Positions 1 through 53,691 of a stretch of 53,691 nucleotides of DNA are shown here, piece after piece (positions within the stretch are counted from its first letter, which is position 1; every line of letters begins with the position of its first letter). Source of the DNA: Deltaproteobacteria bacterium (lineage in GTDB: Bacteria; Desulfobacterota; DSM-4660; Desulfatiglandales; Desulfatiglandaceae). The position numbers and the translations under genes are program-made. The stretch is from assembly GCA_019309145.1 (NCBI GenBank), contig JAFDGR010000003.1, positions 1-53,691 of the forward strand, given 5' to 3'. The notes beneath the pieces are model-generated. The model was given only the letters and a program-made list of their open reading frames with translations, ran no database searches and was not told where the DNA came from.

Positions 1-740
1 ATTTTTCAGTTGCGGAAGAGATCCTTCCCCGTGGCGTTCATTTGCTCATTGAAAAGCCCATCACCTATGACGAGGCGGATGCAAACAGGCTCATAGAGAT
101 GGCCCGCGAGAGGAAGCTGGTCCTGCAAGTGGGTCATGTGGAGCGTTTTAATCCGGCGGTTGTGAAGATGGAATCTCTCCTGACGCAGCCCATATTTGTG
201 GAATCTCACCGGATGAACCTGTTTACGGTGAGAGGGACGGATGTTGACGTGGTTCTCGATCTCATGATTCATGATCTGGATATCATCCTGCACATGGTAC
301 AATCGGAGGTCGGGGAAGTCCATGCCGTGGGGATGTCGGTGATCACCCAGAAGACGGATATCGCCAACGTGAGGATTATTTTTGAAAATGGGACCGTCGC
401 AAACCTGACCGCGAGCCGCGTTTCCAATCAGCCGCTTCGAAAGATTCGTATCTTTCAGCCTGATGCCTATATCTCGGTGAATTGCTATAAGAAGGAGGTC
501 AGTGTAACCCGTCTTGATGACTCCTCAGGCATCGACCCATTTCCCCAAATCGCATCGAGTAAGATGAAATATCCTGATGCCGACCCCTTGTTTGATCAGT
601 TGAGCGCTTTTGTCCATGCGGTACGCACGGGTACCGAGCCGGTTGTCACCGGTGAAGACGGCCGTGCGGCCCTGAGAATCGCCCTGGCGATCATCGGTCA
701 GATTGAAAAGGGGTGCAGGAATTTTCAGAGTATCTGTTGA
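1..740 (+). CDS. Gfo/Idh/MocA-family NAD(P)-dependent oxidoreductase, C-terminal part (5' truncated by window edge)
   Basis: The frame is open from the window edge and ends in TGA at 740; about 246 residues are visible and the Rossmann-fold start is missing. What can be seen is the LLIEKPIT segment, the EKP catalytic motif of Gfo/Idh/MocA dehydrogenases, and further on LDLMIHDLDI, the position of the second conserved Asp/His pair. The rest is the alpha/beta domain of this family. lpxB follows 97 bp downstream. In Acidithiobacillus and some other bacteria a Gfo/Idh enzyme, GnnA, sits between lpxA and lpxB and oxidises UDP-GlcNAc at C3 for 3-amino lipid A, so GnnA is a reasonable candidate. Without the upstream genes this role is inference. 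Confidence 0.85.
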   Translation, partial: FSVAEEILPRGVHLLIEKPITYDEADANRLIEMARERKLVLQVGHVERFNPAVVKMESLLTQPIFVESHRMNLFTVRGTDVDVVLDLMIHDLDIILHMVQSEVGEVHAVGMSVITQKTDIANVRIIFENGTVANLTASRVSNQPLRKIRIFQPDAYISVNCYKKEVSVTRLDDSSGIDPFPQIASSKMKYPDADPLFDQLSAFVHAVRTGTEPVVTGEDGRAALRIALAIIGQIEKGCRNFQSIC

Positions 741-837
741 ATAAGTCCTTGAGAACGTGTGCTGTCATTTCTGAACCTTTGGATCCGTGAACGCGTGCTG
801 ATTTCTTTTCCGTCAAGGTTTGGTGGCGAGGGATGAT

Positions 838-1962
838 ATGAAATTTGTGCTCATGGTTGCGGGAGAGGCTTCCGCAGACCAATACGGCGCCAGACTCGTC
901 AAGGAGATTCTTCTGCGGGACCCGGATGTTATTTTCTGGGGCATCGGAGGGAAGAAAATGGCCGGCGCCGGAGTCAGAATCCTCTTTACCTCCGAGGAAA
1001 TGGCAGTTGTGGGACTCACAGAGGTGGTTCCCCGAATCGCCAAGATTTTCACTGCTGCCAGGCGTCTTCAGCGCATCGTGAAGGAAAAACGACCGGATCT
1101 TCTCATCCTGCTCGACTACCCTGATTTCAATATCCATCTTGCCGGGACCGCGGCACGCTCTGGCATCCCGGTGCTTTATTATATCAGCCCACAGGTCTGG
1201 GCATGGAGAAAAGGCAGGGTCAGGAAAATCAGGAAGCGGGTAGATCGCATGGCCGTTATCCTCCCCTTTGAAGAATTATTTTACCGGGAGAAAGGCGTCA
1301 GCGTAGAGTATGTAGGCCATCCGATTCTGGATATCTGGCCGGGTTCTTCCGGTGTTCACCCGGCATCATCTACCACGGTTTCCCGTGTACCCCTCCTCGG
1401 CCTGGTGCCGGGCAGCCGCTCTGAGGAGGTGCACTCTCTTCTTCCCGCGATGCTGTCGGCTGCAGCGCTGTTGAAAAAGAGCAACCCCGACCTTCGATGT
1501 GTGCTTCCCCTCGCACAGACCGTTGATGAGGGAATGGTAAAGCAGTTCATTGCGGGCTCTTCTGTCCCTGTTGTTTTGTCCCGGAAAGGCATGTATGATA
1601 CCCTGCAAGGGTGTGATGCGGTTATTGCTACTTCCGGGACTGTGACGCTTGAAATAGCCTTGATGGGTATCCCCATGGTGGTCGTGTATCGACTCTCGAG
1701 GTTGTCGTACGAGGTGGGCAAGAGAATAATCAAGGTTCCCCATATCAGCCTTGTAAATCTGGTCGCGGGAAAGAAAGTGGTGACCGAACTGATCCAGGAC
1801 GAGGCGAACCCTGAAAAAATGGCCTTTGAAACGGAACCGTTGCTGCGGGACACCGATGCGCGGGTACAAATGGTTCAGGACCTTGAGATGGTTGGCAAGC
1901 GGTTGGGTGAAAAAGGCGCATCAGCAAGGACCGCGGAGATTGCATTGGAAATGATGAGGTAG
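838..1962 (+). CDS. lpxB: Lipid-A-disaccharide synthase LpxB
   Basis: A glycosyltransferase of family GT19 that joins UDP-2,3-diacylglucosamine and lipid X into the lipid A disaccharide at the inner membrane. The protein of about 374 residues matches the usual length (E. coli 382). It opens with MKFVLMVAGEASADQYGARL, the conserved LpxB N-terminus, and carries the SPQVWAWR segment and the late PHISLVNLVAG signature. I start at ATG 838, which has GAGGG five bases upstream; a TTG at 820 in the same frame is possible but lacks a good ribosome site. It lies just after a Gfo/Idh gene, an arrangement known from lipid A loci. The stop is followed by a perfect small palindrome at 1965-1983. Confidence 0.96.
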   Translation: MKFVLMVAGEASADQYGARLVKEILLRDPDVIFWGIGGKKMAGAGVRILFTSEEMAVVGLTEVVPRIAKIFTAARRLQRIVKEKRPDLLILLDYPDFNIHLAGTAARSGIPVLYYISPQVWAWRKGRVRKIRKRVDRMAVILPFEELFYREKGVSVEYVGHPILDIWPGSSGVHPASSTTVSRVPLLGLVPGSRSEEVHSLLPAMLSAAALLKKSNPDLRCVLPLAQTVDEGMVKQFIAGSSVPVVLSRKGMYDTLQGCDAVIATSGTVTLEIALMGIPMVVVYRLSRLSYEVGKRIIKVPHISLVNLVAGKKVVTELIQDEANPEKMAFETEPLLRDTDARVQMVQDLEMVGKRLGEKGASARTAEIALEMMR

Positions 1963-1964
1963 TA

Positions 1965-1983
1965 CCCATCCATTATGGATGGG
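1965..1983. repeat. Perfect palindrome between lpxB and the NtrX-like gene
   Basis: Nine-base arms CCCATCCAT and ATGGATGGG flank a single T in the 38-bp gap between the two genes. A one-base centre is too tight for an RNA hairpin loop, so it would open to a smaller stem or act as a protein-binding dyad. The right arm has the same core (ATGGATGGG) as the dispersed repeat at 47700-47731, and TAC just before the left arm continues the match. No T-run follows, so it is not a standard terminator. Confidence 0.6.
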
Positions 1984-2000
1984 CACGAGGGAAGAGAAAA

Positions 2001-3368
2001 ATGGCCAGAACAATACTGGTGGTAGATGACGAGGCGAGCATACTCCGATCTGTCGAGGGCATCCTCGCGGATGAGGGGTTCGAGGTAGTGAGCGCGGAAA
2101 GCGGCACGGCGGCCCTTGAGAAAATCGATAAACTCATCCCCGATCTGGTGCTCCTGGACATCTGGATGCCCGGAATGGACGGCATAGAAACACTGGTAAA
2201 GATAAAGGAGACGTACCCTTATCTCCAGGTGGTCATCATGTCCGGGCACGGGACCATCGAGACAGCCGTAAAGGCAACGAAACTTGGCGCTTATGATTTC
2301 ATTGAGAAGCCGCTCTCCATGGAAAAGCTTCTCCATTCGGTGAGAAAAGCCCTGGATTACTATCAGTTGGAAGAGGAGATCAACCTCTTAAAGCAAAAAC
2401 ACAAAGAGAAATCAAAGCTTACCGGGCATAGCGAACCCATACGCCGTCTCAAAGAACAAATTCGTATTGTGGCACCCACCAATGCGTGGGTACTGATCTC
2501 AGGGGAAAATGGGACGGGCAAGGAGCTTGTCGCCCATTATATCCACCGCCTGAGTCAGAGAAGTCACAAACCCATGGTGGAGGTGAATTGCGCCGCTATC
2601 CCCGAAGACCTCATTGAGAGCGAATTGTTCGGTCATGAGAAGGGCGCATTCACGGGTGCAGGCAGCATGAGAAAAGGAAAATTCGATCTGGCCCACGAGG
2701 GGACCATTTTTCTTGATGAGATAGGGGATATGAGCCTGAAGGCCCAGTCAAAGACCCTGCGAATCTTGCAGGAACAGAAGTTTGAACGGGTAGGTGGGAC
2801 AAGGACTATTGAGGTGGATGTACGGGTCATTGCGGCGACCAACAAAAATCTTGAGGCTGAAATCGAGAAAGGAACTTTTCGGGATGATCTTTACTTTCGG
2901 TTGAATGTCATCCCCATAAAGGTTCCTCCTCTCCGGGAGAGGGCCGAAGATATTCCCGAGCTTGTGGAAGAATTCCTTGAGGAGTTCTCCGTGAGTACGA
3001 ATATTGATCCAAAAAGGGTGAGCGGGAGTGCTCTGGAACTCTTAAAAAAATATCCGTGGCCCGGAAATGTCCGTGAATTAAAAAATCTTGTGGAACGTTT
3101 GATGATTATGAGCCCGGGAAAGGTCATCGAGGCAACTGATATTCCCGCCCCCTTTAATCAGGCCCGCGGGCAGGAATCGGCATTCGAGCCCCGCATCCTT
3201 TCGGACACCCTTAAAGAGGCGAAAAACCAGTTTGAAAGGGCCTTTCTTGAGGCAAAACTCAGGGAATACGACTGGAATATCTCCCAGACGGCGGAAGCTA
3301 TCGGCATCGAGAGAAGCAATCTCCACAAGAAGATCAAGGCCTATGGCCTGGAAGCGCAACGATCCTGA
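2001..3368 (+). CDS. Sigma-54-dependent response regulator, NtrX-like
   Basis: A 455-residue two-component regulator with three domains. Residues 1-120 form a receiver with the acidic pair D9/D10, phospho-acceptor D53, S81 and K103. Residues about 142-370 form an AAA+ sigma-54 activator domain with Walker A at 168-175 and the GAFTGA sigma-54 contact loop at 215-220. The C-terminal 55 residues hold a Fis-type helix-turn-helix (ISQTAEAIGIERSNLHKKIKAYGL). Receiver sequence and overall length resemble NtrX more than NtrC. No partner kinase is adjacent, so it is an orphan here. It converges on engB with a 16-bp gap. The target genes cannot be told from the sequence; NtrX in other bacteria acts in nitrogen, redox or envelope control. 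Confidence 0.93.
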   Translation: MARTILVVDDEASILRSVEGILADEGFEVVSAESGTAALEKIDKLIPDLVLLDIWMPGMDGIETLVKIKETYPYLQVVIMSGHGTIETAVKATKLGAYDFIEKPLSMEKLLHSVRKALDYYQLEEEINLLKQKHKEKSKLTGHSEPIRRLKEQIRIVAPTNAWVLISGENGTGKELVAHYIHRLSQRSHKPMVEVNCAAIPEDLIESELFGHEKGAFTGAGSMRKGKFDLAHEGTIFLDEIGDMSLKAQSKTLRILQEQKFERVGGTRTIEVDVRVIAATNKNLEAEIEKGTFRDDLYFRLNVIPIKVPPLRERAEDIPELVEEFLEEFSVSTNIDPKRVSGSALELLKKYPWPGNVRELKNLVERLMIMSPGKVIEATDIPAPFNQARGQESAFEPRILSDTLKEAKNQFERAFLEAKLREYDWNISQTAEAIGIERSNLHKKIKAYGLEAQRS

Positions 3369-3384
3369 CCGTATTGCGCATGGG

Positions 3385-3963
3385 CTAGATTCCTGCGGTC
3401 TCAGTTATGTGCTTCCAGAGTTCATCCCTTCCCCGGCGGGTTTTTGAAGAAAAAAGGACGGGCCCCAGAGGCGCATACATGTCACATGCCGCCGCTATCT
3501 TTCCTGCCTGCGTCCTCGCCTGCTGTTTGCTCATCTTGTCCGCCTTTGTAAGAGTTAAAATGATCGGGACCTTATGATGTTCCAGCCACTCGAGGAGATC
3601 TTTGTCGCCGGCCGACAGGTCCCGCCTGATATCCAGGATGACAACCACGGCCTTGAGGTTCGGTCGCGTGTTCAGATATGCTTCCACCATGTCCTTCCAC
3701 GACGCCTTGACCTTGATCGGAACTCTGGCATAGCCGTAGCCGGGCAGGTCCACCAGGTACATCGCTCCGTTCACGAGAAAAAAATTGATGGACTGTGTTC
3801 TCCCCGGGCGGCCACTTGTCCTTGCAAGGTGTCTTCGTTTGACGAGGGTGTTGATGAGGGAGGATTTGCCCACATTGGACCGGCCGGCAATGGCGATTTC
3901 CGGTCTGTCCGCAGGCGGGTATTGGTCTTGCTGGAAGGCGCTGGTGACAAATTGGGCGTCCAT
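3385..3963 (-). CDS. engB: Ribosome biogenesis GTPase EngB/YsxC
   Basis: A small TRAFAC-class GTPase needed for assembly of the large ribosomal subunit. It has G1 GRSNVGKSS, G3 DLPGYG, G4 TKAD and the G5-like SSKT, in the right order and spacing. From ATG 3963 the protein is 192 residues with about 25 residues before G1, as in E. coli. A TTG at 4008 is in frame and would overlap the aminotransferase end by 35 bp; I prefer the ATG. It is the last gene of the leftward group and converges on the NtrX-like gene. Confidence 0.95.
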   Translation of the reverse strand: MDAQFVTSAFQQDQYPPADRPEIAIAGRSNVGKSSLINTLVKRRHLARTSGRPGRTQSINFFLVNGAMYLVDLPGYGYARVPIKVKASWKDMVEAYLNTRPNLKAVVVILDIRRDLSAGDKDLLEWLEHHKVPIILTLTKADKMSKQQARTQAGKIAAACDMYAPLGPVLFSSKTRRGRDELWKHITETAGI

Positions 3964-3973
3964 GTCCGAATCA

Positions 3974-5122
3974 CTACCGATGGGCCAGGAAATGTTCGAT
4001 TCGATCAAGGCCTGCCTTTATGTTATCCAGGGAACTGGCATAGGAGAATCTGAGAAAGCCTTCTGCATTCTGCCCGAAGTCGATTCCCGGGCTGACGCCC
4101 ACTGAGGCCTTTTCCAGGATTTCAAACGCGAGGTCATAGGAGCTCTCGCCAAACTCTTTTGCATTGGCGAAGATGTAGAAGGCCCCTGCAGGTTCCACCG
4201 GGAGGCCGAAACCGAGATCCCGGACCCGCTGAATCATATACCGTCTCCTCTCATCGTAGGTTTCTTTCATGTGTGCCACGTCCTCTTCAGCACATCTGAG
4301 GGCAGCCAGGCCTCCCCATTGGGAGATGCTTCCGGCTGAGATGAAAAAATTCTGCTGCAATTTCTGGAGCGGTCTCACAAACCGGGAGGGTGCGATGACA
4401 TAGCCGAGCCGCCAGCCGGTCATGGCGTAGAGCTTTGAGAATCCATTGAGCACAAAGGCGTTTTCAGTATATTCCAGGATCGTATGTTCCTTCTGGCCAT
4501 AAACCAACCCATGGTAGATCTCATCGGAGATGACAGGGATCCCCAGGCGCCCGATCGCTTCCATACGTTCGGGTGAGAGAAGATTGCCCGTTGGGTTTGA
4601 CGGGGAATTTATCAGGATGCCCTTTGTTCTGCCGCCGATTTTTTTCTTGATCGCTTCAGGGTCCAGCTGGAACCCCTCTTCCTCATCCCCTTTTACAAAA
4701 ACCGGCTTGGCACCGAGAAACGTGGCGTAATTGGGGTAGCAGGGATAGTGCGGGTCAGAGAGAATGATCTCATCGCCCGGATCCAGCAGGGCACAGAAAA
4801 GCAAAAGAAGCGCGGGAGAGGTGCCTGAGGTGACAATGACCTGGTCTGGCGAAATCTTGATGCCGTATTTTTCCTGGTAATGAGCGCAGATGGTCTCCCG
4901 CAGCGGTAGGATCCCCAGACTGTGGGTGTAATGAGTCTGTCCCTGGGTCATGGCTTCCCGGGCGGCGTCACAGATGCACGCAGGGGTGTTGAAATCCGGC
5001 TCTCCTATTTCGAGATGGATGATATGCTGCCCCTGTTTTTCGAGTTCTTTGGCCCGTTCCATGACTTCCATCACGATAAACGGAGGGATTTCTAGAGCCT
5101 TTTTGGTCATTATCGTCTGCAT
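3974..5122 (-). CDS. Class I/II pyridoxal-phosphate aminotransferase
   Basis: A fold-type I aminotransferase of 382 residues, close to AspC, AlaA and LL-DAP aminotransferase relatives. Visible features are the NPTGN segment (about 176-180), the ISDEIY strand (about 198-203), PLP lysine K230 within NGFSKLYAMTGWRLGY, and the C-terminal substrate arginine in FLRFSYA. The start ATG 5122 has GAGG six bases upstream. It lies between hisG and engB on the same strand. Position near his genes could suggest histidinol-phosphate aminotransferase, but the sequence looks more like the aspartate/alanine aminotransferase group; the substrate is not settled. Confidence 0.9.
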   Translation of the reverse strand: MQTIMTKKALEIPPFIVMEVMERAKELEKQGQHIIHLEIGEPDFNTPACICDAAREAMTQGQTHYTHSLGILPLRETICAHYQEKYGIKISPDQVIVTSGTSPALLLLFCALLDPGDEIILSDPHYPCYPNYATFLGAKPVFVKGDEEEGFQLDPEAIKKKIGGRTKGILINSPSNPTGNLLSPERMEAIGRLGIPVISDEIYHGLVYGQKEHTILEYTENAFVLNGFSKLYAMTGWRLGYVIAPSRFVRPLQKLQQNFFISAGSISQWGGLAALRCAEEDVAHMKETYDERRRYMIQRVRDLGFGLPVEPAGAFYIFANAKEFGESSYDLAFEILEKASVGVSPGIDFGQNAEGFLRFSYASSLDNIKAGLDRIEHFLAHR

Positions 5123-5169
5123 GGTATCCTCATTTCACTGTTATTCTTATACGTTGCGTCTTGCGCCAC

Positions 5170-6042
5170 TTATATAAGTTTGTTCAGTGCATACTCAATG
5201 ATCCCCTGGGCCCCCGCATTCATGAGCTGCGGGATAAGATCCCTTACCATACTGGCATCCACCACCACTTCCACGGAAACCCATGAGGAGTTGTAGAGGC
5301 CCGCGATCGTGGGTGCATTGAGGGAAGGCAGAAGAGCAATAATCTCCTCCATCTTTTTTGTGGGGACATTCATCTTGAGTCCCACCATGTTTTCCGCCCG
5401 CAACGCCCCTTTCAAGAGCAGCACAATCTGCTCAATTTTTGCCTTTTTCCAAGGGTCCTTATAGGAATGGTGATTGGCGATGACCTGGGTATTGGTCTGC
5501 ATGAGTTCGTGGATGATTTTGAGACCATGGGCCCTGATAGTGCTTCCGGTTTCGGTCACTTCGACAATGGCATCGGCCAGGCCTGACACGACTTTTGCCT
5601 CGGTGGCGCCCCACGAGAACTCGACCTTTACGTCTATACCCATTTTGTGGAAATAGCGGGTGGTGAAATGGACAAGTTCGGTCGCAATCTTTTTCCCCTG
5701 CAGGTCCTGTAAGTCCTTGATGCTGGAATTTGCCGGTACCGCAACCACCCACCGCGCCGGGTTCTGGCTTACCTTGGAGTAGATAAGGTCATCCACAACC
5801 ATGACGTTCGACTCGTTTTCCTCAACCCAGTCTTTGCCCGTGAGCCCCACGTCAAGGGTGCCGTTTTCCACATACCTCGACATCTCCTGGGCACGACATA
5901 TGCTGCATTCGATGTCATCATCATTTATATCTGGAAAATAACTCCGTGAGTTCACGCTTATTTTCCACCCTGACTTTTCAAAGAGACCGATCGTGGCCTT
6001 TTGCAAACTGCCTTTCGGGATTCCCAGTTTCAATTTTGTCAT
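5170..6042 (-). CDS. hisG: ATP phosphoribosyltransferase, long form (HisG)
   Basis: First enzyme of histidine synthesis: condenses ATP and PRPP to phosphoribosyl-ATP. The 290-residue protein is the long hexameric form, which does not need HisZ. It starts with LKLGIPKGSLQ, has the DVGLTGKDWV loop and the PRPP-binding segment ADAIVEVTETGSTIRAHGLK (about residues 156-175). It ends with the ACT-like regulatory domain (about 215-290) that binds histidine in long-form enzymes, so feedback inhibition is expected. Its ATG overlaps the hisI stop by 4 bp, showing translational coupling. Confidence 0.97.
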   Translation of the reverse strand: MTKLKLGIPKGSLQKATIGLFEKSGWKISVNSRSYFPDINDDDIECSICRAQEMSRYVENGTLDVGLTGKDWVEENESNVMVVDDLIYSKVSQNPARWVVAVPANSSIKDLQDLQGKKIATELVHFTTRYFHKMGIDVKVEFSWGATEAKVVSGLADAIVEVTETGSTIRAHGLKIIHELMQTNTQVIANHHSYKDPWKKAKIEQIVLLLKGALRAENMVGLKMNVPTKKMEEIIALLPSLNAPTIAGLYNSSWVSVEVVVDASMVRDLIPQLMNAGAQGIIEYALNKLI

Positions 6043-6419
6043 TTTTTATATACCTTTTCAGGATCAAATATCTTGTTTCCCACAATGCTGACCTGACCAT
6101 CTTCCTCAATTTTTTTGTGGAAACAGGTATCATATCCGGTGTGGCAGGCGGCTCCACCCACCTGTTCAACCTGGAAAAGCACCGTGTCATTGTCACAATC
6201 GATGAAGATGGCCTTTATTTTCTGGACATGTCCTGAAGTGCCTCCTTTATGCCAGAGTTCCTGGCGGGAACGGCTCCAGTAATGCGCTTCTCCTGTTTCA
6301 AGGGTCTTTTTCCATGAGGCCTCATTTATGTAAGCGACCATGAGGACCTTGCCTGTTTCATGTTCCTGTACGACGGCCGGGAGAAGGCCGTTTCCTTTTG
6401 AAAAATCGAGTTGAACCAT
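6039..6419 (-). CDS. hisI: Phosphoribosyl-AMP cyclohydrolase (HisI)
   Basis: Third step of histidine synthesis: opens the adenine ring of phosphoribosyl-AMP, a zinc- and magnesium-dependent hydrolysis in the cytoplasm. The 126-residue protein is the stand-alone form without a HisE domain. It shows VLMVAYIN, YWSRSRQELWHKGGTSG, the metal-binding DCDND and the zinc cysteines in GGAACHTGYDTCF. ATG 6419 has AAAGGAG eight bases upstream, which settles the start; a longer reading to 6458 has no support. It is coupled to hisG by a 4-bp overlap. Other his genes are not in the window. Confidence 0.97.
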   Translation of the reverse strand: MVQLDFSKGNGLLPAVVQEHETGKVLMVAYINEASWKKTLETGEAHYWSRSRQELWHKGGTSGHVQKIKAIFIDCDNDTVLFQVEQVGGAACHTGYDTCFHKKIEEDGQVSIVGNKIFDPEKVYKK

Positions 6420-6498
6420 AGGAATGCTCCTTTTCAAGAAAAAAGGAGTGTACCCCATAGGAATTTTTTAAGGCAAGGAAAAAAAACGGAATCGTGGC

Positions 6499-7536
6499 TC
6501 AGGCGCCTGTGGCCGGGTGTTTTCCGCTTAACTGTCCGCACGCGGCGAGGATGTCCTGTCCCTTGCTCTTTCGTATGATGGCCGTAAGATGGTGATCGAG
6601 AAGCATTTCCTGGAAGGCGAGAATCCTTTCCAGAGGAGGGGAGGAAAAAGGAGAACCGTGATGGGGATTCAGAGGAATGAGATTGACCTTTGCCCGCAAT
6701 CCCGAAAGGTGTTTGAGAAGGCGCCGAGCGTCTTCCTTTGTATCATTGATTCCATCAATCAGAATGTATTCAAAGGTGATCATACGCCTGTGGGGAAGGG
6801 GGAAGGCCCTGCACGCGTCTAAGAGCGCTTCAATGGGATACCTGCGATTGACGGGCATCAGATTGTTCCGTGTTTCATTGTCGGCCGCATTGAGAGAAAC
6901 AGCAAGATTCACCGTAATGTCTTTGCCGAGGCGGATCATTTCCGGAACAAGGCCGCTCGTGGAGAGGGTGATTTTTCGATGGGAAAAATTCATTCCCGTT
7001 TCACTGACCAGGATGCGGAGGGCCCTCACCACATTTTCATAGTTCGCAAGAGGTTCACCCATTCCCATGAGAACGATATTGGTCAGGCGCTCCGGTGATT
7101 CCATGGAACGTCGTACCTGGATGACCTGATCCACTATCTCGGCGGGGGACAGGTTTCGCTTGAATCCCTGCCTGCCGGTGAGGCAGAAACGGCATCCCAT
7201 GGCACACCCAACCTGGGAAGACACGCAAAGGGTCCAGTGATCCCGTTCAGGAATGAGCACCGACTCGATGGTCATGCCGTCGACAAGTTCGAAAAGGTAC
7301 TTCCTCGTCCCGTCCTCCGAGTAGAGGGAGTCAACCAGTTCCAGGTGGTTGAGGGTGGCTTCGCGGGCGAGAAAGGAACGAAGAGACTTCGGGAGGTCAC
7401 TCATATCGTCAAAAGAGGCGGCAAGACGTCTGAAAAGCCAGGAGTGGATTTGGCGTCCCCTGTAGGCGGGAAAACCGTGTTCCCTGGCCCAATGTTCCAT
7501 CTCGAGAGAATCGAGGCCTTTGAGGTCAATCGACAT
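6499..7536 (-). CDS. rlmN: 23S rRNA (A2503-C2)/tRNA (A37-C2) methyltransferase RlmN
   Basis: A radical SAM enzyme that methylates C2 of A2503 in 23S rRNA and A37 in some tRNAs. From ATG 7536 it has 345 residues, close to other RlmN proteins. The radical SAM cluster motif CAMGCRFC (cysteines about 111, 115 and 118) follows SSQVGC; GMGEPLANYENV and the late catalytic cysteine in AACGQLSG are also present. A GTG at 7575 is in frame and would overlap the upstream gene by 50 bp instead of 11. The Shine-Dalgarno is weak for both. It sits between the thymidylate-synthase-like gene and hisI. Confidence 0.95.
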   Translation of the reverse strand: MSIDLKGLDSLEMEHWAREHGFPAYRGRQIHSWLFRRLAASFDDMSDLPKSLRSFLAREATLNHLELVDSLYSEDGTRKYLFELVDGMTIESVLIPERDHWTLCVSSQVGCAMGCRFCLTGRQGFKRNLSPAEIVDQVIQVRRSMESPERLTNIVLMGMGEPLANYENVVRALRILVSETGMNFSHRKITLSTSGLVPEMIRLGKDITVNLAVSLNAADNETRNNLMPVNRRYPIEALLDACRAFPLPHRRMITFEYILIDGINDTKEDARRLLKHLSGLRAKVNLIPLNPHHGSPFSSPPLERILAFQEMLLDHHLTAIIRKSKGQDILAACGQLSGKHPATGA

Positions 7537-8221
7537 TTTCACACGAACCGTCTGCCAGGGCTGACGGGTTTTCACACATGGTTCTCAGCTTGGCCAGTTC
7601 CCATACATAATCGTACAGGTGGAGACCTTTGCTGGCCGCGATGATTTCACCGTCTTCCACTCCGATGCTTGAGGCCATGTACTCCTTGAGAAGCTGGATA
7701 GCCCCAAGGTTGGCCGGAAACCCGTTCCATAAATCCCAGGAACGGAAATAGACCACGAAGTGGAGTTTTCCCTCTTTTACGCGGGTATCAATTCCCCGCA
7801 GACAGGGAGGATCTTTCAAATGAATGGACTGCGGATCTCCAACGGTCATGAATGCCTGGTTGGTACCGTAGCCGTCTTCCCTGTACATGCGAATCACTTC
7901 GGCAATCTGGCTTTCAAGGTACCATCCATAGGTATAGTCTTCTCCAGGTTGCTTCATGGAGGTCATCAGGTAAGGAAGGTATTCTTCCAGGTACCCTTCT
8001 GCAACGGGGTTCGGTATGCCCAGTGCGGGAGGGATATCCGGGAGCAGGGGCCTGACTCCGGGATACTTGATATGGACCGTGATGTAATCAAACTCAAGGC
8101 GCTTCTGGCCCTCATAGCTTCCCCGTTCAATGATATATTCGTGCCCCGTCTCCAGCAATTTATACACGCATTGAAACCACGCATCCGGAAGGTCACGGGC
8201 CTCGACAAATTCAAGTTTCAT
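7526..8221 (-). CDS. Thymidylate synthase homologue, archaeal-like short form
   Basis: A 231-residue protein of the ThyA fold. Its C-terminal half aligns with the ThyA active site: the nucleophile C140 in DPPCL (ThyA PPCH), R160/S161 and D163 in YFRSWDLWNGFP, N171 (the residue that favours dUMP over dCMP), and H201/Y203 in LHLYDY. The N-terminal third differs from bacterial ThyA and is shorter, as in methanogen-type enzymes. If active it would methylate dUMP; the one-carbon donor may not be the usual folate in this subgroup. Its end overlaps the rlmN start. A dCMP-hydroxymethylase role is less likely because the Asn is kept. Confidence 0.8.
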   Translation of the reverse strand: MKLEFVEARDLPDAWFQCVYKLLETGHEYIIERGSYEGQKRLEFDYITVHIKYPGVRPLLPDIPPALGIPNPVAEGYLEEYLPYLMTSMKQPGEDYTYGWYLESQIAEVIRMYREDGYGTNQAFMTVGDPQSIHLKDPPCLRGIDTRVKEGKLHFVVYFRSWDLWNGFPANLGAIQLLKEYMASSIGVEDGEIIAASKGLHLYDYVWELAKLRTMCENPSALADGSCENVD

Positions 8222-8347
8222 AAAACTATCTCCCTCTCTTTCCTGGTTTTTTCATCCGATTTCTCTCGCATTGATTCTGGCAATGGATCTGCGGATTGTC
8301 AATGCAAAAGGGATTTGCCGATCCGTGACATTGCATCTCCTGCCAAA

Positions 8348-8683
8348 TCAGCGTCTCACCAGGTGAATCTGCTGTTTCCTCAGTGCTCTCTGGAGTATTT
8401 TCAGGGCTTGAGGCACCATATCTTCCCAGGAGGCGGCACGATCCTTTTTCAGGAGCATTTCTCTTGGCCGCGTACGGACTTCAATGATTCCCGGAATGTC
8501 AAGCAGTTCCTGTACGACTCGAGCACCGATGTTCCCCAGGCTTTTCATCTTTTCCCGGGATGATTGCGGAAGAGGTGCGCGAAAAATTTCCACCCTGGGC
8601 GGCGAAATGGGGTCGGGGATGAAAAAGCTTTTGATGTGGGGGTTCGGATGTTCGTAAACCACAATATCGTCATCAGAAGCCAA
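8348..8683 (-). CDS. Small protein resembling the Nfu/NifU N-terminal domain
   Basis: A 111-residue protein. Its start, YEHPNPHIKSFFIPD, resembles the ESTPNPN..KF.P opening of Nfu_N domains. The later run LLDIPGIIEVRTRPREMLLKKDRAASWEDM matches the family's pattern of hydrophobic strand, G-V, then a tryptophan before the last helix. It has no cysteine, so the Fe-S-carrying CxxC domain of true Nfu is absent. The start is TTG 8683 with GAGGAG about eight bases upstream. It appears to head the leftward operon. The fold match is by eye; a role in iron-sulfur assembly is unproven. Confidence 0.65.
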   Translation of the reverse strand: MASDDDIVVYEHPNPHIKSFFIPDPISPPRVEIFRAPLPQSSREKMKSLGNIGARVVQELLDIPGIIEVRTRPREMLLKKDRAASWEDMVPQALKILQRALRKQQIHLVRR

Positions 8684-8958
8684 TGGGAGTCTCCTCTCTC
8701 TCTCCTTGAGCCCCGGAACTTTGAGCCTGAGCAGTTACCATTGATCTTTTGCTGGCAATCATATAGTATCTCATTCAACAAGAAGCCTGGGACGGTCGGG
8801 CGGAAGACTTCAGACTTTTTCAGCTGGAGGATCATTGCGATTTGCTTGCGTCTTAAGTCGTGAGCCCTGCGCCCAAACATTTATGATATAGCAACGGCAT
8901 TGAAAAGTCCAAGCCGGTATTGTTCCTGTTACGAAAGTGGTTGAAAGGGGAGGCGGTG
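8684..8958. other. Divergent intergenic region (275 bp)
   Basis: This gap separates the leftward group headed by the Nfu_N-like gene from the rightward stress-protein gene, so promoters for both must lie here. I see the two ribosome sites at its edges but no convincing promoter pair, repeat or RNA gene. A short upstream extension of the stress protein (from 8920) is in frame but has no ribosome site. Confidence 0.5.
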
Positions 8959-9432
8959 ATGACCATAAAAAAGATTGTTTGTTGTACTGACTTTTCCAGG
9001 AATGCGGAAACCGCATTTTCGACAGCCCTGGAAATGGCGGAAAAATACTCGGCCAAACTTTTTGTGCTGCATGTATTACCGCCCTTGATAAATCCCCTTC
9101 TGACAGACACGGAGTGGGTGGTGCCCGCGGAACCGGAAAAATCACTGATCCTGAATATCGAAGAGCGCATGCAAAAAGAATATGCACCGAGAGTTGGAGA
9201 GGAGACAGCGTTTGAACTGGTCGTTCGTGATGGCCACGTATCCACAGAAATCTTGCAATTTTTGGAAGAAAACGCGATTGACGTGGTTGTAATGGGTTCT
9301 TACGGACTGTCGGGTGCGGGCCTGGTGTTTTTTGGAAGTGTGGCAAAGCGGGTTGCCCATAAGGCACCGTGTTCAGTGATGATAGTCCGCTCCCGTGAAA
9401 ACGGGAAAGAGGAAATCCATAGGAGCACATAA
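8959..9432 (+). CDS. Universal stress protein UspA family
   Basis: A 157-residue single Usp domain. It begins MTIKKIVCCTDFS, the standard first strand, and ends with the ATP-binding loop G-2x-G-9x-G-S seen in GSYGLSGAG...FFGSVAKRV, so it should bind ATP. The ribosome site GGGGAGGCGG sits just before ATG 8959. Such proteins help survival in stasis, redox or membrane stress, but the specific role is not predictable. It lies 23 bp before a hydroxyacyl-CoA dehydrogenase and is probably co-transcribed with it. Confidence 0.93.
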   Translation: MTIKKIVCCTDFSRNAETAFSTALEMAEKYSAKLFVLHVLPPLINPLLTDTEWVVPAEPEKSLILNIEERMQKEYAPRVGEETAFELVVRDGHVSTEILQFLEENAIDVVVMGSYGLSGAGLVFFGSVAKRVAHKAPCSVMIVRSRENGKEEIHRST

Positions 9433-9455
9433 TACCGACTGGAGGGAAATGAGAG

Positions 9456-10304
9456 ATGGAGATAAAGACGATTGGTGTGGTTGGCGCGGGTCAAATGGGG
9501 TCCGGCATTGCCCAGGTAGCGGCCATGAACGGATTCGAAGTAATCATGAATGATATTAAAGATGCATTCGTTGACAGAGGATTTTCAGCCATCGAGAAAA
9601 GCTTGGTCAGGATGGTCAAGAAGGAGATCATATCAGAGGCCAGGAAAGGGGAAGTGCTTGGTGCAATCGAGGGTTCCACTTCCGTGGAGGATATGACCAA
9701 AGCGGACTTTGTGGTGGAAGCGGCAACCGAAAATGAGGCACTCAAGTTGCAGATATTCACGGCACTGGACCAGGCGTGCAGGGAAGGAGTAATCCTGTCC
9801 TCGAACACGTCCTCGATATCCATCACCAGGATCGCAGGGGCAACCCGGAGGCCGGAACTGGTGGTCGGGATGCATTTCATGAACCCGGTCCCCATGATGA
9901 AACTGGTGGAAATTATCAAGGGCCTTGCCACTTCCGACGCGACCTTCGAAACCACCCGGGCGCTCGCATTGGACATGGGGAAAACGCCTGTTCCGGCAAA
10001 TGATTTCCCGGGATTTATCAGCAACCGGATTCTCATGCCCATGATAAATGAGGCCGTATACGCGCTGTTTGAGGGAGTGGGCACTCCCGAGGATATTGAT
10101 CAGGTGATGAAACTGGGTATGAATCACCCCATGGGCCCCCTTGCCCTGGCAGACCTCATAGGCCTTGACACCTGCCTTTCCATCATGCAGGTCCTGCAAA
10201 ATGGTTTCGGTGAGAGCAAGTACCGGCCATGCCCTCTTTTGAAGAAATATGTGGATGCCGGGTGGCTGGGGAGAAAGAGCGGAAAAGGGTTCTATACGTA
10301 CTAA
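9456..10304 (+). CDS. hbd: 3-hydroxybutyryl-CoA dehydrogenase
   Basis: An NAD(P)-dependent dehydrogenase interconverting 3-hydroxyacyl-CoA and 3-ketoacyl-CoA. The 282-residue protein is the stand-alone short form. It has the dinucleotide loop GVVGAGQMGSGIAQ (residues 7-20), SSNTSS, the catalytic histidine and acidic partner in GMHFMNPVP and the following helix, NDFPGFISNRI, and the C-terminal domain ending ADLIGLDTCL...GRKSGKGFY. GGAGGGAAATGAG lies before the ATG. Butyrate or fatty-acid oxidation, or butyryl-CoA formation, are both possible. No thiolase, crotonase or acyl-CoA dehydrogenase is in the window. Confidence 0.93.
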   Translation: MEIKTIGVVGAGQMGSGIAQVAAMNGFEVIMNDIKDAFVDRGFSAIEKSLVRMVKKEIISEARKGEVLGAIEGSTSVEDMTKADFVVEAATENEALKLQIFTALDQACREGVILSSNTSSISITRIAGATRRPELVVGMHFMNPVPMMKLVEIIKGLATSDATFETTRALALDMGKTPVPANDFPGFISNRILMPMINEAVYALFEGVGTPEDIDQVMKLGMNHPMGPLALADLIGLDTCLSIMQVLQNGFGESKYRPCPLLKKYVDAGWLGRKSGKGFYTY

Positions 10305-10440
10305 ATGCGCAACGCATGAGGCCTTTCCTGTTTGCAAAACCGATCATTATTGTGTATCCTTTTTTTGTTGTTGCCTGCCGGGCCGGAGATCAATGGTGTC
10401 ATGGGTGGCCCGGGGAACAGAGGATCAAGGAGAAAACGTC

Positions 10441-10809
10441 ATGGCAAAATTGTTGATCGTGGACGACGAGGAGCATATCCGGTATCTCTATTCTGAGGAA
10501 TTGAGTGAGGCCGGCTATGAAGTGATTACCGCCGACAGCGGTTATAAACTGCTTGAAAGGATAGAAGAGGAGAAGCCGGACCTGGTTGTCCTTGACATAA
10601 AAATGGTGGATTATAATGGTCTCGATTTATTGCAGGATATACGGAACAAGTTTTACGATTTGCCCGTGGTCCTGTGTACCGCCTACGATACCTTCAAAGA
10701 GGATATGAAATCCATTGCCGCGGATTTCTACGTGATAAAGTCTTTTGATCTCACGGAGCTCAAGAACAAGATCGCGATGGCCCTGGAGGCCGGAAACCAG
10801 GCGGAATAG
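10441..10809 (+). CDS. Single-domain response regulator (CheY-like)
   Basis: A 122-residue receiver with no output domain. Acidic pair D8/D9, phospho-acceptor D52, T80 and K100 are all in place, so it should be phosphorylated normally. ATG 10441 is chosen because AAGGAG lies eight bases upstream; the frame is open further left but that stretch lacks receiver sequence. It follows the dehydrogenase by 136 bp. No kinase is adjacent; the GAF kinase at 30086 also lacks a neighbouring receiver, but pairing the two is speculation. Confidence 0.92.
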   Translation: MAKLLIVDDEEHIRYLYSEELSEAGYEVITADSGYKLLERIEEEKPDLVVLDIKMVDYNGLDLLQDIRNKFYDLPVVLCTAYDTFKEDMKSIAADFYVIKSFDLTELKNKIAMALEAGNQAE

Positions 10810-10841
10810 GCATCCAAATTTTTTGTATGAGACGAGAGCAT

Positions 10842-11312
10842 TTACTTATGATATTTTTCGCCGTGCATGATTGTAAAGGCGCGGTAAACCTGTTCCAGAA
10901 GAAAGATCCTGGCCATCTCATGGGTAAACGTGAATCGTGAAAGGGAGAGGGTGGCCTGAGCCCGTTTCAAGACATCCTCTGATAACCCGATGATCCCTCC
11001 TATGACAAAGACCAGCCGGTCCTGTTCCATGAAGATTTTTTCCATACATGAAGCCATCCCCGGCGAGTCATACATCTTTCCCCTTTGATCCAGCGCCAGC
11101 ACATAGTCCCGGTCGCTGATGTGCCTGAGGATGGAAATGCCTTCCTGGTCCTTGGCGGATTGGCCTCTTGTCTTTTTTTTCATGGGGACCGGCCTTACTT
11201 CGGCCCATTCAATGGTTGCGTAATGCCGGAGGCGGTCCAGGTAAAAGTTTTGACCTTGAAGCAGGAACGGGAGTTTAGTCCGGCCTACAACGATGATTTT
11301 CATTCGCGCCAT
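10842..11312 (-). CDS. rlmH: 23S rRNA (pseudouridine-1915 N3) methyltransferase RlmH
   Basis: A SPOUT-fold methyltransferase acting on helix 69 of 23S rRNA in 70S ribosomes. The 156-residue protein matches the family length (E. coli 155). It has the knotted SAM-binding region, LALDQRGKMYDS and FVIGGIIGLSEDVLKRA, and the conserved C-terminal LSLSRFTFTHEMARIFLLEQVYRAFTI with final HK residues. Two in-frame ATGs (11312 and 11303) are possible. It converges on the response-regulator gene. Confidence 0.96.
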   Translation of the reverse strand: MARMKIIVVGRTKLPFLLQGQNFYLDRLRHYATIEWAEVRPVPMKKKTRGQSAKDQEGISILRHISDRDYVLALDQRGKMYDSPGMASCMEKIFMEQDRLVFVIGGIIGLSEDVLKRAQATLSLSRFTFTHEMARIFLLEQVYRAFTIMHGEKYHK

Positions 11313-11391
11313 GGGATATCAACGTATGTTTTTTAAGCATTGAAGTTCTTCCGTCGAAAGCCTCCTTTCACGGAAAAAACCACAAGAGCCA

Positions 11392-12891
11392 CTATTTTTT
11401 TGTGAGGTGAAGGATATTGGCGATTTTTTCAGCCATATGTGCGATAAATTTATCCATTTCCCTGCCCTTGAGCGGCTTCCCCGGTTGAGGTGATGGCTTC
11501 TGATCTTCTACGGTCAATTGTACCGGTGCGTTTTTGAGGTTGGGATCGGGAACCACTTCAAACGCAGGTTCAAAGGAATCTTCAAAATATTTTTCCTGGA
11601 ATGTTGCAAACTTGAGCATGTGGGCGGTTGAATCGAGGATGCCGATCATCCTGGAATCAAGAAGACCTTCATCCAGCGCCTTCCGGAGCCCGGCAAGGGA
11701 TTCGCCACCCTGGGTGCAGGCGATATTGCCGTTCTGATTGGCGGTGATCATGGAATCCATGATTTCCTGTTCCGTCACCCGGACAACGTGAACACGTTTT
11801 TCACCGGCCAGTTGATTGTATTTTTCAGCCAGTTCAATAACCCTGGGCATGGATACGGGATTGCCGATCATGGCGGCCTGGGCCACGCTGGGGCGGACAT
11901 CAACAGGAGTGAAATGCCGCTTTGCGGGTGTTTGTTCAAGATAGTAGCGGTAGACCGGGTCCGCATGTTCCGACTGCACGCCAATGATCCAGGGAAGGGT
12001 ACTGATAATGCCTGCCTCGAAAAACTTCAGGAACCCGCTCATGACCGCGGTGATATTCCCCGCGTTTCCAATGGGCAGTACTACCGCCTTGTCCCCCACC
12101 TGGTAATCAAAATCCTGTGCTATCTCAAAGGAGAAGGATTCCTGGCCGAGGATGCGCCAACTGTTTTTTGAGTTGAGGAGAGCCACGTTATATTGCTCGG
12201 CGAGCAGTTCCACCACCTTCATGCAATCATCAAATACACCTGGCATTTCCAGGACCCTGGCACCGCTTCCGAGGGGTTGCGACAACTGCTGGGGGGTAAC
12301 CTTTCCCTTTGGAAGGAGAACAGCTGATTTTACCGTATTCTCCAGGTACGAACTGTAGAGGGCTGCAGATGCCGAGGTATCCCCGGTTGAGGCGCAGATG
12401 GCCAGAATACCTGAAAGGCCTTTTTTCCTGGCCAGGTACTGGAGATAACTCAAAGCGCACGCCATTCCCCGGTCCTTGAAAGAGGCGCTGGGATTCAGAC
12501 CGTCATTCTTGTAATAAAAGTCTATCCCGACCAGGTTCCGCAGCCGGCTATTGGCATGTACCAGCGGGGTGTGGCCTTCACCGAGATACACGATCTGATC
12601 AAGGGGGATGATGGGCGCAATGAATTCGTAGTAGCGGAAAATGCCCTTGAGGGGTTGCACGTTGAGCATCCTGCGGTAGTCAAAGATTTCGTGCCATGTG
12701 TTTCCGGTTATCCGATGGTGGGAGATATCCCTGTTTTCAAGCAGCAGCACACCACCGCATTTCACGCAGGTGTAAAGAAGTTCCTGGATATCAAACTCTG
12801 TCCCGCACTTCAAGCAGCGGTAGAACATTTTCCCCTTGGGCTCTGGGATCAGGTACGGCTGTATATCCTTTGGAAACTGATCAATCTTCAT
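11392..12891 (-). CDS. thrC: Threonine synthase with N-terminal zinc ribbon
   Basis: A PLP enzyme turning O-phosphohomoserine into threonine. The 499-residue protein starts with a four-cysteine zinc ribbon (C26, C29, C42, C45), then the fold-type II domain with PLP lysine K139 in SASFKDRG, the phosphate-binding CASTGDTSASAA loop and PIGNAGNITAV. The C-terminal 70 residues are extra: a proline-rich linker and a short helix. ATG 12891 has AAGGA eight bases upstream. It begins 22 bp after the stop of the GlpR-like gene, so the two are probably co-transcribed, although their roles look unrelated. Confidence 0.92.
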   Translation of the reverse strand: MKIDQFPKDIQPYLIPEPKGKMFYRCLKCGTEFDIQELLYTCVKCGGVLLLENRDISHHRITGNTWHEIFDYRRMLNVQPLKGIFRYYEFIAPIIPLDQIVYLGEGHTPLVHANSRLRNLVGIDFYYKNDGLNPSASFKDRGMACALSYLQYLARKKGLSGILAICASTGDTSASAALYSSYLENTVKSAVLLPKGKVTPQQLSQPLGSGARVLEMPGVFDDCMKVVELLAEQYNVALLNSKNSWRILGQESFSFEIAQDFDYQVGDKAVVLPIGNAGNITAVMSGFLKFFEAGIISTLPWIIGVQSEHADPVYRYYLEQTPAKRHFTPVDVRPSVAQAAMIGNPVSMPRVIELAEKYNQLAGEKRVHVVRVTEQEIMDSMITANQNGNIACTQGGESLAGLRKALDEGLLDSRMIGILDSTAHMLKFATFQEKYFEDSFEPAFEVVPDPNLKNAPVQLTVEDQKPSPQPGKPLKGREMDKFIAHMAEKIANILHLTKK

Positions 12892-12913
12892 GGGTTTTTC
12901 CTTCCCGGACAAA

Positions 12914-13771
12914 TCAATCTGTCCCGATTTCAGCGTCCGCAATATACAGTTCAACGTGCGCGGTGGAAAGCAATGCCATCATCTCTTTAGAGGGTGGTTG
13001 ATCCGTAAAGAGTGCATCAACATCAGAAATATTGCAGATACGCACCATGGCATCTCTCCCGAACTTGGTATGATCGGCAGCGAGAAAGACCTTTCTGGAT
13101 CGGGCAATGATGGCCTGACCCACCCGCACCTCGCTGTAATCGAAATCAAGGAGTGCACCTTCGGCATCTATCCCGCTGATGCTGATGATCCCGAAATCTA
13201 CATTGAATTGCTGAATAAAGTCGATAGTGGCTTCCCCGGTAACACCCCGGTCTCCGCTCCGAACGATCCCTCCTGTCACAAAGACTTCGAAATCGCTTTT
13301 TTCACTCAAGATGCAGGCGGCATTGAGGTTATTCGTGATAATACGGAGTCCTTTATGATCACAGAGAGCCTTGGCCACTTCTTCAGCGGTTGTTCCAATG
13401 TCAATAAAGAGAGAAGCCTCGTCTGGAATATGCTTTGCCAGGGTTCTGGCGATGCGGATCTTGCCCGACGAACAGAACATTTTTCTGGCCTGGTAGCCGA
13501 GATTTTCTACGCTGGATGGGAGCCCCGCGCCACCATGATACCGGCGCAGTAGCCCTGTTTTCGCGAGTTCATTCACGTCACGGCGTATGGTTTGTGAAGT
13601 GACTGAAAAGTGTTTGGCCAGTGCCTCTATGGAGAGAAACCCCTGGCTTCTCACTAACTCAAGAATTTCTTTTTTCCGCTGCAGAGCGGATGGGTTTCGA
13701 TCCGGATTTTCATTTTCCAACCTGGATGATCCATTGACAAGATCGGCCAGGAGGTTATTTGTGGTGGACAT
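12914..13771 (-). CDS. glpR: DeoR-family repressor, GlpR-like
   Basis: A 285-residue regulator. Residues about 32-80 hold the DeoR winged helix (RKKEILELV, then VTSQTIRRDVNELAKTGLLRRYHGGA). Residues about 100-270 are the DeoR sensor domain with the DIGTTAEEVAKAL and ITNNLNAA loops that bind sugar phosphate. It has about 28 extra residues before the helix-turn-helix. It is divergent from the glpA-led island, and a GlpR-type palindrome lies between them. Repression relieved by glycerol-3-phosphate is the expected mode, from knowledge of E. coli GlpR; the ligand is not shown by the sequence. Confidence 0.88.
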   Translation of the reverse strand: MSTTNNLLADLVNGSSRLENENPDRNPSALQRKKEILELVRSQGFLSIEALAKHFSVTSQTIRRDVNELAKTGLLRRYHGGAGLPSSVENLGYQARKMFCSSGKIRIARTLAKHIPDEASLFIDIGTTAEEVAKALCDHKGLRIITNNLNAACILSEKSDFEVFVTGGIVRSGDRGVTGEATIDFIQQFNVDFGIISISGIDAEGALLDFDYSEVRVGQAIIARSRKVFLAADHTKFGRDAMVRICNISDVDALFTDQPPSKEMMALLSTAHVELYIADAEIGTD

Positions 13772-13840
13772 CCATTCTCCTTTCGATCCGAATGGTTCAT
13801 GTCGATCTCCCGTTGAATATTAAATAGCATCCACCGTATT

Positions 13841-13856
13841 GTTTCACAAGAGAAAC
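13841..13856. promoter_or_regulatory. Inverted repeat GTTTC-N6-GAAAC upstream of glpR
   Basis: A five-base dyad about 70 bp upstream of the repressor start. A second similar dyad, TTTCA-N4-TGAAA, is at 13896-13909. Some DeoR-family proteins bind TTTC/GAAA half-sites, so these could serve autoregulation, but the dyads are short and could be chance in this AT-rich gap. Confidence 0.35.
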
Positions 13857-13895
13857 TTTCAGCAACTCTTTCAAGTGCAAAGCTTATGAGAAAGA

Positions 13896-13909
13896 TTTCA
13901 CAAATGAAA
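13896..13909. promoter_or_regulatory. Inverted repeat TTTCA-N4-TGAAA in the glpR-glpA gap
   Basis: Perfect five-base arms. It lies 12 bp before the larger GlpR-like palindrome at 13922-13945, so the three dyads form a cluster of about 105 bp. It may be an accessory operator; this is inference from pattern only. Confidence 0.35.
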
Positions 13910-13921
13910 ATAAAAAGCGAG

Positions 13922-13945
13922 AAAATGTTCTAATATGAACATTTT
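13922..13945. promoter_or_regulatory. Candidate GlpR operator
   Basis: A perfect dyad with nine-base arms AAAATGTTC and GAACATTTT around a six-base spacer. The half-site WATGTTC/GAACATW and the overall spacing match the E. coli GlpR consensus closely. It ends 3 bp before a TTGACA -35 element, a position where a bound repressor would block RNA polymerase. It lies between the divergent repressor gene and glpA. Confidence 0.75.
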
Positions 13946-13948
13946 TTC

Positions 13949-13978
13949 TTGACATGATTTGCTTCTGAACGTTACATT
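13949..13978 (+). promoter_or_regulatory. Sigma-70-type promoter of the glycerol island
   Basis: A consensus -35 TTGACA (13949-13954) is followed after 18 bp by TACATT (13973-13978), four of six matches to TATAAT. The predicted transcript would start near 13985, leaving a leader of about 200 nt before glpA. The leader contains a further short dyad, TTTCAT and ATGAA, at 13998-14013. No ORF or riboswitch is recognised in the leader. Confidence 0.6.
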
Positions 13979-14185
13979 CAGTTCAACAAGCACGAAGTTT
14001 CATTGTGCATGAATGAAAAAGTCAATGATACCTCTCCAGATACAATACGTGTGCGCATGATACCTTGCCGGATGGTGGCTCAAGAAAATTCCTTGCTCCG
14101 GAAAGGAAAATGTCGAGTGTTGGAATGTTGTTGAGCATTGCGCTCATTGCTATTGGGCTGAAAGATCTTGTGGAAGGGAGCAGCA

Positions 14186-15736
14186 ATGCGCACACAGGTG
14201 CTGATTATCGGCGGCGGAGCAACCGGTACCGGACTTGCCAGGGATCTTGCTCTTCGTGGCGTCCATTGCACGGTGGTTGAAAAAAGCCATCTGAGCGCCG
14301 GGGCATCAGGAAGAAATCACGGGCTTCTCCATAGCGGGGCACGGTACGTCGGAACAGATCCCATTGCCGCGAAACAGTGCCACGAAGAAAACCTCCTTCT
14401 CAAGAAACTTGCCTCACAGTGCATCGAAGATACCCACGGCTTATTTGTCGCTATCGAAGGGGATGATGAAAACTATGTGGCTGATTTTCCCCATCTGTGT
14501 GCCGAATGTGGCATACCGGCTGAAGCGGTCAGTATTGAGGAAGCCAGGCAACTGGAGCCGGGCCTTTCCTCCAAGCTCATTGGCGCGTATAAAGTGGATG
14601 ATGCGTCTATTGAGCCGTACAGGCTTTGTCTGGAAAACATGACCCAGGCACAGTCACTCGGATCACTTTTGCTCACGTTGAGCAAGGTCACCGCTTTCAC
14701 GAAACAGGGAAATCGTATTGTGAGGACAACCCTCACAAATGCGATAACAGGAGAGGTCACCACTGTTGAGGCTGATTTTGTGGTAAATGCCGCCGGGGCA
14801 TGGACAGGGGCGGTGGCTGAGCTCGCAGGCATCCCAATCAAGATGCTCTACTCCAAGGGCAGCCTCATGGTAGCGGGACACCGAATCACAAGTTACGTGG
14901 TCAATCGTTTGCGGAAGCCTGGCGATGGAGATATCGTTGTTCCGGGAGGGACTGTTTCCATACTCGGGACAACGTCGCTCCGGGTTGAATCGCCGGAGGT
15001 GCTCTATCCTACCTTGGAAGAGATGGATCACTTGATAGAAGAAGGGGCTGAAATGCTCCCCGCCTTGCAGTACACTCGCTTCATCAGGGCTTACGCGGGT
15101 ATCAGGCCGCTGCTGGAACTTGGAAGCGGAATGGATGACCGCTCCGTAAGCCGGAGTCTCGCCTTGCTGGATCACTCGGAAAATGGTGTTGACAATTTCC
15201 TGAGTGTGCCTGGAGGGAAACTGACCACCTATCGCCTTATGGCCGAGAAAGCCGCGGATGTCATCTGCGAGCGGCTGGGCGTACACAAGCCTTGCCGCAC
15301 AAGATCAGAGCCCTTACCTTCAACAGCCATCGGCGGACTGAGTGAGCCGGGCCTGGGGCCGAGGATATGGATAAAGAAAAATGATCCCGGCGATCGAGTG
15401 CTTTGCGAATGTGAGATCCTCCCCGAGAGCTTGATCAGAGATGTTATCAGTTCTCTCAGAGAAGAACGGAAAAGGCCGAATCTTTTGGGCATCGCGGACA
15501 GGAGCAGGGTGGGAAAGGGCGCTTGCCAGGGAACTTTTTGTGGCTCGGGCATTACAGCCTATCTTTATAACAATAAGGATATTCGCGGGAGAGCAGGTTT
15601 GGATGATCTTCGCGACTTTTTGCAGGAACGCTGGAAAGGTGAGCGTCCTGTATTGTGGCGGGGGCAACTGATCCAGGCGGAACTCAAGGAATCATTCTAC
15701 TGTGGGCTCTGTGGGCTGGAAATGCAGGGTGGATGA
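14186..15736 (+). CDS. glpA: Anaerobic-type glycerol-3-phosphate dehydrogenase subunit A
   Basis: The FAD-binding catalytic subunit oxidising glycerol-3-phosphate to dihydroxyacetone phosphate. The 516-residue protein follows E. coli GlpA along its whole length: FAD loop VLIIGGGATGTGLARDLALRG, then ASGRNHGLLHSGARY, the DAO-fold core and GGKLTTYRLMAEKAAD. The C-terminal BFD-type [2Fe-2S] domain has cysteines in LCECE and GACQGTFC, and the protein ends with the CGLCGLE tail. ATG 14186 is preceded by GGAAGGGAG. It is the first gene after the GlpR-like operator. The Fe-S anchor subunit GlpC is not encoded nearby. Confidence 0.95.
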   Translation: MRTQVLIIGGGATGTGLARDLALRGVHCTVVEKSHLSAGASGRNHGLLHSGARYVGTDPIAAKQCHEENLLLKKLASQCIEDTHGLFVAIEGDDENYVADFPHLCAECGIPAEAVSIEEARQLEPGLSSKLIGAYKVDDASIEPYRLCLENMTQAQSLGSLLLTLSKVTAFTKQGNRIVRTTLTNAITGEVTTVEADFVVNAAGAWTGAVAELAGIPIKMLYSKGSLMVAGHRITSYVVNRLRKPGDGDIVVPGGTVSILGTTSLRVESPEVLYPTLEEMDHLIEEGAEMLPALQYTRFIRAYAGIRPLLELGSGMDDRSVSRSLALLDHSENGVDNFLSVPGGKLTTYRLMAEKAADVICERLGVHKPCRTRSEPLPSTAIGGLSEPGLGPRIWIKKNDPGDRVLCECEILPESLIRDVISSLREERKRPNLLGIADRSRVGKGACQGTFCGSGITAYLYNNKDIRGRAGLDDLRDFLQERWKGERPVLWRGQLIQAELKESFYCGLCGLEMQGG

Positions 15737-15764
15737 ATTATAGTGCGAAAGAAGCTCTTTTTTG

Positions 15765-17042
15765 ATGTCACCTACACCGATCATTGAATGCGATCTGACG
15801 ATCGCGGGAAGAGGAATGGCCGGAATGGCCGCAGCGGTTTTTGCGGTTAACCGGGGCATTTCAACCGCACAGGTAGGGGTGGACGGCGGGATTATTTTTT
15901 CAAGTGGCCTGTTTGATTTGCTTTCAACACACCCCATCGCGACAAAGAACTCCTGGGAAAATCCTTGGGCGGGGATTGATGCGTTGATCGGCGATATGCC
16001 GGGACACCCTTACGCCCGCCTTAAAACTGCTGATATCCATGCCGCCTTTGAAGAAATACTGGACTTTTTTACCGAGGCAAAGTATCCCTATCAAAGAAGA
16101 GAAGGACAAAATCTTGAGGTAATTACCCCTCTTGGCACCACAAAATTCACGTATTGTGTCCCGCAGAGTATGTGGCAAGGTGTGCTGGCCCTTGAACAAA
16201 AACTCCCCTGCCTGCTGGTTGATTTTCTTGAAATGAATGGGTTCAGCGCGCGTCAGATCGTTTCCAATCTCCAACAGCAATGGCCCGGATTAAGGGCCTT
16301 AAGTGTTCCTTTTCCGGGCGCTGCGAAGGGATCTCTCATCGTGGGTGATGTCCTGGCAAGGAACCTTGAATTGCCGCAGAACAGGGAAAAGCTCAGTCAG
16401 GAGATCCGTCCCCATGTGGGGGGCGCCCAGGCCGTAGGATTACCCGCGGTGCTCGGTTTGTCCCGAAGCCAGGAAGTGATTGCGGACCTCGCGGAAAAAA
16501 TCGGTGTGCCTGTTTTTGAAATCCCCACTTTTTCTCTTTCTATCCCCGGCCTTCGCCTGGTAGATGTCTTTGACCGGGAACTGCAAAGGAGAGGTGTCCG
16601 GCAGTTTGCACAAGACCGGGTCCTGAAGGTTACCCGGGAACAAGATGGGACATTCATCGTTGGCGCGGGCAATAAAAAAATCCAGTATGAGATAAAAAGC
16701 AAGGGAATTGTTTTGGCCACCGGCAGGTTCTGGGGAAGGGGACTCTATGCTGACAGAAAACAGATCAGGGAATCTGTCTTCAACCTGCCCGTCAGTCAAC
16801 CCGCAGGAAGGCTGGAGTGGCACAGGGAACAATTTCTGGACCCGCGGGGGCATGCGGTAAACCAGGCTGGATTGGAAATAGATGATTCATTTCATCCGAT
16901 AGATGAGACGGGAAAGCCTGTATTCGAAAAACTTTTTGCCGCAGGCTCAATACTGGCGCATCAGGATTGGATGCGCATGAAATGCGGCTGCGGCCTCGCC
17001 ATTGCCACAGCATACGGGGCCGTAAATGGGTTCTTGAACTAG
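15765..17042 (+). CDS. glpB: Anaerobic-type glycerol-3-phosphate dehydrogenase subunit B
   Basis: The FMN-linked subunit of anaerobic glycerol-3-phosphate dehydrogenase. The 425-residue protein has an N-terminal dinucleotide fold (CDLTIAGRGMAGMAAAVFAVNRG), SSGLFDLL and a C-terminal flavin segment with WMRMKCGCGLAIATAYGAVNG, all typical of GlpB. The start is ATG 15765, directly after an in-frame TTG; the ribosome site is weak. It begins 28 bp after glpA. In E. coli the third gene would be glpC; here an ABC-transporter gene comes next after 92 bp. Confidence 0.93.
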   Translation: MSPTPIIECDLTIAGRGMAGMAAAVFAVNRGISTAQVGVDGGIIFSSGLFDLLSTHPIATKNSWENPWAGIDALIGDMPGHPYARLKTADIHAAFEEILDFFTEAKYPYQRREGQNLEVITPLGTTKFTYCVPQSMWQGVLALEQKLPCLLVDFLEMNGFSARQIVSNLQQQWPGLRALSVPFPGAAKGSLIVGDVLARNLELPQNREKLSQEIRPHVGGAQAVGLPAVLGLSRSQEVIADLAEKIGVPVFEIPTFSLSIPGLRLVDVFDRELQRRGVRQFAQDRVLKVTREQDGTFIVGAGNKKIQYEIKSKGIVLATGRFWGRGLYADRKQIRESVFNLPVSQPAGRLEWHREQFLDPRGHAVNQAGLEIDDSFHPIDETGKPVFEKLFAAGSILAHQDWMRMKCGCGLAIATAYGAVNGFLN

Positions 17043-17134
17043 GGAGCAAGAAGGATATGGTGGCGGATGATCGATGTGTCCTTTTGTCATTGTCTCAGGG
17101 GGCCGAAAGGCCATTGCTGCGAGGAGAATTCTAA

Positions 17135-18235
17135 ATGGGGCTGGTTTTTGACTCCATATCAAAAAAGGTAGGAAAAGACGTTCATATCGACAATGTGAGT
17201 TTCGAATTCAAGACGGGGTCGCGCAATATTCTCTTGGGCCGTACCCTGGCGGGAAAAACCTCCCTGCTTCGATTGATGGCGGGACTGGACCGGCCCACTT
17301 CCGGGCGGATACTGATAGACGGAGAGGATATTACCGGCAAGTCAGTCCGAAAACGGAGTGTTGCCATGGTCTACCAGCAATTCATAAACTATCCCTCTCT
17401 GACTGTTTATAAAAACATCGCTTCACCTTTGAAAATTGCGCGAGTCAAAAAAAATGAAATTGATCGACGTGTGCGGAAAACGGCTGCCATGCTGCACATT
17501 GAGGATTTGCTCGATCGTCTTCCCGCAGAGTTGAGCGGTGGTCAGCAGCAACGGGTGGCTATTGCCCGGGCCCTGGTCAAAGAAACCGATCTGCTGTTGA
17601 TGGATGAACCGCTGGTGAACCTGGATTATAAACTGCGCGAGGAACTGCGCGTCGAGTTGCAGGAGATTTTCAAGAGAGGAAAGGCAATCGTCGTCTATAC
17701 CACGACGGAGCCCACTGAGGCGCTCATGCTGGGAGGAAGTATCGTGGTAATTGATGAGGGCCGCGTCCTGCAAACCGGCCCTACTCCGGAAGTATACCGC
17801 AATCCAGCGACCACCAAGGTGGCGGAGGTGTTCAGTGATCCGCCCATCAATTTCCTCAGAGGAACAGTCTTTTCAGGATCCGCTCACTTGGGAAAAGATA
17901 TGGAAATTCCTTTGACCGGTCACTTAGGTTCCCTTGAGGATGGCAAGTACACCTTCGGGGTCCGCTCAAACCATCTTTTCCTGTCCAGGAAAGACAAAGA
18001 AGATGCTGAAATCCCGGCCAGAGTGGAATTGACGGAAATAAACGGCTCCGAGACGTTTATCCATGCCAACTATGACGGCTTTCGGCTGGTGGTACAGGAA
18101 AAAGGGGTCCGTCCTGTCCAGATTGGGGCTGAAATACGCATCTATGTCAGTCCCTCTTGTTTTTTTGCCTTTGATGGAGAAGGATCACTTGTTGCTTCAC
18201 CATCGCGTGAGATTTTTGAAAAAAGGGTGGGATAG
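17135..18235 (+). CDS. glpS: Glycerol ABC importer ATPase 1 (GlpS-like)
   Basis: A 366-residue ATPase of the carbohydrate ABC family, with a nucleotide-binding domain (about 1-235) and a C-terminal TOBE-type domain. Walker A is GRTLAGKT (35-42), the Q-loop is present, the signature LSGGQQQR (133-140) is intact and Walker B is LLLMDE (153-158). The H-loop histidine is replaced: YTTTEPTEA puts T191 where YVTHD has His. Order and sequence match the Rhizobium glpSTPQUV glycerol importer. The partner ATPase follows 9 bp later and carries the opposite defect. Confidence 0.88.
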   Translation: MGLVFDSISKKVGKDVHIDNVSFEFKTGSRNILLGRTLAGKTSLLRLMAGLDRPTSGRILIDGEDITGKSVRKRSVAMVYQQFINYPSLTVYKNIASPLKIARVKKNEIDRRVRKTAAMLHIEDLLDRLPAELSGGQQQRVAIARALVKETDLLLMDEPLVNLDYKLREELRVELQEIFKRGKAIVVYTTTEPTEALMLGGSIVVIDEGRVLQTGPTPEVYRNPATTKVAEVFSDPPINFLRGTVFSGSAHLGKDMEIPLTGHLGSLEDGKYTFGVRSNHLFLSRKDKEDAEIPARVELTEINGSETFIHANYDGFRLVVQEKGVRPVQIGAEIRIYVSPSCFFAFDGEGSLVASPSREIFEKRVG

Positions 18236-18244
18236 GAGACTGAA

Positions 18245-19330
18245 ATGGCTCGTATCGAGTTACATGAGATCGCCCACAGCTATCATCGAAAACCAGAGGG
18301 CCCGGAAGACTATGCCCTGAAACGCATCCACAATGTGTGGGAAGACGGGGGCGCGTATGCCCTTTTGGGGCCTTCCGGCTGTGGAAAAACCACATTGTTG
18401 AACATCATTTCCGGCCTGGTTAGCCCCACGAAGGGAAAGGTGCTCTATGACGGCAAGGACGTTTCCGGTTTGCCGCCGGAAAAACGCAACATTGCCCAGG
18501 TGTTCCAGTTTCCGGTTCTGTACGATACCATGTCGGTGTTCAATAACCTGGCATTCCCGTTGCGCAATCGAGGGATGAGTGAAGGCAACATCAAAGAGCG
18601 CGTCCTGGAAGTGTCCGAAATTCTTGAGCTTACCCCTTTTCTCAACAAGAAAGCGGCGGGACTGGCGGCGGACGCCAAGCAGAAGATCTCCCTGGGCCGC
18701 GGGCTGGTTCGAAATGATGTAGCGGCCATCCTTTTCGATGAGCCGTTAACGGTTATTGATCCGCAAATGAAATGGGAGCTGCGGCGCAAACTCAAAGAGA
18801 TCCACGAGCACCTGAAGCTGACTTTTATCTATGTGACCCATGACCAGACGGAAGCCCTGACCTTCGCCGATAAGGTAGCGGTGATGTTCGAAGGCGAAAT
18901 TGTGCAGATCGGGTCTCCTCAGGATCTTTTTGAAAATCCGGAACATCGATTCGTGGGCTATTTCATCGGAAGTCCGGGTATGAACTTCCTTGATTGTACC
19001 CTGGAAGGAAACACGGCACAAATCGGTGACGCCGGCATTGTCCTGGACGAGGAAACAGCGGCAAAGGGACGGAAGGCTGAAGGGAAACTACAACTCGGAA
19101 TACGACCCATGTACCTGGAAGTCCATGCCGAACCCGTGAATGGCATGGTGAGGGCGAAGATCAAAGGGATTGAAGACCTGGGCAGTTACCGGATCGTGAC
19201 CCTTGGTTTGGCCGGGAAGACCTTAAAGGCCGCTGTGCCCGAGGACAAACCCATTCCCCAAGACGAGGCCTGGCTCTTCTTTCCCCCACAATGGACCAGA
19301 CTGTTTGCCGACGGCTGGCTGATTAAATAG
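18245..19330 (+). CDS. glpT: Glycerol ABC importer ATPase 2 (GlpT-like ATPase)
   Basis: A 361-residue ABC ATPase. Walker A GPSGCGKT (42-49), Q-loop VFQFP, Walker B AILFDE (161-166) and H-loop H199 in YVTHDQTEA are all intact. The signature is degenerate: LAADAKQ (140-146) stands where LSGGQQQ is expected. It would therefore complete one working ATP site with the first ATPase. A TOBE-type C-terminal region follows. The symbol follows the Rhizobium glycerol system and does not mean the E. coli glycerol-3-phosphate antiporter of the same name. The next gene starts 15 bp later. Confidence 0.88.
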   Translation: MARIELHEIAHSYHRKPEGPEDYALKRIHNVWEDGGAYALLGPSGCGKTTLLNIISGLVSPTKGKVLYDGKDVSGLPPEKRNIAQVFQFPVLYDTMSVFNNLAFPLRNRGMSEGNIKERVLEVSEILELTPFLNKKAAGLAADAKQKISLGRGLVRNDVAAILFDEPLTVIDPQMKWELRRKLKEIHEHLKLTFIYVTHDQTEALTFADKVAVMFEGEIVQIGSPQDLFENPEHRFVGYFIGSPGMNFLDCTLEGNTAQIGDAGIVLDEETAAKGRKAEGKLQLGIRPMYLEVHAEPVNGMVRAKIKGIEDLGSYRIVTLGLAGKTLKAAVPEDKPIPQDEAWLFFPPQWTRLFADGWLIK

Positions 19331-19344
19331 GAAGGAGTTGATGC

Positions 19345-20220
19345 ATGGAAAAGTGGCCCAACAATAAGGCCTGGTTGCTGGTGCTTCCGGTTTTTGTCAT
19401 TGTCGCCTTCAGCGCAATCATCCCTTTGCTGACCGTGATCAATTATTCGGTCCAGGACATCCTGGCACCGGGACAAAGTGTCTTTGTGGGCACCGACTGG
19501 TTTAAAGAAATGTTGAGCGATTATCGGTTGCACGACGCCCTCTGGCGCCAATTCCTCTTCTCCGGCCTGGTGCTGCTCATTGAGATGCCTCTTGGCATAC
19601 TCATTGCCCTGGCCATGCCGAAACGCGGATTGGGTGTTCCCGCTTCTCTGATTACCCTGGCCCTGCCTCTCCTGATCCCGTGGAATACTATCGGGACAAT
19701 CTGGATCATTTTTACCCGGCCTGATATAGGTCTTTTGGGGGCCGGGATGAACAACGTCCTGGGCATCCCGTTTGATCACACCGCAAGTCCGCTCGATGCC
19801 TGGATCACCGTGATGTTGATGGAGGTCTGGCACTGGACTCCGCTCGTCGCCCTGCTTGCCTACGCAGGGCTGCGGGCGATCCCCGAGGCCTACTATCAGG
19901 CGGCCAGGATTGACGGCGCATCCTCCTGGTCTACCTTTCTTTACGTTCAGCTTCCCAAGATGCGCGGCGTACTCACCATCGCCTTTTTATTGCGTTTCAT
20001 GGATAGCTTTTTAATTTACGCCGAGCCCTTTGTACTGACGGGGGGCGGTCCGGGCAATTCGACCACATTCCTCTCCATTTACCTGGTCAAGATCGCGCTC
20101 CTGCAATTCGACCTTGGACCGGGCGGTGCCTTTTCGCTCATCTATTTCGTCATCGTCCTGTTGTTCAGTTTTATATTTTACCAGGCACTGCAGAGAGTCG
20201 GAAGAGGAGAGAAGGTATGA
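19345..20220 (+). CDS. glpP: Glycerol ABC importer permease 1 (GlpP-like)
   Basis: A 291-residue inner-membrane permease of the MalF/UgpA type with about six hydrophobic segments. The cytoplasmic EAA loop, which docks onto the ATPases, is visible as EAYYQAARIDGASSWSTFLYVQLP (about residues 182-205). GGAGTTG precedes the ATG. Its last codons overlap the next permease by 4 bp (ATGA), so the two are translationally coupled, as expected for a heterodimeric channel. Confidence 0.9.
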   Translation: MEKWPNNKAWLLVLPVFVIVAFSAIIPLLTVINYSVQDILAPGQSVFVGTDWFKEMLSDYRLHDALWRQFLFSGLVLLIEMPLGILIALAMPKRGLGVPASLITLALPLLIPWNTIGTIWIIFTRPDIGLLGAGMNNVLGIPFDHTASPLDAWITVMLMEVWHWTPLVALLAYAGLRAIPEAYYQAARIDGASSWSTFLYVQLPKMRGVLTIAFLLRFMDSFLIYAEPFVLTGGGPGNSTTFLSIYLVKIALLQFDLGPGGAFSLIYFVIVLLFSFIFYQALQRVGRGEKV

Positions 20221-21020
20221 AAATGAAGAAAAAAACCATCGGCCTTGCCCTCTATTTCTTCCTGTTGTTGATGCCGATCTACTGGATGCTCAACATGTCC
20301 TTAAGGACCAACGCAGACATCCTGGCATCCTTTGCCCTGTTTCCGACCGACGCCACCCTGAAGAACTACATCAAGATTTTTACGGATGCGTCCTGGTACA
20401 TGGGGTACGTCAATGCCATGATCTATGTCACCATGAATACGATCATTTCATTGTCCGTGGCCCTGCCGGCCGCCTACGCCTTTTCGCGGTACCAGTTTGT
20501 GGGTGACAAGCAGATGTTCTTCTGGTTACTGACCAATCGTATGGCACCGGCGGCTGTTTTCGCGCTGCCCTTTTTCCAGCTCTATTCCACCGTCGGTCTT
20601 ATGGATACGCATATTGCAGTGGCACTGTCGCATTGCCTTTTCAATGTGCCCTTGGCAGTGTGGATATTGGAGGGTTTCATGTCGGGGATCCCCCGTGAAA
20701 TTGACGAAACCGCTTTTATCGATGGCTGCAGTTTTCCACGCTTTTTTATCACCATCTTTATCCCGCTGATCAGGGCCGGGGTTGGAGTGACGGCCTTTTT
20801 CTGTTTCATGTTCAGCTGGGTCGAGCTGCTGTTGGCCCGAACACTGACGGTGACGAATGCGAAACCCATTTCGGCAATCATGACGCGGACCATAAGCGCG
20901 ACAGGCCTTGACTATGGCCTGCTGGCCGCGGCAGGCATCCTCACGATTATTCCGGGGGCACTGGTGATCTGGTTCGTACGCAATCATATGGCCAAAGGCT
21001 TTGCCCTGGGTCGCGTGTAA
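20217..21020 (+). CDS. glpQ: Glycerol ABC importer permease 2 (GlpQ-like)
   Basis: A 267-residue inner-membrane permease of the MalG/UgpE type with about six hydrophobic segments. The EAA loop is EIDETAFIDGCSFPRFFITIFIP (about residues 160-182). It overlaps the previous permease by 4 bp and is 12 bp from the small membrane protein that follows. The symbol follows the Rhizobium glycerol system; it is not the periplasmic phosphodiesterase GlpQ. Confidence 0.9.
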   Translation: MKMKKKTIGLALYFFLLLMPIYWMLNMSLRTNADILASFALFPTDATLKNYIKIFTDASWYMGYVNAMIYVTMNTIISLSVALPAAYAFSRYQFVGDKQMFFWLLTNRMAPAAVFALPFFQLYSTVGLMDTHIAVALSHCLFNVPLAVWILEGFMSGIPREIDETAFIDGCSFPRFFITIFIPLIRAGVGVTAFFCFMFSWVELLLARTLTVTNAKPISAIMTRTISATGLDYGLLAAAGILTIIPGALVIWFVRNHMAKGFALGRV

Positions 21021-21032
21021 GGGGGAATAACG

Positions 21033-21317
21033 ATGAAGCTGACTTTATCATGGATGGCATGGACCCTGCCCACGGCAATTTTCTGTATCTCTATTTTTCT
21101 GATCGTGATTGCCATGACCATCTGGCAGGCCATGTCCCCTTCCACGGAACGCCGGGGTTTCCTGCCGATTCCGACAACGCCGGGTGACCGGTTCTTTATC
21201 GGGATTTTGACCAGTATTTATATTTTTCTCGCATGGGTTGGACTGACTGATTTCAGCCTTTGGATTTTGCTTGTTATTGCCGTGTGCTGGATCATTGTTG
21301 TGATGCGTTGGGGGTAA
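21033..21317 (+). CDS. glpU: Small integral membrane protein of the glycerol importer (GlpU-like, DUF2160)
   Basis: A 94-residue protein with two to three hydrophobic stretches, separated by a short loop with TERRGFLPIPTTPGDRF. Length, position between the second permease and the binding protein, and the R-G-F-L-P-I-x-T-T-x-G-D-R-F loop match DUF2160 proteins (GlpU) of glycerol ABC importers. Its function in the family is not established; it may be an accessory membrane subunit. Confidence 0.82.
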   Translation: MKLTLSWMAWTLPTAIFCISIFLIVIAMTIWQAMSPSTERRGFLPIPTTPGDRFFIGILTSIYIFLAWVGLTDFSLWILLVIAVCWIIVVMRWG

Positions 21318-21443
21318 ACGAAAAACCGAAACAATGTTGCCTGGTGTATGTTGCTCGACGTTCATGGCCTTCACGGCAGCGATGTGGACCGGGAAAAAAA
21401 GAAAACCAACCAGAGAAGGCCCGAAGGTACAGGAGGAGATTGT

Positions 21444-23192
21444 ATGAGAAAAGTGATGCTCAGGAAGAGATCCAGGATGTTGCTGGTGTTGGGTGTTGCT
21501 GCCGTACTGTTCGCGTTTTTTGCAGGTACTGCGAGCGCGGACATGGCAGCAGCCAAGAAGTGGGTGGAAAATGAATTCCAACCATCCACGCTGACAAAAG
21601 CCCAGCAGATGAAAGAGATGAAATGGTTCATCAATGCGGCCAAACCTTTCAAGGGAATGCATGTCAAGATTGTTTCCGAGACAATCCCCACCCACGAATA
21701 CGAATCAAAGGTGCTCGCCAAGGCCTTCGAAGAGATCACCGGCATCAAGGTCTCCCATGACCTGATCCAGGAAGGTGATGTCATCGAAAAGCTGCAAACC
21801 CAGTGGGCCTCCGGCAAGAACATCTACGATGCGTACATTAACGACTCCGATCTCATCGGGACGCACTGGCGGTACAATTTTGTGGTTCCCTTGAGTGATT
21901 TTATGGCAGGGGAAGGAAAGGACGTGACCCTTCCGACACTGGACGTTGATGACTTCATTGGAAAATCTTTCACCACCGGACCTGACGGCAAGCTGTACCA
22001 GCTTCCTGATCAGCAGTTCGCCAACCTTTACTGGTTCCGTTACGATTGGTTCAAGCGCCCCGATTTCAGAAAGCAGTTCAAGAAACTGTACGGCTATGAG
22101 CTGGGAGTGCCCGTAAACTGGTCGGCCTATGAAGACATTGCCGACTTTTTTACCAACCACGTCAAAGAGATCGACGGCAAACGCGTCTATGGCCACAATG
22201 ACTATGGCAAAAAGGCCCCGGACCTGGGCTGGCGTTTCACCGATGCCTGGCTCTCCATGGCCGGTTGCGGCGATAAGGGAATTCCAAACGGCAAGCCTGT
22301 GGACGAGTGGGGTATCCGCGTTGATGAAAACGACCGTCCCGTGGGCTCCAGCGTGTCACGGGGGGGTGCGGCCAATAGCCCCGCTGCAAAATATGCCCTC
22401 CGGAAATATATGGAATGGCTGCGTAAATATGCTCCTCCAGGTACTCTGGGAATGGATTTCTACACCTACCTGCCGTTCCTGGCAAAGGGGAACGTAGCCC
22501 AGCAGATTTTCTGGTACACGGCCTTCACCGCGACCATGGTGAAACCCGGCCCCACGGTCAACGCCGACGGTACGCCGAAATGGCGCATGGCCCCGTCTCC
22601 GCACGGTCCATACTGGGAAAAAGGCATGAAGCTGGGATACCAGGACTGCGGTTCGTGGACACTGTTCAAGAGCACGCCGCTTAAGCGCCGCAAGGCAGCA
22701 TGGCTGTATGCACAGTTCTGTGTATGCAAGACCACTTCTTTGAAAAAGAGCCATGTTGGTCTGACGATTATTCGGGACAGCGACATCCACCATGATTCGT
22801 TCACGAAACGAGCGCCGAAACTCGGCGGTCTGGTGGAATTTTACCGCAGCCCGGCGCGTGTGGCATGGACACCTACCGGCACCAACGTGCCTGACTATCC
22901 AAAATTGGCCCAATTGTGGTGGCAGAATATCGGGGAGGCGGTTTCCGGTGAGGTGACGGTGGACAGGGCAATGGACAACCTTGCCCGGGAGCAGGATAAG
23001 GTGATGGCACGCATACAGCGTTCCGGTGTGCAGGGGAACAAAGGGCCCAAGCTGAACCCGAAGAAACCTGAGTCCTATTGGCTGAATAAACCTGGGTCAC
23101 CGAAGGCGAAGCTTGCCAATGAGAAACCCAAAGGCCAGACCATTGATTACGACAAGCTTATTCAGGCCTGGCGGGAGGGACGCGTCCAGTAG
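21444..23192 (+). CDS. glpV: Glycerol ABC importer periplasmic binding protein (GlpV-like)
   Basis: A 582-residue solute-binding protein of the extracellular family 1 type. It starts with a Sec signal peptide: basic MRKVMLRKRSR, a hydrophobic core, and a likely cut after TASA near residue 31. ATG 21444 is fixed by AGGAGGAG five to seven bases upstream. The mature part is long for a sugar-binding protein, as known for glycerol-binding GlpV proteins. It is rich in aromatic residues, including WYTAFTATMVKPGP and LPDQQFANLYWFRYDW. A strong terminator follows at 23310. Confidence 0.9.
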   Translation: MRKVMLRKRSRMLLVLGVAAVLFAFFAGTASADMAAAKKWVENEFQPSTLTKAQQMKEMKWFINAAKPFKGMHVKIVSETIPTHEYESKVLAKAFEEITGIKVSHDLIQEGDVIEKLQTQWASGKNIYDAYINDSDLIGTHWRYNFVVPLSDFMAGEGKDVTLPTLDVDDFIGKSFTTGPDGKLYQLPDQQFANLYWFRYDWFKRPDFRKQFKKLYGYELGVPVNWSAYEDIADFFTNHVKEIDGKRVYGHNDYGKKAPDLGWRFTDAWLSMAGCGDKGIPNGKPVDEWGIRVDENDRPVGSSVSRGGAANSPAAKYALRKYMEWLRKYAPPGTLGMDFYTYLPFLAKGNVAQQIFWYTAFTATMVKPGPTVNADGTPKWRMAPSPHGPYWEKGMKLGYQDCGSWTLFKSTPLKRRKAAWLYAQFCVCKTTSLKKSHVGLTIIRDSDIHHDSFTKRAPKLGGLVEFYRSPARVAWTPTGTNVPDYPKLAQLWWQNIGEAVSGEVTVDRAMDNLAREQDKVMARIQRSGVQGNKGPKLNPKKPESYWLNKPGSPKAKLANEKPKGQTIDYDKLIQAWREGRVQ

Positions 23193-23309
23193 ACACGCCT
23201 TGAAAAACCTGTTTGCCTGGATTGCACGGTAAACGGTTCCATTGCCGCCGACGAACCCCCGGACGCGATAAGGATGTGATCCGCGGGGTGGCGGAGCGTG
23301 TTAGAATGG

Positions 23310-23343
23310 AGGGGTTAAAGGGGAGCCTTTAACCCCTCTTTTT
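23310..23343 (+). terminator. Rho-independent terminator after glpV
   Basis: A perfect 12-bp stem (AGGGGTTAAAGG at 23310-23321 with CCTTTAACCCCT at 23326-23337) with a four-base loop, followed by CTTTTTT. It separates the importer genes from glpK and probably limits read-through, so glpK may have its own promoter or a lower share of the transcript. No clear promoter is seen in the 120 bp before glpK. Confidence 0.93.
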
Positions 23344-23466
23344 TGTTGATCCAATTGGCGTGATCATATAGATTTTGTGTGATACGGGATACTCTTATCA
23401 GCGGGAATGGCAAGGTTTCAGGTGTCAGCATGAGTGAAAAGTTTTGTTACTGCATGGAGAACAGGC

Positions 23467-24981
23467 ATGGGAAGGAAATATATAGGCGCTGTTGACCAGG
23501 GTACGACAAGCAGCAGGTTCATCATTTTTGATCACTTTGGCCGGATTGTAAGCGTGGATCAAAAAGAACATGCGCAGATTTTTCCACAACCCGGCTGGGT
23601 GGAGCATGACGCTCTGGAGATCTGGCAAAACGTCCAGGAAGTAATCAGGAGCGCGCTTGCCAAAGGCGGGATCAGCGGATCTGACCTGGCGGCCATCGGT
23701 ATCACCAACCAGCGGGAAACCACAGTGATCTGGGACAAGAACACGGGAAAACCGTTTGCAAATGCCATTGTATGGCAGTGCACCCGCACGGACCGCATCT
23801 GTGATGACTTGAGTCGGGAGTATGGACAGGATGGCTTTCGGGAAAAGACAGGATTGCCCATTGCCACCTATTTTTCCGGACCGAAGATAAAATGGATTCT
23901 GGATCATGTGCCGGAGGCGAGAAGGGCGGCTGACAAGGGTGAAGCTCTTTTCGGGACCATGGAAACGTGGGTTATCTGGTGGCTTACCGGGGGGCCGAAC
24001 AGCGGATCGCATGTCACGGACGTGACGAATGCAAGCAGGACAATGCTCATGAATCTAAATACCCTCGAGTGGGATGCAGAGATTTTGGAAGCCCTGGATA
24101 TTCCACGGCAGATGCTCCCCCGCATCGTGCCGTCCAGCGACAGCAGCACGTGGGGTTCAACGGAGAAAGAGGGTCCCTTTAACGATATGATACCCGTGTG
24201 TGGGGCGCTTGGCGATCAGCAGGCAGCACTGGTGGGCCAGACATGCTTCGAAATGGGTGAAGCCAAGAATACCTATGGCACTGGTTGTTTCCTCCTGCTC
24301 AACACCGGTGAAAACGCCATGAAATCTACGCATGGGTTGATCAGCACGGTCGCCTATCAAATTGAAGGGCAGGAGGCCGTCTATGCCCTTGAGGGTTCAG
24401 TGGCAATTGCCGGTGCCCTGGTCCAGTGGATACGGGACAATCTGGGACTTATCTCAGAGGCCCGGCAGATTGAAGACCTGGCGCTCACGGTTGAGGACAA
24501 CGGCGGGATCTATTTCGTCCCTGCCTTTTCAGGCCTTTTCGCCCCTTATTGGCGCGCCGATGCGCGCGGGGTTATCGTTGGTCTGACACGATACGTGCAT
24601 AAAGGTCACCTTGCGCGGGCCGTATTAGAGGCCAACGCGTATCAAACCCGGGACATTGTGGAGGCAATGGAAAAGGATTCCGGCGTAAAGCTCAGCAGAT
24701 TGAAGGTCGACGGCGGGATGGTGGCCAACGAACTTCTGATGCAGTTCCAGGCGGATATCCTTGATTGCCCGGTCATACGGCCGGAGATTACTGAAACGAC
24801 CGCGCTGGGGGCGGCGTACGCTGCCGGGTTGGCCGTGGGGTTCTGGGAAGGACTGAACGAACTGCGGAGAAACTGGAAAATTGACAGGACATGGGAGCCC
24901 ACCATGAATGCGGAAACACGGGAAAAGGGATGTGAAGGATGGAAGAAAGCCGTTGCAAGAACATTGGAATGGGTGGAATAG
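23467..24981 (+). CDS. glpK: Glycerol kinase
   Basis: Phosphorylates glycerol to glycerol-3-phosphate, the substrate of GlpAB and likely inducer of the repressor. The 504-residue FGGY kinase begins [18 protein letters not shown] and has [20 protein letters not shown] and the FGGY C-terminal signature region [19 protein letters not shown] 23467 gives the usual length; an in-frame start at 23434 would add eleven unrelated residues. It follows the importer across a terminator. The Sat-CysC gene begins 47 bp later, so those two may share a transcript. Confidence 0.97.
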
Positions 24982-25028
24982 CTCCGGTCCAAGAGGACCG
25001 CACCTGAAAAGAGATGAATGAGGTCACA

Positions 25029-26744
25029 ATGGATACAGAAAAACAGAATGAGCCTTATGGGGGCAAGCTGATTGACCTGCTTGTCGACAAGGAAAGGAAG
25101 GCGGTACTCCAGGAGATCGCGTTGAGCCTTCCGGACATCACCTTGAACGACCGGCAGCTCTGCGATCTTGAATTGCTCGCCACGGGAGCGTTCTCTCCCC
25201 TGGAAGGGTTCCTCAACAGGGCTGATTACGAATCTGTCCTGGACCGGATGAGGCTTCAAAACGACACTATCTGGCCCATACCGATCTGCCTGGATGTCCC
25301 CGAGACCAGCGCGCGTACCCTGGAGGCGGGCCAGTCGGTGTGCCTCCGGGACCCGGAAGGGTTCCTCCTGGCCATCCTCCATATTGAGGATATCTGGCCC
25401 GTGGAACGGGAAAAAGAAGCTACGGCGGTGTATGGAACCCTTGACCGGACCCATCCGGGTGTTCGCTACCTGTTTGAGACGGGAAGGGATTCCTATCTCG
25501 GCGGAAGGATGGAGGTATTGCACCTGCCGCTTCACTTTGATTTCAAACAGTTCCGTTTGACTCCCCGTGAAGTCCGTACTCTCTACGACAAGCTGGGCTG
25601 GCACCGGGTTGTGGGATTCCAGACAAGAAATCCAATCCACCGGCCCCAGTTTGAGATGACGCTCATGGCCATGAGAGAAGCAAAGGCAAATCTCCTGCTT
25701 CTCCCCATCGCAGGGATGACAAAACCCGATGATTTCGATCATTTTACCCGTGCCCGTTGCTACACCGCTGTTTCCCGCCATTATCCACCTGGTTCCCATG
25801 TTCTCAATCTCCTTCCGCTGGCGGCACGGATGGCGGGCCCGAGAGAGGCGGTTCTGCACGCAATCATCGCAAGGAACTTCGGATGCACTCATTTCATATT
25901 CGGGAGAGATCATGGGAGTCCCGGTGTGGATAGAAAACAGAAGCCGTTTTATCACCACGATGCGGCATGCAGGAAAGTAGAGGAACTGCGGGAAGAAATA
26001 GGGGTTTCGCCGCTCCTGTTCGATGAGATGGTGTACCTCCCCTTTGAAGATGAATATCGACCGCTGAACCAGGTTCCTGCCGACACCCAGACCCTGGCCC
26101 TATCGGGCACGGATATCCGCAATCGGATCAGGGCGGGCAAAAAGGTGCCTGATTGGTCCACCTTTCCGGAAGTCCTTGAAGAACTGCAAAAAAGCTATCC
26201 CCGTCCCCGGCGACAGGGATTCACCATCTTCCTGACCGGGCTCTCAGGCGCGGGCAAGTCCACCATCGCCAAAGTTCTGCTTTCAAAGTTCCTTGAATTG
26301 GGTGATCGGCCGGTCACGCTCCTTGACGGTGATATCGTGCGCCAGAACCTGTCCAGCGAACTGGGCTTTTCCAAGGAACACCGGGACATCAATGTGCGGC
26401 GCATCGGATTCGTGGCAAGTGAGATCACCAAAAATCGCGGCATAGCCATTTGTGCCCCCATTGCCCCCTATGAAGCCACACGCGAAGAGATTCGCTCCTC
26501 CATTGAAAAATATGGTGGATTTGTTGAAGTATATGTTGCAACTCCTTTGGATGAATGCGAAAAACGTGACAGGAAAGGAATGTACGCCAAGGCCAGGGCA
26601 GGTTTGATCAAGGGTTTTACCGGTATTGATGATCCGTATGAAGAGCCGCAAGACCCGGAAGTTCGCATTGATACCACGGAGCTGGGTCCGGATGAGGCAG
26701 CCCAGGAAGTGCTTCTGTTTCTTGGCCAAAAGGGATTCATTTGA
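25029..26744 (+). CDS. Bifunctional sulfate adenylyltransferase / adenylylsulfate kinase
   Basis: A 571-residue fusion. Residues about 1-390 are ATP sulfurylase with QTRNPIHR (198-205) and the GRDH motif (292-295); the usual A-G-P-G after GRDH is G-S-P-G here. Residues about 395-571 are APS kinase with Walker A GLSGAGKS (404-411), LLDGDIVRQNLS and INVRRIGFVASE. Together they turn sulfate and 2 ATP into PAPS, for assimilation or sulfation. I choose ATG 25029 (GAGG five bases upstream) over ATG 25014. A typical dissimilatory Sat lacks the kinase, so this looks assimilatory; a sulfate-reducing lifestyle cannot be read from it. Confidence 0.94.
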   Translation: MDTEKQNEPYGGKLIDLLVDKERKAVLQEIALSLPDITLNDRQLCDLELLATGAFSPLEGFLNRADYESVLDRMRLQNDTIWPIPICLDVPETSARTLEAGQSVCLRDPEGFLLAILHIEDIWPVEREKEATAVYGTLDRTHPGVRYLFETGRDSYLGGRMEVLHLPLHFDFKQFRLTPREVRTLYDKLGWHRVVGFQTRNPIHRPQFEMTLMAMREAKANLLLLPIAGMTKPDDFDHFTRARCYTAVSRHYPPGSHVLNLLPLAARMAGPREAVLHAIIARNFGCTHFIFGRDHGSPGVDRKQKPFYHHDAACRKVEELREEIGVSPLLFDEMVYLPFEDEYRPLNQVPADTQTLALSGTDIRNRIRAGKKVPDWSTFPEVLEELQKSYPRPRRQGFTIFLTGLSGAGKSTIAKVLLSKFLELGDRPVTLLDGDIVRQNLSSELGFSKEHRDINVRRIGFVASEITKNRGIAICAPIAPYEATREEIRSSIEKYGGFVEVYVATPLDECEKRDRKGMYAKARAGLIKGFTGIDDPYEEPQDPEVRIDTTELGPDEAAQEVLLFLGQKGFI

Positions 26745-26880
26745 TGAAGCCCTCCACCTGTGGTGGAGAACCGTGACAGGTTCTGCCGATCGGGGGAAAA
26801 AAGGCTTTCTCCCCCGCAGTGAGCGCAGCCATGGAGGGCGAAGCGAACGGAGCAGAGGGAATGTGTCGGTTCCCTGCAAT

Positions 26881-27297
26881 ATGATGAAGTCTGACGCTGG
26901 TGAAAATTCTCTGTATTGGCTTTACCGGATAGTGGCCCTCTTATGGATGGCGGTGATCTACTGGCTTTCTTCAAAACCAAGCCTGCCCACCCCGGACCTG
27001 TTCTGGGGGCAGGATAAGGTGGAACATGCGGTGGCATTCGGCTTGTTGGGCTTCCTGTTTGCGTCCTCCTTCCGCGGGAGAAAACAAGTATTTTTCGGAA
27101 AGCACCTGATCATCGTGACCTTTTTTGTGGGCGCTTATGGTCTTTTTGACGAGGCGCACCAATTCTTCGTGCCCGGTCGGATCCCAAGCTTCTGGGACCT
27201 CTGTGCTGATGTCACGGGCGGTTTCCTTGCAGCGCTCCTCTTCCTGCGATACAGATCACGGAAGTTTTCCCGGCAAGAATTGCCTCCCCTTTCTTGA
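26881..27297 (+). CDS. VanZ-like family membrane protein
   Basis: A 138-residue protein with four hydrophobic segments. It has the family marks: LSSKPSLP after the first segment, DKVEHAVAFGLLGFL, and DEAHQFFVPGRIPSFWDLCADVTGG before the last segment. Two adjacent ATGs (26881, 26884) can start it; the Shine-Dalgarno is poor. In the 136 bp before it lies a GC-rich imperfect stem (26791-26816) without a T-run. Most VanZ-like proteins have no known function; one relative gives weak teicoplanin resistance, which should not be assumed here. Confidence 0.87.
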   Translation: MMKSDAGENSLYWLYRIVALLWMAVIYWLSSKPSLPTPDLFWGQDKVEHAVAFGLLGFLFASSFRGRKQVFFGKHLIIVTFFVGAYGLFDEAHQFFVPGRIPSFWDLCADVTGGFLAALLFLRYRSRKFSRQELPPLS

Positions 27298-27343
27298 CAT
27301 TCCGGAAATGCGAATTATTTATTTGGTAACCGCGCAGGGAGAC

Positions 27344-27422
27344 AGGCTGTAGTACCAAAAAGAGAATCGTGTGTGACCACGCAAAGCTCAAGGACTTTCC
27401 TAGAGGCTTCAACCTACAGCCT
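27344..27422 (+). other. Long-range inverted repeat upstream of hsp20 genes
   Basis: AGGCTGTAG (27344-27352) is repeated inverted as CTACAGCCT (27414-27422) with 61 bases between. It lies in the 277-bp gap before the first small heat-shock gene. No CIRCE element is seen. Whether the arms pair in a leader RNA is unknown. Confidence 0.35.
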
Positions 27423-27508
27423 AAACAACCTGAATAATGACCAAACGCGCGGCCGTACCGTCGGACTGTATTGCAATCAGGCAGTACCGATCGGGAATAA
27501 ATTGAATG

Positions 27509-27543
27509 TTTCGGGCTGGAGTGGACGAAGTGGAAACCCGAAA
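27509..27543 (+). promoter_or_regulatory. Stem-loop in the probable hsp20 leader
   Basis: TTTCGGG (27509-27515) and CCCGAAA (27537-27543) form a seven-base stem with a 21-base loop, ending 32 bases before the start codon. A further GATC/GATC pair (27552-27555 and 27569-27572) brackets the AAAAGGAGGTG ribosome site. This could be an RNA thermometer as in many hsp20 leaders, but the second stem is only four bases. Confidence 0.35.
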
Positions 27544-27574
27544 TACGGAGGAGATCTTAAAAGGAGGTGATCGT

Positions 27575-28030
27575 ATGGCCATTTTGAGATGGAGAGATCC
27601 ATTTGAAACCACGGCATTTACGGAACTGAACAGATTACAGGAAGAAATGAACATGCTTTTCGACCGGTTTTTCGGGGAACGGACGCCGGTAAGGAATGCA
27701 GGTGTGTTTCCGGCTGTGAACGTAACTCAGGATGATGATAATGTGTATATCACAGCGGAACTCCCGGGGATACCGGGAAAAGACCTCGATATCACGGTGG
27801 AAGAGGATACCGTTCTGATCAGGGGGGAGCGCAAGGCTGAACCTGAAGGTGAGGAGATCAGTTATCATCGCCGTGAAAGAGGAGAAGGGAAATTCAGCCG
27901 GACGGTTACGCTTCCTACCAGGATCGTGGCTGACGGTGCGACAGCTGAAACCAAGGATGGAATTCTGCGGCTGACATTACCGAAGGCTGAGGAGGTCAAA
28001 CCCAAGAAAATCGAGATCAAGGTAGGCTGA
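27575..28030 (+). CDS. Small heat-shock protein Hsp20 (first copy)
   Basis: A 151-residue ATP-independent chaperone that holds unfolding proteins in large oligomers. The N-terminus WRDPFETTAFTELNRLQEEMNMLFDRFF is typical of the bacterial class. The alpha-crystallin domain spans about 42-140 with ITAELPGIPGKDLDITVEEDTVLIRGER and the A-x-x-x-x-G-I-L motif (ATAETKDGILRLTLPKAE), and a C-terminal IEIKV tail supplies the I-x-I/V contact. Start ATG 27575 has a near-perfect AAGGAGGTGAT. A diverged second copy follows 15 bp later. Confidence 0.96.
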   Translation: MAILRWRDPFETTAFTELNRLQEEMNMLFDRFFGERTPVRNAGVFPAVNVTQDDDNVYITAELPGIPGKDLDITVEEDTVLIRGERKAEPEGEEISYHRRERGEGKFSRTVTLPTRIVADGATAETKDGILRLTLPKAEEVKPKKIEIKVG

Positions 28031-28045
28031 AAGGGGGTGACTTCC

Positions 28046-28441
28046 ATGGAAAAGAATCTTGAATTGCGAGGGAAAAAAGAGATGGAATCAAAAAGCGAAT
28101 TGACCCAGCGACGTCCGGTATTCATTCCCGCTGTGGATATTTTTGAAAACAAAGAAGCCCTTGTTCTCATTGCGGATATGCCGGGCGTGACAAATGATGG
28201 TGTTGAAATTCATCTTGAAGACAGCGAGTTAACCATTCGTGGCAAGGTCTTGGAAGAACAGCAGAATGTCCTGCCCGTTTACACGGAATACCGGTCAGGG
28301 GATTATTACCGGAGCTTTACGCTGAGCAATGTTATTGATCAGCAGAAAATCGAAGCAAGCATGAAAGACGGAGTATTGAAGATTATTCTCCCAAAAGCGG
28401 AGACAGCGAAACCAAGACAAATTACGGTACAAGTCGGCTAA
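28046..28441 (+). CDS. Small heat-shock protein Hsp20 (second copy)
   Basis: A 131-residue small heat-shock protein in tandem with the first. The N-terminal arm is short and charged (KNLELRGKKEMESKSELTQRRP) and unlike the first copy. The alpha-crystallin domain (about 27-120) has LIADMPGVTNDGVEIHLEDSELTIRGK and MKDGVLKIILPKAE, then ITVQVG. ATG 28046 has GGGGGTGA upstream; GTG 28037 is an alternative. The different arms suggest the pair may form mixed oligomers, as known for other tandem hsp20 genes. A terminator follows. Confidence 0.95.
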   Translation: MEKNLELRGKKEMESKSELTQRRPVFIPAVDIFENKEALVLIADMPGVTNDGVEIHLEDSELTIRGKVLEEQQNVLPVYTEYRSGDYYRSFTLSNVIDQQKIEASMKDGVLKIILPKAETAKPRQITVQVG

Positions 28442-28452
28442 GGATGGAATGG

Positions 28453-28497
28453 AGGGGTCCTTCGGTTGAAAAAGGAAGCTGACGGGCCCCTGTTTTT
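28453..28497 (+). terminator. Intrinsic terminator between hsp20 and the MFS gene
   Basis: AGGGGTCC (28453-28460) pairs with GGGCCCCT (28484-28491), one pair being G-U, followed by GTTTTT. The loop can fold further through CTTC/GAAG. Its T-run ends at the stop codon of the convergent MFS gene, so it could work for the rightward transcript at least. Confidence 0.75.
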
Positions 28498-29698
28498 AAC
28501 ATTGTTTGGCGTTTTTGGACGTATGATGAATCAAGAAAAAGATAATCCCCACGAGGAGTGCTGAAACACACCCCAGGACCGGGAAGGTCGCTTCAATACC
28601 CATATTCCTCTCTACAAATTCCACCATTTTTACCGAGAAGGATCCGATCCCGAAAGTCACCACGAATTTTGTCCCAAAGGCCGAGTGATGAAGACGCCTT
28701 GGAGCAAACAAGGCCACCAGGGTGTTCTCGATGGGCTGCATTCCGATCAGGAAAAAAGTGTAGATGAAGACGAGTATGAGCAGAGGAACATCGTGGAAAA
28801 GGCCCATCAAGAATGCGGCTGGAACTGTGATGGCATGAAACACCAGGTAAGAGTAACGGGGTTCAAAACGATTTCCGATTCTGCCTCCTGCGTACTGGCC
28901 CAATATCCCGATAAAAAAGATCAGGGAGGTCGTAAAGGTGGCCACCAGGTTCCCGGGGATTTCCCTCCCCATCATCATGGAAAAGAAATGGGTCACCCCC
29001 TGGTTTTTCAGTTCAAAATAGGCAGGCATCACCACGGTGGCCCCTCGATAAGCGATCCCCCCCAGCATCATTGCAATGAGTAATATGAAAAAGGCGGAGA
29101 GGTTCCCGTTTTCCTGGTTTTCCGGGGCCTCCGGCCCTTCCGAGAGCAAGGTAATGGGAAGCAGGATAGCCAGCGCAGCTCCCAGGAAATGCATCCCGCC
29201 CAGGAGGAGATACGCCCCGGCCGGGCCCCATGCCCAGTTGATGATCCCGGTGAGGAGCGGTGCTGAAGCCAGTCCCACATTGCCGAACATGCCGTTATAA
29301 CCCATGGCGAGGCTCACCTGCCGCACTTCCCTTGAGATCAGTCCCAGTCCAATTGGATGATAAATGCCAGAAAAGAGACCGAGGGCAGCCAGGGAGATCC
29401 CGAGGGCATTTGGGGAATCGATGTATCTTGCCGCAGCTATCGCACTGACCGCGGAGCCAATGTAGAAAAGGAAAAACAGGAACCGGGGCCCCAAACGGTC
29501 AGCAAGCATTCCCCAGGGCAAAGCAGTGATGCCGAAAAGAAGGTACATCCAGAAAGAGATTCCCAGGACCGTTGACATATCCAGGTGCATTCGTGAGGCG
29601 AGGGGAAGGACAAGAGCGGGAAATACGAGCACGTTGAAGTGGCTCAAGAAATGGCCGTAACAGGTGACGGTGAGGATTCTTCGTTCGCGGGTGTCCAT
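28496..29698 (-). CDS. MFS transporter, possibly Fsr-like
   Basis: A 12-segment major facilitator of about 400 residues. The opening TVTCYGHFLSHFNVLVFPALVLPLA and the motif-A-like loop LPWGMLADRLGPR after the second segment support the family. The first segments look like the fosmidomycin-resistance (Fsr) branch, but substrate is unknown. The frame is open to an ATG at 29737, which lies inside the left arm of the repeat at 29724-29895. I prefer ATG 29698, which has GGAG upstream and begins at the conserved part. It stands alone between two rightward operons. Confidence 0.85.
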   Translation of the reverse strand: MDTRERRILTVTCYGHFLSHFNVLVFPALVLPLASRMHLDMSTVLGISFWMYLLFGITALPWGMLADRLGPRFLFFLFYIGSAVSAIAAARYIDSPNALGISLAALGLFSGIYHPIGLGLISREVRQVSLAMGYNGMFGNVGLASAPLLTGIINWAWGPAGAYLLLGGMHFLGAALAILLPITLLSEGPEAPENQENGNLSAFFILLIAMMLGGIAYRGATVVMPAYFELKNQGVTHFFSMMMGREIPGNLVATFTTSLIFFIGILGQYAGGRIGNRFEPRYSYLVFHAITVPAAFLMGLFHDVPLLILVFIYTFFLIGMQPIENTLVALFAPRRLHHSAFGTKFVVTFGIGSFSVKMVEFVERNMGIEATFPVLGCVSALLVGIIFFLIHHTSKNAKQC

Positions 29699-29723
29699 GT
29701 CTATAGTGCTCTCCATCATGAGA

Positions 29724-29895
29724 TTGTACCTATCCATAAATGGCTCTTTTGCCCGATATCGTCGTTATGCTCAAATTTTAATCCTCGAAATACCTCGCTG
29801 GATTCCTATGGTTAAAATGCTCGCATGCTCCCGCGCAGAGTGCTGGATCTTCGACTTGATCTCGAACAAACTATCTCATGTATGGATAGGTACAA
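29724..29895. repeat. 172-bp intergenic element bounded by inverted repeats
   Basis: The ends are 19-base inverted repeats with one mismatch (29724-29742 and 29877-29895; common core TTGTACCTATCCATA). Inside is another near-dyad, ATTTTAATCC and GGTTAAAAT, around 29775-29818. The left 32 bases (29726-29757) recur inverted at 47700-47731 with 30 of 32 identical. No ORF fits it. It could be a MITE-like element or a structured repeat of the host lineage; copy number in the genome is unknown. Confidence 0.7.
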
Positions 29896-30013
29896 GATGC
29901 CTCAAAGGGCAAAGAAGACTCACACCATACAGCAACACCTTACTCGGAGACAAGCCAAAAAAACCGGGGTTCATCCAGTGGACGCGCGCGAGTATCCTTC
30001 CAGGGGGCCGCGC

Positions 30014-30042
30014 TTGACTTTCCCCCGGCTACCTGTTAGAGA
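30014..30042 (+). promoter_or_regulatory. Possible promoter of the GAF kinase operon
   Basis: TTGACT (30014-30019), a 17-base spacer and TAGAGA (30037-30042), with AATAAAG just after. The -35 is good, the -10 is poor. It lies 44 bp before the kinase start codon, and GGGGG/CCCCC runs flank the -35. Confidence 0.4.
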
Positions 30043-30085
30043 ATAAAGGCATTTTGCGCAACGGAAACTCATCAGGAAAACAGGA

Positions 30086-31927
30086 ATGTTAAAAGATCTG
30101 CACGATCTGGTTAAGGCGGTCAGGCGGGAGCCATGGGCGAAAAATCTCGAGGCCGGTGAGGATTTCTGGGCACTTCTCCCGGAGTGGCTGGAGGAGCATG
30201 TCATAGCGGACTTTCTCGGCCAGGTTATCCGTCAGGTGGATGAAATCGTCGATATTGACCCTGATCTGTCCGAACCCCGAATCCTTGAAATTGCCACACG
30301 ATATATGGTTGATTTCCTGGGTGCCCAGTCAGCTTCCGTCAGGATATATGACCCCCTCACCGAACAGATGCTCAGCTACGGGTCCTTTCCCCTGGATGAA
30401 CATTCGAGAGAGACGTACATTCCCCTCGAAGGCAGTATAGCCGGTGAAGTGGTGAAGAGTAGAAAACCGTGCCTGGTCCCCAATATTCTTGATGAAGGTC
30501 GATACCAGGACAAAAATGTCATCAGACGCAAGGGTGTCCATTCACTACTGGCGATCCCGCTTGAAATCCCTCGGTTTTTCCCTCATGAAAGAGACACCGT
30601 GGGGGTTATCCAGATCTATTACCGGGAAAAGGATCGCACGTTTTCCACGCTCGAAATCCAGATCGCGAACCTGATGGCAAAACGGCTCAGTTTCGTGATA
30701 GCGCGAAAGAAGATTCTCTCAATGCACCGGATGAACGAGAAAAAGGACTCGATTATCCAGCATATCTTCAAGACCCTCGGGAGAAAGGGCGGTATCAAAA
30801 TGAAGGAGGTGTTCAACAGGATTATTCCTGAATTGGCCGATATGGTGAATGTTCAGAGTTGCGCGCTTTTTTCCGTGATGCCTGACTACAATCATGTGAT
30901 ACTCGAGGCCGCCTTTCCCGAGCAGGGGAGTTATCACAGTATCGGCATGAAATTCCCCGTAGGAAAAGAGCCGGCATTTGAAATGATCCTGAACCTGAGG
31001 GATTATCGGGGCAATTCCACGTACGAAATCGTCACACCCTCCTACATCCTGGTCGTTGACCCGCAGAAGAGTGAACTGATTTCAGGGCAGATGAAGAAAT
31101 TCGCCAAGGCGCACAATATTAATTCCATCCTTTATATTCCCCTTTTTGTGGAAGGGGAAATCACCCATTTCATAACATTTGATGCTCTTGAACAGCGATT
31201 ACGATACAGGGAGGATGAGATAGAACTCTTTCTTTTCCTGGGTAGGGAGTTGATGAAAGCGCAGAAAATGGAGCGATTGGATGATATCCTGCATGATTTC
31301 AAGAACCCTACCATCGCGGTAGCCGGGTTTGCCAGGAGGCTGAAAGTACTGCTTGAAAAGGAACCCGATGAAACATCAAAGGATCAGATTCGCCGGTACA
31401 CCGACATCCTTCTGGAGGAAACGAGTCGACTCCAAGAGCTTTCCCTGAGTATCTATGCAGTAGGAAAGGAACAAGTTGTTGATTTATCAGACATCCTTCG
31501 GCGCCGTTTTGAGATCAACAGGGAGGCAATCAAAGAGCAACTGAAGCAGAACGTGGAGTTGAAGGAGGGTCCGTTTCAACCAGGATTACTTGTCCGTTGT
31601 TATCCGATACATCTGGAGAGAGTGTTTGATAATCTGTTGAACAACGCCACCAAAGCAATACCGCTCCGGGGAGGATTCCTGGCCATTCGAACCTATGGAG
31701 ACGGGGAATGGGCCTGCGCAGAAATCAGTAACAGCGGCCAGATCTCATATGAAGACAGGGTGAGACTGCTTGAAGGGGAGGCCGAAGGCCGGGGACTGTA
31801 TATTACCAACCGGATTGTCCGCCTTTTGAAAGGAAAAATGGTGATAGAAGGGGGGAAGAACAGCACGACCTTTATTGTGCGTTTGCCTCTGATCAGAAGA
31901 GAAAGGGATGAGGCTGAAGGAAAATGA
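30086..31927 (+). CDS. GAF-domain sensor histidine kinase
   Basis: A 613-residue soluble kinase with no membrane segment. Two GAF-like sensor domains are seen (about 60-215 and 245-400), the first with IPLEGSIAGEVVKSRKPCLVPNI. A HisKA-like helix has the H-box LHDFKNPTIAVAGFARRL with an N-x-x-x-x-x spacing typical of HDxKNP kinases. The ATPase domain has an N-box (ERVFDNLLNNATKAIP) and a late G-box (GRGLYITNRIVRLLKGK), while the D-x-G-x-G box is reduced to EISNSG. Its stop overlaps the diguanylate cyclase start by 4 bp. No response regulator is adjacent. Confidence 0.88.
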   Translation: MLKDLHDLVKAVRREPWAKNLEAGEDFWALLPEWLEEHVIADFLGQVIRQVDEIVDIDPDLSEPRILEIATRYMVDFLGAQSASVRIYDPLTEQMLSYGSFPLDEHSRETYIPLEGSIAGEVVKSRKPCLVPNILDEGRYQDKNVIRRKGVHSLLAIPLEIPRFFPHERDTVGVIQIYYREKDRTFSTLEIQIANLMAKRLSFVIARKKILSMHRMNEKKDSIIQHIFKTLGRKGGIKMKEVFNRIIPELADMVNVQSCALFSVMPDYNHVILEAAFPEQGSYHSIGMKFPVGKEPAFEMILNLRDYRGNSTYEIVTPSYILVVDPQKSELISGQMKKFAKAHNINSILYIPLFVEGEITHFITFDALEQRLRYREDEIELFLFLGRELMKAQKMERLDDILHDFKNPTIAVAGFARRLKVLLEKEPDETSKDQIRRYTDILLEETSRLQELSLSIYAVGKEQVVDLSDILRRRFEINREAIKEQLKQNVELKEGPFQPGLLVRCYPIHLERVFDNLLNNATKAIPLRGGFLAIRTYGDGEWACAEISNSGQISYEDRVRLLEGEAEGRGLYITNRIVRLLKGKMVIEGGKNSTTFIVRLPLIRRERDEAEGK

Positions 31928-32979
31928 ATATGAATGATATTGAAGAAATCATTGAGCGAGTGAAAAGAAATGAGAAGATTGAGAGAAAATTTTTTGAAGT
32001 GGAAGTTCGCATTTTATCCATTCTGAATTTCAAGGACCTGTTTGAAAATCTCCTTACGGAGATACGAAAAACATTTGACATCCCTTACGTGTGGCTGTCG
32101 CTGATCCAGGAAAACAACGTGGCCCACCTGATCAGGCAACTGGGGACCTCGGGGATGCTCGATAACAAATTGAATATCATTGAGCCGGGCACCTTTCGAA
32201 GCCTGGTGGGCAATGGGACTCGTCCGGTACTGGTCAACGGTGACTTAACGCCCTATTACAAGTTGTTCCCGGACCATGAAAAATACCTGATTCGTTCCCT
32301 TGCTCTCATACCGCTCAGGCAGGAGACGGATGTCATCGGGAGCCTGAACTGCGGGGACTCTGCGCCGGAAAGATATCATCCGGGAATGGATGTATCCCTC
32401 CTGGAGCGGCTGTCGGTGATCCTTTCCATCTGCATTTCAAATGTTGCCGCTCATGAGAAGATCAGACTCGCGGCTTCCAGTGATCCGCTCACGGGGCTCA
32501 TTAATCGGCGGGTCATGGAACGGATCTTGAAGAGGGAATTCAGCAGGGCACTCCGATACGAAATGCCCTTGGCGGTGGCATTCCTGGACCTGGATGATTT
32601 CAAATCCCTCAACGACCGGTACGGGCATGACTTTGGGGACATCGTCCTGAAATACGTTGGAAACCAACTGGTCCGGATGAGCAGGGACAGCGACATTGTG
32701 ACGAGGTTCGCCGGAGATGAATTTGTCATCATCCTTCCGGGAAATAAGCGCGATGATACCTATCAGATGATGAATCGACTGAATCGATACCTCTCCAAAA
32801 ACCCTCCGGTCCACGATGGCGAGAAGGTGAGGATTTCAGTGAGCTTCGGCGTTGCCCATATCCAGGATGCCGGGGTTCAGGACCCTGCCTCGCTGTTGAA
32901 GCGGGCTGACGAACGGTTGTACGAGGCAAAGAGGAAAAAAAAGAAATCTGAAAGAGTTGTTTCATTTGACCGGTCGTAA
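31924..32979 (+). CDS. Diguanylate cyclase with N-terminal GAF-like/DUF484-like domain
   Basis: Makes cyclic di-GMP from two GTP. The 351-residue cytoplasmic protein has an N-terminal helix, a GAF-like domain resembling DUF484 (about 30-175) and a GGDEF domain (about 180-345). The active-site loop is AGDEF (263-267) instead of GGDEF, a variant that is active in several known enzymes. The inhibitory I-site RDSD (254-257) is five residues before it, so product feedback is expected. SSDPLTGLINRR and LDLDDFKSLND are canonical. Four-base overlap with the kinase gene points to a shared signal path. Confidence 0.92.
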   Translation: MNMNDIEEIIERVKRNEKIERKFFEVEVRILSILNFKDLFENLLTEIRKTFDIPYVWLSLIQENNVAHLIRQLGTSGMLDNKLNIIEPGTFRSLVGNGTRPVLVNGDLTPYYKLFPDHEKYLIRSLALIPLRQETDVIGSLNCGDSAPERYHPGMDVSLLERLSVILSICISNVAAHEKIRLAASSDPLTGLINRRVMERILKREFSRALRYEMPLAVAFLDLDDFKSLNDRYGHDFGDIVLKYVGNQLVRMSRDSDIVTRFAGDEFVIILPGNKRDDTYQMMNRLNRYLSKNPPVHDGEKVRISVSFGVAHIQDAGVQDPASLLKRADERLYEAKRKKKKSERVVSFDRS

Positions 32980-32986
32980 CGCTCAG

Positions 32987-33017
32987 CTTCAAAGTTCCAG
33001 GGTTCACGGTTCAAGGG
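32987..33017. repeat. Degenerate seven-base intergenic repeat
   Basis: About four units of a seven-base pattern (GTTCACG, GTTCAAG and relatives such as TTCCAGG) lie in the short gap after the diguanylate cyclase. The same unit recurs in both orientations at 50021-50096. Its effect is unknown. Confidence 0.5.
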
Positions 33018-33026
33018 CAGAGCGCA

Positions 33027-33734
33027 ATGAAGATTGAACGGTTTGAAGATATTGTGAGGCCTGGCAATCTGAGTCGTTGCGAGGAGAAGAAAAGAGGGCA
33101 GGAAAGAGTGGGAAATATTTCGCCTCGGGAGTTGGCTTTTGACATTGATGGCGTCCTGGCTGACACGTTTCGTGTGTTTGTGGAGACCGCCAGGAATCAA
33201 TACCATGTGCAGGTTGCTTATGAGGATATAACCGAGTACGACTTCAGAAAAGTTATTGACATAGATATTGAGATTGCAAGGGATATTATCGAGAGGATCC
33301 TTGATCATCCCATCCAGATGGGAATCAGGCCCATTGAGGGAGCGGTAGAGGTGCTCAGGCTCCTGGCAGGGGAGGGGCCGATTCTCCTGGTTACCGCGAG
33401 GCCCGGGAGATCGGCCATCTATGAGTGGGTTCTTCAACACCTGCAGGGGGTGGATAGCAATTTGATCCGGCTGGAGGCGACCGGTACTCACGAGGAGAAA
33501 GTCCCGATCCTTCTTAAACATGGGATCAGATATTTTGTGGAAGACCGTCTTGATACGTGCTATTTGCTCGCGACGGCGCAGGTGACACCCATTGTGTTCG
33601 AGCAGCCCTGGAATCAAAAGCCGCACCCGTTCATTCGGGTCCGTTCATGGGCGGAGATTGAACAAATGATAGCCTGGAGCGGATCGACGTATGCCAAGGG
33701 GTGTTTGCGCGATGCATCGCAAAAAAAATCTTGA
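33027..33734 (+). CDS. HAD-superfamily phosphatase, 5'-nucleotidase-like
   Basis: A 235-residue HAD hydrolase. Motif I is FDIDGVLADTF (catalytic aspartates about 38 and 40), motif II is LLVTARP, the lysine is in THEEKVPIL and motif IV is YFVEDRLDTC. The pattern with DGVLADT and an all-helical cap resembles the 5'(3')-nucleotidase / NT5C group. Substrate is unknown. About 34 residues precede motif I, so a later start such as GTG 33108 (AGGAAAGA upstream) is also possible. It leads a group of small rightward genes. Confidence 0.82.
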   Translation: MKIERFEDIVRPGNLSRCEEKKRGQERVGNISPRELAFDIDGVLADTFRVFVETARNQYHVQVAYEDITEYDFRKVIDIDIEIARDIIERILDHPIQMGIRPIEGAVEVLRLLAGEGPILLVTARPGRSAIYEWVLQHLQGVDSNLIRLEATGTHEEKVPILLKHGIRYFVEDRLDTCYLLATAQVTPIVFEQPWNQKPHPFIRVRSWAEIEQMIAWSGSTYAKGCLRDASQKKS

Positions 33735-33825
33735 CACCGTTGTTGTGAAAAAGAAAATTAAATTTATGATGCAACCACAGATGATACCTGGGGAATATTT
33801 ACATTGATTTGGAAAGGAGGGGACC

Positions 33826-33990
33826 ATGCCGACCTATGAATTTCAGTGTCAGAAATGCAAGAAATCCTTTTCAATAATCTTGAGTATAAGGGAATACGAG
33901 ACAAAGAAAATCAGATGCCCGAAATGCAAGAGTACCAGGGTGAAGCAGCAGATCACTCCCTTTCAGGTGGTGACTTCCAAGAAGAGCTAG
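33826..33990 (+). CDS. FmdB-type zinc-ribbon protein (54 residues)
   Basis: A short gene with AAAGGAGGGG before ATG 33826 and a TAG at 33990. The protein starts MPTYEFQCQKCKKSF and has a second pair CPKC, giving a four-cysteine zinc ribbon (C8, C11, C31, C34) typical of FmdB/regulatory-protein ribbons. The C-terminal third is basic. Such proteins are common and poorly understood; a nucleic-acid or protein-binding role is possible. Confidence 0.85.
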   Translation: MPTYEFQCQKCKKSFSIILSIREYETKKIRCPKCKSTRVKQQITPFQVVTSKKS

Positions 33991-34033
33991 TAGACAACCT
34001 GGGTCGTTTTGTGAGCAGAAAGGAAGAGAAGAG

Positions 34034-34324
34034 ATGAAATGCCCTTACTGTGAAAAGGAAATTCCGGGAAAGACGTGCCCGGATTGTGGGGCTACAATGC
34101 CGGAAGAAGCACGGTATTGTATGCAATGTGGAAACCTCCTTGATGATGCAGATGAAACAATTTCCCAAAACGGGGAGGATGACCTGGATTTTGAAAATCG
34201 CGTCCTGTGCCCGGACGGCACCTGCACAGGGATTATTGTGGATGGCAAGTGCACGGAATGCGGGAGGACCTTTACGCCTGAAGAGCCGGCGGAAAATGGG
34301 GAGGGGGAAGGCGTTGATGTATGA
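34034..34324 (+). CDS. Multi-zinc-ribbon protein
   Basis: A 96-residue acidic protein with several CxxC pairs: CPYC (3-6), CPDC (15-18), CMQC (29-32) and a C-terminal set around CPDGTC and CTEC. This gives two zinc ribbons separated by an acidic linker (DDADETISQNGEDDLD). GAGAAGAG precedes the ATG. Its end overlaps the queD start by 8 bp. It follows the FmdB-like gene by 43 bp. Function is unknown. Confidence 0.8.
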   Translation: MKCPYCEKEIPGKTCPDCGATMPEEARYCMQCGNLLDDADETISQNGEDDLDFENRVLCPDGTCTGIIVDGKCTECGRTFTPEEPAENGEGEGVDV

Positions 34325-34688
34325 ATTGAAAGTGACATCCCGGTTTGCCGCGGCTCATCAACTGAGGGAGTTTCACGGGGCTTGTGAGAACCTCCATGGC
34401 CACAACTGGAAAGTGGAGGTGTACGTCACGGGGCAGAACCTGAGAAAGGAAGGTCTGCTCGTTGACTTTGGTGAAATGAAACAGGCGACAAAAGAAGCGC
34501 TGGGGACGCTGGATCACCGTTTTCTCAACGAGCTGGAGCCATTCAGGGATAATAACCCTTCATCCGAGAATATTGCCCACCACATTTTCAAGTACCTGTC
34601 CAGCAAACTGAACCATGGAGACGTCCGGGTCAGCAAGGTAACCGCATGGGAATCTGAAGATGCCTGTGCAAGCTACATGGAACCTTGA
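34317..34688 (+). CDS. queD: 6-carboxytetrahydropterin synthase (QueD/PTPS family)
   Basis: A 123-residue enzyme of the 6-pyruvoyl-tetrahydropterin synthase fold. The zinc histidines are H15 in AAAHQL and those in the LHGHNW loop; the catalytic cysteine is in GACENLHGH. LVDFGEMK, LDHRFLN and the substrate glutamate in TAWESEDACASY are also present. Cys followed by three residues and HGH fits the QueD branch, which makes 6-carboxytetrahydropterin for queuosine and other deazapurines. ATG 34317 has GGAGGGG upstream. No queC or queE is in the window. Confidence 0.92.
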   Translation: MYELKVTSRFAAAHQLREFHGACENLHGHNWKVEVYVTGQNLRKEGLLVDFGEMKQATKEALGTLDHRFLNELEPFRDNNPSSENIAHHIFKYLSSKLNHGDVRVSKVTAWESEDACASYMEP

Positions 34689-34727
34689 GGGGTGTCCCGA
34701 TAAGCATCTTGAGCAGCAGGAACGGAG

Positions 34728-35486
34728 ATGAAAATATTTGCTTTTATTCCCGCCCGCTATGATTCAACACGGTTTCCGGGGAAACCCCTTGCCCTGATAA
34801 AAGGGAAACCCATGATTCAGCACGTTTATGAACGCTCCCTGCGGTGTGTGGAAATAGCAGACACCTATGTGGCAACAGATCATGCTGGTATTTACAAGGC
34901 GGTTCAGGCCTTCGGGGGAAAGGCCGTCATGACAAGCCGGGACCACCGGTCCGGAACCGACCGGATAGCAGAAGCCGTTGTGGCGCTGGGAGTATCAAGC
35001 AAAGACCTGATTGTGAATATCCAGGGAGACCAACCCATCTTTGAACCGGGCATGATATCAGACCTTGTCGCACCATTTTTCCAGGAAGAACTCGCACCCA
35101 TGGCGACCCTCAAGTACAGGATGCTCCAGGAGGAAGAAAGAGAAAACCCGAACCACGTGAAAGTAGTGACGGACAGGAACGGTTATGCCCTCTATTTTTC
35201 CCGGTATCCCATACCATTTGTTCGAGATCCACGAGGAAAGGACATCGTCTTCCAGAAACACCTGGGGTTTTATGCATATCGGCGTGATTTTTTGTTGGAG
35301 TTTACCCGTTTAGAGCCCGGGGTGCTCGAAAAGGCGGAAAAACTGGAACAGTTACGGGCACTGGAATACGGGTTCCGGATCAAGGTGAGTGAAACCCTCT
35401 ACAATTCCCTGGAAGTTGATGTACCTGAAGATATTGGGCGTATCGAAAAAGCGCTTGAAGAGGGGCCTCTCAGTCGTCATCCTTGA
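34728..35486 (+). CDS. kdsB: 3-deoxy-manno-octulosonate cytidylyltransferase (KdsB)
   Basis: Activates Kdo with CTP to CMP-Kdo for the lipopolysaccharide inner core. The 252-residue protein has the nucleotide loop IPARYDSTRFPGKPL (8-22), VATDH, TSRDHRSGTDRIAE, VNIQGDQP and KHLGFYAYRRDFL, and ends with the LEVDVPEDI segment, all conserved. The length is normal. Its last 17 bp overlap the convergent ACT-domain gene. With lpxB it supports a lipid A-Kdo envelope. Confidence 0.97.
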   Translation: MKIFAFIPARYDSTRFPGKPLALIKGKPMIQHVYERSLRCVEIADTYVATDHAGIYKAVQAFGGKAVMTSRDHRSGTDRIAEAVVALGVSSKDLIVNIQGDQPIFEPGMISDLVAPFFQEELAPMATLKYRMLQEEERENPNHVKVVTDRNGYALYFSRYPIPFVRDPRGKDIVFQKHLGFYAYRRDFLLEFTRLEPGVLEKAEKLEQLRALEYGFRIKVSETLYNSLEVDVPEDIGRIEKALEEGPLSRHP

Positions 35487-35958
35487 AGATTCGTGCGGCC
35501 AGGTCAATATCCTCAGGGCAGAAAATAAAGAGAGACTTCTCTCCGCCCGGAAGAGCTGATCCGTAAACATAATTGATGTTGATCCCCTCTTCACCGAATT
35601 TTTTCGCCATCTGGGCGAGGATGCCGGGCTTGTTTTCGATTTCCAGCGCGATGACGGGCATAATATCGAAGAGATACTCTCCCTTGGAAAGCAGGTCAAT
35701 AGCCCGGTCCGTGTCCTCCACCAGGAGGCGGATGAGAGCGAAATCGGCTGAATCTTTCTGCATGGAGCCATAGCTTGCCGCCGGCGCAATCCTCTTCAAG
35801 GATTTTCCTCTGGCCTTGAAAATCTGTTGCACATACCCGGAAGCATCCTGAATCGTCAGGGCATCGATATTGATGCCCGCATCCGAAAGAAGGCTCGCGA
35901 GTTTTCCCAGTTCGCCGGGGACGTTTTTCAGGAATAGTGCTATTTCAGTTCTGACCAT
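35470..35958 (-). CDS. ACT-domain regulatory protein
   Basis: A 162-residue protein made of two ACT domains: one at about 4-70 (LFLKNVPGELGKLASLLSDAGINIDALTIQD) and one at about 95-160 (VIALEIENKPGILAQMAKKFGEEGININYVYGS). It has no catalytic domain. Paired ACT proteins bind amino acids and often regulate them. It lies 17 bp after hflC on the same strand but is not obviously linked to it in function. Confidence 0.88.
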   Translation of the reverse strand: MVRTEIALFLKNVPGELGKLASLLSDAGINIDALTIQDASGYVQQIFKARGKSLKRIAPAASYGSMQKDSADFALIRLLVEDTDRAIDLLSKGEYLFDIMPVIALEIENKPGILAQMAKKFGEEGININYVYGSALPGGEKSLFIFCPEDIDLAARIFKDDD

Positions 35959-35975
35959 GTCTCATCTCCTGCTGT

Positions 35976-36923
35976 TCAGTTCCCTGAAGTCATTTCATAC
36001 CCTTTGAGATACTTGAAGAAGTCGCTTTTCGTGGACAAAACAAGTGTGCTGTTTTTGTCCAGTGTTTTCCGGTAGGTGTCAAGGGTCTTGAGAAAAGAAT
36101 AGAACTCCGGGTCCTTATTGTACGCCTCAGCATAGATATGGGTGGCATTAGCGTCGGCCTTTCCCTTGATTTCCTGGGCCTTTCTGTAGGCCTGGGAAGT
36201 GATCTGTTTCAGGTCTTTATCCCGGTCGCCTTCAATTTTTCTGATCTCTCCTTTTCCTTCCGACCGGAACTTTTCAGCCATCTGTTTTCTTTCCGCAATC
36301 ATCCTGGAGTACACCGATTTCCGAACCTGCTCCACGTAGTTGAGTCTCTTTATCTTCAGGTCGACGAGCTGGATTCCGTATTTTGCGACCTTTGGCTGGG
36401 CCTGCTCAAGGATCCCTTCGGTGATTTTTTCTCTTCCCATGCTCACCTTGCCAAGAGGGCTATTCTTCATATCTTGGCCGATGACTATCCTGGAGGTATC
36501 CAGTTTCCGGTTGGTCCACCGGACGGTCTCAATCAAGGGATAGGATGTCACGAAGTTTCGAACCGCAGCGTCCAGGATATCATCCAGGCGGGCCTGCGCG
36601 CCGAGCACGTTGCTGACGGTTTGGAAAAATTTCAGGGGATCTACAATCTTCCAGCGGGCAAACGTGTCCACCCAGATAAACGTCTTGTCAAGGGTTGGGA
36701 TCTGGCCGGGATCACCGTCCCACTCAAGCAGGTTTTTGGGAAAATAGTTGGCATTTTGAATAATGGGAATTTTCAAATAGAGGCCCGGTTCTGTCTTCGG
36801 GCCGCCGATTGCCTCACCGAACTGGGTAATAACCACCTGTTCGGTTTCATCCACGACATACGCGGCCGAATAAAGGCCTATCAGGATAATAATAAGTGGA
36901 ATGATCAATATCTTGAGTTTCAT
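35976..36923 (-). CDS. hflC: Membrane protease modulator HflC
   Basis: A 315-residue SPFH/prohibitin protein that with HflK forms a large periplasmic cage around FtsH. It has an N-terminal membrane anchor (residues 5-23), then the SPFH domain starting VVDETEQVVITQFGEAIG, and a charged coiled coil with RSEGKGEIRKIEGDRDKD. Its ATG overlaps the hflK stop by 4 bp. The neighbours do not include ftsH. Confidence 0.95.
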   Translation of the reverse strand: MKLKILIIPLIIILIGLYSAAYVVDETEQVVITQFGEAIGGPKTEPGLYLKIPIIQNANYFPKNLLEWDGDPGQIPTLDKTFIWVDTFARWKIVDPLKFFQTVSNVLGAQARLDDILDAAVRNFVTSYPLIETVRWTNRKLDTSRIVIGQDMKNSPLGKVSMGREKITEGILEQAQPKVAKYGIQLVDLKIKRLNYVEQVRKSVYSRMIAERKQMAEKFRSEGKGEIRKIEGDRDKDLKQITSQAYRKAQEIKGKADANATHIYAEAYNKDPEFYSFLKTLDTYRKTLDKNSTLVLSTKSDFFKYLKGYEMTSGN

Positions 36924-37963
36924 TTGTTTCCTCCTTGTGTCTGCCCGAGGGTCAATAAGGGGAGGAGGTTTTTTTGCTCCGAATCCACGATATATTTTTT
37001 CCCCAGCTTTGGGAAAATCTCCTGAATGGCCTCCAGGTAGAGACGACGCCGGGTGACATCCTTTGCCTTGCTGTATTCAGCATAGAGCGCCAGAAAGCGG
37101 GCGGCATCTCCCTTGGCCCGGTTCACCCGGTCCAGAGCATACCCTTCTGCGCCCTTGATGGTCTTTTCCGCGTTTCCCCTGGCAGCCGGGATAACCCTGT
37201 TGTACTCTTCCTTTGCCTGGTAGATCATTTTTTCCTTTTCCTGTATGGCCTGGTTCACCTCATTAAATGAAGGCTGTACCGGCTCAGGAACATTGGTCCG
37301 CTTCATTTCAATAGTGACCAGCTTGATGCCGGTTTCCGCCTGCTCAAGCTCCTTTTGGAGAAGCTCCTTGGCAGCGTCGGCTATTTCCTCGCGCTTGCTG
37401 ATGACCTCGTTAATGCTCCGGTCTCCAACAACCAGGCGCATGGTGGCCTCGGCGAGGTCCCGCAAGGTGGCCCTGACGTTCCGCACCTTGAAAAGGTACT
37501 TATAAGGATCCTTGACGCGGTATTGGACAATCCAGGGAACGACTGCCACGTTCAGATCTCCGGTGAGCATCAGGGATTCATTCAGGTATGCGGACCCTGA
37601 TGCATAGCGGGTGCGAACGCCGGCCGCAATGGTCCTGAGTCCGAATTCCTCTTTGAAGACGTAACGGACCTTCACCTTGGTGATTTTCTCGATCCCGCTG
37701 GGGAGCTTGAAGTTGAGCCCGGGCGGAGTGGTCCTGGAAAATTTTCCAAAACGCTGAACTACCCCCACCTCATCGACACCCACGGTATAGAAACAGCTTG
37801 TGCCGAGGAGGACGATGATGATTGCCACCACGACAAGCCATACTCCGCCGGGGAACCTGCCTTTCATCCCCTTGATTTTTTCAATCATCTCGTCTACCTT
37901 TGGAGGTCCACCTCCACCCTGGCTTTTCTTTTGTTGCTGCAACTTTTCCCAATCCCAGGCCAT
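36920..37963 (-). CDS. hflK: Membrane protease modulator HflK
   Basis: A 347-residue SPFH protein, partner of HflC. It has an acidic/glycine-rich cytoplasmic start (MAWDWEKLQQQKKSQGGGGPPKVDEM), one membrane segment near 45-65, the SPFH domain (VDEVGVVQRFGKFSRTTPPGLNFKLP) and the coiled coil with AARGNAEKTIKGAEGYALDRVNRAKGDAARF. ATG 37963 begins the conserved WDW start; an in-frame longer reading is not supported. A promoter lies at 38007-38035. Confidence 0.95.
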   Translation of the reverse strand: MAWDWEKLQQQKKSQGGGGPPKVDEMIEKIKGMKGRFPGGVWLVVVAIIIVLLGTSCFYTVGVDEVGVVQRFGKFSRTTPPGLNFKLPSGIEKITKVKVRYVFKEEFGLRTIAAGVRTRYASGSAYLNESLMLTGDLNVAVVPWIVQYRVKDPYKYLFKVRNVRATLRDLAEATMRLVVGDRSINEVISKREEIADAAKELLQKELEQAETGIKLVTIEMKRTNVPEPVQPSFNEVNQAIQEKEKMIYQAKEEYNRVIPAARGNAEKTIKGAEGYALDRVNRAKGDAARFLALYAEYSKAKDVTRRRLYLEAIQEIFPKLGKKYIVDSEQKNLLPLLTLGQTQGGNK

Positions 37964-38006
37964 AGTTTTACCCCGTTCCTCTCTTTGAGAAAGATATTTT
38001 ATAATA

Positions 38007-38035
38007 AGGATATAGGGAATTGACCGGCACGTCAA
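38007..38035 (-). promoter_or_regulatory. Promoter of hflKC
   Basis: Read leftward: TTGACG (38035-38030), a 17-base spacer and TATCCT (38012-38007), with an AT-rich TTATTATAAAAT just downstream. It lies about 45 bp before hflK. The opposite strand must carry the signal for the DciA-like gene, for which I see only weak candidates. Confidence 0.55.
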
Positions 38036-38081
38036 GGCTTAATGCTCTGGAGTATTCTTGACTTGAAAAGTATCTCCGTTT

Positions 38082-38399
38082 ATGTTTGACGCCATGGATG
38101 AACGAAAAACGTCATTGACTCCCCTGAAAGAAATCCTCGACAGGATGTTCAAAGAAGGCGGCCTTCCCTTTGATATGGATAACGCCAGGATCTGGAAGGT
38201 GTGGGAAGGAGTGGTTGGGCCGTCGGTGGCGAGACACGCGAAACCGCTGTGGATAAAACAGCGCCTTTTACGGGTGGGGGTATCGGATCCCATCTGGCTC
38301 CAGGAACTCCGCTTTCAGGAACAGGATATCAGGGAAAAATTGAACCAGGCACTGGGGAAGGAGGCCGTGGAGAGGATCGAGTTCAGACTGGGGCAGTGA
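38082..38399 (+). CDS. DciA-like (DUF721) protein
   Basis: A 105-residue protein with the DUF721 pattern: an N-terminal helix (LTPLKEILDRMFKEGGLPF), KVWEGVVGPSVARHAKPLWIKQRLLRVGVSDPIWLQELRFQEQDIREKLNQALG, and an IEFRLG end. DUF721 includes DciA, which works with replicative helicase DnaB loading in bacteria lacking DnaC. ATG 38082 or 38094 may start it; neither has a strong ribosome site. It overlaps the convergent methyltransferase by 17 bp. Confidence 0.82.
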   Translation: MFDAMDERKTSLTPLKEILDRMFKEGGLPFDMDNARIWKVWEGVVGPSVARHAKPLWIKQRLLRVGVSDPIWLQELRFQEQDIREKLNQALGKEAVERIEFRLGQ

Positions 38400-39111
38400 G
38401 TGAGTATTTCCCCTGTCCCAAAATGGGCGGGAGAATTTCCAGGCCCGGGTTGCCCTCCAACACCGTTTCCACAAGGACGAGTTTAGCGCTGGAGTGAAGG
38501 TCGGGGTAGACCACCTGGAGCCGTTTGGGTTCCAGGTTGAAGCGTCTTGATTGACTCAAAAGATCAATAAGTCTTTCAGCAGGGTAAACCATCGTAAACC
38601 TCCCTTTTATTTTCAAGAGATACCGGGCTGTTGCCAGGATATCTTCCAGAGAGACGAGAATTTCGTGCCGAGCGATGGCCCGGGATGTGTTCGGGTTGAT
38701 TCGACCGCTCTCGGGTTTGCGGTAGGGCGGGTTGCAGGTGACAACATCAGCGATCTCCGGAGAAAGAGGTGGGTGGCGGATATCTGCCAGTAGGGTTTTC
38801 ATTTTTCGCGAGAGACCATTGACCATTGTGTTTTTTGAAGCCCGTTGGGCCAGGTCAGGCTGGATTTCAATCCCCAGGGCATGCCCCAGGGACGTGGTCA
38901 GCAGGAGGATGAGGGGAATAACGCCACAACCGGTGCCCAGATCAACCAGGAAATCCCCGGATCTTATTGTCACGAATTCAGCCAGGAGGAGGGCATCCAC
39001 TGAAAAACGATATCCGTCCCTTGGCTGGATTACTTTCAACCGTCCGTCCAGGAGCGAGTCGACCGTTTCATGGGGGCCGGGTCTTCTGTCAGGAGACTTG
39101 GATGATTTCAT
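38383..39111 (-). CDS. tRNA1(Val) A37 N6-methyltransferase-like (TrmN6/YfiC family)
   Basis: A 242-residue class I SAM methyltransferase. Motif I is VDLGTGCGVIPLIL, the acidic residue of motif II is in LGIEIQPDLA, and the amino-methylase NPPY is in VTCNPPYRKPESGR. The start with LLDGRLKVIQPRDGYRFSVDALLLAEFV is the YfiC/TrmN6 signature for N6-adenine methylation of tRNA. Substrate is inferred from family only. Its start overlaps the DUF1015 gene by 23 bp. Confidence 0.9.
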   Translation of the reverse strand: MKSSKSPDRRPGPHETVDSLLDGRLKVIQPRDGYRFSVDALLLAEFVTIRSGDFLVDLGTGCGVIPLILLLTTSLGHALGIEIQPDLAQRASKNTMVNGLSRKMKTLLADIRHPPLSPEIADVVTCNPPYRKPESGRINPNTSRAIARHEILVSLEDILATARYLLKIKGRFTMVYPAERLIDLLSQSRRFNLEPKRLQVVYPDLHSSAKLVLVETVLEGNPGLEILPPILGQGKYSLTAPV

Positions 39112-40444
39112 AGGGATCGATTTTGTTCAAAACGAGGCCGGTCAATACCTTTGGAAAAAAGTAAGTAGATTTCCGAGGCATCACGAGTGACAGGCCTGCA
39201 ATTTCTTTCACCTGTGCCATCTTTGTCGGATTCAGCAAAAAGGTCATCTGAAAATCATGGGAATGAACAAGAGAAAGGGCTGATTTTATACTGCTCTGGT
39301 ATTGGAAGACTTTTTCGTCGTCTAAGTGCGCCTTGGTAAAACCCAGGGCCTTTTGCAGCAGGAAACGGGAAAGCACGAGGACATCAAGGTTCTTGAGCGC
39401 CGGGTGGAGGTCATCCCCCATTTGATCCCGTACCCCTTTCTTCAAGGAAAAAAGGTACCCATTTCCGGCGTCTTCATGGTAAAATCCAATGGCCGTGTTG
39501 GATTGCCCTGCCTTTGCAAGGGCGGTCCTGAAATCATGGGAACCGGCGGCCGGGTCGCCGGGTGGCAAGGGGATTTTTTCAATGGTAAACCAAGCCTCAA
39601 TCCGGGAGAGAAAATTCTTCAGGTCAAAACCCGGAGCGCTTTTTACGAGACGATGGGAAGGAAGGATGGTGAGACCTTCGTCATTCATATTGGTGAGATA
39701 CATCATCGTAAATTCGTAAGACCTGTTTGCCGGTTTTCGGCCGTATCTGGTCCGCATCATATTTCTATAGGTGCGTGCGGTCTCGTACCGGTGATGACCG
39801 TCGGCGATGAAAAGCGTCTTCGGGAAAAACGCGCGGGAAATTTTTCTGGCAATGGACGGGGCCTCAATGATCCACATCTGATGCGAACTCCCGTCCTCCA
39901 GGTCAAAAGAGATCTGGGGTTCCATGTGCATGGCGTTTTGACAGATCCCCATGATCATATTGTCACGATCTTCATAGAGTGCGAAAATCTGGCTGAATTG
40001 GGCGTTGCACGCACGCATGAGCCGCAACCGGTCATCCCGGTGTGCTGAAAAGGTCCTTTCATGGGGAAGGATGATTCCCGAATCTTCTTCCTCAATACGG
40101 ACAAGAGCGATGAGTCCCCATCTCGTCTTTCTCGCTTCACCGTCTCCCGGGTCATAGGTCATGGAAGACACGTAAAGACAGGGGCGTTCCGCCCGGGTCA
40201 AGGTCCCTTGCATTTCCCAGCGCTTGAAATAATCAGCCGCCCTTGTATACTTGTTGTCCCAATCGGAATCCCCGGTCTTCTTTTTGCCGAGGATGAGCCG
40301 GATGATATTGCAGGGGTCTTTCTGGTAAAGGATTTCCTGCTCCTCCGTTGAAATGACATCATACGGAGGGGCAACCAGTTTTGAAAAATCTTCATCGTTT
40401 TCAAACAGATAATGGGATCCTCGAAATGGAGCAATAATGGCCAC
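39089..40444 (-). CDS. DUF1015 family protein
   Basis: A protein of about 451 residues with the DUF1015 hallmarks: IAPFRGSHY, LVAPPYDVIS near the start, ILPHERTFSAHRDDRLRLMRAC and LFIADGHHRYETA in the middle. The family is widespread in anaerobes and has been linked to serine metabolism and kinase activity, but the function is not settled. I start at GTG 40444, where family similarity begins; an in-frame TTG at 40516 would add 24 unrelated residues. It is divergent from the deaminase gene. Confidence 0.85.
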   Translation of the reverse strand: MAIIAPFRGSHYLFENDEDFSKLVAPPYDVISTEEQEILYQKDPCNIIRLILGKKKTGDSDWDNKYTRAADYFKRWEMQGTLTRAERPCLYVSSMTYDPGDGEARKTRWGLIALVRIEEEDSGIILPHERTFSAHRDDRLRLMRACNAQFSQIFALYEDRDNMIMGICQNAMHMEPQISFDLEDGSSHQMWIIEAPSIARKISRAFFPKTLFIADGHHRYETARTYRNMMRTRYGRKPANRSYEFTMMYLTNMNDEGLTILPSHRLVKSAPGFDLKNFLSRIEAWFTIEKIPLPPGDPAAGSHDFRTALAKAGQSNTAIGFYHEDAGNGYLFSLKKGVRDQMGDDLHPALKNLDVLVLSRFLLQKALGFTKAHLDDEKVFQYQSSIKSALSLVHSHDFQMTFLLNPTKMAQVKEIAGLSLVMPRKSTYFFPKVLTGLVLNKIDPYEIIQVS

Positions 40445-40553
40445 GGGATATTCGCTGCCTCCAGGGTGTCTAAAAGATGAGGCATTAGTATGAGATACTT
40501 TTCTTTCAGGAGTCAAGACTTTTTGCCCGCAGCAATGGGAAGGAGCTTATGGC

Positions 40554-41912
40554 ATGAAGGGTGACGATATTCATAGCATTGACGGGGCGGGACGAGGGCA
40601 GATACCACCTGATTTGCTGATTCAGGGAGGTACGCTGTTGAGTATGGTTGAGGGAGAGCCACCCTTGATGAATGCCGTCCTCTCCATAAAGGATGGTCGC
40701 ATCGAAAAAATAGGAGCGGAGGAGGATTTCACTGATCCCGGGTATCGGCACGTAGACCGAATCGATGCCACGCGCGGGATCATATTGCCCGGCCTTGTGA
40801 ACGCTCATACTCACATCGCCATGACCCTGTTCCGGGGATACGCTGATGACCTTCCCCTGAAGACATGGCTTTTTGAGAAGATTTTTCCGCTGGAGGCGCA
40901 GGTCCTGAATCCCCGGACCGTTTACCGGGGTGCGTTGCTTGGATGCCTGGAGATGATCGCCTCCGGGACAACCTGTTTCATGGACGGCTATTTTTTTCAG
41001 GATGAGACGATCCGGGCAACACATGAAGCCGGCCTCAGGGCGCTGATCGCCCAAGGCGTTATTGATTTTCCCGCCCCCGGTGTTCCTGATCCTCGAGAAA
41101 ACTTGAATATTGCAACAGATTTTGTCAAGAAATGGGAGCATTTTTCCGAACTGATTCAACCGGGCTTGTTCTGTCACAGCCCCGTGACCTGTTCCAGGGA
41201 GACCCTGACGAGAGCGCTCGAGGTTTCTCTGGAAGGGCCGGCACTTTTACAGATCCATCTGTCAGAAACCCTCGAGGAAGTGCAAACGCTCATGGAAAAG
41301 ACCGGAAGGAGGCCGGTCAGATACCTGCAGGATATCGGGTTTCTCAACCCTTGCCTCGTTGCAGCCCATGCTGTTCACCTGGATGACGAAGAGATCGCAT
41401 TGCTCTCAGAGAGGGGCGTGAAGGTGGTCCATGTGCCGGAGAGCAACATGAAGCTTTCCGCGGGTATTGCACCGGTCAAAAAGATGATGGAAGCGGGTCT
41501 TGCAATAGGCATTGGGACGGATGGGAGCGCATCCAATAATGACCTTGACCTTTTTCTGGAGATGGATACTGCGGCAAAATTGGGAAAGGTGTCCACCATG
41601 GATCCGGTTTGCCTGAACGCGCGGGAAGTCCTCACCATGGCCACCGCAGTGGGCGCATCTCTTCTCGGGCTGGAAAACGAGATCGGCACACTTGAAAAGG
41701 GAAAACGCGCGGATATAATCGTGGTGGACCTTGACGCGCCGCACCTCCGGCCTCTTTATGATCCTTATTCCACGCTGGTTTATTCGGCCAGCGGAGCAGA
41801 TGTGAAAGATGTCATTGTGCAGGGACGTGTCCTGATGAGGGATCGGGTTTTCATGACCCTCGATCCGGAAGAGATCATGGCGAAGGTAAAAGAAATAACC
41901 GGCGATCTATAA
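40554..41912 (+). CDS. mtaD: 5-methylthioadenosine/S-adenosylhomocysteine deaminase
   Basis: A 452-residue metal-dependent amidohydrolase. Metal and catalytic residues are seen in GLVNAHTHIAMTLFRG, the LLQIHLSE segment, LVAAHAVHLDD and IGTDGSASNNDLDLF. A C-terminal strand region (LEKGKRADIIVVDLDAPH) completes the composite domain. It would deaminate S-adenosylhomocysteine or methylthioadenosine to the inosine forms. ATG 40554 has AAGGAG eight bases upstream. Related enzymes deaminate other adenosines, so substrate range is not certain. Confidence 0.92.
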   Translation: MKGDDIHSIDGAGRGQIPPDLLIQGGTLLSMVEGEPPLMNAVLSIKDGRIEKIGAEEDFTDPGYRHVDRIDATRGIILPGLVNAHTHIAMTLFRGYADDLPLKTWLFEKIFPLEAQVLNPRTVYRGALLGCLEMIASGTTCFMDGYFFQDETIRATHEAGLRALIAQGVIDFPAPGVPDPRENLNIATDFVKKWEHFSELIQPGLFCHSPVTCSRETLTRALEVSLEGPALLQIHLSETLEEVQTLMEKTGRRPVRYLQDIGFLNPCLVAAHAVHLDDEEIALLSERGVKVVHVPESNMKLSAGIAPVKKMMEAGLAIGIGTDGSASNNDLDLFLEMDTAAKLGKVSTMDPVCLNAREVLTMATAVGASLLGLENEIGTLEKGKRADIIVVDLDAPHLRPLYDPYSTLVYSASGADVKDVIVQGRVLMRDRVFMTLDPEEIMAKVKEITGDL

Positions 41913-41914
41913 GG

Positions 41915-42376
41915 CTAAGCAGTTCGGTTGTCTTTTAGAATCTGCAGCACCTCTTCGGGCGTGGATGCACGAACAACTCCTTCAATATTTTCAAAGCTCT
42001 TGATGCCCACAACGGTTTTTCCCGTCTTCAAGGCAAGGGCGATCTCGGAAAGGGTTCCATGGCCGCCAGAAATGGCTACCAGGATGTCGGAAGCCCGTAC
42101 GACCAGCAGATTCCTTCCTTCGCCGAGGCCGGTGGGAATTGCAATGCGGATGTAGGGATTGGCGTGTTCTTTGTGGGAGCCGGGGAGGAGGCCCACGGTT
42201 ATCCCTCCGGCTTCGAAGCACCCGCGGGAAGCACCCTCCATAATGCCCCCGAGACCGCCGCAGATAAGGGTCCAGCCGTGCTTTCCGATTTGATATCCTA
42301 TCTCTCTGGCGAGGGCATAAAGGTCTTCGGTACAGGTGCCGGAACCAACCACCCCAACATGGTATGTCTGTTCCAT
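41915..42376 (-). CDS. SLOG/TIGR00725-type Rossmann protein
   Basis: A 153-residue protein of the lysine-decarboxylase-like (SLOG) superfamily. It has VGVVGSGTCTEDLYALAREIGYQIG at the start, LICGGLGGIMEGASRGCFEAGG, and ISGGHGTLSEIALALKTGKTVVGI, where LOG cytokinin hydrolases have PGGxGTxxE. The smaller size and SGGHGT variant fit the TIGR00725 branch, whose function is unknown; nucleotide binding is likely. It converges on the deaminase with 2 bp between. Confidence 0.88.
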   Translation of the reverse strand: MEQTYHVGVVGSGTCTEDLYALAREIGYQIGKHGWTLICGGLGGIMEGASRGCFEAGGITVGLLPGSHKEHANPYIRIAIPTGLGEGRNLLVVRASDILVAISGGHGTLSEIALALKTGKTVVGIKSFENIEGVVRASTPEEVLQILKDNRTA

Positions 42377-42711
42377 GGGTTCTCTTCTCCTGATGCAATA
42401 AATAAATTATACCATGTCAGAAGGGAACTTTAAAGAAGTGTACTCAATAAGGGCGACCGCAATCTTTTTACGAGCACGAGGGAGCTTCACGCTTGCGGCG
42501 GAAAAAGTTGCTCAGCTACAAAATATTTGCGTTCATCGTCAATAATTGCTATGGACTGGTGAGCACGGACGACTTATGCTGTTATGTGCTATTTTCTATC
42601 CTATTCGAAAACACTTTTCAATGCCGCAAACACACAAACGATCCTCTTTCCGTGAAGAAGGGGATATTGCGTTGCGGTGGTTTGGAAACGTTTTAAGGAG
42701 AGCGCTATCCT
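42377..42711. other. Intergenic region upstream of the M23 peptidase (335 bp)
   Basis: Divergent gap between the SLOG gene and the M23 gene. A weak promoter-like pair, TTGCGG and TACAAA with 18 bp between, lies around 42493-42522. No RNA gene, repeat or convincing ORF is seen; short readings on the + strand lack ribosome sites and family features. Confidence 0.45.
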
Positions 42712-44079
42712 ATGCAAAAGAGAAAAAAAGTTACGGTGCTGTTTATTGTTATTATCCTCATTGTGGGGATCGGAGCACTCGGCTGGTTCCTGGCATGCAT
42801 CTTTGAAGGTCAGCCACCGAGTGTCGTGGTAGAGCCACTCCCGGAATATCTCTCCGGGAGACAGAAGTTCACCATCCGAGTGGGAGATGAAAACAGGGGA
42901 CTCAGGAAACTCAGGATTTCAGTGGAGCAGGAGGGCAGAAAGATCACCATACTCGAAAAAGAGTTTCCTTTCCACGGGATCCTGAATCGCCAGGGAGTAC
43001 ATACCTTTGAGACGGAAGTGTTCCTGGATCCCAAGAAAATGAACCTCGCCCAGGGCCGTGCTGATCTTTACGCCAGGATTTGGGATTATTCCCGGAGAAG
43101 CGGTGGCGACGGGAATCTCTCCGTTTTCCAGCATAAGATGATAGTGGACACGGTCCCGCCTGCTATCCGTATTCTTTCACGACAGCACTATATCAACCTG
43201 GGCGGGGCAGGGCTGGTTGTCTACCGGGTATCATCAGATACTGATCAAAGCGGCGTCTATGTGAATGATTATTACTTTCCCGGATTCCCGGCAGGGGAAG
43301 ATTCTGAGAAGGAAACCCATCTCTGTTATTTCGCTGTTCCTCAGAACCTGGTAGCCTATCCATCCGTTTACCTCTGGGCAAAAGACAGAGCGGGCAATCG
43401 GACGACTTCCACATTCAATTACCATATCAGGAAGAAAAGGTTCCGCGTCGAGAGAATGAATATAAGCGATCATTTCCTGAAGAAAGTCCTGCCCTATTTT
43501 TCCTTCTACTCGCTTGAAGAAAAAGCAACACCCCTGGAAAAATTCTTAAAAATCAACAGGGACCTGCGAAAGGAAAATACCCTCGCGTTTCATGAACTGG
43601 GGAAAAAGAGCAGCACAGACAGGCTCTGGGAGGGGACATGGGTAAGGCTGAAGAATGCCGCCACCATGGCCAGGTTTGGTGACCGGCGGAGATACTATTA
43701 CCACGGGAAAGAGGTGGACAGGGAAACCCATATGGGCGTAGACCTGGCCTCCATTGCCCAATCCAAGGTCCCTGCTGCCAATGATGGAAGGGTGGTGTTT
43801 GCGGACCGCATGGGTATTTATGGAAATACCGTGGTCCTGGATCACGGACAAGGCTTGATGTCTTCCTACTCCCATTTGAGCAAGATTGATGTGGCGGTGG
43901 GAGATACGGTCAAAAAAGGTGCTATTATCGGTGAAACGGGCCGAACAGGACTGGCGGGCGGAGACCATCTCCATTTCGCGGTCATGGTGAGTGGTATTTT
44001 TGTCAATCCCATAGAATGGTGGGACAGCCACTGGATCCATGATAATATTACGAAGAAACTGGCCCTCCTCAAAAAATAG
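42712..44079 (+). CDS. M23-family endopeptidase, membrane-anchored
   Basis: A 455-residue envelope protein. Residues 7-30 form a signal anchor, followed by about 280 residues of beta-rich sequence (Ig-like patterns such as IVDTVPPAIRILS and YLWAKDRAGNRTTSTFNYHI). The C-terminal LytM/M23 domain has zinc residues in HMGVDLA and HLHFAV and the core VVLDHGQGLMSSYSHLS. All expected M23 ligands appear present, so it may cut peptidoglycan cross-links or act as an activator. AAGGAGAGCG precedes the ATG. Confidence 0.92.
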   Translation: MQKRKKVTVLFIVIILIVGIGALGWFLACIFEGQPPSVVVEPLPEYLSGRQKFTIRVGDENRGLRKLRISVEQEGRKITILEKEFPFHGILNRQGVHTFETEVFLDPKKMNLAQGRADLYARIWDYSRRSGGDGNLSVFQHKMIVDTVPPAIRILSRQHYINLGGAGLVVYRVSSDTDQSGVYVNDYYFPGFPAGEDSEKETHLCYFAVPQNLVAYPSVYLWAKDRAGNRTTSTFNYHIRKKRFRVERMNISDHFLKKVLPYFSFYSLEEKATPLEKFLKINRDLRKENTLAFHELGKKSSTDRLWEGTWVRLKNAATMARFGDRRRYYYHGKEVDRETHMGVDLASIAQSKVPAANDGRVVFADRMGIYGNTVVLDHGQGLMSSYSHLSKIDVAVGDTVKKGAIIGETGRTGLAGGDHLHFAVMVSGIFVNPIEWWDSHWIHDNITKKLALLKK

Positions 44080-44112
44080 GTCAGCAGCTTCAGGCAAGCG
44101 TCTTTTGCTGAC
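44080..44112. repeat. Stem-loop between convergent M23 and mltD genes
   Basis: GTCAGCA (44080-44086) and TGCTGAC (44106-44112) form a seven-base stem right after the M23 stop. No T-run follows on either strand, so terminator function is unsure. A second dyad follows at 44116-44146. Confidence 0.45.
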
Positions 44113-44115
44113 GGC

Positions 44116-44146
44116 TCCATCCGGAAATCTCTGATTTATGGATGGA
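44116..44146. repeat. TCCATCC/GGATGGA dyad, related to the dispersed repeat
   Basis: Seven-base arms (44116-44122 and 44140-44146). The right arm lies in TTTATGGATGGAAAC, close to the TTTATGGATGGGTAC end of the copy at 47717-47731. It sits 3 bp from the mltD stop codon. Confidence 0.45.
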
Positions 44147-44148
44147 AA

Positions 44149-46176
44149 CTAATTTGTTTTGACCAGCACAATCTGCCCGGGAAAGATGGTGCTCCTGGGC
44201 GTGAGGCTGTTGAGCCTCAGGAACTCCGCAAGATTCATCTGGTGGCGCTGGGCGATCATGTACGGTGAATCTCCCTGCCGGACACGGTATTTCTTTGCGT
44301 TTCCTGTATTCATTTCACCGGACGCATATTCGCCAAGGATGATAAGCACCTGGCCAATACTGAGATGGGCGTTCTTAAGAGAGTTGGCCCTCTGTATGGC
44401 GTCCGTGGTCGTGCCAAAACGATTGGCGATTTTCCACAGAGAGTCCCCTTTCCTTACCACATACCGTTTTTCTCCCTTAAACGGCTGCATAGTTCCGGCT
44501 CTGTTTTTGTGCTGAATACGCTGTTGCGCCAGGACGTATTTTCTTCCCACCGGGATCTTGAGTCTCCACCCCACTCGCAGATACCGGCTGCTCCTCAATC
44601 TGTTTATCCGCATGATAGCCCTGACACTCGTCCGGTATCTCCTTGCAAGGCCGGACAATACCTCACCCCTCCGGACTTTGTGGTACACAAATTCGGGGAT
44701 CCGGGGTTTCCACGCGGGGATGCTTGAAAGCTTGGCGAGGAGGAGTTTCCCTTTTCCCTTGGGCAGCCTCAGATCATAGGAACGAGCGGGAGTGGAATGC
44801 CGTTTGAGTTCAGGATTCAGATCGAGCAACTCCCTGTACGGCACGCCGATGGTTTTGGCGACGGTTTTGAGGTGAACCGGCTTGTCAACGGTGACCTTCT
44901 CCGCTTCCAGGGGCGGGTAGACCGGTGGAAGGGTAAACCCATATTTTTTGGGATTCTGGAGAATATGCAGGACTGCAAGGAATCTTGGGACATAGGAAGC
45001 TGTTTCCCTGGGCAGTTTTTCATAGAGATCCCAGAAATTGTCGAGGTAGTTTACCCGTTGGGTGCGAATGCATTTGAGGACCGTGCCTTCTCCGCAATTG
45101 TAAGCGGCAAGCGCTGTGGTCCAGTCCCCGAAAATCTGGTGCAATTCTTTCAGGTAGGAAATGGCGGCCTGTGTCGCCTTTTCAGGGTCCATTCTTTCGT
45201 CGACCCAGCGGCCCCGTTCAAGCCCGTATTTATAGCCGGTGGAGGCAATAAATTGCCAGAGTCCCAGGGCCCTGGCCTTGGAAAACGCCCGGACACTGAA
45301 CCCGCTCTCAATGAGCGGGAGCCAGGAGAGATCCTCTGGCAGACCCGCTTTTTTCAGGGCATCGAGAATGGCGGGGCGGTATCGCCCGGAGCGCTTGTAA
45401 GATTGAAGAAAAAAGCTCCTTTCTCTTCCCTGGAATCCCTTGATGGCCCGTTTCACGTACCGGTTCATAAAGAGCGGAATGGCCTTGTGATAGCCGTTCA
45501 CCACGGTGAGCCGGGAAGAGTACACTTCTATGATCCGCTTGGCGATGGTAAAGCGGAGGTCTTCTCGCTGTTGGAGCAGTTCAGGGTTATCATCCGGGTC
45601 TACCTTCAGTATGAGGGAATAGGCCTGGTCAAGGGCGTCCAGGGCGTTATCCAGATTCCCTCTCTTCCAGAAATCATTTGATGCCTGGCAGAACTCAAGT
45701 GCTCCATCGAGCAGTTCCTGGTTTGTTTTCTTGGGAGTTCGAGGGGTCGCGGCCGGTTGAATATTTTTCGAGGCGTTTTCTGTTTTTCCCAACCCTTCTT
45801 CAGTCATGGAAGGGGGAGTGTCGGCCATCTCTGCGTCCGCGTTCTGCGGAATTCCCGGATCAGTAAGCACCCAGGTACTGCCGGGGCTCTCTTCCTGTTC
45901 AGTTTCATCGGGGGGCTGGTTGGCTGTTTCATGCCCGTTGTCAGCCGCTGTCTTGAGGTTGTTGTCCTGACCGGAGGAGTTGTCCTGGGCTGGAGTGTTC
46001 TTTTCTCCGCGGGAGTCGGGGGCCTCGAGAGATGCGGTTGGTTCCCCTGGAGAAGACAATGATGAAAGACCTGCGCTTGATTTCCCCGGTGCATTGGTTG
46101 CACACCCGGAAAAAGTCAAAAATATGACGCCCAGGACAAAGAGCAGCAGAAAAGGAAGATCAGCTTTGGTTTTCAC
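44149..46176 (-). CDS. mltD: MltD-like lytic transglycosylase with three LysM domains
   Basis: A lipoprotein of about 675 residues that cleaves peptidoglycan glycan strands. From GTG 46176 it has a signal peptide ending FSGC, a lipobox with an unusual Phe at -3. A long low-complexity linker (about 30-150) follows, then an SLT domain with catalytic E in LPLIESGF, ALGLWQFIASTGYKYGL and AYNCGEG, then three LysM repeats (HKVRRGEVLSGLA, YVVRKGDSLWKIA, YRVRQGDSPYMIA). An ATG at 46260 is in frame but puts 28 residues before the signal. It converges on the M23 peptidase. Confidence 0.93.
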   Translation of the reverse strand: MKTKADLPFLLLFVLGVIFLTFSGCATNAPGKSSAGLSSLSSPGEPTASLEAPDSRGEKNTPAQDNSSGQDNNLKTAADNGHETANQPPDETEQEESPGSTWVLTDPGIPQNADAEMADTPPSMTEEGLGKTENASKNIQPAATPRTPKKTNQELLDGALEFCQASNDFWKRGNLDNALDALDQAYSLILKVDPDDNPELLQQREDLRFTIAKRIIEVYSSRLTVVNGYHKAIPLFMNRYVKRAIKGFQGRERSFFLQSYKRSGRYRPAILDALKKAGLPEDLSWLPLIESGFSVRAFSKARALGLWQFIASTGYKYGLERGRWVDERMDPEKATQAAISYLKELHQIFGDWTTALAAYNCGEGTVLKCIRTQRVNYLDNFWDLYEKLPRETASYVPRFLAVLHILQNPKKYGFTLPPVYPPLEAEKVTVDKPVHLKTVAKTIGVPYRELLDLNPELKRHSTPARSYDLRLPKGKGKLLLAKLSSIPAWKPRIPEFVYHKVRRGEVLSGLARRYRTSVRAIMRINRLRSSRYLRVGWRLKIPVGRKYVLAQQRIQHKNRAGTMQPFKGEKRYVVRKGDSLWKIANRFGTTTDAIQRANSLKNAHLSIGQVLIILGEYASGEMNTGNAKKYRVRQGDSPYMIAQRHQMNLAEFLRLNSLTPRSTIFPGQIVLVKTN

Positions 46177-46373
46177 GTGGCAGTGCAGCTCCTCTCTCGG
46201 TTTCAGCGGTATTGGGGAAATATTGCATGCAGTGAGTGCCTCTCGAAAAAGGAGACTCATGCAAGGAACATTCCATCATATCCTTCTGAGATCTCTTGGT
46301 TGATCAGCGTGTATTTGAGAAGGCAGTATAGAAAAGGGCGAAAAAATGGTCAAGGATATTGGGAGTCATTACT

Positions 46374-47690
46374 TCAAGGAAGAGGACTTTTTTTCAGGAG
46401 CGCCAGGAGATCTTCACGGTTATTGAGTCGGGGCTTGTCCGTCACGATTTCGAGTAAATGCTGAAGGACGTTCCCGATGTGAGGCCCGGGTTCCAGGTGG
46501 AGGAGTTCCATCACGTCATGCCCGTTGATGGCAAGTTCATGGATGGATGGGGCCTGTTTGTTCTGAAGAGCGGATGTCACTCTCTTTTGCAGTTCTTCAA
46601 GGGAACCGGTACGTTCACTCCCGGTGCCGTGGGCCAGGAGATCCGCCTTGCGAAGGGCCAGGAGATCATTGATGTTCTCCCTGCCTGCTTTTCTGATCAG
46701 CCGTCTGATCGCGCCGTCGGTCCACTGGGAGGTATACTCAACCATGTGAATCCCTATGAGGTGGGCAACTTTTTCCGTGAGGAGACGGGAGAATCGAAGT
46801 CTTGCCATTATTTGTACGGTGAGATGGGCACTCTCGGAGGCATGGTCCAGGAAACGCCACGTATCGCCTTCGGGGGTCCTTACCCGCGGCTTGGCGATAT
46901 CGTGCAGCAGGGCCGCCAGCCGCAAGTGAAGAACCGGAGGCACCCTTTCCACGGTCTCCAAGGCGTGATCAAAGACAGTATATTGATGATGGATGTTCTG
47001 TTCCACGCCTTTGCCTTCGCAGAGTTCGGGAATGATCTGTTTGAGCATTCCGCTGTCGGAGAGTGTCCTGAATCCCCTGGATGGATGAGGGCACATGAGG
47101 AGTTTTATCAGCTCTTCCCTGATGCGCTCCCGTGCCACGCGGCTCAGAAGGTGCGCATGGGCCTCCATGGCGTGACGCGTTTGAGGATGAATTTCGAAGC
47201 CGAGCTCAGTAGCGAACCTGATACCGCGGAGCAGGCGAACGGGATCTTCCCGAAAGCGTAAATCCGGGTCTCTCGTGGCTCTGATCACCCGTTGGGCCAG
47301 GTCTTTTCTTCCCTCCCATGGATCAATCAGGTTTTTCCTGAGGGAATCATATGCCATGGCATTGATCGTAAAATCTCTCCTGGCAAGGTCCTCTATCAGT
47401 GTCCCGTGGGGATCTCTGTATGGTGTTATCTCCAATCGATTGCCCGGGAGAACAATGGTCACGGTTTCATGCCGCAGATGATATGTTTTCCGGTCACTGA
47501 ACAGATCCTTGATCCGTTCGCAGGGTGCTGAAGTCGCGATATCCCAGTCAGGTATCGGCCTGTTGAGCACGGTATCCCGCAGGGCTCCGCCAACAATCAA
47601 GGCTTCGTAACCGGCATCGATCAGGCGTGTCAGGGCGTTCGAAACAAAGGAAGGTGGACGCAGCATGAAAGGGATAGTCTGATTTGGCAT
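46374..47690 (-). CDS. CCA tRNA nucleotidyltransferase / poly(A) polymerase family with HD domain
   Basis: A class II nucleotidyltransferase of 438 residues. Catalytic aspartates are in IPDWDIATSA, the ERhead patterns are RRDFTINAMAYD and DPVRLLRGIRFATELGF, and an HD domain (HALETVERV and AALLHDIAKP) follows. Such proteins add CCA or A residues to tRNA 3' ends or act as poly(A) polymerases; sequence alone does not decide. ATG 47690 is chosen because an in-frame TTG at 47708 lies within the repeat at 47700-47731. It follows ccsA by 44 bp. Confidence 0.9.
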   Translation of the reverse strand: MPNQTIPFMLRPPSFVSNALTRLIDAGYEALIVGGALRDTVLNRPIPDWDIATSAPCERIKDLFSDRKTYHLRHETVTIVLPGNRLEITPYRDPHGTLIEDLARRDFTINAMAYDSLRKNLIDPWEGRKDLAQRVIRATRDPDLRFREDPVRLLRGIRFATELGFEIHPQTRHAMEAHAHLLSRVARERIREELIKLLMCPHPSRGFRTLSDSGMLKQIIPELCEGKGVEQNIHHQYTVFDHALETVERVPPVLHLRLAALLHDIAKPRVRTPEGDTWRFLDHASESAHLTVQIMARLRFSRLLTEKVAHLIGIHMVEYTSQWTDGAIRRLIRKAGRENINDLLALRKADLLAHGTGSERTGSLEELQKRVTSALQNKQAPSIHELAINGHDVMELLHLEPGPHIGNVLQHLLEIVTDKPRLNNREDLLALLKKSPLP

Positions 47691-47699
47691 GTTTGGTTC

Positions 47700-47731
47700 A
47701 TCGGGCAAAAGAGCCGTTTATGGATGGGTAC
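47700..47731. repeat. Partial copy of the dispersed intergenic repeat
   Basis: These 32 bases match the reverse complement of 29726-29757 at 30 positions, with two A/G differences. They occupy most of the 44-bp gap between ccsA and the CCA-transferase-type gene. The end TTTATGGATGGGTAC also resembles the dyads at 1965-1983 and 44116-44146. Confidence 0.75.
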
Positions 47732-47734
47732 TCC

Positions 47735-48574
47735 TCAGGATTTTGCGTAACTGTGCAGCCCTGCCAGGTAATTTACTCCGAAATAGGTAAACAGGACACA
47801 GGCAAAACCCACGATGCAAAGAATGGCGATCTTTCTGCCCCGCCAACCACGGACCAGGCGTGAATGGAGAACCGCTGCATAGATCAGCCAGGTAATGAGA
47901 GACCAGGTTTCCTTGGGATCCCAGCTCCAGTAACTGCCCCAGGCCGAATGGGCCCACACCGAACCGGTGATAATGCCGAGGGTCAGCATGAGAAATCCAA
48001 TCACCACCATCTGGTAATTAAGATCATCAAGAATGGCTTTGCCGGGAATCAGCCGGAGGAAAATTCCGGCTTTATCATCGTGATCAAGGCGTTTCAGGAG
48101 GTACATGATACTGAGCCCGAATGAAAGACCAAGGGCCGCATAGCCGAAAAAACAGGTAATAACATGGGTGATAAGCCAATTGCTCTTGAGGGCAGGCACC
48201 AGTGGCTGGATGCGGCTGCTTATATTGGGTGAGAATGAGGCATATGCCATGGCAAGGGAGGCCAGCGGCGTTATGAATGCGCCAAGGGTGCGGTTCTTTG
48301 TGCGCCATTCCACGACCAGGTAGAGTAGGATGAGCGTCAATGAGAAAAAGATGAGCGATTCGTAAAGATTGGAAAAGGGGGCATGTCCAATTCCCAGTCT
48401 ATAGGACTGGATCCATCGCAACACTATGGCAAAAATGTGACCAGCCAGTCCAATGACGCAGATGGTGGTTGCAATCTTGCCGAACACTTCTTTCCCCATG
48501 ACCATCATGAGGAGGTAGAAAAAGAAAGCCCCGAAATAGACGAACGTGATATAACTAAGGATCAGAGAGTTCAT
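47735..48574 (-). CDS. ccsA: Cytochrome c biogenesis protein CcsA (ResC)
   Basis: Membrane part of the System II haem export and cytochrome c ligation machine. The 279-residue protein has about eight hydrophobic segments and the WWD haem-handling loop, WGSYWSWDPKETWSLITWL, near residues 205-223. Conserved histidines flank it (THVITCFFGYAALG, AAVLHSRL). ATG 48574 has AAGGAAGG upstream and overlaps the resB end by 20 bp, as expected for a coupled pair. Confidence 0.95.
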   Translation of the reverse strand: MNSLILSYITFVYFGAFFFYLLMMVMGKEVFGKIATTICVIGLAGHIFAIVLRWIQSYRLGIGHAPFSNLYESLIFFSLTLILLYLVVEWRTKNRTLGAFITPLASLAMAYASFSPNISSRIQPLVPALKSNWLITHVITCFFGYAALGLSFGLSIMYLLKRLDHDDKAGIFLRLIPGKAILDDLNYQMVVIGFLMLTLGIITGSVWAHSAWGSYWSWDPKETWSLITWLIYAAVLHSRLVRGWRGRKIAILCIVGFACVLFTYFGVNYLAGLHSYAKS

Positions 48575-49991
48575 GAATCCTTCCTTTCCTGGTGAGGTAT
48601 TGTTCAAGGCTCCGGGTCAGGTGCTCCAATTCCCTTTCAAGGCCCACCGGATTCTTGCTTGCGCTTCCCGCAAGGCTCACCTGGGTGGCTTTTCCACTTG
48701 GTGCTACCCTGACCCAAATACGCCGGTGGGACATGAAAAAGGTGATAAAGAACCCTGCTACCATGAGAAAACAACCGGTCCACACAAGAGGAACACCGGG
48801 GTCCTTTGCCACCTGGAGTCCCGTGTAGTAACGGGTGTCCAGACCTTCAATAATGAATGTGTAAGGTTGAAAGGCAGATGGATTGAGCTTGCTGAATTTT
48901 TGGGTCAACCCGGGGAAACGTTTCTCGATATCCTCCTGGTCCCGGAATACCCAGAAGCTCGTCTCCTGTCCTTTGGCTGGTTGGACGTCAATGAGAACGG
49001 CAGGGCCCATGTTCATAAAATTCTCACGGATGTCAGTCACCTGAAAATGACTTTTTCCGCCGGGAAGAGAGGTGAGATCACCCTTCTTTACTGCAATGAT
49101 GCTTGTGGCGGGTTTGCTGGCTTTCTTGATGATTTTCAAGCGTACCCGGTCCCCAACGACCGTGCCGTAATTGGCCTGGTAAAAGGTGATGCCGCGGAAA
49201 TGGGCGGGGTGGTTGACCAGGGTGCTTTTCTTTTCGAGAACTTTCCCGTCTGCCAGAAAGGTGAGGTCGGAGCGGTATTCGCGTGGCGTCCCGTTTTCAT
49301 AGAAATCAACGGTGAACCGATCGCACCGCACGGTGAAGCCCAGCGGGATACGATCCATGTTTTTTGTGCGGCTCACAAAAGCGGCCTCGCCTCCTTCCAC
49401 AACGTTCACATAGGCTTCAAAACCGAACATGGACCCCACGATTGCCCCGACCAGGATGATGAGAATGCTGAGGTGCACCAGGTAAAAGCCAAAGTGGGCG
49501 AACCGGCCCCGCTCGCCATAGAGGTAATGGTGATTTCCTGATGCCTTGCTCCGCACCCCTCTGTATTTTTTCTGAAAGAAATGTTCCACGTCTTTCGCAA
49601 TTATTGCCCCTTCTCCGGGAACAGTAATGGTCAGTTCATCGGGCAGGTCTTCAAAGGGCTTTTGTCGGTCGGGTCTGGGGCGTGCAGTGAAACGCTTCCA
49701 GATCCCGGGAAACCGGTTGATAGAGCAAATAATGAGGTTCAGTGTCAGGATACCGATGAGGAATCTGAACCAGATCGCGTGATAGATATCGAAGAGATCA
49801 AGGAAGAGAAATATTTTCAGGGTACCCGGTTGGAGATTCCTCGCAAAGGCCATGGCGCTTCCCTGCTGGGGGATAAGGGTGCCTATGATGGATACCAGGG
49901 CGAGGATAATAAGAAGCACAATGGTCAGGCGCACTGAGCAGAAAAAGCGCCAGACCGGGTTTGGATTTTTCGGGTTTTCGTGGTTCGACAT
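48555..49991 (-). CDS. resB: Cytochrome c biogenesis protein ResB (Ccs1)
   Basis: Partner of CcsA in System II cytochrome c assembly. The 478-residue protein has the ResB pattern: FFCSVRLTIVLLIILALVSIIGTLIPQ at the start, two more segments with FLIGILTLNLIICSINRFP and FGFYLVHLSILIILVGAIVGSMFGF, a large outer domain (about 195-400), a last segment near 410 and a basic/charged tail. It implies c-type cytochromes in this organism. The thiol partner ResA is not in the window. Confidence 0.94.
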   Translation of the reverse strand: MSNHENPKNPNPVWRFFCSVRLTIVLLIILALVSIIGTLIPQQGSAMAFARNLQPGTLKIFLFLDLFDIYHAIWFRFLIGILTLNLIICSINRFPGIWKRFTARPRPDRQKPFEDLPDELTITVPGEGAIIAKDVEHFFQKKYRGVRSKASGNHHYLYGERGRFAHFGFYLVHLSILIILVGAIVGSMFGFEAYVNVVEGGEAAFVSRTKNMDRIPLGFTVRCDRFTVDFYENGTPREYRSDLTFLADGKVLEKKSTLVNHPAHFRGITFYQANYGTVVGDRVRLKIIKKASKPATSIIAVKKGDLTSLPGGKSHFQVTDIRENFMNMGPAVLIDVQPAKGQETSFWVFRDQEDIEKRFPGLTQKFSKLNPSAFQPYTFIIEGLDTRYYTGLQVAKDPGVPLVWTGCFLMVAGFFITFFMSHRRIWVRVAPSGKATQVSLAGSASKNPVGLERELEHLTRSLEQYLTRKGRIHELSDP

Positions 49992-50020
49992 TTCTTGATT
50001 CCGTCTTGATGAAAATGCTC

Positions 50021-50096
50021 ACCGTTCACGGTCGCCGGTTCATGTCTCATTTTCCTTCTGTCCCTGTGGCTCATAACCGTGAACCATGAACCGTTG
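50021..50096. repeat. Opposed seven-base repeat arrays between resB and serS
   Basis: Units like GTTCACG/GTTCATG at 50021-50044 face AACCGTG/AACCATG units at 50075-50096, so the two short arrays can pair as a hairpin with a loop of about 30 bases. The same unit occurs at 32987-33017. The gap to serS continues for 135 bp with no other clear signal; no T-box is seen. Confidence 0.5.
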
Positions 50097-50231
50097 CTAG
50101 GGATATCTATATCACGGGTTCAGGAAAACCGCAAAATGAAATCGCACGGAGCAAAGTGTTTGACCATCACTCGTTTATCATGTATGAGAAATAACACCTT
50201 TACCCTACGCCTCAGATTGGAGGAAGACTCT

Positions 50232-51512
50232 ATGCTGGACCTGAAATTTGTACGTTCAAACCTTGAGACGATCCAGGAAATGCTCAAGAACCGCGGGTAC
50301 GATCTCAATATATCGAAATTTGAAACCCTTGACCGGGAACGAAGAAACAGGCTCTCGGACCTGGAGGAACTCCGCCACAGGCGAAATGAAGTGAGTGAAC
50401 AGATTGCTTCCTTGAAAAAAAATAAAAAAGACGCTTCCGGGCTTATCCTTCAAATGAAGCAGGTGTCAGCGGAGATCAAGCAGAAAGAAAAAGATGTTGC
50501 CGATTTTATCGAGGAACTGGACCGTCTTCTCATGGTTATTCCGAACATGCCCCATGCATCGGTGGTGGTAGGAAGCGATGAGGCGGACAATCCGGTGGTG
50601 AGAACCTGGGGGGAAAGAAGGGATTTTGATTTCGCACCCCTGGCGCACTGGGATATCGGGGAGAAACTGGGGATATTGGATTTTCCCCGGGCGGCAAAAA
50701 TTGCGGGGGCACGGTTCGCACTCTATAAGGGCTCCGGTGCGAGACTGGAACGGGCACTCATTAATTTCATGCTTGATATCCATACAAAAGAGCATGGGTA
50801 CACGGAAATCCTGCCCCCGTTCATGGTAAATGCGGCCTCCATGACCGGGACCGGGCAATTGCCGAAATTTGAAGAAGACCTTTTCAAAATTCAGGGTTGG
50901 GACTATTATCTGATACCCACGGCAGAAGTCCCGGTGACCAACATCCATCGAGAAGAGACCCTTCAGGAGGAAGATCTGCCTATTTTCTATGTTTCCTATA
51001 CCCCCTGCTTTCGATCCGAAGCAGGTTCCCATGGAAAAGACACGCGAGGCCTTATTCGACAGCATCAATTCAACAAGGTAGAGCTGGTGAAATTCACGAG
51101 GCCGGAGGATTCCTATGATGAACTGGAAAAACTGACACGCAACGCAGAGGAGATCCTGCAGAGACTCGAGCTCCCCTACCGTGTTGTTTCCCTCTGTACA
51201 GGAGACCTGGGATTTTCCTCGGCCAAAACGTACGACCTTGAAGTATGGTTGCCGGGACAGGGGCTGTACCGGGAAATTTCTTCCTGTAGTAATTTTGAAA
51301 GTTTTCAAGCCAGGAGGGCAAAGATACGATTTAAACGGAAAGGGAAACGCGGGACCGAGCTTGTCCATACGTTGAATGGGTCGGGTCTTGCGGTGGGGAG
51401 GACCGTCGTGGCAATCCTGGAAAATTATCAGGAGGCCGACGGGCGAGTGGCGATCCCCGAAGCGCTCAAGCCCTACATGGATGGTGCTGATTTCCTGGAT
51501 CAGGTGATGTAA
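50232..51512 (+). CDS. serS: Seryl-tRNA synthetase
   Basis: Charges tRNA-Ser. The 426-residue class II enzyme starts [10 protein letters not shown] with the long coiled-coil arm (about 30-105), then motif 1 near [25 protein letters not shown], motif 2 in [27 protein letters not shown], and motif 3 ending [28 protein letters not shown] precedes ATG 50232. The frame is open to 50079, but those extra 51 residues have no family support. The stop TAA shares its last A with the next gene's ATG. Confidence 0.97.
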
Positions 51513-52843
51513 TGGGAAAAGGATCGGGGCCTCCGGAGAACTGGCGGGCCTATCAGAACAGTCTGCGAAGGGGAGAAAGGCGGAAAGGCCTGATTCGAAG
51601 AATTTTCCTGCTGACCTTTTTCCTGGGGGGAGTGTCCCTCCTCCTTTTCCTGGCTGTCTATGGCGGGAACCGGATTTTGGTTCATTTCAGCGAGGCCAGT
51701 TACCCGGCACAAAAAAGCGCGGACCAGCCCGTGTCGAGACTGGACGCAGTTGATACGGAAGAGCTCTGGTCCCTCATGTCGGCCCAGTTCGGGGAAAAAG
51801 GTGCTACCCCGGATTTTTTCCCCATACGCAGGAATGATGTCAGGCTGATGGTTCAGACGACCATTATCCCCAGGCTGCAGAAGTATGTCTATCGTCTTCT
51901 GGAGCGCTCGCAAACGGAAAAGGCGGCCGTCGTTGTGCTCCGTCCGTCCGACGGCAGGGTCCTTGCCATGGCGAGTTACCGGAAGGATGGAAAGGAGGGC
52001 AGGAACCTTTGCCTTGCATCACGGTTTCCCGCGGCCAGCCTGTTCAAGATTGTCTCAGCGTCAGCCGCCATTGAAAAAGCTCATTTTACCCCGAACAGGA
52101 CGCTGAATTTTCTCGGGAGAGGACATACTCTTTACCGGAACCAGTTGACCAAGAAGGTGAACAGGTATTCTACCAGGATATCATTCCGCAAGGCCTTTGC
52201 CACCTCGGTAAACCCGGTATTTGGAAAGCTGGGAATTTACACGCTTGGGCGGGAGACGATTGTCGACTATGCCCACAGGTTTTTTTTCAACCGGCCGATT
52301 TTTTTTGATTTTCCCCTTCCCCCCAGTGTTATAGACGTCCCTGAAGATCCATACGGAATTGCTGAAATTGCGTCAGGTTTTAACCGGCGCACAAGAATTT
52401 CTCCCCTCCATGCGGCCCTTTTTGCCTGTGCCGTTGCCAATGGTGGGAAGGTGATGAAGCCGTGGGTTATCAAGGAAATCAGTGAGGAGACACAGCCGGT
52501 GTATGAGGCGCACCCGAAGGTCCTGGGAGTTCCTATCACGGCAGGAACGGCGCGAAATTTGCAATGTATGATGGAAGATACCATGCGCTACGGCACGTGC
52601 CGGAAATCGTTCCGGCGTTTGCGAAGGAGAAAATCGTTTCGAGGGTTGAAATTGGGCGCCAAGACAGGGACAATCAATGATGCTTCCGATCGCCACAAGT
52701 ATGATTGGATCACTGCCTATGCGATCAGGAATAATGATTCGGACGGGATTTGCCTGGCCGTCCTGGAAGTTCATGGCAAGAAGCTGGGTATCAGGTCCAG
52801 GGAAATAGCGCGGGCCATCATTACCTATGCGTTTCGGTCCTAA
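51512..52843 (+). CDS. Penicillin-binding transpeptidase
   Basis: A 443-residue inner-membrane protein with a membrane segment at about 30-50 and a class B-like transpeptidase domain. The three active-site motifs are present: S176-LFK (SxxK), S232-VN (SxN) and KTG in LGAKTGTIND. The N-terminal part is only about 135 residues and lacks the usual PBP dimerisation/pedestal length, so it is a short form. It would cross-link peptidoglycan peptides in the periplasm. It overlaps serS by one base (TAATG), which points to coupling. Confidence 0.9.
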   Translation: MGKGSGPPENWRAYQNSLRRGERRKGLIRRIFLLTFFLGGVSLLLFLAVYGGNRILVHFSEASYPAQKSADQPVSRLDAVDTEELWSLMSAQFGEKGATPDFFPIRRNDVRLMVQTTIIPRLQKYVYRLLERSQTEKAAVVVLRPSDGRVLAMASYRKDGKEGRNLCLASRFPAASLFKIVSASAAIEKAHFTPNRTLNFLGRGHTLYRNQLTKKVNRYSTRISFRKAFATSVNPVFGKLGIYTLGRETIVDYAHRFFFNRPIFFDFPLPPSVIDVPEDPYGIAEIASGFNRRTRISPLHAALFACAVANGGKVMKPWVIKEISEETQPVYEAHPKVLGVPITAGTARNLQCMMEDTMRYGTCRKSFRRLRRRKSFRGLKLGAKTGTINDASDRHKYDWITAYAIRNNDSDGICLAVLEVHGKKLGIRSREIARAIITYAFRS

Positions 52844-52913
52844 CCCGGTTTGATTCCAGCCGCGTATGGCAGAATTTACCCGTAAACAACAAGAGAAGAC
52901 AGGAGTATGAACC

Positions 52914-53691
52914 ATGTGTGGTATCGTCTCTTATGTGGGAAAAAAGCAGGCGCGACCCATCCTTATCGGTGGGCTTAAGCAGCTTGAATATCGCGGCTAT
53001 GATTCGGCCGGCATCGCGGTGCAGGAGGGATCAACGATCAGTTGCCAGCGTTCCGTGGGAAAAATTATTGAACTGGAAAAGAAGATAAATTCCATGGAGA
53101 TGAGCGGGACCATGGGAATCGCCCATACCCGCTGGGCAACACATGGAGAACCAACAGAATACAATGCCCATCCGCACACGGATCAGGGACAGAAGGTTTT
53201 TATCGTGCATAACGGCATTATTGAAAATTATGCCTTTCTTAAGAAAAAGCTCCAGAAGGAAGGGTGCCAGTTCTACTCGGAAACAGATACGGAGGTCCTG
53301 GCTCATCTTATCGGGATTCAGTTCGAAGGGGACTTGGCGGAGGCGGTGAGGAAGGCCATGTCGAAGGTGGAGGGCACGTTTGGGCTCGCGGTTATTCACC
53401 GGGATGTCCCCGGTGAGATCGTGGTGGCCCGAAGGGGCAGTCCGCTGGTTATTGGGTTGAGCGACGAAGGGCATTTCGCGGCATCAGATGTTTCCGCCAT
53501 GGTCCGTTATACCAACCAGGTGATTCATCTGCAGGACAATGAGCTCGCCACGCTCAGGCAGGACGATTTTGTCATATCAACGGCGAGGGCGGAACCAATT
53601 CAGAGATCCATCGAGACGGTGGAGTGGCACGCAGAAGATGCTGAACTCAACGGTTTTCCGCACTTTATGCTGAAAGAAATCTATGAGCAGC
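52914..53691 (+). CDS. glmS: Glutamine-fructose-6-phosphate aminotransferase, N-terminal part (3' truncated by window edge)
   Basis: First step of UDP-GlcNAc synthesis. The 259 visible residues are the class II glutamine amidotransferase domain: the nucleophile Cys2 is exposed as MCGIVSYVG, followed by GLKQLEYRGYDSAGIA, GIAHTRWATHGEPTEYNAHPH, VHNGIIENY and the SETDTEVLAHL loop. The region after about 240 (HFMLKEIYEQ) leads into the isomerase half, which runs off the window. AGGAG lies eight bases before ATG 52914. There is no glmS ribozyme in the 70-bp gap upstream. Confidence 0.97.
   Translation, partial: MCGIVSYVGKKQARPILIGGLKQLEYRGYDSAGIAVQEGSTISCQRSVGKIIELEKKINSMEMSGTMGIAHTRWATHGEPTEYNAHPHTDQGQKVFIVHNGIIENYAFLKKKLQKEGCQFYSETDTEVLAHLIGIQFEGDLAEAVRKAMSKVEGTFGLAVIHRDVPGEIVVARRGSPLVIGLSDEGHFAASDVSAMVRYTNQVIHLQDNELATLRQDDFVISTARAEPIQRSIETVEWHAEDAELNGFPHFMLKEIYEQ

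Follow-up and report, generated by a model that had tools for sequence, protein, structure and literature searches.

The window, which is the whole stretch of DNA analysed (53,691 nucleotides), carries a short non-coding element between an MFS transporter ORF (28496-29737, minus strand) and a gene (30086-31927, plus strand) whose product has GAF and histidine-kinase-type ATPase domains. The first in-frame ATG of the transporter ORF, at 29737, lies within the end of this element (window 29716-29737), so an automatic gene call may set the start too far upstream. More in-frame ATGs of the ORF were read from the sequence just downstream of the element, and the true start of the gene is therefore probably there. 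The element, a MITE, and the related traces in the window are as follows.

29726-29893, plus strand: MITE copy of end type A, 168 bp, recognised by its genome copies, its inverted ends and siblings of 142-143 bp
29726-29742, plus strand: left terminal inverted repeat GTACCTATCCATAAATG, an exact match to the type-A end consensus
29877-29893, minus strand: right terminal inverted repeat GTACCTATCCATACATG, one mismatch
29766-29827, plus strand: covarying core hairpin common to all end types (covariance model, 56.4 bits, E 1.4e-13), with left half 29766-29792, loop 29793-29800 and right half 29801-29827
29829-29854, plus strand: 26-bp insert TCCCGCGCAGAGTGCTGGATCTTCGA in the right arm, not present in the 142-bp siblings
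47700-47731, minus strand: end remnant of the same MITE family, without the core and the second end, 30 of 32 bases identical
1962-1986, no strand assigned: 25-bp palindrome GTACCCATCCATTATGGATGGGCAC, two type-A ends back to back, from the end search
44133-44149, minus strand: weak end-like site GTTTCCATCCATAAATC with three mismatches, from the end search

For the MITE copy, plus denotes the strand that shows the core as CCTCGAAATA, loop, TATTCCTG. A repeat search of the window gave inverted arms of 19 nt (29724-29742 and 29877-29895, 95% complementary), which are the 19-base inverted ends with one mismatch described in an earlier sequence-only reading of this DNA. The element proper runs from GTAC to GTAC over 168 bp, and the extra TT/AA of that 19-mer, two bases at each side, is probably flank. 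The copy is longer than its siblings in the same genome (142-143 bp) because of the 26-bp insert, related forms of which were found in L002 and in copies from other genomes (L092). The right side of its core has decayed, with GATTCCTATGG in place of TATTCCTGYGG. No target-site duplication is visible at the window copy, as is expected for an old, decayed one. When folded as single-stranded DNA, the 172-nt stretch reached -26.5 kcal/mol, whereas shuffled sequences averaged -13.3 (z -4.6), and its minus strand folded as RNA gave a z of -6.1.

Small GC-rich hairpin inserts in the arms recur across end types and genomes: TCCCGCTCGAAGTCCGGGATCTTCGA (window 29829-29854; L002, L013, L092), CCTCCGGGGCGTAGGCCC..GGCCGGAGG (L090, L116, L204) and TCCCGCCATGGCGGGA (L003). 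They may be a further layer of very small hairpins that move or copy themselves.

The 32-base recurrence with 30 identities at 47700-47731, noted in the earlier reading, was recovered by BLAST against the whole genome as a match to the left end (94% identical, E 6.6e-7). It had been called a second copy 18 kb away, but it is a truncated end and not a second element. Half-sites had also been noted in two further gaps. The palindrome at 1962-1986 does consist of such ends and is probably a deletion remnant, whereas the membership of the weak site at 44133-44149 in the MITE family is uncertain. At the latter position, and in contigs C287 and C350 of G000, we observed GTTTCCATCCATAAATS, which resembles a type-A end but carries GTTT. 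These sites are perhaps the end of another insertion sequence (IS) or MITE class.

When a 180-bp query was run by BLAST against the window's genome (4.1 Mb, 404 contigs), about 30 places matched significantly. The core of the window copy was also matched by a covariance model from which that copy had been left out; the similarity is thus beyond chance, as had been proposed. Short deletion derivatives of 51-53 bp and 25 bp were present as well. With the covariance model, the core was detected in 47 of 85 genomes of the order Desulfobacterales, to which the window's genome belongs; at most 64 candidates per genome were scored, and high counts are lower bounds. Some of these genomes have over 200 copies. 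The model gave 20 matches in the window's genome and 14 in one other genome of its genus. The matches therefore extend beyond two places in a single genome, and the element belongs to a repeat family.

The inner motif was found in 21 of 395 genomes of the phylum, and a reversed-pattern control had no match in any. When species-representative genomes were scanned for exact matches to the inner stem and loop, at least 116 stretches were obtained, and those listed were all from records titled Desulfobacterales, Desulfobacteraceae, Deltaproteobacteria or plain Proteobacteria/Pseudomonadota. Among 2.9 million viral contigs, there was no exact match to the inner motif. The distribution is patchy: one family of the order (f3) is nearly devoid of copies, and hundreds occur elsewhere. 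The 3.4-Mb Desulfobacteraceae genome G001 contains 467 type-A ends (229 + 238; control 0). The placement is intergenic, with 3 of 112 copies inside ORFs. Tandem arrangements were also seen: in G001 (contig C45, L198 2902-3955), a 456-bp unit is present in three tandem copies with a type-A MITE in each, and on the minus strand of L087 (7105 and 7259) core copies with unusual ends lie about 154 bp apart.

Most copies are 141-143 bp long (168 bp in the window), have no ORF and are too short for a transposase. They possess terminal inverted repeats and are dispersed in many copies; target-site duplications are present at the level of the family, not at the window copy. The window element belongs to a non-coding mini-transposon family whose copies fill the genomes of sulfate reducers.

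To count the duplications, copies from the collected loci were grouped by end type, and the expectation was taken from mixed pairs. The exact scan of species-representative genomes revealed that the flanks of the inner-motif stretches differ: the same core carries different ends. Besides the type-A ends, about ten other terminal inverted repeats enclose the inner 61-nt hairpin. Several of types E-L listed here are based on one or a few copies each.

Type A, GTRCCYATCCAKAAATG (GTGTCCATCC..): 6-bp TANNTA duplication, perfect in 9 of 36 (1.7% expected)
Type B, GAGCCAGTTTCAAAACG: 4-bp duplication in 19 of 35 (0.6% expected)
Type C, GAGACCTTTGAAAAACG: 5-bp duplication in 11 of 27 (0% expected)
Type D, GTGCCYGAACGAAAAC: 6-bp TANNTA duplication in 8 of 14 (3.5% expected)
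Type E, GGATAACAAAGCGG
Type F, AAAGCCCCTGAGAAAGG
Type G, TAGGAGGCTRTCCGAGAATG (L145 and G452)
Type H, GGGTACCTTGAAAAAT
Type I, GGGACGGGGCCGAAATAACTTC
Type J, GGCTATCTTGAAAAAT
Type K, AAGCCTGGTTGAAAAC
Type L, AGGGCTCRCTCAAAAATAACTTCA

Counting from the loop, each arm has 67 or 68 nt in types A, B, C, D, F, H and K, as well as in the clear J copy; in most end types the two arms of a copy are 67 + 67 nt. For the remaining types, the two arms differ by no more than two nt (E 59/58; G 70/70; I 87/86; L 76/77 and 86/88). The ends thus vary while the arm symmetry stays. The end types cluster on the core tree, with 16 changes against 32 when shuffled and a least possible number of 8; this tree is built on 88 columns with few supported forks, which is too little for a count of end changes, and no end change is forced by its supported branches. 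At L199 211-438 (contig C136 of G009), a type-B element is nested in a type-D element. Two loci with AGGGCTCRCTCAAAAATAACTTCA ends, L085 (1158) and L209 (2914, minus strand), have a quite different stem with the same inner loop, and the loop of L085 has C/A in place of the A/C mismatch.

The type-A ends were also found on complete insertion sequences. In G005, a 1664-bp IS (L234 461-2124) has the ends GTGTCCATCCA and GTGTCCGTCCA and is bordered by TAATTA at either side; the best NCBIfam match of its 449-aa transposase is ISNCY (NF033593, E 1.3e-136). Two more complete ISs, L237 and L238 in G013 and G014, are 62-65% identical to it, with ends and TAATTA alike. In G001 (L242), the 3′ end of such an ISNCY transposase lies at a contig edge and is followed by TATTTCCGGATGGACAC, which is nearly identical to the end of the local MITE. 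The ends and the duplication length of type A equal those of this ISNCY element (GTGTCCATCC, TAATTA/TANNTA). For type D, the partner is supported by one clear end, which lies beside a second ISNCY transposase (L239, 533 aa, NF033593 E 3.3e-144); another occurs in L228/L241. An IS5-family transposase in L265 has a type-C end at one side only, and the published end of the IS5-family element ISNme1 is the type-C end (PMC4596501).

We found no relative of the L234 ISNCY transposase in the window's own genome and no IS partner for type B, for which scans with DUF772 and DDE_Tnp_1 yielded no partner. Metagenome-assembled genomes lose multicopy ISs, and the missing partners are for this reason weak evidence. 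ISAzo13 (PF07592) was considered as the partner of type B or C and rejected, as its ends do not match. Long end-to-end stretches in G001, G003 and G009 were considered as autonomous elements and proved to be ordinary genes between separate MITEs.

The type-A copies could also be read as an IS630-type MITE with the TA duplication of Correia-like elements, because TA flanks both ends of most of them. The duplication comprises six bases, TANNTA, instead of the 2-bp TA, which refutes this reading for type A, and the ISs with type-A ends encode ISNCY transposases; an IS630 origin is barely credible. The shared ends and duplications lead us to infer that the MITEs are moved in trans by the ISs with matching ends. 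The covariance model found no core inside the L234-type ISs. The interior is thus not a deletion remnant of an ISNCY IS, and the MITE would be mobilised by these ISs rather than derived from them. The proposal of a transposon-derived MITE in the earlier reading is borne out by copy number, ends, target-site duplications and autonomous ISs with matching ends. As far as sequence can establish it, the element is confirmed as a MITE of the ISNCY end class.

In 45 diverse copies, the core forms a 22-pair hairpin with 91.8% paired cells and compensatory changes in 15 of the 22 pairs. The covariation score was 0.276, compared with 0.106 for shuffled and at most 0.094 for slid alignments. RNAalifold agrees with this hairpin, in which one U is bulged beside two C-G pairs. 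The asymmetric internal loop CCTCGAA/TTCCTGYGG is nearly invariant, and the surrounding stems can differ wholly (G238, L085, L209). Because the inner loop was itself the search seed for most of the copies, its invariance is overestimated; among 32 elements found by their ends, by whole-element BLAST or in neighbouring DNA, 27 have the loop with at most one mismatch.

Palindrome correction, i.e., template switching between the arms at replication, is known to produce paired changes in imperfect palindromes and might account for the covariation in place of selection. Both arms do change together, length included, which fits such a process. However, correction would remove mismatches, yet the loop and the bulge stay in nearly all copies with differing stems. 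Since correction alone would erase the loop mismatches, selection on the core as a fold appears to be the better reading, and we regard correction as a quite unlikely source of the pattern.

The same covariation, together with the conserved internal loop and the good folding of the minus strand as RNA (z -6.1), would be consistent with a functional non-coding RNA, trans-acting or cis-regulatory, for which the transposon ends are a mere vehicle. A structured-RNA repeat had been the second suggestion of the sequence-only reading, and its conserved structure was upheld by the covariation. A known RNA family was not: an Rfam scan of the window and four good copies returned nothing relevant, with no score above the curated threshold. 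With respect to neighbouring genes, the strand of the copies is 27 against 33, without preference. The avoidance of ORFs combined with this lack of strand preference argues against an RNA that acts in cis within transcripts. On the plus strand, A-C mispairs occur at least as often as G-U pairs, which indicates no clear RNA strand, and hundreds of copies in one genome with none in its relatives is the pattern of a parasite. An RNA function of this kind is therefore unlikely.

A bulged hairpin with complementary changes subfamily by subfamily is also what would be expected of a REP-type repetitive hairpin that a Y1 transposase (RAYT or IS200-like) recognises and moves. Y1 genes are common in these genomes, and two copies lie within about 100 bp of one. 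Nevertheless, Y1 genes also occur in genomes without the element, and inverted ends with fixed-length duplications point to DDE transposases. Of the two adjacent cases, L341 is a single one, and that in L315 results from an IS200-like element inserted into the MITE. We consider mobilisation by Y1 transposases very improbable. The latter locus (L315 1-720; contig C146 of G375) shows the IS200-like Y1 transposase element in a type-C MITE, beside a TTTTAAT stretch.

We conclude that 29726-29893 is very likely an old copy of a MITE moved by an IS transposase encoded elsewhere, and that the wider family very likely comprises one fold-selected core with exchangeable ends. According to this model, an IS transposase from elsewhere would bind the terminal inverted repeats and move the short element, and the insertion would duplicate the target, for type A the 6-bp TANNTA in accordance with the specificity of the ISNCY family. 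The family would retain a single hairpin core and equally long arms under many terminal repeats, so that related elements could be moved by different transposases, namely ISNCY for types A and D and probably IS5 for type C. The ends may have been exchanged by recombination or may have drifted to new transposases. Overall, the family gives the impression of a structurally constrained core whose transposon ends can be exchanged.

Unusually, one folded core occurs within many different ends, and these match different transposase families; this suggests some role for the core itself. Our guess, a tentative one, is that the fold has a function and that a common factor recognises the folded strand. 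Possibly, though we would not favour it strongly, the core is a transposase-independent selfish module: a folded-strand site (ssDNA or RNA) with a near-fixed loop, bound by a common factor and raising the copying or survival of any carrier, hence the ends of several unrelated IS families and the maintenance of two equal arms.

In the usual view, a MITE arises from a single IS by deletion and its interior is dispensable. Here, in contrast, it is the interior that is conserved, and the ends differ according to the transposase. Should this hold, it would provide a natural system to study what the interior of a MITE is for, how a non-autonomous element changes its transposase, and why some genomes hold hundreds of copies without a visible autonomous partner. 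A further product of the analysis is a covariance model of this repeat family, which is common in sulfate-reducer genomes and absent from Rfam. A literature search for the element or its end sequences returned only the IS5 end.

Among known systems, the ISNCY-family ISs (NF033593; L234 461-2124, L237, L238) share with type A the terminal repeat GTGTCCATCC and TAATTA/TANNTA. They differ in being 1.66-1.71 kb long, coding and without the core hairpin, and the similarity stops after the terminal repeat. BrickBuilt and MITE464 of Porphyromonas gingivalis and ATR of Neisseria are short, non-coding, multicopy elements with the type-C end GAGACCTTTGCA (PMC4596501), but their interiors are unrelated and each has one end type, whereas here one covarying hairpin interior is combined with about a dozen end types. 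The hupL and dsrA-intron MITEs of Thiomargarita (PMC4853749) and the Correia elements likewise reach hundreds of copies, contain a long hairpin and are intergenic; they have other ends and duplications (10-bp direct repeat; TATA), and no shared core has been reported for them. REP/GTAG palindromes (PMC3733652) are also imperfect palindromes with subfamilies set apart by complementary stem changes, but they are 20-40 bp long and tagged at one end, in contrast to the 142-bp MITE with its inverted ends and duplications. In comparison with these systems, the new part is the relation of a structurally constrained core to interchangeable ends.
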